A stretch of DNA of 24,987 bases. Origin: a virus. The stretch is taken from positions 1 through 24,987 of IMG/VR virus record IMGVR_UViG_3300028827_000078; one strand, written 5' to 3'. Below, piece by piece: positions 1 through 24,987 of the stretch. The notes under the pieces were generated by a model. The model worked only from the letters and a program-made list of their open reading frames with translations, did no database searches and was not told where the DNA came from. A program made the position numbers and the translations under genes. The first letter of the stretch is position 1; the number at the start of each line of letters is the position of its first letter.

Positions 1-2723
1 GCCTGGATTTCCCAATCCTTGAGCTTCAAGTTGGGATATATCCGACGAAGAGCCGCGCGCAGCTTGGCTAGGACTTCCCTCCACCATGGCACGGGAGTCG
101 GCTCCTCGGCGGCACGTGCGATAGCCTCCTCCGTCAAGGTCACGACGTTGAGCGCCTGCTCCTCCGTAAGGTTGGCGAAGGAGCGCGTCTCCGCGAAGTC
201 CCCGATGTCGGAGAGGTGAGGGTACTTCTCCAGCACCGCGCCGAGGTCCACGTACTTGGCCAGGCCAGCGGCAAGAGTCTGGACGTCGCGCTCGGAGAGT
301 ATGGACCTTAGGCCCCAATGGACGATGGTTTCATGAAGGAGCGTCCTCTGCACCCCCTCAGGAGAAAACACCCGATCTAGATTGATGAAGATGTAGCGAG
401 GATCGTCGATTTGCAAGAGTCCGTCCCAATCGCGGTCCTCCCTCACCATATCGATCGTCTCTGGCTTCACACTCCTCAACAGCAGCTCATCCCCTCGAAT
501 CGGACCTCGAACTTCTCCATTGGGCTCGACGAGGAAGAACGTCTCCTCAGGAGTGGAGTAGTCGACCAGGAGAATGTACCTCTCCCCGGGAGCGAGGGAG
601 GACGTGAGCCGGCGCGCCGCTTCCACCGCCCACGAGCGTCGGGAGGCGAGGGACGGTAGGTCCCCTCGCTTCATCTCAGACAGATGGATCGCCTTTCGGA
701 CCGCTGCGCCGGGGTAGTTATCCTCCGTCTGGTCCGTCCACAGCTCGTCTGCTTCCTTGAGGACGGACTCTACGGTCTGACCTTCAGTCTCCCGAACGAT
801 CTGGGTACGGAGGAGGCGAAGGAGTCTCCTATCCTCCTTCGGTGTGAGTGTATCCTTCTCTTGCTTGCTGAGAAGAGTTGAGAGCTCCTTCCGCTCCTCC
901 GGCGTGAGGTTCGGATAAAGATCGTCAACCGTCGGTTCTTTCTTCTGCTTCTTCTTCTCCGAAGTTGAGGGTTCCGGCTTGGTCTCTGGGGCTGAAGGTT
1001 CCGGAGTTGAGGGTTCTGGCTCCGGAGCCGGAGCCGGAGTCGGAGTCTCTGACTCAGGTTCCGGAGTTGGAGCCTCCAAGACCGAAGGTGGAAGGAGTTG
1101 CTCCTCCCTTTCCCTCTTCTTCCGTCTCCTCCGTCGGAACCCTCGCTCACTTGCCTTCAGACTCGTTGTCTTCGCGCCGTATGACTCTTCCGTGACGATC
1201 TCGAGCGCGCGGACACGAGCTTCCGCCTCGTCAATCTGCCCTTGCCGAAGCTCCTGAACTACATCACGGAGCTGCTGAACCTTCTCCTGCCCCAAGCGCG
1301 CGCGGAGTGCCATGTCGGCGGGGGTATTCGACGCGGCCTGGAAGATGTACGTCTCCAGACCCCGCACGGGATCGGGGATCTCTGGCTTCTCTCCAAAGAG
1401 AAGATGTCCATCCTTCGTCCGCCGCACCGAGACGAAATTCACCTTCTCGAACGCGGACTCCCCTTCCTCGACTCCCTCCAAGAACCGGTCTACGGAGGAG
1501 GGAATCTTGGACAGCTCTCTTTCCACCGACTCTGCAGGAGTGCCGAACTCCCGCACTAAGTCTTCCGTCCGACGGACCTCGGGCGTGGGTTCCTTCTCCG
1601 ACAGAACTTTCGTCAACAACTCTGGAGTGAGGACCTTCTTCAAATCGTCCTCCACCCGCGTGGGGACGTCCGGAGGCGGGGGCGCCTCCTTCGTGGGGGA
1701 TACCTTCTCCTGCGTCTTCCGAATATCCTCCAGCGCGGAAGTTTCCTCTGTCTCTTCCGTTGGACCTCCAACCCGCCTTCCGACCAACCCTGCACCGGCG
1801 CCGGGCAGGAAGCCTGCAGCAGCGCCGCCTGCCAAGGAGTTCAAGACCCGCGACTTCCCTTCCTCTCCCAAGAACTCGTAATTCTTGTCCACAATCGACC
1901 GCGCCGCGTCCTCGACGATGGCCTGAAGACCTTCCGTCCCGGCCTCCTGCCCTGCGACGATGGCGCCCATGAGCCCAGCCCGGACGGCTCTGGGCGCGGC
2001 GGCGATCCGCTTCATCACCTCGGAAGTGAACTCACCTCGCAGGCCGAGAGCCTTCATCACCGTTAGGATGGGCAAGGTCTCCAAGAACCCAATGACCGCA
2101 CCTCCCCCAGCCGCGATGAGCGGGTCCACTTCGCCCACTTCCGACATCTGCTCCTGCGCTATACCTCCCGCGCCCGTCAAGCCAGAGTACGCGACGACTC
2201 CCCGCGCCGCGTCCTTCGCCAAGGTTTCCCTCAACTTGGCCTCCACCGCCTTGCGAGTGAAGACCCCAACTCCCTTCTGCACCGCCTTCCTCGCGACGAG
2301 CCCGGACACGGCGCCCGCGCCGGACGAGACCAGCGCGCCAACGAGGAAGGGAAGGTTCTCCCCCGTCACGGAGGCGGCCCAGTTGAAGAAGTCCCCCACG
2401 TCCTGAATGGACTCTAGGTTCGGAACGGCCGCCGGGTACTTCTCCTGCGCCGCGCGGAGGGCCTCATCATACGCCACGTAGCGTTCCATCGCCGCATCAT
2501 CGAACCCTAGGACGTCCTGCAGGACTCCCACACCCGCCGACAGCGCCGGCCCCAAGGTGCTCACACCTCGAGCCACGCCCTTCGCGAACTCCCCCATGTC
2601 GGAAGGCGGCGCCGGCGCGGGCTCCTCCTTCCTCCCCAACCCGAGGGCGGCCTGCAGCTCCTCGTCTACAGACCCGCCCCTCGTGAACAGGGCCTGCTGC
2701 AACTCCCGATCGATGGGATCCAT
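1..2723 (-). CDS. Large internal virion protein with HExxxH metallopeptidase-like motif, partial (C-terminus beyond the left edge)
   Basis: An open frame runs from ATG at 2723 to the window edge, giving at least 907 residues; I translated long stretches across its length and met no stop. Residues 1-45 are acidic and proline-containing. Residues about 45-300 are Ala/Gly-rich helices with several hydrophobic stretches that could insert into membrane. Residues about 560-600 form a Pro/Glu/Ser/Thr linker of repeated PEP-like units. Near residue 797 the sequence LLHETIVHWGL gives H797, E798 and H802. This HExxxHxGL pattern is known from metallopeptidase domains of large phage polyvalent or ejected proteins. 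The start overlaps the preceding stop as TGATG, so translation is probably coupled. Position after the tail genes, size and hydrophobic helices fit a protein ejected into the host with the DNA. The peptidase role is inferred from one motif. Confidence 0.8.
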   Translation of the reverse strand, partial: MDPIDRELQQALFTRGGSVDEELQAALGLGRKEEPAPAPPSDMGEFAKGVARGVSTLGPALSAGVGVLQDVLGFDDAAMERYVAYDEALRAAQEKYPAAVPNLESIQDVGDFFNWAASVTGENLPFLVGALVSSGAGAVSGLVARKAVQKGVGVFTRKAVEAKLRETLAKDAARGVVAYSGLTGAGGIAQEQMSEVGEVDPLIAAGGGAVIGFLETLPILTVMKALGLRGEFTSEVMKRIAAAPRAVRAGLMGAIVAGQEAGTEGLQAIVEDAARSIVDKNYEFLGEEGKSRVLNSLAGGAAAGFLPGAGAGLVGRRVGGPTEETEETSALEDIRKTQEKVSPTKEAPPPPDVPTRVEDDLKKVLTPELLTKVLSEKEPTPEVRRTEDLVREFGTPAESVERELSKIPSSVDRFLEGVEEGESAFEKVNFVSVRRTKDGHLLFGEKPEIPDPVRGLETYIFQAASNTPADMALRARLGQEKVQQLRDVVQELRQGQIDEAEARVRALEIVTEESYGAKTTSLKASERGFRRRRRKKREREEQLLPPSVLEAPTPEPESETPTPAPAPEPEPSTPEPSAPETKPEPSTSEKKKQKKEPTVDDLYPNLTPEERKELSTLLSKQEKDTLTPKEDRRLLRLLRTQIVRETEGQTVESVLKEADELWTDQTEDNYPGAAVRKAIHLSEMKRGDLPSLASRRSWAVEAARRLTSSLAPGERYILLVDYSTPEETFFLVEPNGEVRGPIRGDELLLRSVKPETIDMVREDRDWDGLLQIDDPRYIFINLDRVFSPEGVQRTLLHETIVHWGLRSILSERDVQTLAAGLAKYVDLGAVLEKYPHLSDIGDFAETRSFANLTEEQALNVVTLTEEAIARAAEEPTPVPWWREVLAKLRAALRRIYPNLKLKDWEIQ

Positions 2724-3946
2724 CACTCAGCCTCCACCAGACGACGGAGCATCCGCTGTGCCCACCCCTTCTGCTTCTCATTGAGGTGTGGATAGATCGC
2801 TCTCAGCCTCTGCTCCGCCTCTCGAAGCTTCCTCTTCCTCAACTCCTCATCCGCGCCGGTCTCCTCCCGAAGGGCGCGGGGCCGGACTCCACTTCTCTTC
2901 CACTTCTCGACCATCCGAATGGTCCGCTCGACCTCTCGAAGGGTCTCCAAGTTCGCCTTCGCTCCTACCGACTTCTTCTCCTTGATTGCCTTCTCTCTGT
3001 GCGCCTCCTGTCTCTCGACGACGCGCCGAGTCTCCTCCACTTGCTTCTCCCGACGAAGCTCCTCTCTACTGGGAAGATCCCGCTCCCGTGGAGGAGCCAT
3101 CCTTCGAGAAGCCGGCGCGGGTGCTGGCTTCCCTCCACTCCAATCCTCTGGGATGTACCGCAGCAAGGCGTCCATCTGGGCGGGGTTCAGTCCGGAGGCG
3201 CGGATCTTCTCCACCAACTGATCGCGGCTCAATCCATACTTCTCCCCCACGGCCATGACTTGCCGCGCGCGACTTGACGCATCGAACCCGATGAGCGCAG
3301 GGTCCTCCGTCGTCGCGGCTTCGCGCACCCTCCTGTACTCATCCATCAACGTCTCGATCGGAACAGGGTCGAGGTCGTTCTGGTGCCTCGAGATGACCGC
3401 ATCCCACAACTGAGCGTTGAACTTTCGTCCCGCGCTCTCCTCCTCCAGCTGGAGCTGACGACCAAGGAGCTCGTTCCTTCTCTTCAAGGCCGCCATTCGC
3501 TCCTCGTGCTGAAGGGCAGACTGCCGTAACTGCTTGTCCAGTCGATTGGCTTCTGCCTCCACACGTCCCCTTGCAATCTGTCGACGCGCCTCCGTGTCCG
3601 CTCTTCGCGCCGCGACGCCTTCCCGCTGCACGTCCACTTGCTCCCGACGAATCTGAAGGCCTTCTTCCTCCTGCCGCGCCTTCCGCTCTCGCTCCGCTTG
3701 CGCCTGAGCCTCACGCACAACATCCCCGCCGGCCGCCATCCCTCCTTGGATCGCGCGGGAGATTTGGTCCGTTCGCGACTGGCCCGGCACCCGATCTTGC
3801 GCCAGCCGTGCACCGAGCTCGGCGAGGATAGCCCCCTTCACTGGGTCTTGGAACGCGTCCCTCAGCGCATAGATGAAGGACCTCCATCCTTCCTTTCTCC
3901 TCTGCAGCACCTCTGGAGGAGGGTCTGAAGGAATGATACCTTCCAT
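2723..3946 (-). CDS. Putative internal virion protein with long coiled coil
   Basis: A 407-residue protein. ATG at 3946 is preceded by GGAGG at a 9-nt spacing. Residues about 80-190 are almost uninterrupted charged helix rich in Glu, Arg, Gln and Ala, a strong coiled-coil signature. A mixed globular part follows to about residue 275, then a second charged helical stretch and a basic C-terminus. No catalytic motif is visible. It lies between a small proline-rich protein and the giant metallopeptidase-motif protein and shares a TGATG junction with the latter. Podoviruses place ejection proteins of this kind in this position, so I infer an internal core or ejection role. Sequence alone does not identify a family. 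Confidence 0.75.
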   Translation of the reverse strand: MEGIIPSDPPPEVLQRRKEGWRSFIYALRDAFQDPVKGAILAELGARLAQDRVPGQSRTDQISRAIQGGMAAGGDVVREAQAQAERERKARQEEEGLQIRREQVDVQREGVAARRADTEARRQIARGRVEAEANRLDKQLRQSALQHEERMAALKRRNELLGRQLQLEEESAGRKFNAQLWDAVISRHQNDLDPVPIETLMDEYRRVREAATTEDPALIGFDASSRARQVMAVGEKYGLSRDQLVEKIRASGLNPAQMDALLRYIPEDWSGGKPAPAPASRRMAPPRERDLPSREELRREKQVEETRRVVERQEAHREKAIKEKKSVGAKANLETLREVERTIRMVEKWKRSGVRPRALREETGADEELRKRKLREAEQRLRAIYPHLNEKQKGWAQRMLRRLVEAE

Positions 3947-3948
3947 CT

Positions 3949-4353
3949 CTACATACCTCCGAAGATCAGCTTGACCAAGCTGTCCACTGGAGTCGGACTA
4001 CCGCTCCGACTCAACCGCTCCGACCTCAGTCGGGGCTGCACCGTCTTTCCGCTCGCGCCGCGAGGTGCCGACGCTGGCGCATACCTCGGCTGGGGAGGAG
4101 GTGCCGGCGGCTTCGCACTGAGGAGACTCAGATTCGCCTTCTCTGGCCCTTCCTTCTTTCGTGGCATCAGCGCCCCAGCGGGAGTCGCGTCCGCGATGAC
4201 TTGCTCTGGGGTTCGGGTCGTCTGGGGAATGGGCAACCAATTCTGGACTTCCTTCATCGGTGGAGGCTCCCCAGTCCTCGCCGCTCTGTCCAGGAAGGAC
4301 TCGAACAGAACAGGATCTTGCATCGTGTCAAACAGCTTGCCAAAGAAGTCCAT
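3949..4353 (-). CDS. Small proline-rich putative virion protein
   Basis: A 134-residue protein starting at ATG 4353 with GGAGG five bases upstream. It opens with an amphipathic helix (MDFFGKLFDTM), has a proline-, alanine- and basic-rich, probably disordered middle, and closes with a second hydrophobic helix (DSLVKLIFGGM). The FxxKLF start echoes that of the next upstream protein (MGFLSKLFGGG), a common look for phage internal virion proteins. Function unknown; membrane-active or core-associated roles are possible. Gene neighbours are probable ejection proteins on both sides, with gaps under 10 bp. Confidence 0.7.
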   Translation of the reverse strand: MDFFGKLFDTMQDPVLFESFLDRAARTGEPPPMKEVQNWLPIPQTTRTPEQVIADATPAGALMPRKKEGPEKANLSLLSAKPPAPPPQPRYAPASAPRGASGKTVQPRLRSERLSRSGSPTPVDSLVKLIFGGM

Positions 4354-4362
4354 CTCAACCTC

Positions 4363-5250
4363 CTAGAGAAGTAGCCCCGCCAAGAGCCCCACTCCTCCAC
4401 CGACAGCCGACCCCACACCAAGGACCGACCCAAGCCGAGCGCCCTGCAGCCCAAGTCCAATGGCCGACTGCAGGCCGCCCCCTCCACCACGCGCGGCCAT
4501 CGCCGTCGTCTGCGACATCCCTCCAGGCAGCCCGAAGAGGATGTTCGCGTAATTGGCCAGAGCGATGTCCCTCGCGTCTTGAGAGAAGGTCTCCTGCGCG
4601 TTCTTCGCCTCGAGTTCCGCTTGCGCTTGCTGCTGCCGCTGCTGCCCGACTCCAGACTCAATCAGCCCCGGAACTGCGGCCATCTTCGCCGTCTCGGGCG
4701 CCAACCCCAATATCCTCAGATACGCTTGCAGCCCCCTCTGGTACGCATCATTGGCCATCCGCGCGCCGATGTTCCCCGCCTCTCTCATCGACGCCTCGCC
4801 GATCAGCCCTTCCGCGACGCCCTGCCGACTGCTCCCCACGTTCCCCGTCAGCATCGCCGAGCCCCGCACGGCCGGGAGCAGCTCCGTAGACACCTTCCGA
4901 AATATCGGATCTACCGCCGCGGAGATCGCGCCCTGAACCAGCTCCGAGTTCGGGTCCAATAGTTGAGGAATCAGCTCTCGATTCGTCCCAAACAGCAGAT
5001 CCGCGTAGTTCCGGATAGCTCCAGCCGCCGGCCCTGCGAGCTCGTTCTGAGCTTGCACTTGCAGTGGGTCGAACCCAGCGACCAACTGGTTGGGAAGTCG
5101 CGCATTCAGGTTCTCCCTGTACGCCTGCTGCGCGCCCCTCGCCAATTCCTCATAATACGGCATCCACTCTGGGAGTGGACGGTCCACCACGGACGTGACT
5201 GCGGGCTTCTCCTTCCTTCCTCCACCAAAGAGCTTGCTCAGAAACCCCAT
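4363..5250 (-). CDS. Putative DNA ejection / internal virion protein
   Basis: A 295-residue protein starting at ATG 5250, overlapping the preceding stop as TAATG. It begins MGFLSKLFGGG, continues as an alanine- and glutamine-rich helical body including a QRQQQAQAELEAK segment near residues 205-220, and ends in a glycine/alanine/leucine-rich hydrophobic tail (about 255-295) with a glycine-zipper look able to span a membrane. This layout, and the place between tail genes and giant internal proteins, resembles injection proteins of environmental podoviruses. No enzymatic motif is visible. The assignment rests on context and composition. Confidence 0.75.
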   Translation of the reverse strand: MGFLSKLFGGGRKEKPAVTSVVDRPLPEWMPYYEELARGAQQAYRENLNARLPNQLVAGFDPLQVQAQNELAGPAAGAIRNYADLLFGTNRELIPQLLDPNSELVQGAISAAVDPIFRKVSTELLPAVRGSAMLTGNVGSSRQGVAEGLIGEASMREAGNIGARMANDAYQRGLQAYLRILGLAPETAKMAAVPGLIESGVGQQRQQQAQAELEAKNAQETFSQDARDIALANYANILFGLPGGMSQTTAMAARGGGGGLQSAIGLGLQGARLGSVLGVGSAVGGGVGLLAGLLL

Positions 5251-5891
5251 TATCCTACCCTCTCCACAAGGAAGTCTAGCCGAAGCAAGTTCTTCGTGCT
5301 TCCCGAATCCTGGTACACTACCGGCTCCACGTAATCGTTAGAAGAGACGGACGTAATCATCCAGCCCGCTCCTCGAATTATGTCCTCGAACGTCGCGACC
5401 CAATTCGCCGTCCCATTCTTGCTGAACCCAATCCAACCTGTCTTCCCTGTCCCTACATCCTCCATCTCCCCCGCGACCGACACCTTTATCCGCGCCGTTT
5501 CCCCAAAGGTAATCCTTCCTCCTGACCCCCACCCGAACGGGTCGTACCACTCAATCATCCCACTCGGGACTATCACCGTCCCAGTCGAGAGCGCCTCCGC
5601 GCTCCCCAACGACGTGCCCCAAAGAAGCATCGGCTGGTTGAGATTGATGAACGCTCCATTCTTATGTCCATACAACCCCCAACCTCCCGAGGCCCAAGAC
5701 TCATCCCCGTCCGAACTCCATCTCAAGTCTCCCTCTTGCCCCTTTATGTCACTCTCCCGCACCTTGAGACGAATGGACTCAAACTCCGGCGCACGCAGCG
5801 CCAGGGACACTGACGTTAACTCCTCCTCCACATACCGCCGGAGCTCCTCAACTCCGCCCTCCGGCGAAGGGAACGGACTGTACGCGGTCAC
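5250..5891 (-). CDS. Putative tail-associated virion protein
   Basis: A 213-residue protein. The start is GTG at 5891, overlapping the preceding stop as GTGA, with GGGGAGA about six bases upstream. The N-terminus (EELRRYVEEELTSVSLAL, residues about 15-32) is a helix of a type common at the start of short phage fibre or neck proteins. The remainder is Gly/Trp/Ser-rich and likely beta-structured, with a WSSDGDESWASGGWG stretch. No named family is recognised. It follows the nozzle-like protein directly and precedes the ejection proteins, so a tail or tail-tip role is inferred. Confidence 0.7.
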   Translation of the reverse strand: MTAYSPFPSPEGGVEELRRYVEEELTSVSLALRAPEFESIRLKVRESDIKGQEGDLRWSSDGDESWASGGWGLYGHKNGAFINLNQPMLLWGTSLGSAEALSTGTVIVPSGMIEWYDPFGWGSGGRITFGETARIKVSVAGEMEDVGTGKTGWIGFSKNGTANWVATFEDIIRGAGWMITSVSSNDYVEPVVYQDSGSTKNLLRLDFLVERVG

Positions 5892-7477
5892 CAGATTCTC
5901 CCCGTCAGCTCAAGCTCTAAGAGATACCCTTCCAACTTCCACGCCTGATTCCCACTTGACTCGAACCGAATTGAGTGCAGCCGATAGGAAGGAATCCACA
6001 CCGGAATGCTCTCATCTACTCCAATCTCGAAGCTCCAAGGACCATGCCATGTGATGGACCCCCCTGCCTCACTCTGTCCCCCAACGTACACCTGCACGGT
6101 TCCCGTCCCCGTAAACCGCGGCATGATGCGCTTCAGAAGCTTCCAAGAGGTCGCATCCCGTAAGAGATTTCCATACCTATCTAAGACGTACCCTATCTCC
6201 GTTCGTTCCAGAGAGCAGGACATGTCTGCCCCATTCATCTGCTCTCCATACTCTGCCATCAGGAGCTTGGAGTTCGCTGCAGACGCCTGAACGAGCCGCC
6301 GGATCGTAGGATTATACTCCCTCTCATCGATGATAGTCATCATCTCATCGATGACTGTGGTAGTCATCCCATCGATGAAGCTCGGCGACGCTCCCGTATC
6401 CAGCACTCCCCGCGCGGCGTGGACGACTGAACTCAATTCCCTCACGCCCCACTTATCTTCCCTCACATTATACACCAACGCGAGAGTGCACTCCGACTCC
6501 CCAGACTCAGGGAAGCACACCCACACCTCCTGAGTCTCATCATTCGCCACCACGAAGGAAGCCTTCAAGTTGTCATTGTCCACCGTATTGAACAACCACT
6601 GCCGAAGCTTCCCCCTAAGTATACTCTTTATCGACCTCCCTTCCACCTGCACCACATCGTCATACCCAAGGGCAATCTGCCGAATTGGCGAGTACACCTG
6701 AGTAACGCAGTGTGGGGCGAAGATCCCGAACGCCCGACTCAAGTACTCGAAGTTGTACACGAACGTTCGTCCGACGTAAGTCATCGCGACGACTGCATCT
6801 TCCTTATACACCACATTGACCTGCCCCATGGACATCATATCCACCACATGTCCGGGCGTGTCTGCGAGGTCCTTCTCCCCCGTCAACTTCGTCGGATCTG
6901 TCTCGTCCCACGAGTCCGGCAGTGTCCCTGGGTCCGCGACGCTGGACCACTTGACCAACTGTGGGTACCTCGTCGAGTCCTTCGTCACGTCCCCCACAAT
7001 TAGCTGATTTAGATGAGGCCGCAGCACTCGACACCTCATCGTGGTCACTCCTGAGGGCGGCCAGTTCGTCAAGTCCGCGAACTTGACCCCCGTATCTCCT
7101 CCCCAATACTGCGGATTGTCGTTCGGATTGCTCACCACCACAACGCCGCTCAGGACTCCTCCAGTCCACTTCTCCCCCACTGTGGCATTGTACCCACCGA
7201 CCTTCGACAGATCCGTCGCCGACGACCCGTCATGCACGTATATCGCTGACAGCCCGCAATACAGCCAGAACTGATGAACCGGCGTCACAAACGGAATCAG
7301 ATAGTACGGCTTCACCGCCGTCGGCGAGTATACCTCAATCTCGCCCTTCGACTTGACCGCCGCCCCATCCCGGAACACCACATTCCGCGCGTTCGTCCAC
7401 GCATTTATGGGAAGTTCCCTCGGCATGGGGTCCTTCACAACCCCATACTGACCCGCCGGTGTCACGTCAATCAGCAT
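5888..7477 (-). CDS. Putative tail nozzle / beta-propeller-type tail protein
   Basis: A 529-residue protein. I place the start at ATG 7477, whose ATG overlaps the preceding stop (TGATG); a TTG lies one codon upstream. The N-terminus contains a segment of the type WTNARNVVFRDGAAVKSKG (residues about 28-46), a pattern of large podoviral tail proteins that begin with a 'new variable from input data' style beta-strand region. The protein is beta-rich throughout, with many Val/Thr/Trp/Gly strands and no catalytic motif. Size and location just after the fibre genes and before ejection proteins fit the tail-tube nozzle or plug proteins such as T7 gp12 or P22 gp10. That equivalence is an inference from architecture. 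A small in-frame repeat occurs near residues 367-386. Confidence 0.75.
   Translation of the reverse strand: MLIDVTPAGQYGVVKDPMPRELPINAWTNARNVVFRDGAAVKSKGEIEVYSPTAVKPYYLIPFVTPVHQFWLYCGLSAIYVHDGSSATDLSKVGGYNATVGEKWTGGVLSGVVVVSNPNDNPQYWGGDTGVKFADLTNWPPSGVTTMRCRVLRPHLNQLIVGDVTKDSTRYPQLVKWSSVADPGTLPDSWDETDPTKLTGEKDLADTPGHVVDMMSMGQVNVVYKEDAVVAMTYVGRTFVYNFEYLSRAFGIFAPHCVTQVYSPIRQIALGYDDVVQVEGRSIKSILRGKLRQWLFNTVDNDNLKASFVVANDETQEVWVCFPESGESECTLALVYNVREDKWGVRELSSVVHAARGVLDTGASPSFIDGMTTTVIDEMMTIIDEREYNPTIRRLVQASAANSKLLMAEYGEQMNGADMSCSLERTEIGYVLDRYGNLLRDATSWKLLKRIMPRFTGTGTVQVYVGGQSEAGGSITWHGPWSFEIGVDESIPVWIPSYRLHSIRFESSGNQAWKLEGYLLELELTGRIW
6324..6378. repeat. Triple TCATCGATGA repeat inside the nozzle-like gene
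   Basis: TCATCGATGA occurs at 6324-6333 and 6345-6354, and CCATCGATGA at 6369-6378, spaced 21 and 24 bp, so the reading frame is preserved. The unit is its own reverse complement. On the coding strand it encodes a run of short Ile-Asp motifs (FIDGMTTTVIDEMMTIIDERE). Confidence 0.75.
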
Positions 7478-8307
7478 CAACTAACACTCCCATACACCGA
7501 GCCTTGCGGGTCCCACGTGACTGCACGTCCGTTCAATCTCACCGCTCTGCCAGGGCTTCCCCCCGCCAACCCAGTAGATTGATAGAGTCGATAATAGTTC
7601 GAGGACGGTAGGTCCATGTAATACCCACTTCCTCCCGTCTGACCCGCGGCGCCAAGTCCGCCACCGTCGCCGCCGTACCCACAGTGGGAATTGTTCCCCT
7701 CACCATACGGAACTGACGGACCGCCGGAACCTCCAGCTGTGGCACTGCCCGCGTTACCTGCGACTCCATAGCCCGGCTTCGCTCCAGGAATGTCGTTATT
7801 TCCAGGGCTACCACCAAGTCCGTACCCAGCACCGCCACCGCCTCCGCTACCAGAGCCAGCAGACCTCGTACTGAAGAACGTACCTGCGGAGGAGCCTCCA
7901 CCCCCACCTCCACCACCGCCGCCTCCAATCGTCCCTGAGTTGGCGACCGTGAGGTCGAAGTCGAGCAGGATAGCGTCGCCTCCATCTCCCCCCACCTGCC
8001 CTCCATAAGCAGACGACTGGCCCGCACTTCGTCCCGTGCCTCCGGCGCCACCCTTTCCTACGACATACCCCTGATTCACCAACGTAATCACCGACCCTGT
8101 CGGCCAGGACCCCGTCCGCAACGCCGGAGATCCCGTACTCGCTGACGATACGATTACACCAGGACTAATCGTAAACGTCGCAAGCACAGGCCCCCCTCCA
8201 TACCCATTGGCATCTGCCAAGGACCGAAGGTCCACATTCTGCATGTTGGACGAGATGGTGTACGAGAACCTCTCGTACCCATCCCCAAGATGATGTGCTC
8301 CGAACAT
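7477..8307 (-). CDS. Glycine-rich tail tip / receptor-binding-like protein
   Basis: A 276-residue protein from ATG 8307, overlapping the preceding stop as TAATG. Residues about 1-80 are beta-rich. Residues 82-230 are dominated by glycine: a run of 11 glycines at 128-138, a GSGSGGGGGAG block near 151-161 and further GG pairs. The last 30 residues (AVRLNGRAVTWDPQGSVYGSVS) resemble the closing segment of phage host-specificity proteins. Glycine-rich blocks of this sort form polyglycine-II lattices in some phage adhesins, for example T-even gp38-type tips. I infer a receptor-contacting tip; exact family not established. Confidence 0.75.
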   Translation of the reverse strand: MFGAHHLGDGYERFSYTISSNMQNVDLRSLADANGYGGGPVLATFTISPGVIVSSASTGSPALRTGSWPTGSVITLVNQGYVVGKGGAGGTGRSAGQSSAYGGQVGGDGGDAILLDFDLTVANSGTIGGGGGGGGGGGSSAGTFFSTRSAGSGSGGGGGAGYGLGGSPGNNDIPGAKPGYGVAGNAGSATAGGSGGPSVPYGEGNNSHCGYGGDGGGLGAAGQTGGSGYYMDLPSSNYYRLYQSTGLAGGSPGRAVRLNGRAVTWDPQGSVYGSVS

Positions 8308-8918
8308 TACTGGAAGTCCGTCACTGCCACACCATACATGTACGTTCCATCACAGTAGAACGAGATGATGTGCGTCTCTCCCGCTCCAAGTGAGGGCGCG
8401 CCGCCTCCGAACGGCCACTTGTACGCTGACCCAAACGAGGTGATACTTCCCGCTCCCGTCACGAGCAGACTGTACCATCCTCCCGCCTTCATGTTCGTTG
8501 GATTGTTGAGCGTCCGTCCCGTTGCCCCCACAGTCACCTTCGCTGCCGGCGCCACGTCCAAGTCCCAATCGATCGCCGCTCCGTCTGTCAGAGTTCCCTG
8601 TGAGTGGTACTGCTGCTGAGTGTACCCCCTCACCGTCCCCGCGAGCCAGTTGCTCAAGTCGAGCGCAGCCCGAGCCGCCGCCTGGTTCGCCGCTTGCAGG
8701 AAGGTGTCAATGAACGACTGCCGTCCAGCTAGACTGTTCAGCTCCCCCTGAGTCGCATTCACCGCTCCCGTCAAGTACGGGAACGTGTTAAGAAGGACGT
8801 TCTTGATACCCCTCAAGTGGTCATCCAACGACGCCCCGTAGTCCGTGCTCCCATCCGGGTTGTTCTTATTCAGGTTGCTGATGAACTTGTCCGCGCCGAC
8901 GAGATCTTCCAAAGGCAT
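8307..8918 (-). CDS. Short tail fibre-like protein
   Basis: A 203-residue protein. ATG at 8918 is preceded by a GAGGTGATGAGAG leader. Residues about 1-60 carry the segment DDHLRGIKNVLLNTFPYLTGAV, a recurrent N-terminal attachment motif of phage tail fibres and tip proteins. Residues about 120-203 are a beta-rich domain (GGWYSLLVTGAGSITSFGS, ETHIISFYCDGTYMYGVAV) seen at the C-terminus of many phage receptor-binding proteins. The two halves are joined by an Ala/Gln helix. The neighbouring glycine-rich protein overlaps its stop, suggesting the two act together at the tail tip. Receptor not predictable. Confidence 0.8.
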   Translation of the reverse strand: MPLEDLVGADKFISNLNKNNPDGSTDYGASLDDHLRGIKNVLLNTFPYLTGAVNATQGELNSLAGRQSFIDTFLQAANQAAARAALDLSNWLAGTVRGYTQQQYHSQGTLTDGAAIDWDLDVAPAAKVTVGATGRTLNNPTNMKAGGWYSLLVTGAGSITSFGSAYKWPFGGGAPSLGAGETHIISFYCDGTYMYGVAVTDFQ

Positions 8919-8924
8919 CTCTCA

Positions 8925-9557
8925 TCACCTCATTTGATTCAGCATGTTGACCTCCCCGCGCGCGATGTTCTTGTCCTTCAACCGCTTCCGCGCGATGGCC
9001 AGATCCGTCTCGAACTGCTTCCTCGTTCGCTCATCCTTGAGGTACTCCCCACTGATCACCATCCCCAACTCAGCGATGAGCACGTCCGCCGCGTACGTAC
9101 TCCACTCGTTCGTCACCCCCGTGGCCGGCGCCGTGTCCCTCTTGTAGTACACCAACCGCACCTCATACGCCGCGTCCGGAGTCGGGAACAAGTAGATATA
9201 CTTCCCCCTTATCGTATACCACTCCGGCTCCCCTTCCTCCGTATTCAGGTACGTCCGTCTCAGTCGGTCGTACTCATCCTTCTTCAGCTCCTTCTCCGTC
9301 CCATCGCCCTTCACGAGGAACAGCGCGCCCTCTTCCAACTCCATCAAGAAGTCGGAAGGGAGCTCCAACCTCGGCTCAGACTGCGTCACCTCTCCGTCCG
9401 CCCGCTCCGAGATTAGGAACCACGGCGGATCTGGGGCTTCCTCGAGACGCCCCTGGAGCATCTTCAACTCCAGGAGCGCCGCGGACGTCAACCCGCTGTC
9501 CCCGCTCCGGTTCCCACACCGGTTCAGGACCAGCGTCACCACCTCATCGATAGTCAT
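8925..9557 (-). CDS. Head-tail adaptor protein (SU10-like adaptor)
   Basis: A 210-residue protein from ATG 9557; the Shine-Dalgarno is weak. It has an N-terminal helix, a segment of the type WFLISERADGEVTQSEPRLELP around residues 45-67, then DEYDRLRRTYLNTEEGEPEWYTIRG and a strand rich in IYLFPTPDAAYEVRLVYYKR, and finally an Ala/Leu/Glu helical C-terminus. This order (DLRLP-type strand, LRR-T helix, W-Y-x-x-x-G strand, LFPxP strand, helix) is the pattern of podoviral adaptors that dock below the portal. Length is normal for the family. Portal and adaptor are separated here by head, lysis and fibre genes. Confidence 0.8.
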   Translation of the reverse strand: MTIDEVVTLVLNRCGNRSGDSGLTSAALLELKMLQGRLEEAPDPPWFLISERADGEVTQSEPRLELPSDFLMELEEGALFLVKGDGTEKELKKDEYDRLRRTYLNTEEGEPEWYTIRGKYIYLFPTPDAAYEVRLVYYKRDTAPATGVTNEWSTYAADVLIAELGMVISGEYLKDERTRKQFETDLAIARKRLKDKNIARGEVNMLNQMR

Positions 9558-9560
9558 GGC

Positions 9561-10136
9561 TTACGCGCTCGTCAGGCTTGGGTCCACCTGCACATTCAGC
9601 GTGTCGCCATTCTGCACCGACCGAACCGCGCTGAATGCCGTCTCCCCATACAGCACGTTGGCCACGCCGCTCGTCGTGTCGCACAGGAACGCCCCGTAGA
9701 TGCTCGCCGTCGCATTGATCGCGAAGCTCGCCTTCGAGTTCGAGTTCGACAGCTGGCCGTTCGACGCCGCGCCGTTCGCCACCCACTGCGGCCGGTTCCC
9801 CGAATACGGCGTCGCCTCACTCCACCCATTCGTCCCGCCGATCTGCGCCCCGGTATCACCCGCGGCCAGGGTAGGCGCCGGGGAGTTGTCGATCAGCCCC
9901 ACGTACCACGCCGCCTTCGGAGTCTGATTCCTCAGCGACACGTCCAGCTGATAGTTTCTCCCTTCCGTGGTGAAGAGGTTCTTCACTCTCTCGACCCACT
10001 TCACCTTCCCGTCAGGACCCACACACTCGATGGTGAACACGCTCCCGCCGATCCCATCCAACGGCACTGCCGACCTCATCACCAGGTCCGCCTGCGCTCC
10101 GACGTCTCCATCGACTCGAATCACATTCTCGCTCAT
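9561..10136 (-). CDS. Putative virion structural protein, beta-rich
   Basis: A 191-residue protein from ATG 10136 with GAGG about eight bases upstream. The middle (TPKAAWYVGLIDNSPAPTLAAGDT, then GWSEATPYSGNRPQW) matches a sequence style I recall from widespread phage structural proteins of unknown role. The rest is Ser/Ala/Asn-rich beta structure. It sits between the LamG-repeat protein and the adaptor. Function unknown; a decoration, fibre-base or tail component is possible. Confidence 0.7.
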   Translation of the reverse strand: MSENVIRVDGDVGAQADLVMRSAVPLDGIGGSVFTIECVGPDGKVKWVERVKNLFTTEGRNYQLDVSLRNQTPKAAWYVGLIDNSPAPTLAAGDTGAQIGGTNGWSEATPYSGNRPQWVANGAASNGQLSNSNSKASFAINATASIYGAFLCDTTSGVANVLYGETAFSAVRSVQNGDTLNVQVDPSLTSA

Positions 10137-10146
10137 CGCTCCAACC

Positions 10147-11754
10147 TCAGTTCCACGTACTGCTCGCCGGCCCCTGAGCCGTCCAATTACTCGTTAATGG
10201 GCTTCCCTCAACCCACGATCCACTCACACCTCCATCCGGCTCCCAAAGCAACCTCTCTCCCACTCCCATCGAACCTGCCCCCGCGACTCCAATCCCGTCC
10301 GTCTGGCTTCCCGTCCCCACCACTACCACACTCTCACTCCCTCCCACTCCTACCACCACCCCATACGCACCCTGCACATCAACTCCGACCAACTCCCCAC
10401 CATCCACACCGACCACATTAAGCAGCACTCCCTCTGGGCTCAGCCCCAAGCTGCCAATACCTCCCACGCCCACGCTTCGCTCAATGACCGCGCCTCCCGA
10501 CACGACCACCACACCACTCTCCCCAATCCCGACCACCACGTCCCCGATCCACGCGCCCGACACCGACACCGTGCCCTGCCCGTCCATCGCCGCCGTGACC
10601 GTCCCTTCCCACACAGCGCCGACATCGACTCCCTCATTCCCTCCAATCCCAACTCCCTCTCCCTTGACCGCGCCGCCAGACAGCCCCAGGCTCTCACTTC
10701 CTCCAACCCCCACACCCTCCTGCAGATCTAACCCACCAATTAGACCTACCGCCCCGACGCCGTCCACACCAGCGCCCAGATCCAAGGTCAATACATTCCC
10801 CGCCACTAAGCTCTCTACCCCTCCAACTCCCACGCCTCGGTCGAAGACTCCAACATTCCCCACTCCAAGACCTTCACTTCCCCCAATTCCCGCCAAGCCG
10901 AGCATCACCAAGTCCGCTCCCAGTCCCAGGCTCTCACTCCCTCCTACTCCCACGCTCCCCGACATCACCGCCGCGGATCCCAAGCCTACCGACTCACTCC
11001 CCCCGATTCCCACAGACTCGCTGTACGTTCCTCCCGGTAGGAAGATCGTGCGCTTCGGCTGCCAGTACAAATCCCAGCGAGTCTGTGGGTCAAAGTCGGC
11101 CCAAACTTCATACTCCGACCAAGGACGCAACACATGAACTGCGTCGAACATCTCTCCATTCAGTGAGTATGACGTCGAACTGAGATTGAATCCACAAAGA
11201 GCCGAGAAGTAGTACACCCCAGTCAGCGTCCCCGACGTAGCAAGCTTGCCGTCGATGTACACCTTCAAGCCGTTCGTAGTGGCATCGTTCGTCACCACGA
11301 ACCGGTGCCATGTGTTCAGCGAGATCGAGGGGACGGTCAAACTGACGTAAGTTGCGTCCGTTCTGGAGTAGAGCGTCGTGGCGGTGTAGATTAGGAGATA
11401 GTAGATCGACGATGCTGCGATGTGTCCGCACAGCACGCAGTTGTATGCGTTCAGGTAAACCCACGCGGCGAACGTCGTGGGAACCTCTACTCCCTGCAAC
11501 GGCACCGTAAGCCGGTTGCCGTCAGTTCCATCCTGCCTCCACACTCTCCCGTCAATCTGCGAGCCGACCTCAACGCTGCCAGTTCCATTCGCCGTAATAC
11601 GCTCGTTAGCAGCCAGCTCGCTCAAATGTCCCGGAGCACAAGTGTAGAGCCGGCTCAGCAGGTGCGCACGAGGGCACTCCCAATTCAGCAGGAGGCTGCC
11701 ACGAGGCGGCCGAGAACCGATGGCCCTCGTGCGCGATGTCCGGATCGAAATCAC
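10147..11754 (-). CDS. LamG-like tail protein with C-terminal 20-residue repeat array
   Basis: A 535-residue protein. The start is GTG at 11754, overlapping the preceding stop (GTGA) with GGAG five to six bases upstream. Residues about 55-215 look like a concanavalin A/LamG jelly roll: a strand entering FAAWVYLNAYN, a TWHRFVVTND segment, LKVYIDGKLATSG, and an FDAVHVLRPWS strand. Residues about 216-241 (WADFDPQTRWDLYWQPKRTIFLP) resemble the end of LamG phage proteins, after which a second domain is appended. Residues 247-506 form 13 gapless repeats of exactly 20 residues with consensus VGVGGSESLGLG. A short Trp/Ser tail ends the protein. LamG domains commonly bind glycans, so a host-surface role is inferred. 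The repeat region is probably a beta-solenoid or stalk. Confidence 0.8.
   Translation of the reverse strand: MISIRTSRTRAIGSRPPRGSLLLNWECPRAHLLSRLYTCAPGHLSELAANERITANGTGSVEVGSQIDGRVWRQDGTDGNRLTVPLQGVEVPTTFAAWVYLNAYNCVLCGHIAASSIYYLLIYTATTLYSRTDATYVSLTVPSISLNTWHRFVVTNDATTNGLKVYIDGKLATSGTLTGVYYFSALCGFNLSSTSYSLNGEMFDAVHVLRPWSEYEVWADFDPQTRWDLYWQPKRTIFLPGGTYSESVGIGGSESVGLGSAAVMSGSVGVGGSESLGLGADLVMLGLAGIGGSEGLGVGNVGVFDRGVGVGGVESLVAGNVLTLDLGAGVDGVGAVGLIGGLDLQEGVGVGGSESLGLSGGAVKGEGVGIGGNEGVDVGAVWEGTVTAAMDGQGTVSVSGAWIGDVVVGIGESGVVVVSGGAVIERSVGVGGIGSLGLSPEGVLLNVVGVDGGELVGVDVQGAYGVVVGVGGSESVVVVGTGSQTDGIGVAGAGSMGVGERLLWEPDGGVSGSWVEGSPLTSNWTAQGPASSTWN
10237..11016 (-). repeat. 13 tandem 60-bp units encoding 20-residue repeats
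   Basis: Starting at residue 247 of the LamG-like protein, the motif x-V-G-V-G-G-S-E-S-L-G-L-G recurs every 20 residues with no insertion or deletion: glycine or its substitute falls at residues 251, 271, 291, and so on to 491. Units 1, 2, 3, 6 and 12 are closest to consensus. Units 7 to 9 are the most diverged. Nucleotide identity between units is much lower than the protein periodicity, so this is an old, selected repeat and not a fresh expansion. Confidence 0.85.
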
Positions 11755-12245
11755 TGCGACTCCATCGGAATCGGCGTGAGGGAGAACCCGCAGACGTTAG
11801 CGGTATTCACGAAGGCTTCTCCAGCGTTGTTGTAGACGACAGGCCCGCCCCAGCGATGCTCAACCCACACCACACCAGACTTCACCATCAGCGCCGTCGA
11901 AGACACTTCATCAACGAGGAGCGTCCCGATGTGGAGTAGATTCTTGAGCTTGTCCGCGTGCGACAGCGCCACGTCGCCAGTGCCGTCGTCGTTGTCAGGG
12001 CTCACTCCATCAGACGTGCGCCAGTAAACATACACCTCGTCTCCCACCACGAGGTTCGTCGTAGCAGCGAACTTCACCCACAGACGCCACGCGTACAGAG
12101 CCGCCCGCGCGGCTGTGCCGAAGTCGTGCAGCGCGCCATTACGCCCAGCGGCTGCTCCCAAGTTCTGAAGTGTGAATGCCTCGTCGCCGCCCGAATCCTT
12201 CCAGACGAGCGCCGTTTCGTCATGCTGATAGAACTTCGCGACCAT
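11751..12245 (-). CDS. Unknown virion-region protein
   Basis: A 164-residue protein. ATG at 12245 overlaps the preceding stop as TGATG, and GAGGGCGGG lies upstream; a TTG one codon earlier is less likely. The protein is soluble and beta-rich (ALYAWRLWVKFAA, VVGDEVYVYWRTSDG, SGVVWVEHRWGGPVVYNNAG). No family recognised. It lies among structural genes, directly before the LamG-repeat protein, with a GTGA overlap. The YVYWRTSDG segment suggests a carbohydrate- or fibre-associated beta sandwich, but this is speculative. Confidence 0.7.
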   Translation of the reverse strand: MVAKFYQHDETALVWKDSGGDEAFTLQNLGAAAGRNGALHDFGTAARAALYAWRLWVKFAATTNLVVGDEVYVYWRTSDGVSPDNDDGTGDVALSHADKLKNLLHIGTLLVDEVSSTALMVKSGVVWVEHRWGGPVVYNNAGEAFVNTANVCGFSLTPIPMESQ

Positions 12246-12685
12246 CAACCCGCCCTCGCCTGCTGTACATGGCTGAGCCCAAGGCGACGAATGACGCTGC
12301 CTCGAAGAGTGACTGGCTCACCCTGCGCCTGCCACCTCGGCATCTGCACCTGCGAGCCGGCGTTGAGGCTATCCACCTCGGCCTGACTCATCATCCCCAG
12401 CGCGACCATGTTCGACAGGTAGTCCTGGATCGACTGCTTCGACAGCGACAGCCCGAGCCCGGCATCGATCCGCACGAGCGCCGCATCGGCCAGCGCGCGC
12501 TTGGTCGCGTCAGCCCCAGCCGAGTAATCCCGCAGCCGCTTGATCATGTCGTTCTTGGCCGCCCAGCGCAGCACATCCCCGTTGCTCGCGTCCCGCTGCA
12601 CCGCCACGCTCTGAAGGCACCAATTGAGCGCCGCCTGGTCGTCCGCGAACGGCTCGCCGGTGGCAATCAGATCCTGCAGTGTCAT
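12245..12685 (-). CDS. Unknown small helical protein
   Basis: A 146-residue protein from ATG 12685, overlapping the stop of the preceding 49-residue gene (ATGA). Residues about 1-80 are helical and charged, with a WCLQSVAVQRD and a KNDMIKRLRDY segment; the C-terminus is basic and glutamine-rich. No catalytic residues or membrane segments. Possible head-tail or fibre assembly component; no family recognised. Confidence 0.65.
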   Translation of the reverse strand: MTLQDLIATGEPFADDQAALNWCLQSVAVQRDASNGDVLRWAAKNDMIKRLRDYSAGADATKRALADAALVRIDAGLGLSLSKQSIQDYLSNMVALGMMSQAEVDSLNAGSQVQMPRWQAQGEPVTLRGSVIRRLGLSHVQQARAG

Positions 12686-12831
12686 CCCCTCTTCCTCCGG
12701 TGCCTCTTCCTCTTGTCTGCTCTCACGAACTCCTTCGCCACCTTAAGCGGAATGTCCTTCTTCCGCCGAAACTCCGGGTCGTGCGCCGCCGCCCTCATCG
12801 TCCGCGCTTGTTTCGCGCTCTTACTTGGCAT
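12682..12831 (-). CDS. Small basic phage protein (49 aa)
   Basis: A short frame from ATG 12831 to TGA 12682. GGAGG stands six bases before the ATG, and the stop overlaps the next start as ATGA, so coding is well supported despite the length. The protein starts MPSKSAKQARTMRAAAHDPE and ends in a cluster of Lys, Arg and His. I recall short phage proteins with the same layout (MPSKS, then KQ, an AAAHDP-like segment and KVAKEF). Function unknown; nucleic-acid binding is plausible from the charge. Confidence 0.75.
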   Translation of the reverse strand: MPSKSAKQARTMRAAAHDPEFRRKKDIPLKVAKEFVRADKRKRHRRKRG

Positions 12832-13165
12832 GACTCACCTCCCGCACTCCCTTCAGGATCGCCCAGAATTCCTTGCTCGCGCCCTCCATCCGCACGCGAG
12901 CCACCGTGACCAGCACGTCCCTGTCTCCCCAGTCCAGCATTCCCTGCCACACGACCTCCCTGATCTTGAACCTTCCCTCCACGAGGCCGCACACCGGACC
13001 CCAGCGCCCCTCCTGTCCCTCGTACTCGTAATACTTCATCGCCCCCGCGATCAGGCCGTACTTCTGATGGGTCTCCACGATGTCCATGGCCTGCTCACGC
13101 TCGTCGCACACAGTCAGCATTGACGGCCCCATCCAAAGAGCCGCCGCAAGAGCCGCTCCGATCAC
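12821..13165 (-). CDS. Unknown small protein with hydrophobic N-terminus
   Basis: A 114-residue protein from GTG 13165, overlapping the preceding stop (GTGA) with GAGG upstream. Residues 1-19 are hydrophobic (IGAALAAALWMGPSMLTV) and followed by Cys20, then a soluble part rich in aromatic and charged residues (KYYEYEGQEGRWGPVCG). The N-terminus could be a signal or membrane anchor. A lipobox is not convincing because Val precedes the Cys. It overlaps the next gene by 11 bp. Next to a membrane coiled-coil protein and holin it could be part of a spanin-like pair, but evidence is weak. Confidence 0.65.
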   Translation of the reverse strand: MIGAALAAALWMGPSMLTVCDEREQAMDIVETHQKYGLIAGAMKYYEYEGQEGRWGPVCGLVEGRFKIREVVWQGMLDWGDRDVLVTVARVRMEGASKEFWAILKGVREVSHAK

Positions 13166-13461
13166 CTCTCATTCCTCCTCACGAGGTCCAGGATCGTCTT
13201 ATTCGTCTGATCCACCCTCGTGTGCACTCGCCCAATGCTCTCCATTAGCTCCTTCCTGTTCGCTTCCTGCTCTCTCCTCATGTCTTGAATCAGATCCCTC
13301 ACTTCCTTGAATCGGCCCATCAGCTCTTCCCTAGAGCAGGCTACCTCTTCCAACCTACTCACACGAGCCTCCAGCCGGTCCGTCGCCGCCTTCCTCTCCT
13401 TCCATATCAAGGCGAGCAACGTGCCAGCAATTGCCCACGCCCACTCACCCAGCTTTTCCAC
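13162..13461 (-). CDS. Membrane-anchored coiled-coil protein, possible inner spanin
   Basis: A 99-residue protein from GTG 13461, overlapping the holin gene by 17 bp. Residues 4-20 form one hydrophobic segment (GEWAWAIAGTLLALIW), followed by a basic patch and a coiled coil through to the C-terminus (RLEARVSRLEE ... RREQEANRKELMES). One N-terminal membrane helix plus a periplasmic coiled coil is the layout of inner-membrane spanins, and the location after holin fits the lysis cassette. Many phage membrane coiled-coil proteins of other roles look the same, so the spanin call is tentative. Confidence 0.7.
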   Translation of the reverse strand: MEKLGEWAWAIAGTLLALIWKERKAATDRLEARVSRLEEVACSREELMGRFKEVRDLIQDMRREQEANRKELMESIGRVHTRVDQTNKTILDLVRRNER

Positions 13462-13849
13462 TCTTCCACTTCTCCGCGAACTTCTCCGCGCTCCGCCCCA
13501 CCACGTACCCAGTCAACCCCAACTTCAGCAAATCCCACATCTGGGGCGGCAACTCCAGATAAGGCGCCTCTGGCCAGAAGAGCCGAAGGTACGGGTACAC
13601 GATATAATCATTCGCGATGATCACCACGAACGTCAACATCGTGATAGGACGCCACGTCGCCGTAATCCAGTGCTCGCTCTTCGCCTCCGCGGTGATGATC
13701 TCCACCGCGCCCTTGAACTCCTCCAGCTCTCCCTTCTGCGCCATCTCGAAGAGCTCGACCTTCCTCTTCGCTGCCTCCTCCGGATCGGGAATCAGCTTAT
13801 CAATCAGCTTGCTCCCGATCGTCAGAATACCCGAAATGAATGGCACCAT
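13445..13849 (-). CDS. Holin, three-TM (GTA holin-like)
   Basis: A 134-residue protein from ATG 13849 with GGAG eight bases upstream. A short amphipathic start (FISGILTIGSKLIDKLIPDP) is followed by a charged helix and then ITAEAKSEHWITATWRPITM, the diagnostic stretch of the Pfam family of three-TM holins for gene-transfer release. Two hydrophobic segments follow (LTFVVIIANDYIVYPYL and LLKLGLTGYVVG). The role is to permeabilise the cytoplasmic membrane at lysis. It directly follows the endolysin gene (2-bp gap) and precedes the coiled-coil membrane protein, forming a compact lysis cassette. Confidence 0.88.
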   Translation of the reverse strand: MVPFISGILTIGSKLIDKLIPDPEEAAKRKVELFEMAQKGELEEFKGAVEIITAEAKSEHWITATWRPITMLTFVVIIANDYIVYPYLRLFWPEAPYLELPPQMWDLLKLGLTGYVVGRSAEKFAEKWKSGKAG

Positions 13850-13850
13850 C

Positions 13851-14228
13851 TCAGTAACTCCACACTCTATAACCCAACAGATCCAGATGGAGAAACCGCG
13901 AGCCCCACCTTCCTGTCTGCTTCACTCCAATTCCCTTCACTCCTCTCTCGATCGCAACCTCCATCAACCTCCGCGCCGCAGGCCCGGCGATGGCCACGTC
14001 CACCGCCTTGCCCGTCGTGTGCGGCCCGTCCCGTCCGGTGTGTGACACCCTCTCGTTCCAATCCGGACAGCGGAACGCGCTCGTTAGCACCATCGGCTCG
14101 TCGAACTCTTCCCTCACTCGCACAAGCCACTCCATGAACCCAGGGTCCATGTCCGCGCGCCCGCACTTCCCGCAGTGACACATCAACTCCCCATGAGAGA
14201 AGAAAGGCCAGCTAACGTCCTTACCCAC
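13851..14228 (-). CDS. M15 family peptidase, probable endolysin
   Basis: A 125-residue protein. The start is GTG 14228, reading GTG GGT AAG with GAGG and GGGAG upstream. The N-terminus has a C-H-C-x-x-C cluster (C17, C19, C22). The Peptidase M15A pattern follows: TSAFRCPDWNERV, then GPHTTGKAVDV with H70 and D77, and FLHLDL with H114 and D116. These positions match the zinc ligands and catalytic aspartate of this D-Ala-D-Ala carboxypeptidase-like family. The enzyme cleaves peptide cross-links in peptidoglycan. It is single-domain with no cell-wall-binding module, of normal size for the family, and is followed at once by the holin gene. Confidence 0.88.
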   Translation of the reverse strand: MGKDVSWPFFSHGELMCHCGKCGRADMDPGFMEWLVRVREEFDEPMVLTSAFRCPDWNERVSHTGRDGPHTTGKAVDVAIAGPAARRLMEVAIERGVKGIGVKQTGRWGSRFLHLDLLGYRVWSY

Positions 14229-14883
14229 GCTCCCACACCTCTCTCAATCCATAAGGATACGTGCCCATATGCCGTACCCATTCACTCAACCCCTTGTCCA
14301 CCCAAATTCGCTCTCCCACCTCCTCTCTCCACTTCCGACAGAACCACACATCCTCCCCCATGTACGCCCCTTCTTCCTCCACCCACTCCATCTTGAACCG
14401 AGGCGCGGACATCCTCATCCCAATCTCAAGATCGATCAACGCCACAGCAAGTCCGACGTGCGCGACCTCCACCAAACCCTTGCTTCCCTTCCTCCACACA
14501 ACCTCCTCTTTCCCCACGCCTCGTGCGGCGACCCTCGCCTCCTCCCTTCTCTTCACCACTCCAGCCGCGGCCACGAAGGGCTTCCGCCACTTCGCCAACC
14601 TACTTATCGTATCCTCTGGGAACACCATGTCCGTGTCCAAGAACAGGACATGCGTCACTCCCGCCTCCAAAGCTCGAACCCACAGCCGCTCCCTGTTCTG
14701 ACTCAGCATCGACCCCTTCGACTGAATCATTGTAATAAGGAGCTCGTTCACTCCGGGAATAGGATACCGCCACGCCTTCAACAGCAGCTTTCCCAAACAG
14801 AACCCAAAGTCCGCATTCCACGTCCCTCCACTCGGGATACATACCGCGACGCTCATCCTCAAAGGTGACCTATATCTCTCCAT
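14221..14883 (-). CDS. Glycosyltransferase, GT-A fold (family 2-like)
   Basis: A 220-residue protein from ATG 14883; an alternative ATG nine codons on, at 14856, gives the more typical start MSVAVCIPSGG. The HVLFLDTDMVFPEDTI segment contains the metal-binding DxD at D83-D85. Residues about 174-181 (YMGEDVWFC) correspond to the acceptor-side ED motif, and H205 to the C-terminal His of GT-A enzymes. The product would transfer a sugar from a nucleotide sugar to an unknown acceptor, such as host surface polysaccharide or a virion protein. It stands alone among structural and lysis genes. A TATAAT and an AGGTACCT box overlap its start region. Confidence 0.8.
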   Translation of the reverse strand: MERYRSPLRMSVAVCIPSGGTWNADFGFCLGKLLLKAWRYPIPGVNELLITMIQSKGSMLSQNRERLWVRALEAGVTHVLFLDTDMVFPEDTISRLAKWRKPFVAAAGVVKRREEARVAARGVGKEEVVWRKGSKGLVEVAHVGLAVALIDLEIGMRMSAPRFKMEWVEEEGAYMGEDVWFCRKWREEVGERIWVDKGLSEWVRHMGTYPYGLREVWERG

Positions 14884-14894
14884 TATAGGTACCT
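14882..14894 (-). promoter_or_regulatory. AGGTACCTATAAT box at the glycosyltransferase start
   Basis: On the minus strand AGGTACC runs directly into a perfect TATAAT (14882-14887). The same AGGTACCTATA occurs twice in the switch region near 22843-22873. No -35-like hexamer stands at 16-18 bp upstream. If it is a promoter, transcription would begin downstream of ATG 14883 and only the internal ATG 14856 would be usable. Confidence 0.45.
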
Positions 14895-15261
14895 ACCCTC
14901 CCACCTGCTCCATCATCCGACGTCTGTCCATCCGCTCCGATCCACGGTCCAAGCCGTATCGCTTGATGGCCATAAGGAAAGGACCCAAGACGGAATGAGG
15001 CCATACCGGTCCGGTGTAGCCGACGATCCGCAGGCGCCCATTCGGCGAGTCCACTATGCACTCCTCGTACCCGTCCGTAAACCGCCGCACGTACTGCCCC
15101 ATCTTCACATAAGGGTTCTTCCGATCCACGATGTAGAGGGACGGGACCTCGAGCTTCGGCTTCTCCGACTGCTCCCACGCGCGCAGGTTGATGTCCCTCA
15201 AGAGGTATTCGTCCTCCACTCGGTCGAACCACGACTTGTACTTTCCCGTCAAGATTCTCAC
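14893..15261 (-). CDS. Unknown protein (122 aa)
   Basis: I choose GTG at 15261 as start: it overlaps the preceding stop as GTGA and has AAGGAG six bases upstream, whereas a TTG at 15294 has no Shine-Dalgarno. The product is soluble, mixed charge (KSWFDRVEDEYLL, RRFTDGYEECIVDSPNGRLRIVGYTG). No family recognised. The conserved-looking Asp/Asn-Gly turns and aromatic residues suggest a beta-rich fold. It lies between the HExxH protein and the glycosyltransferase. Confidence 0.65.
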   Translation of the reverse strand: MRILTGKYKSWFDRVEDEYLLRDINLRAWEQSEKPKLEVPSLYIVDRKNPYVKMGQYVRRFTDGYEECIVDSPNGRLRIVGYTGPVWPHSVLGPFLMAIKRYGLDRGSERMDRRRMMEQVGG

Positions 15262-15791
15262 TTCTTCTCCTTCGAAATGATGTTTCTCAACCAAGTCTTG
15301 TAGACTTCTCCTCTCCGCTTGAGCATCTCGTCCGACGCTTCCCCACGCACCCCGGCGCGCTGGTGCTGATGTCGAAGATATTCCCTATCCGCCTCTGCGA
15401 AGTGTGGACTCGTCGGCGACGCCAAGTTCAGGTACCGGACGATCATCTCCTCAAGGAGCCCATCCGAGTAGGCGGAGTTCGGGTTCGCGAAGGGATCAAT
15501 TCCGTATTTGAGACGAAGGACATTCGCCCCACGATGGGCGTACTCGTGAGCGTAAACAGCGGGGTCGTACCCGCCGGGAAACACGAGCACTACGTCCTTA
15601 TTCGGATAATACCGTCCGTAGGCTCCTATCTCCTTCTCCGAGACAGGTGGGACGGTAAGGGTGCGGTCGACGGAGGTCCCTAACTCAGCGAGGGGGTTCT
15701 CCTTAAGATACTTCTGCAGAGCCCACAGCAGTTCCACATCTCCGAACGCCTCGGAGGGGCTCTGCTTGCGCTTCTTCTCCGAGATAGGCAT
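15258..15791 (-). CDS. Putative HExxH metallopeptidase-like protein
   Basis: A 177-residue protein; ATG 15791 is chosen over a TTG two codons upstream. Its leader is pyrimidine-rich and lacks a clear Shine-Dalgarno. Residues 77-90 (PAVYAHEYAHRGAN) contain H82-E83-Y-A-H86, a zincin HExxH helix. A downstream GLLEEMIVRY segment offers E114 or E115 as a possible third ligand, about 28 residues later, as in gluzincins. The rest is basic and helical. Directly following the capsid gene and a stem-loop, it could be a virion-assembly or host-acting peptidase. Activity is inferred from the motif only. Confidence 0.65.
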   Translation of the reverse strand: MPISEKKRKQSPSEAFGDVELLWALQKYLKENPLAELGTSVDRTLTVPPVSEKEIGAYGRYYPNKDVVLVFPGGYDPAVYAHEYAHRGANVLRLKYGIDPFANPNSAYSDGLLEEMIVRYLNLASPTSPHFAEADREYLRHQHQRAGVRGEASDEMLKRRGEVYKTWLRNIISKEKK

Positions 15792-15802
15792 TGTCAAAGA
15801 GG

Positions 15803-15828
15803 AGGGTGGAGGCCGAAGCCCCCACCCC
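15803..15828 (-). terminator. UUCG-capped stem-loop between capsid gene and next gene
   Basis: In the minus-strand transcript an 11-bp stem (two G-U pairs) closes a UUCG tetraloop with a C-G closing pair. It lies in the 48-bp gap between the capsid stop and the next ATG. Only UCUUU follows it, so it is at best a weak terminator; it may instead protect the 3' end of capsid mRNA or attenuate read-through. Confidence 0.6.
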
Positions 15829-15839
15829 CAGTGGCCTCC

Positions 15840-17072
15840 TCACACCACGAAGTTGCCGTGATAGGCCATCGTCTTCAGGTGATGGAACTCGAAGCCGATC
15901 TCGCCCATCCACTGACCCTTCCTCGTGTCCGCGTCGTTCGCCTGGATGTTGTCCTTGAAGCGGACGGCACGGTACGGGCGCTCGACGATCGCCCGCGGGT
16001 TGATGAAGAAGGCGCTGTTGGTGAACAGCGAATGGACGTTGAACAGCGGGTGCGTCCGGAGATACAGCGTACCCTGCGGCAGCACCCACCGCTGCAGCTG
16101 CATCCCATACACCTTGACGATGCCGTCGAAGTTGATGCGGGTCGACGAGGAGTTCCGCGCCAGCTTGTTGAGGGAATTCAGGTACCCATTCCCACACAGG
16201 CCGATCCGCTCGTTGCTCCCCGTCTCGGCGCCGCGGTAGTCCCACATCTTGTACGTCGCATCCAGGAGCTCGTCCTCCGTCGGAGTCGTGGTCCAGATGC
16301 GGACGACGTGGGTCGCGCCGCCGTTCACCTTCGCATCGCCGAGGAAGTGGCGCAGTCCACCGGTGTACCGCTTGGGCTTCCCGTTCGACCCCGTGCCCTC
16401 GTAGGGCTTGCCGAAGAACGACGCGAACTCCATGTCGACCGCGAAGTCGAACATCTTCCGCTTCTTGTCGTTCTGGACGGGGTTGCCCGTGCGGGTCGCC
16501 ACCGGCTTGGCCGCCGAACCGGTGAGCTCGTAGGCCCGCTTGAAGATCTCGCAGTAGTTCGTGTACTTCGTCGGATTCCGGGTCGTGGAGTCCGGCGAGG
16601 TCGTCCCTTCCGCGAACACCGACCCGACGCGAGTCAGGTAGGTGTTGTCCGCGATGGTCCCCGCGGTGGTTCCCGCGACGCCCCGAGTCACCACCACCGT
16701 GGTGGCGTCGGTCACGGACACGACCTCCAGCAGCTCGTTGTCGTACTCGCCCGTCTGGTTCTCGGTCGACTTCTCCACCAGGAGCAGATCACCGGCCACC
16801 AGCTCACGCGCATCGCCGTTGTCCACGTTGATGGTCGTGGCCGTGGTGGTGATGCCGGACGCGTTGTTCACCTGGAGGCGAATCGGACCCTGCTCCTCCT
16901 CCCACCAGTTGAAGTCCGGCGTCGGCGGCTCCTCGCTCCGCATCTTGGCCATCAGGGCCTGCAGCGGAGCGGCGCCGTTCGGCTCTCTCCACAGGATGTA
17001 CTCACGGAACGACTGCGGCCGCTCATCCGTGCCGAAGTCGCCCGTGCCTCTCAGTCCAGCGATGGTCGTCAT
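15840..17072 (-). CDS. Major capsid protein, SU10/DUF5309-like HK97 fold
   Basis: A 410-residue protein from ATG 17072 with GAGGTGAG immediately upstream. It has an N-terminal arm (about 1-60), then a beta-strand-rich insertion (about 70-155: SGITTTATTINVDNGD, AGDLLLVE, ELLEVVSVTDATTVVVTRGVAGT) typical of this capsid family. The remainder has HK97-like strands and helices (FKRAYELTG, KRKMFDFAVDMEF, FGKPYEG, KPKRYTGGLRHFL) and an aromatic C-terminal strand. Size, location after the scaffold gene, strong ribosome binding site and the following hairpin all fit a highly expressed major capsid protein. Confidence 0.85.
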   Translation of the reverse strand: MTTIAGLRGTGDFGTDERPQSFREYILWREPNGAAPLQALMAKMRSEEPPTPDFNWWEEEQGPIRLQVNNASGITTTATTINVDNGDARELVAGDLLLVEKSTENQTGEYDNELLEVVSVTDATTVVVTRGVAGTTAGTIADNTYLTRVGSVFAEGTTSPDSTTRNPTKYTNYCEIFKRAYELTGSAAKPVATRTGNPVQNDKKRKMFDFAVDMEFASFFGKPYEGTGSNGKPKRYTGGLRHFLGDAKVNGGATHVVRIWTTTPTEDELLDATYKMWDYRGAETGSNERIGLCGNGYLNSLNKLARNSSSTRINFDGIVKVYGMQLQRWVLPQGTLYLRTHPLFNVHSLFTNSAFFINPRAIVERPYRAVRFKDNIQANDADTRKGQWMGEIGFEFHHLKTMAYHGNFVV

Positions 17073-17083
17073 CTCACCTCACC

Positions 17084-18052
17084 TCACAAGGCCTCGCGCA
17101 GGTCCTCCTCAGCCATCTCCGCGTACGGGTTGTCTGGAGCCTTCCTCTCCGTCGGCGTCGGGCCAGGACCTCGGCCGAGGGGCCGGTGGGCCGTCGACCG
17201 ACGTGAGGTCGCCGTTGAGGGCTTCGAAGCCTCACCCCTCTGCACCAGCCCGTGCCGCAGGGACACATACGCCCCCACTTCCTGATCCAACCGCTGCTCA
17301 TCGATGTCCGGGTGCAGACTCTTCAAGGCTCGCCGCGTCTCCACGACCTCCTCTCTGAAGTCCTGCAGGGCCGGCCATCGGGAGAAGAACTCCTGTTCCC
17401 ACGTCCGCTGCTGAGTCGCACTCTGCAACGTATGATCCACCAGGCTCGGGACTTGTGCCTTCACAACTCCCGCCACCTGCTCGAGAATCTTCAGGTGCAT
17501 CTCCGCCATCAGACGAGGCAGCACCTTCTCTGGACTCTCGAGTACCGCGTCAGCGTCTTCCTCACTGAGGGCGTAGACCCCCTCGAGGAACTCACGAGCC
17601 TGCCCGCGCGCCTCCGTCGGATCGAGAGACGGCTCTTCCTCCTTCTCTCCACTCGGCTGCTCGGACTCCTCGCGCTTTGCCCCCTCCTTCAAGGCGGCGA
17701 TTTCCTGGTTCGCTCTCTGCAGCTCTTCCAAGACCTGCTCAAGCGTAACCTTGGGTTGGGCCGACGTCGAGGACTCCTCTTCCTCCGCCTGCTCTTCCCC
17801 CGAGAGTTCTTCCTCCTGACTCTTTTCCTCAGGGGCCTCCGGGGGAGAGACCTCTTCATCAGGCGCCTTAGGAGACTCCTCGGCGTCGGTCACCAGCTCA
17901 TCCTGGAACAGTTCTGCCAGTCCCGCGGCCTGCTCTTCCAGCTCCGAAGCGGGAGAGGGCTGATTCTCTTCCCCGCCGGTCTCTTCCTCTCCACGGTGCT
18001 GCTCTGCCATGTCCTGCAGCACCTCCTCTTCTCTACTCTCCGGATCGCTCAT
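17084..18052 (-). CDS. Scaffolding protein
   Basis: A 322-residue protein. The start is placed at ATG 18052 because GGAGG is nine bases upstream; the ATG at 18061 abuts that GGAGG with no spacing. The N-terminal 150 residues are extremely acidic (long Glu/Asp runs such as EEEESSTSA), followed by charged helices (QVLEELQRANQEIAALKEG) and a basic-proline C-terminus (KPSTATSRRSTAHRP) ending NPYAEMAEEDLREAL. This acidic helical protein with a small basic C-terminal helix directly before the capsid gene is the usual scaffold layout. The stop is 11 bp before the capsid start. Confidence 0.8.
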   Translation of the reverse strand: MSDPESREEEVLQDMAEQHRGEEETGGEENQPSPASELEEQAAGLAELFQDELVTDAEESPKAPDEEVSPPEAPEEKSQEEELSGEEQAEEEESSTSAQPKVTLEQVLEELQRANQEIAALKEGAKREESEQPSGEKEEEPSLDPTEARGQAREFLEGVYALSEEDADAVLESPEKVLPRLMAEMHLKILEQVAGVVKAQVPSLVDHTLQSATQQRTWEQEFFSRWPALQDFREEVVETRRALKSLHPDIDEQRLDQEVGAYVSLRHGLVQRGEASKPSTATSRRSTAHRPLGRGPGPTPTERKAPDNPYAEMAEEDLREAL

Positions 18053-18374
18053 TTCTCTCATCCTCCAACAGCAGCTTCAACGCAGCCTCTCCCACCTCCA
18101 CTGACTCTCTCGCCAGCTTCAGTGCGAAGAGCATTCCACTCATCTCTCCCTTCAAATACTCCTGCTCCCGAACCTTAAGCCCCGGCCGCATCAAGATAGC
18201 TTCCGCTCTACTCGACGCCGAGGCCAATACCGTCTCCTCAAACAGACTCCATCCCTCAGCCTCCAGCAACGACCTCCAGAGGCGCAGCTCCTGCAGCAGC
18301 TCTTCCTTCTTGGGCAGGACCCGCGGATCCTTCTCCTCCTCCGAAGGCGGCGCCGGCGTCAACACCCACTTCAT
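18033..18374 (-). CDS. Small helical protein between portal and scaffold
   Basis: A 113-residue protein from ATG 18374; GAGG lies about ten bases upstream. The gene overlaps the 3' end of the portal by 119 bp in another frame and the scaffold start by 20 bp. It is largely helical with Leu/Glu-rich stretches (EELLQELRLWRSLLEAEG, ALKLARESVEVGEAALKLLLEDE). No catalytic motif. Similar small helical genes stand between portal and scaffold in other podoviruses; function unknown, possibly a head-assembly accessory. Confidence 0.65.
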   Translation of the reverse strand: MKWVLTPAPPSEEEKDPRVLPKKEELLQELRLWRSLLEAEGWSLFEETVLASASSRAEAILMRPGLKVREQEYLKGEMSGMLFALKLARESVEVGEAALKLLLEDERNERSGE

Positions 18375-20250
18375 TACTCACGTCCTCACGCTTCACGACG
18401 TTTCCTTCCGCGAGCTGCCGCGCAATGACCTCGTCCGGCGACAGCTGCACCTTGAAATTCTTCAATCCCTTCGCTCCCATCAACTCCGCAATCCACCCGA
18501 ACACGCCGCCCAGATCGTACTGCCCCAAGACTCCCGGCGCCTGCCCCATCGTTCCCAAGAGCTGAATCAAGACCTGAGCTTGGGCCATACGGTCGACCGG
18601 CAGCGTTCCTTCCACCGGAACGTAGTCGTAGAAGCCCCGAATGGACTCCGGAGTCACCTTCACGTACTTCTGCAGGTTCTCCGCGCTTAACCCCGCGTCC
18701 GCGGACACTATCTTGAGCGCGACTTCCCGACTCATCCACTGCTGCGTGTTCTGCAGCAGCGCCTGCGCCAGCGGCATCCACGCCTGCGCGGAGATCCACT
18801 CCGCCTCCGTCTTCAGCCGGTTCACCCCAAAGGTCGCCGACGTCCGGATCTCCTGCGCCGTCTTCCTCCCACCCGGCTGGAGCATCCCCATCACCTGCTC
18901 CGTCACGCCGCTCACGCGCTGCATCATCTCCATCACCACGCCCGCGGTCCGCAGATGCTCTTGCGTCACATCCGTGATTCGGAGCTGATGCACGGCCTTC
19001 TCCAGAAGGCCTTCCCCATACGCCTCCGGCCGCGCCCGGATGAGCTTCCCCGGCAGCGGCTCTCTCACGTCCGACATGTACACCAGGCTCGGATCAACGA
19101 TCAACACATCATTGATCGCCTTTGCCACATTCAGCCGGTGTGTGTTGATCAGCCAGTCGAGGAAGTCCTGCAGCGGCCCCATGATCTCCAGGAACGACCG
19201 CTTCGACACCTGATATCCGTCCGGCTCGTGCTCGGCCACCACGACGGGGAACTTCTGCGAGTAGTTCCCCAACGGCCTCGCCCCCACAATCACTCTGTCC
19301 CACAGGACGGTGAAGACCCAGATCTCCTTCCCCTCATTCGATCCGAGCCCCCACTCCCTCGGCACGAGCCGCAGATAGTATTCCTTCGGATGGACCGTCC
19401 CCAGCCCCATCACATTTGATGGAAGGAGCGAGTCGCTCTCCTCGTCCGGGAGGTGCAGCTGCGGGCTCTGAAGATTGTCCGGCAGCACCCCCTTATCATC
19501 CATCTGGGACACGATGTCCCGATTGAAGAAGTCCGGATTCGAGAGGATGTCACCCTTCGCGACGCTCCCCACCTCCACGACCACGAACTCTCCCCGCTGA
19601 TACTCCATCAACGGGACGCGCGGGTCGAAATGGGCGCGCGAGGGGTGGATGTTGTACACCTTGTTCCCCTCATACCCCGGCACCTCCACTATCCGCTCCT
19701 GCAGCTCACCCTTCCCCGGCACCGGAATATCGTAGAACTGGACCTGCGCCTCCGCCACCTCCGTGATGTAGGTAGTCTCATCCGTCCAGTAGTAGCCCAA
19801 CACACCCTGTCCGTACTTCCCCGTGTCGAGCAGCCACACGTACAGCGGAATCACGTGCTCCCCTACACGGACTTGATAGTCGATGTGCGTCTCGACCATC
19901 AACTTCCCTTGGATCCCTGCCTGCGTCCGCCCCTCCCACTGATGGACCGGACGCCGACCCAGGAGTACCGAACTCATGTACGTGTGCCACGTCATGAGCA
20001 GCGCATACGACATCGGGATGATGAGCGTGGTCGTCTGTGGACCTTCTCCCGTCTGCCGCTTCGCCGCGAGAACCTTGTCCGCCTCCGACGCCGGAAGATA
20101 CGCCAGATACCTCTCCTCGTTCTCCTTCCACCGAGCGGTGCGCTCCCCCTCCTTCTTCTCCGCTAGCGACAGTCGGTCTCGCAGCGCCCGGAGGAGGCGG
20201 TCGTGGAACTCGGACCGAAAGCGCAACTTGCGACGAACTTCAGGCGTCAC
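18256..20250 (-). CDS. Portal protein (head-tail connector, podovirus type)
   Basis: A 664-residue protein. I choose GTG 20250: it overlaps the large-terminase stop (GTGA) and has GGAGG eight bases upstream, whereas the TTG at 20265 has none. The protein has a charged helical N-terminus, a TTTLIIPMSYALLMTWHTYM segment near residue 75, a long beta/alpha body, and the MLQPGGRKTAQEIRTS region near residues 456-470 that resembles the stem-wing connection of podoviral portals. The C-terminus is Ala/Gly-rich. It forms the dodecameric ring through which DNA is packaged and to which the tail attaches. The C-terminal 119 bp overlap the next gene. Confidence 0.83.
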   Translation of the reverse strand: MTPEVRRKLRFRSEFHDRLLRALRDRLSLAEKKEGERTARWKENEERYLAYLPASEADKVLAAKRQTGEGPQTTTLIIPMSYALLMTWHTYMSSVLLGRRPVHQWEGRTQAGIQGKLMVETHIDYQVRVGEHVIPLYVWLLDTGKYGQGVLGYYWTDETTYITEVAEAQVQFYDIPVPGKGELQERIVEVPGYEGNKVYNIHPSRAHFDPRVPLMEYQRGEFVVVEVGSVAKGDILSNPDFFNRDIVSQMDDKGVLPDNLQSPQLHLPDEESDSLLPSNVMGLGTVHPKEYYLRLVPREWGLGSNEGKEIWVFTVLWDRVIVGARPLGNYSQKFPVVVAEHEPDGYQVSKRSFLEIMGPLQDFLDWLINTHRLNVAKAINDVLIVDPSLVYMSDVREPLPGKLIRARPEAYGEGLLEKAVHQLRITDVTQEHLRTAGVVMEMMQRVSGVTEQVMGMLQPGGRKTAQEIRTSATFGVNRLKTEAEWISAQAWMPLAQALLQNTQQWMSREVALKIVSADAGLSAENLQKYVKVTPESIRGFYDYVPVEGTLPVDRMAQAQVLIQLLGTMGQAPGVLGQYDLGGVFGWIAELMGAKGLKNFKVQLSPDEVIARQLAEGNVVKREDVSNEVGVDAGAAFGGGEGSAGPAQEGRAAAGAAPLEVVAGG

Positions 20251-21806
20251 GTCACCAACCTCCAATTACCTAGTGGCTCCACGCCCTCAGTCTCTTCCTC
20301 CTCCAGCGTGGGTCGATCATTCTGGGGCGTTCGCAGCTTCTTCCCCATCAGATACCCCACCCCGCGCGCAGCGACCTCGAGGAGGTCGTCATGCTCCACG
20401 TCCGGATGCTGGCAGAACTGCCGCCTCAGTTCCACCTCATTGGGAGGGAAGAACACTCTCTTCTCCGAGCACGGCCCCACGAGGCTGTCCACGATCACAT
20501 CATGCTTCGACCGCCGTCCGGTCTTGAAGTCCTTTATCTGCACATAGTGCCGGCGCCGCTTCATCTCCTTCCGAAGGAGCCACTGCAGTGTCCGCTGGTA
20601 CGCCACCTGCTCTACCAGCGCCACCGGCACTCTCCACTTCTCCGCTAGATGGAAGAAAGCCCACACCGTCCAGTCCGGCTCGTGGCCGCGATTCGCCATG
20701 ACCTCAGCCACATAGAAGCCCGACCGGTGCGCCAGCACCACGCCGAAAGCCTCATAGTCCTTCTTCGCCAAACCTTCCGCAATCTGCTTCTCAGACGGAG
20801 GTGGCACCGGGTCCACCACCAACACCACCTCACACTCATCCCTATCCGGCAGGATATCCCACTCCCGGTACCACTCCGACTTGAAGGACTGCGTCTCCGG
20901 ACTGGTGAGCTGCAGCTCCATCTCCTGCAGCCACAGATACAACTTGTTAGTCCGAATGGCGCTCAGCTTCTCCTTTCTGAGCGTCTCGGACGGATACCGC
21001 GCCGGCCACGCTGACTCCTGCTTCTCCACCGGCAGGTCCAACGTCTCCTCCGTCCAACAAGGCACACGGATAGTGGAGAACATCGGATCTCGGGACATCT
21101 GCATCGTGGGATCATTCTCCATCAACGGAGTCCCGAGGTTTATCAACATCGCGTTCGGGTTATCACTCTCCGCTTCGAGGGACCTCAAGATGTCGCCGTA
21201 CACGAGGTCCGTCATCTTCTTCACGGCTAGCGCCGTATTGACCTTCTCCTTATCCACGATATCGTCAAGGACAATCAAGTCCGGACGATAATCATCGAAG
21301 TTGATCCCTCTGAGCGACCCCTCGATACCGGCCGCGGTGATGAACACATGATGTCCCTCAACCCCGTGGACCAGCTCCAGCGTACCTTCCGAGAACTTCT
21401 CTCCTCTCGACATCCCGAAGGTATTCAACCACCTCCGATTGAACCGGATGTGCCGGCGCAGCCAGCCTACACTCCGGACGGCGTGCTCGTCGCTCTTCCC
21501 CACATACAAGATTACCCTACTCATGCCGTAGGCAATTCGGTACGCCGTCAGCGCGCGGATGTTCGTCGTCTTGGCCGCACCCCGGAACATCATCACGTTC
21601 GCGTACCGAGACGTCGGATCGAGGAGCTGCCTCCACACCCGGCGCGCGAAGGGCGGGTCCTCCTGTCTGTAGGCGCGCGGGAAGAAGTAATGACAGAAGA
21701 ACATCGGGTCCGCCGCTCCCGCCTTCACGACGAGCTCGCGGTCCTCGATCTCCTCCAGCGGCCCCTTGTAGAGAGGCAGGTTCATCTTCATGGATCCCGC
21801 GTCCAT
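20247..21806 (-). CDS. Terminase large subunit
   Basis: A 519-residue protein from ATG 21806 (a second ATG follows six codons later; neither has a strong Shine-Dalgarno). The ATPase half has a Walker A-like MMFRGAAKTT at residues 72-81, a Walker B DLIVLDD at 176-182 and the LGTP coupling motif near 224. The nuclease half has VLVVDPV with D332, LVEQ with E399 and the EHDD segment with D473/D474, matching the RNase H-like acidic triad of terminases. It packages DNA with the small subunit and portal. The gene overlaps the nuclease upstream by 19 bp and the portal by 4 bp. Confidence 0.9.
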   Translation of the reverse strand: MDAGSMKMNLPLYKGPLEEIEDRELVVKAGAADPMFFCHYFFPRAYRQEDPPFARRVWRQLLDPTSRYANVMMFRGAAKTTNIRALTAYRIAYGMSRVILYVGKSDEHAVRSVGWLRRHIRFNRRWLNTFGMSRGEKFSEGTLELVHGVEGHHVFITAAGIEGSLRGINFDDYRPDLIVLDDIVDKEKVNTALAVKKMTDLVYGDILRSLEAESDNPNAMLINLGTPLMENDPTMQMSRDPMFSTIRVPCWTEETLDLPVEKQESAWPARYPSETLRKEKLSAIRTNKLYLWLQEMELQLTSPETQSFKSEWYREWDILPDRDECEVVLVVDPVPPPSEKQIAEGLAKKDYEAFGVVLAHRSGFYVAEVMANRGHEPDWTVWAFFHLAEKWRVPVALVEQVAYQRTLQWLLRKEMKRRRHYVQIKDFKTGRRSKHDVIVDSLVGPCSEKRVFFPPNEVELRRQFCQHPDVEHDDLLEVAARGVGYLMGKKLRTPQNDRPTLEEEETEGVEPLGNWRLVT

Positions 21807-22234
21807 ATCGTCACACCCACCTCATTCGGCCCTGCCTCTTCCAGACTGGGTCTCAGCACGCACTTCCCCGGGAAGACCACCATCGGATCGTACCACCGCA
21901 CGACCTCATTCAGACGGATCTCCCACAACTCCTCGGGAAACAGCGTCCGAATTAGCGGCGAGTAGACTTCCACAAGCTGGAACCACGCTTGTGGCGTATG
22001 CCGCAGTTTGACCTCGACGATGTGCACCCGTCCTTCGGGGAAGACAAGCAGTCCGTCCGGCTGCGCCCATCGCTCTTGCCTTCCTTCCCAGAACCGAATC
22101 CAAGGCAGAGGAATCAGACACCCCGGGTAGCGCCGGTCTAGGCTAGCCAGCACTTGCCCTTCGTACTTCTTCCCCTTCCCCTTCAGACCCCTCAACCGCC
22201 TCGCCCTCCAGAACGACGGCGGGCCGTGGACCAT
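21788..22234 (-). CDS. PD-(D/E)XK nuclease-like protein between the terminase genes
   Basis: I place the start at ATG 22234 (148 residues); earlier GTG/TTG codons up to 22294 are possible. It has E25 in YEGQV, then QPD at residues 58-60 and EVK at 74-76, with the hydrophobic strand VHIV between. This is the E...PD...(D/E)xK order of restriction-like nucleases. No HNH or ATPase motif. The N-terminus overlaps the 3' end of the small terminase gene by 92 bp in another frame, and its C-terminus overlaps the large terminase by 19 bp. It might act in packaging, DNA branch resolution or host DNA degradation. The fold call is from motif order. Confidence 0.72.
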   Translation of the reverse strand: MVHGPPSFWRARRLRGLKGKGKKYEGQVLASLDRRYPGCLIPLPWIRFWEGRQERWAQPDGLLVFPEGRVHIVEVKLRHTPQAWFQLVEVYSPLIRTLFPEELWEIRLNEVVRWYDPMVVFPGKCVLRPSLEEAGPNEVGVTIWTRDP

Positions 22235-22757
22235 CTCCACCTGGCTGGGAGACTTCACCGGCTGGTACCTCAACGGTGAACTTCTCCGTGACACGGGTAA
22301 CCTCCATTATCGTCTTGCGCGCCGCCTCCAACGTCTCCTGAGACACGGGCGGCGCGCCCTCCGACAGGACGACCTGGCCCTGTGCCGGCTTCGTCCCGTA
22401 CCCTAAGGCGCGGAGGGCGCGGGTTGAGGCTTCTAGAGCGAACCGCTCGTCCACAGCCTCGTCGTCGTCCAGCTTCTCCACGACCCGCGCCATGCCCTTC
22501 TCCGCCATCTCGTACAGGCGCGCGGTCAGACGTCCATCCAACTCCGCATTGTACTCCCGGCGCCGCTCGTTGTACCGGGCGCGGAAGCCGCTCGAGTTGA
22601 TGATTTGGGAGAGCCACGGAAGGGTCAGCCCGAGCCGTTCGGCCAGCTCGGACTTCTTCATCTGCGGCTTTGCCAACATGAGGTCGATGATCGCTTCGTA
22701 CTTGTACGGAAGCGGCTCGTTCGACCGATGTCCAGTCAGGGCCTTTGGTGCGGGCAT
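22143..22757 (-). CDS. Terminase small subunit
   Basis: A 204-residue protein; the ATG at 22757 is preceded by GAGG eight bases upstream, and an ATG 15 codons earlier has no such site. Residues 33-55 (MKKSELAERLGLTLPWLSQIINS) form a helix-turn-helix, followed by a helical region with repeated Arg/Glu (ARYNERRREYNAELDGR), and a low-complexity acidic Gly/Glu/Pro tail from about 165. This is the layout of small terminases, which bind the packaging site. It is the first gene of the minus-strand block, about 90 bp downstream of the inverted repeat at 22843-22873. Another DNA-binding role cannot be excluded. Confidence 0.75.
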   Translation of the reverse strand: MPAPKALTGHRSNEPLPYKYEAIIDLMLAKPQMKKSELAERLGLTLPWLSQIINSSGFRARYNERRREYNAELDGRLTARLYEMAEKGMARVVEKLDDDEAVDERFALEASTRALRALGYGTKPAQGQVVLSEGAPPVSQETLEAARKTIMEVTRVTEKFTVEVPAGEVSQPGGDGPRPAVVLEGEAVEGSEGEGEEVRRASAG

Positions 22758-22842
22758 TCGCAGTCCTCGATGCGCTGCGCCTCTTGTCCGTAAGTATAGC
22801 ATGGGGCTGCGCCAGGATCAAGGGCCTGGGACGGGGTGATGC

Positions 22843-22873
22843 AGGTACCTATATTCGAGCGATATAGGTACCT
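22843..22873. promoter_or_regulatory. Inverted repeat of AGGTACCTATAT, likely operator or paired promoter core
   Basis: Arms AGGTACCTATAT (22843-22854) and ATATAGGTACCT (22862-22873) are perfect 12-bp inverted repeats separated by 7 bp. Each contains the palindrome AGGTACCT; their centres are 23 bp apart, about two helical turns. On each strand AGGTACC is followed by a TATATT or TATATC resembling a -10 box. It could bind a dimeric regulator controlling both gene blocks. Confidence 0.6.
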
Positions 22874-22997
22874 ATTTCCTGCTCATGTGGTCGTAGTTTC
22901 GCGTGGGGTTAAGATAGGCCATGGCCGCGCCCGCCACGGGGGGTGCCCCCGGGGGCCTTCAACTCCGCGAAGCCCGGAACTTTCTCCATCCTTCCCT

Positions 22998-23041
22998 GTC
23001 TTAGTCGGTACCTGAGCTTCGGCTCCACGCTGTTTTACAAG
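22998..23041 (+). promoter_or_regulatory. 44-bp conserved element, copy 1
   Basis: It opens GTCTTAGTCGGTACC and ends CACGCTGTTTTACAAG. The identical end and a near-identical start recur at 23861-23904 with exactly the same 28-bp distance to the shared end. It lies 74 bp before the first plus-strand gene. Conserved form and placement suggest a phage promoter or regulator site. It does not match a standard bacterial promoter. Confidence 0.55.
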
Positions 23042-23115
23042 TCGGTCTCTGCGCTGGCTCCGCGCGCGCTCGCCCGGAGACTGGCGCACTCATCTTCTCA
23101 TGGGAGAAAACAGTC

Positions 23116-23673
23116 ATGGAACTGTTGATTGCTATCCTCATAGAAGCCTTGGCGCAATACTGCGCCGAGGAATGCCTCTTCGACGCATCGAGCGGCGCAC
23201 GACGTGCGCTCATCCAGGGACAGCGTTTGTTCCAGGAGACGCTGTACCTGGTCTGCGGCGATGTGGGATTCATGGGGCGAGTGCAGGTTCGCACCCACGA
23301 GCTCAAGGAGACTGGGTTGAGGCATGGGAGCAGAACTCCCAGCCTAGAGGCTCTGGCCATCGCGTTCCTCCACGCGATGGAGCACGAGACGCAGGTGCAG
23401 GATGCCTTGTATCGTGCCAGCGCTTGGTTCGGCTACCTGCCGAGCCAACTGGCTGGGGCCATCGGTCGAATCTCCGCTCTGAGTGAAAGGTTTGGCTTGG
23501 AACGAGCCTTCATTTACGAAGAGGCCGCGGCTCTGGGAGAGGAACCCAGGGATGTGATCGAGCACCTTCATAGCGTGCTCATAGACGAGTATCCAGACCT
23601 AGAGCCGGAGACTCACTCCGCGATCTTCTCCTGGATCGCGAAGCGAGTCGGGGTGCGAGCCTTCCTCGACTGA
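23116..23673 (+). CDS. Unknown phage protein (185 aa)
   Basis: ATG at 23116 has GGGAGA eight bases upstream. The protein is soluble and mostly helical, with a Leu/Ala/Glu-rich N-terminus (MELLIAILIEALAQYCAEE), a FLHAMEHETQVQDALY helix near residue 84-99, and a C-terminal acidic helix (EHLHSVLIDEYPDLEPETH). No family, DNA-binding or catalytic motif recognised. It is the first plus-strand gene of the right-hand block, downstream of the 44-bp element, and ends in a strong intrinsic terminator, so it is probably monocistronic and possibly early. Confidence 0.7.
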   Translation: MELLIAILIEALAQYCAEECLFDASSGARRALIQGQRLFQETLYLVCGDVGFMGRVQVRTHELKETGLRHGSRTPSLEALAIAFLHAMEHETQVQDALYRASAWFGYLPSQLAGAIGRISALSERFGLERAFIYEEAAALGEEPRDVIEHLHSVLIDEYPDLEPETHSAIFSWIAKRVGVRAFLD

Positions 23674-23678
23674 CCTAC

Positions 23679-23719
23679 AAGGGAGAGAGTCCAAGGACGG
23701 ACTTTCTCCCTTCTTTTTT
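23679..23719 (+). terminator. Intrinsic terminator of the first plus-strand gene
   Basis: A 14-bp stem (one G-U pair; arms 23679-23692 and 23699-23712) closes a six-base loop and is followed by six T at 23714-23719. It begins five bases after the stop codon. This is a textbook rho-independent terminator. Confidence 0.88.
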
Positions 23720-23766
23720 CGCCTCAAGAACTCTCCTCCTCTCCACACGCACGCTTTCGCCCCTGT

Positions 23767-23788
23767 AAGGTCCCGCACACGCCCGACG
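23767..23788. repeat. 22-bp repeat, copy 1
   Basis: A 22-bp sequence starting AAGGTCCCGCACACG and ending CCCGACG, about 50 bp after the terminator and 73 bp before the second 44-bp element. An identical copy stands at 24836-24857 in the same position relative to the next terminator, and a 13-bp part (CACACGCCCGACG) again at 24863-24875. It may be an upstream promoter or protein-binding element. Confidence 0.7.
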
Positions 23789-23860
23789 CGCGCGCGCGAG
23801 GAAGGTCAACATCCCTCCGCCTAACCAGCGCGAGCGAAGGAACTTCCTACGCCGAAGCCA

Positions 23861-23904
23861 GTCTTAATCTGTACCCAGCGCATACGCGCACGCTGTTTTA
23901 CAAG
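23861..23904 (+). promoter_or_regulatory. 44-bp conserved element, copy 2
   Basis: Starts GTCTTAATCTGTACC and ends CACGCTGTTTTACAAG, aligned to copy 1 without gaps. It lies 60 bp before the start of the next plus-strand gene, as copy 1 lies before the first. A promoter role is likely from position alone. Confidence 0.6.
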
Positions 23905-23920
23905 GAGGGACAATTTCGTA

Positions 23921-23943
23921 GGGATTGGGATAGGCCCAATCCC
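23921..23943 (+). promoter_or_regulatory. Leader hairpin before the second plus-strand gene
   Basis: GGGATTGGG (23921-23929) and CCCAATCCC (23935-23943) form a perfect 9-bp stem with loop ATAGG. It lies between the 44-bp element and the GGAGG of the gene, with no U-run, so it may be an mRNA 5' structure that affects stability or translation rather than a terminator. Confidence 0.6.
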
Positions 23944-23963
23944 ACAACATGGAGGATCGCGAT

Positions 23964-24440
23964 ATGGCGAATCCGAAAAGCTGGAAGGTCAAGCTGACTG
24001 GGACTCTTGTCCAGTACATCGACCGGCTGGACGAGAAGAACGTCCAGACGTTCGATACCCAGGATCTGCCGCAGAACATCCGCGACAAGCTCGCGCCGAA
24101 GGGATTGTCGGTGCTCCTGCAGGAGCGCACGAGCGACATCCCGAAGGACCAGACCCAGTTGGTCATGGACGCGCGCGAGAGTGTCTTCACGATGCTGAAG
24201 GCCGGTCACTGGGAGAAGGACGCGGATCGCTCCGGTCCGACGGTCAGCGCGGAAATCGAGGCTATCGCCAACATCAAGGGCATCTCCGTCGCGGAGGCTC
24301 AGAAGGCGATGCGCGAGCTCCGCAAGACCGATCCCAAGCTCGCCGAGAAGGTGCTCGGCTCGAAGAAGGTCAAGGACGAAGCGGCCCGTATCCGCAAGTC
24401 CAGGGAGACGACCTCGGTCGACCTTTCCGACCTCCTCTAG
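23964..24440 (+). CDS. Unknown phage protein (158 aa)
   Basis: I choose ATG 23964 over the ATG at 23949, because GGAGG (inside the earlier frame) stands eight bases upstream of the former. The protein is charged and helical, with a short beta-like N-terminus (KSWKVKLTGTLVQYIDRL) and a C-terminal region rich in Lys/Arg/Glu helices (KAMRELRKTDPKLAEKVLGSKK). No family recognised. It is followed by a hairpin and the third plus-strand gene 61 bp later, so the two could share transcripts. Confidence 0.7.
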   Translation: MANPKSWKVKLTGTLVQYIDRLDEKNVQTFDTQDLPQNIRDKLAPKGLSVLLQERTSDIPKDQTQLVMDARESVFTMLKAGHWEKDADRSGPTVSAEIEAIANIKGISVAEAQKAMRELRKTDPKLAEKVLGSKKVKDEAARIRKSRETTSVDLSDLL

Positions 24441-24453
24441 CAGCAACGAAGGT

Positions 24454-24477
24454 GAAGGGAGCAGGGACGCTCCCTTC
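24454..24477 (+). terminator. Hairpin after the second plus-strand gene
   Basis: GAAGGGAGC and GCTCCCTTC form a perfect 9-bp stem with loop AGGGAC. The tail is C/T-mixed (CCTTCCCC), not a U-run, so termination is likely partial and the next gene may be expressed by read-through. Confidence 0.55.
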
Positions 24478-24501
24478 CCTTCCCCACCCAGGAGTATGAT
24501 G

Positions 24502-24771
24502 ATGCCTAATTGCTTCACTCTTACCCCGAAGGACGGAGACAAGCCGAAGGTCTTCGCCGAGATCGACGACGAGATGCGCGAGCACTTCGGCGCTCCGGCT
24601 GACGCCGAGAACTGGTACCTGGGCTGGTACGACACCATCGGTCTGCTCCTCGCCTTGGGCAAGACGTGGGACGAGATTCGCACGACCTTGCCGACGCTGA
24701 GCCACATCGTCGACTATCTCGAGGAGCGCTACATCCCCAACGCTTGGTACGAGGTCGGCGGCCGCAGGTAG
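24502..24771 (+). CDS. Unknown small phage protein (89 aa)
   Basis: Three consecutive ATG codons start at 24496; I prefer the third (24502) because GGAG lies seven bases upstream, though the first two add only two Met. The protein is small, acidic and aromatic-rich (NWYLGWYDTIGLLLALG, DEIRTTLPTLSHIVDYLEERYI). No family recognised. It follows the 158-residue gene and ends before a strong terminator. A small accessory or host-takeover role is possible by location only. Confidence 0.7.
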   Translation: MPNCFTLTPKDGDKPKVFAEIDDEMREHFGAPADAENWYLGWYDTIGLLLALGKTWDEIRTTLPTLSHIVDYLEERYIPNAWYEVGGRR

Positions 24772-24781
24772 ACGCCGCTCG

Positions 24782-24818
24782 AGGGAGGGAGTTCAGAGAT
24801 GGACTCCCTCCCTTTTTT
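24782..24818 (+). terminator. Intrinsic terminator after the third plus-strand gene
   Basis: Arms 24782-24794 and 24801-24813 pair over 13 bp (one G-U), with a six-base loop AGAGAT, and run into six T at 24813-24818. Base sequence of the stem is similar to that at 23679-23712, suggesting the same design. Confidence 0.85.
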
Positions 24819-24835
24819 CTCCTCCCTCCCCCCGA

Positions 24836-24875
24836 AAGGTCCCGCACACGCCCGACGGACATCACACGCCCGACG
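24836..24875. repeat. 22-bp repeat, copy 2, with a partial third copy
   Basis: An exact copy of the 22-bp sequence at 23767-23788 occupies 24836-24857, and the last 13 bases of it recur at 24863-24875. As with copy 1 it follows a terminator, suggesting another plus-strand unit begins to the right. No gene is seen from 24772 to the window end. Confidence 0.7.
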
Positions 24876-24987
24876 ATCCCGGACGCCGTCCCTAAGGCCC
24901 GGACGGGAAGCGAGCGCGGACGTCCCCTCGCGCGCGGCCCCTAAATGGTCCCTGATGGTCCGCCCTAGCCCGCGCCGATATCGCCCG

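Follow-up and report, generated by a model that had tools for sequence, protein, structure and literature searches.

Among described phage proteins, the closest counterparts of the protein analysed here carry arrays of GIxSxExxG repeats grouped in PHROG 13352, of which gp31 of mycobacteriophage Damien, gp88 of mycobacteriophage Marvin and Virus Rctr197k_090 are named examples. Pfam has no model for GIxSxExxG-type arrays and a literature search found no paper describing these repeat motifs, which makes the wider array family of more interest than the single protein reported here. Phage proteins with a Laminin_G_3 domain (PF13385) form another point of reference, and most of them are without such an array. 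Phage fibres are usually trimers, and many phage fibres and spikes have triple beta-spiral or triple-stranded beta-helix folds, while the head repeats of YadA complete a turn in 14–16 residues.

The window examined is the whole of IMG/VR virus record IMGVR_UViG_3300028827_000078, a stretch of 24,987 bases. On its minus strand (positions 10147–11754), a gene with a GTG start that overlaps the upstream stop predicts a 535 aa protein that combines a LamG domain with a repeat array.

Genomic context of the array gene

The array gene lies inside the structural gene block, between genes for an SU10-type major capsid protein (15840–17072, minus strand; PF17236, E 3.8e-34) and an SU10-type tail adaptor (8925–9557, minus strand; PF24175, E 3e-12). 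Profile matches to a large terminase subunit and to phrog_3287 were also obtained in the window. The downstream neighbour of the array gene (9561–10136, minus strand) is assigned to phrog_8123, and the same slot can be recognised elsewhere by homologues of this gene. The phrog_3287 product (5888–7480, minus strand), a virion structural protein that is nozzle-like by position, was used as the query for finding relatives and matches proteins of Microcystis phage Mel-JY34 (35% identity) and of Bjorn/PaP3-type Pseudomonas podoviruses (31–33%). The phage is short-tailed and podovirus-like. The corresponding region of Mel-JY34 encodes an unrelated 864 aa protein. A peptide-pattern search found no close relatives of the window protein, a pattern for one repeat unit matched only by chance, and phmmer found no match to the protein in the PDB. 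Searches of cultured phages by tblastn with the full protein, the array or the LamG part gave no match, a result to be read with the caveat that low-complexity filtering may mask Gly-rich queries.

Three further genes, all on the minus strand, merit mention. The product of 7477–8307 includes long poly-Gly stretches and a match to PF05268, the T-even tail-fibre adhesin Gp38 (E 6.6e-15), and is likely a second receptor-binding protein of this podovirus-like phage. The product of 14221–14883 was judged by eye to be glycosyltransferase-like, and in Mel-JY34 (L002) and L018/L019 its homologues likewise adjoin the capsid gene. An otherwise unannotated protein predicted from 5250–5891 contains one GIxSxExxG-like stretch, LGSAEALSTGTVIVPSG.

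Periodicity and coding constraint of the array

The array occupies residues 247–506 (10237–11016, minus strand) and consists of 13 units of 20 aa. An initial sequence-only reading of this DNA had proposed that these residues repeat every 20 without insertion or deletion, and this is confirmed by an identity of 91/240 at lag 20, whereas 10,000 shuffles averaged 38.1 (sd 5.2) and never exceeded 59 (z ∼10). Identity is also raised at lags 40 and 60, and weakly at lag 10. The signal is stronger at lag 60 (z 7.8) than at lag 40 (z 6.4), which might reflect a super-repeat of three units. Taken column by column, the 13 units give the consensus [GS]VG[VI]GG-S-[EG]-S-[VL]-G-[VL]-[GS]-..., with Gly in 12/13 units at both positions 3 and 6, and Val, Ile or Met in all 13 at position 4. 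Hydrophobic residues are fixed at positions 4, 10 and 12, and glycine makes up about one third of the array.

A search for DNA tandem repeats found nothing at period 60, as units that resemble each other only moderately escape detection at this level. Identity between units at the three codon positions is 0.57/0.49/0.34, against 0.49/0.30/0.32 expected, and codon pairs that specify the same residue in different units are identical at a rate of 0.369 (0.338 expected). Synonymous sites are thus saturated between units while codon position 2 is conserved, which indicates that the repeat is old at the DNA level and has been kept by selection on the protein.

A 217 aa open reading frame on the opposite strand (10484–11137, plus strand) overlaps the array, as would be seen if the array's own frame were an artefact of GC-rich DNA. 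The chance of this is negligible, as the codon-position pattern fits the minus frame, the same frame includes the Pfam LamG match, and gene order is kept in relatives. The array is a genuine coding repeat in the minus frame. The 217 aa frame is itself read as a by-product of GC-rich repeat codons.

LamG domain and junction with the array

Residues 90–182 (11209–11487, minus strand) match the concanavalin A-like Laminin_G_3 family, PF13385, at E 3.8e-8 and 34 bits, above the curated gathering cutoff of 27.6, with the LamG fold itself probably reaching as far as residue ∼240. The placement of this match ahead of the array supports the initial description of a LamG phage protein with an array appended to it. 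The arrangement recurs in other array proteins: in two of them, L044 and L065, Laminin_G_3 immediately precedes the array with a junction similar to that of the window protein, and the domain was present in 7 of the 56 other array proteins scanned. The LamG part found no match among the array proteins by phmmer.

Relationship to GIxSxExxG arrays

IMG/VR was scanned for open reading frames in which G[IV]xxxExxG recurs at intervals of exactly 20 residues, at least three times. At least 118 were found, 9 of which were set aside as low-complexity or unlikely, and among the matches listed gapless exact-20 runs reach 13–14 units in L073, L138 and L047. In the same matches, the spacings outside the selected triples are 22 (96 cases), 20 (95) and 23 (68); spacings of 20, 22 and 23 are tolerated within one array. 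The uniform spacing of 20 in the window falls in the 20–23 residue range that also holds the PHROG 13352 spacings of 20, 22 and 23. It therefore represents the regular extreme of spacings that are already known, and the view in the sequence-only reading that an exact 20-residue spacing sets this array apart was mistaken. Each of the 56 array proteins used for comparison has a match to phrog_13352, 'minor tail protein', and a consensus query also finds GIxSxExxG arrays in cultured mycobacteriophage genes annotated as minor tail proteins and in Virus Rctr197k. A separate feature was seen on IMG/VR contig L038, where a CRISPR-like direct-repeat array at about 7000–7150, read as repeated GIPTREDDG, lies beside a transposase-like open reading frame.

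The likeness to GIxSxExxG repeats that the initial reading had pointed out proved to be real. MAFFT, with no register supplied, aligned window units 1–7 with 28 IMG/VR array fragments over 140 columns without a gap, and the Gly, Ile/Val, Glu and Gly columns coincide. In a composition-adjusted BLASTP comparison of the array with 109 array proteins, the best match was L044 (49.7 bits, E 3e-9), aligned over 112 residues, gapless and in register. This score was reached by none of 400 column-permuted arrays, in which composition and period are kept, and by none of 400 shuffled arrays. Tests with position-specific scoring matrices gave p ∼0.007–0.02 for the GIxSxExxG and combined profiles. The repeat is thus present in relatives; its absence from all of them was the outcome that the initial reading had named as speaking against it.

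Profile methods, the weaker tests, disagree, and this is where a case can be made that the array is unrelated and that its Gly/hydrophobic beta-turn pattern arose by convergence. Searched at E up to 1, the profile of PHROG 13352 found nothing in the window protein. Neither a bias-corrected HMM nor hhalign (P 0.09–0.15) gave significance for the window array against GIxSxExxG arrays, with some column permutations scoring higher. Ser/Thr at motif position 4 is missing from 13/13 units, with Gly in 12/13 and Glu in 1/13. Convergence is nevertheless considered unlikely, given the in-register BLASTP match that no period-preserving permutation equalled and the LamG-array order and junction shared with L044 and L065. 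As judged by sequence comparison, the window array is related to PHROG 13352 without being a formal member, and can be regarded as a GIxSxExxG array of divergent, Gly-rich type.

C-terminal Trp tail and gene slot

The protein ends in a tail with Trp at residues 504, 514, 524 and 534 (10153–10245, minus strand), a spacing of exactly 10 that the initial reading did not mention. A second phage repeat class, GVxxTGxVG, came to light in scans for units like those of the window; its units are 20 or 22 aa long. A Trp-rich C-terminal tail, defined by three or more Trp in the last 70 residues, is present in 84/124 proteins of this class, and a regular tail is a feature that the window protein shares with them. 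The arrays themselves gave a best BLASTP score of 28.1 bits, which 52 of 400 permutations equalled, and the scoring-matrix test for the GVxxTGxVG profile alone was not significant. Unit length and Trp spacing showed no connection, as arrays of 20-aa units have a spacing of 5 or 11.

The combination of an array and a Trp tail recurs in the same gene slot. Homologues of the product of window 9561–10136 flag this slot in L035 and in Vibrio phage vB_VspS_VS-ABTNL-3. In L035, the gene directly upstream of this homologue (160–1770) predicts a 536 aa phage protein that is almost wholly composed of 20-aa repeats of the DSLTLSDS type and has a tail with Trp spaced by 10. In the cultured Vibrio phage the order is capsid gene, PVS_14, phrog_8123-like gene and adaptor-like gene, and the predicted PVS_14 protein shows weak periodicity at 21 residues (z 3.6) and has Trp at 302, 312 and 323. 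The slot therefore carries different arrays of similar design. L036 combines 22-aa repeats with a Trp tail. It is possible, though we hold it only tentatively, that the GIxSxExxG, GVxxTGxVG, DSLTLSDS-type and Gly-rich window forms are variants of one exchangeable, Trp-capped beta-solenoid rung of 20–22 residues, a general phage stalk module that is unnamed in Pfam.

Predicted structure of the array

AlphaFold with the single sequence of the whole protein gave a pLDDT of 34, and most of the array scored under 50. When units 1–7 were modelled with 29 in-register sequences, one model reached pLDDT 55 (25–38 for the other four) and pTM 0.47, and placed strands around unit positions 15–4 and 8–10, recurring about every 20 residues. 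VIA-align matched this model to the SufD beta-helix (Z 11.1, rmsd 2.3 Å over 140 residues) and to 3lyc (Z 11.0), values to be read with the caveat that repeats with Z below about 13 may share only a common arrangement; a similar entry, 3ljy, bears the title 'putative adhesin'. Foldseek searches of the PDB and BFVD with the array model returned nothing at E <0.001 (PDB E above 0.3). The model thus favours, at low confidence, a one-chain beta-solenoid with 20 residues per rung.

The low single-sequence pLDDT and the high glycine content would also be compatible with a flexible, mostly disordered Gly-rich linker that has no regular fold. This is very improbable, as no indel has accumulated in 13 units despite synonymous saturation, constraint is focused on codon position 2, and linkers do not hold hydrophobic residues in such a fixed register.

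The beta-solenoid and the trimeric stalk had been put forward together as alternatives, and it is the solenoid-like fold that the modelling of single chains favours, at low confidence. In the trimeric form, the array would be a homotrimeric fibrous stalk, a triple beta-spiral or triple-stranded beta-helix in which each unit contributes one strand-turn-strand layer per chain. The usual oligomeric state of phage fibres, the strict indel-free period with alternating hydrophobic residues and the lack of a confident monomer fold from the single sequence all fit such a stalk. However, the monomer model built with in-register relatives, itself of low confidence, forms one-chain 20-residue rungs like those of solved beta-helices, and relatives mix spacings of 20, 22 and 23 in one array, which solenoid loops absorb easily. 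The trimeric stalk is accordingly given a minor share of the probability, and is doubtful rather than improbable. A resemblance to the YadA head, also suggested earlier, found no support: the units have a loose SVxIG-like look in common with YadA head repeats, but the period is 20 and no YadA Pfam family matches at E up to 1.

Proposed role of the protein

The reading that we consider probable, with appreciable room for others, is a LamG adhesin of the virion, mounted on a stalk with a beta-solenoid fold, in which the array is a divergent Gly-rich GIxSxExxG form and the Trp repeat caps or anchors the rod. The gene product would be a surface protein of the short-tailed virion. To judge from the fold family, glycans of the host or the environment are the most likely ligands of its N-terminal LamG/concanavalin-like domain. 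Each 20-residue unit would probably form one rung of a parallel beta-solenoid, with Gly-rich turns between beta segments, and the 13 units (260 residues) may build a rigid rod, keeping the lectin-like domain at a distance from the particle. A cap or an anchor for this rod is the probable role of the C-terminal Trp repeat; the orientation of the LamG head, stalk and Trp end is likewise putative.

If this is correct, a very common unnamed phage repeat gains a predicted fold and a role in spacing out lectin-like domains, and stalk modules of uncultured phages can be sought by their unit length, register and Trp tail.

Comparison with known systems

PHROG 13352 arrays and the window array have in common a Gly-[IV]-x-x-x-Glu-x-[hydrophobic]-Gly core, a 20-residue register and a multi-unit array, and PHROG 13352 arrays sometimes stand behind a LamG domain, as in the window protein. 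They differ in that Gly replaces Ser/Thr at position 4 in the window, position 6 is Glu in 8/13 units and Gly in 5, Val/Leu follows the second Gly, and the PHROG 13352 profile misses the protein; a further difference is that the window phage is podovirus-like. The GVxxTGxVG arrays, found in tail-fibre/baseplate-type proteins of uncultured phages (IMG/VR L158–L286), resemble the window in their 20–22 aa units, in Gly at positions 1 and 9 and in the near-regular C-terminal Trp tail, but their Trp spacing is mostly 11 or 5 rather than 10. PVS_14 of the Vibrio phage shares the gene slot and a Trp spacing of 10–11, but its repeat sequence differs and no LamG domain is apparent by eye. The protein type is already known and only the details, namely the divergent repeat, are new. 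For the window protein itself, the best explanation is a virion adhesin of a known type whose stalk has diverged.
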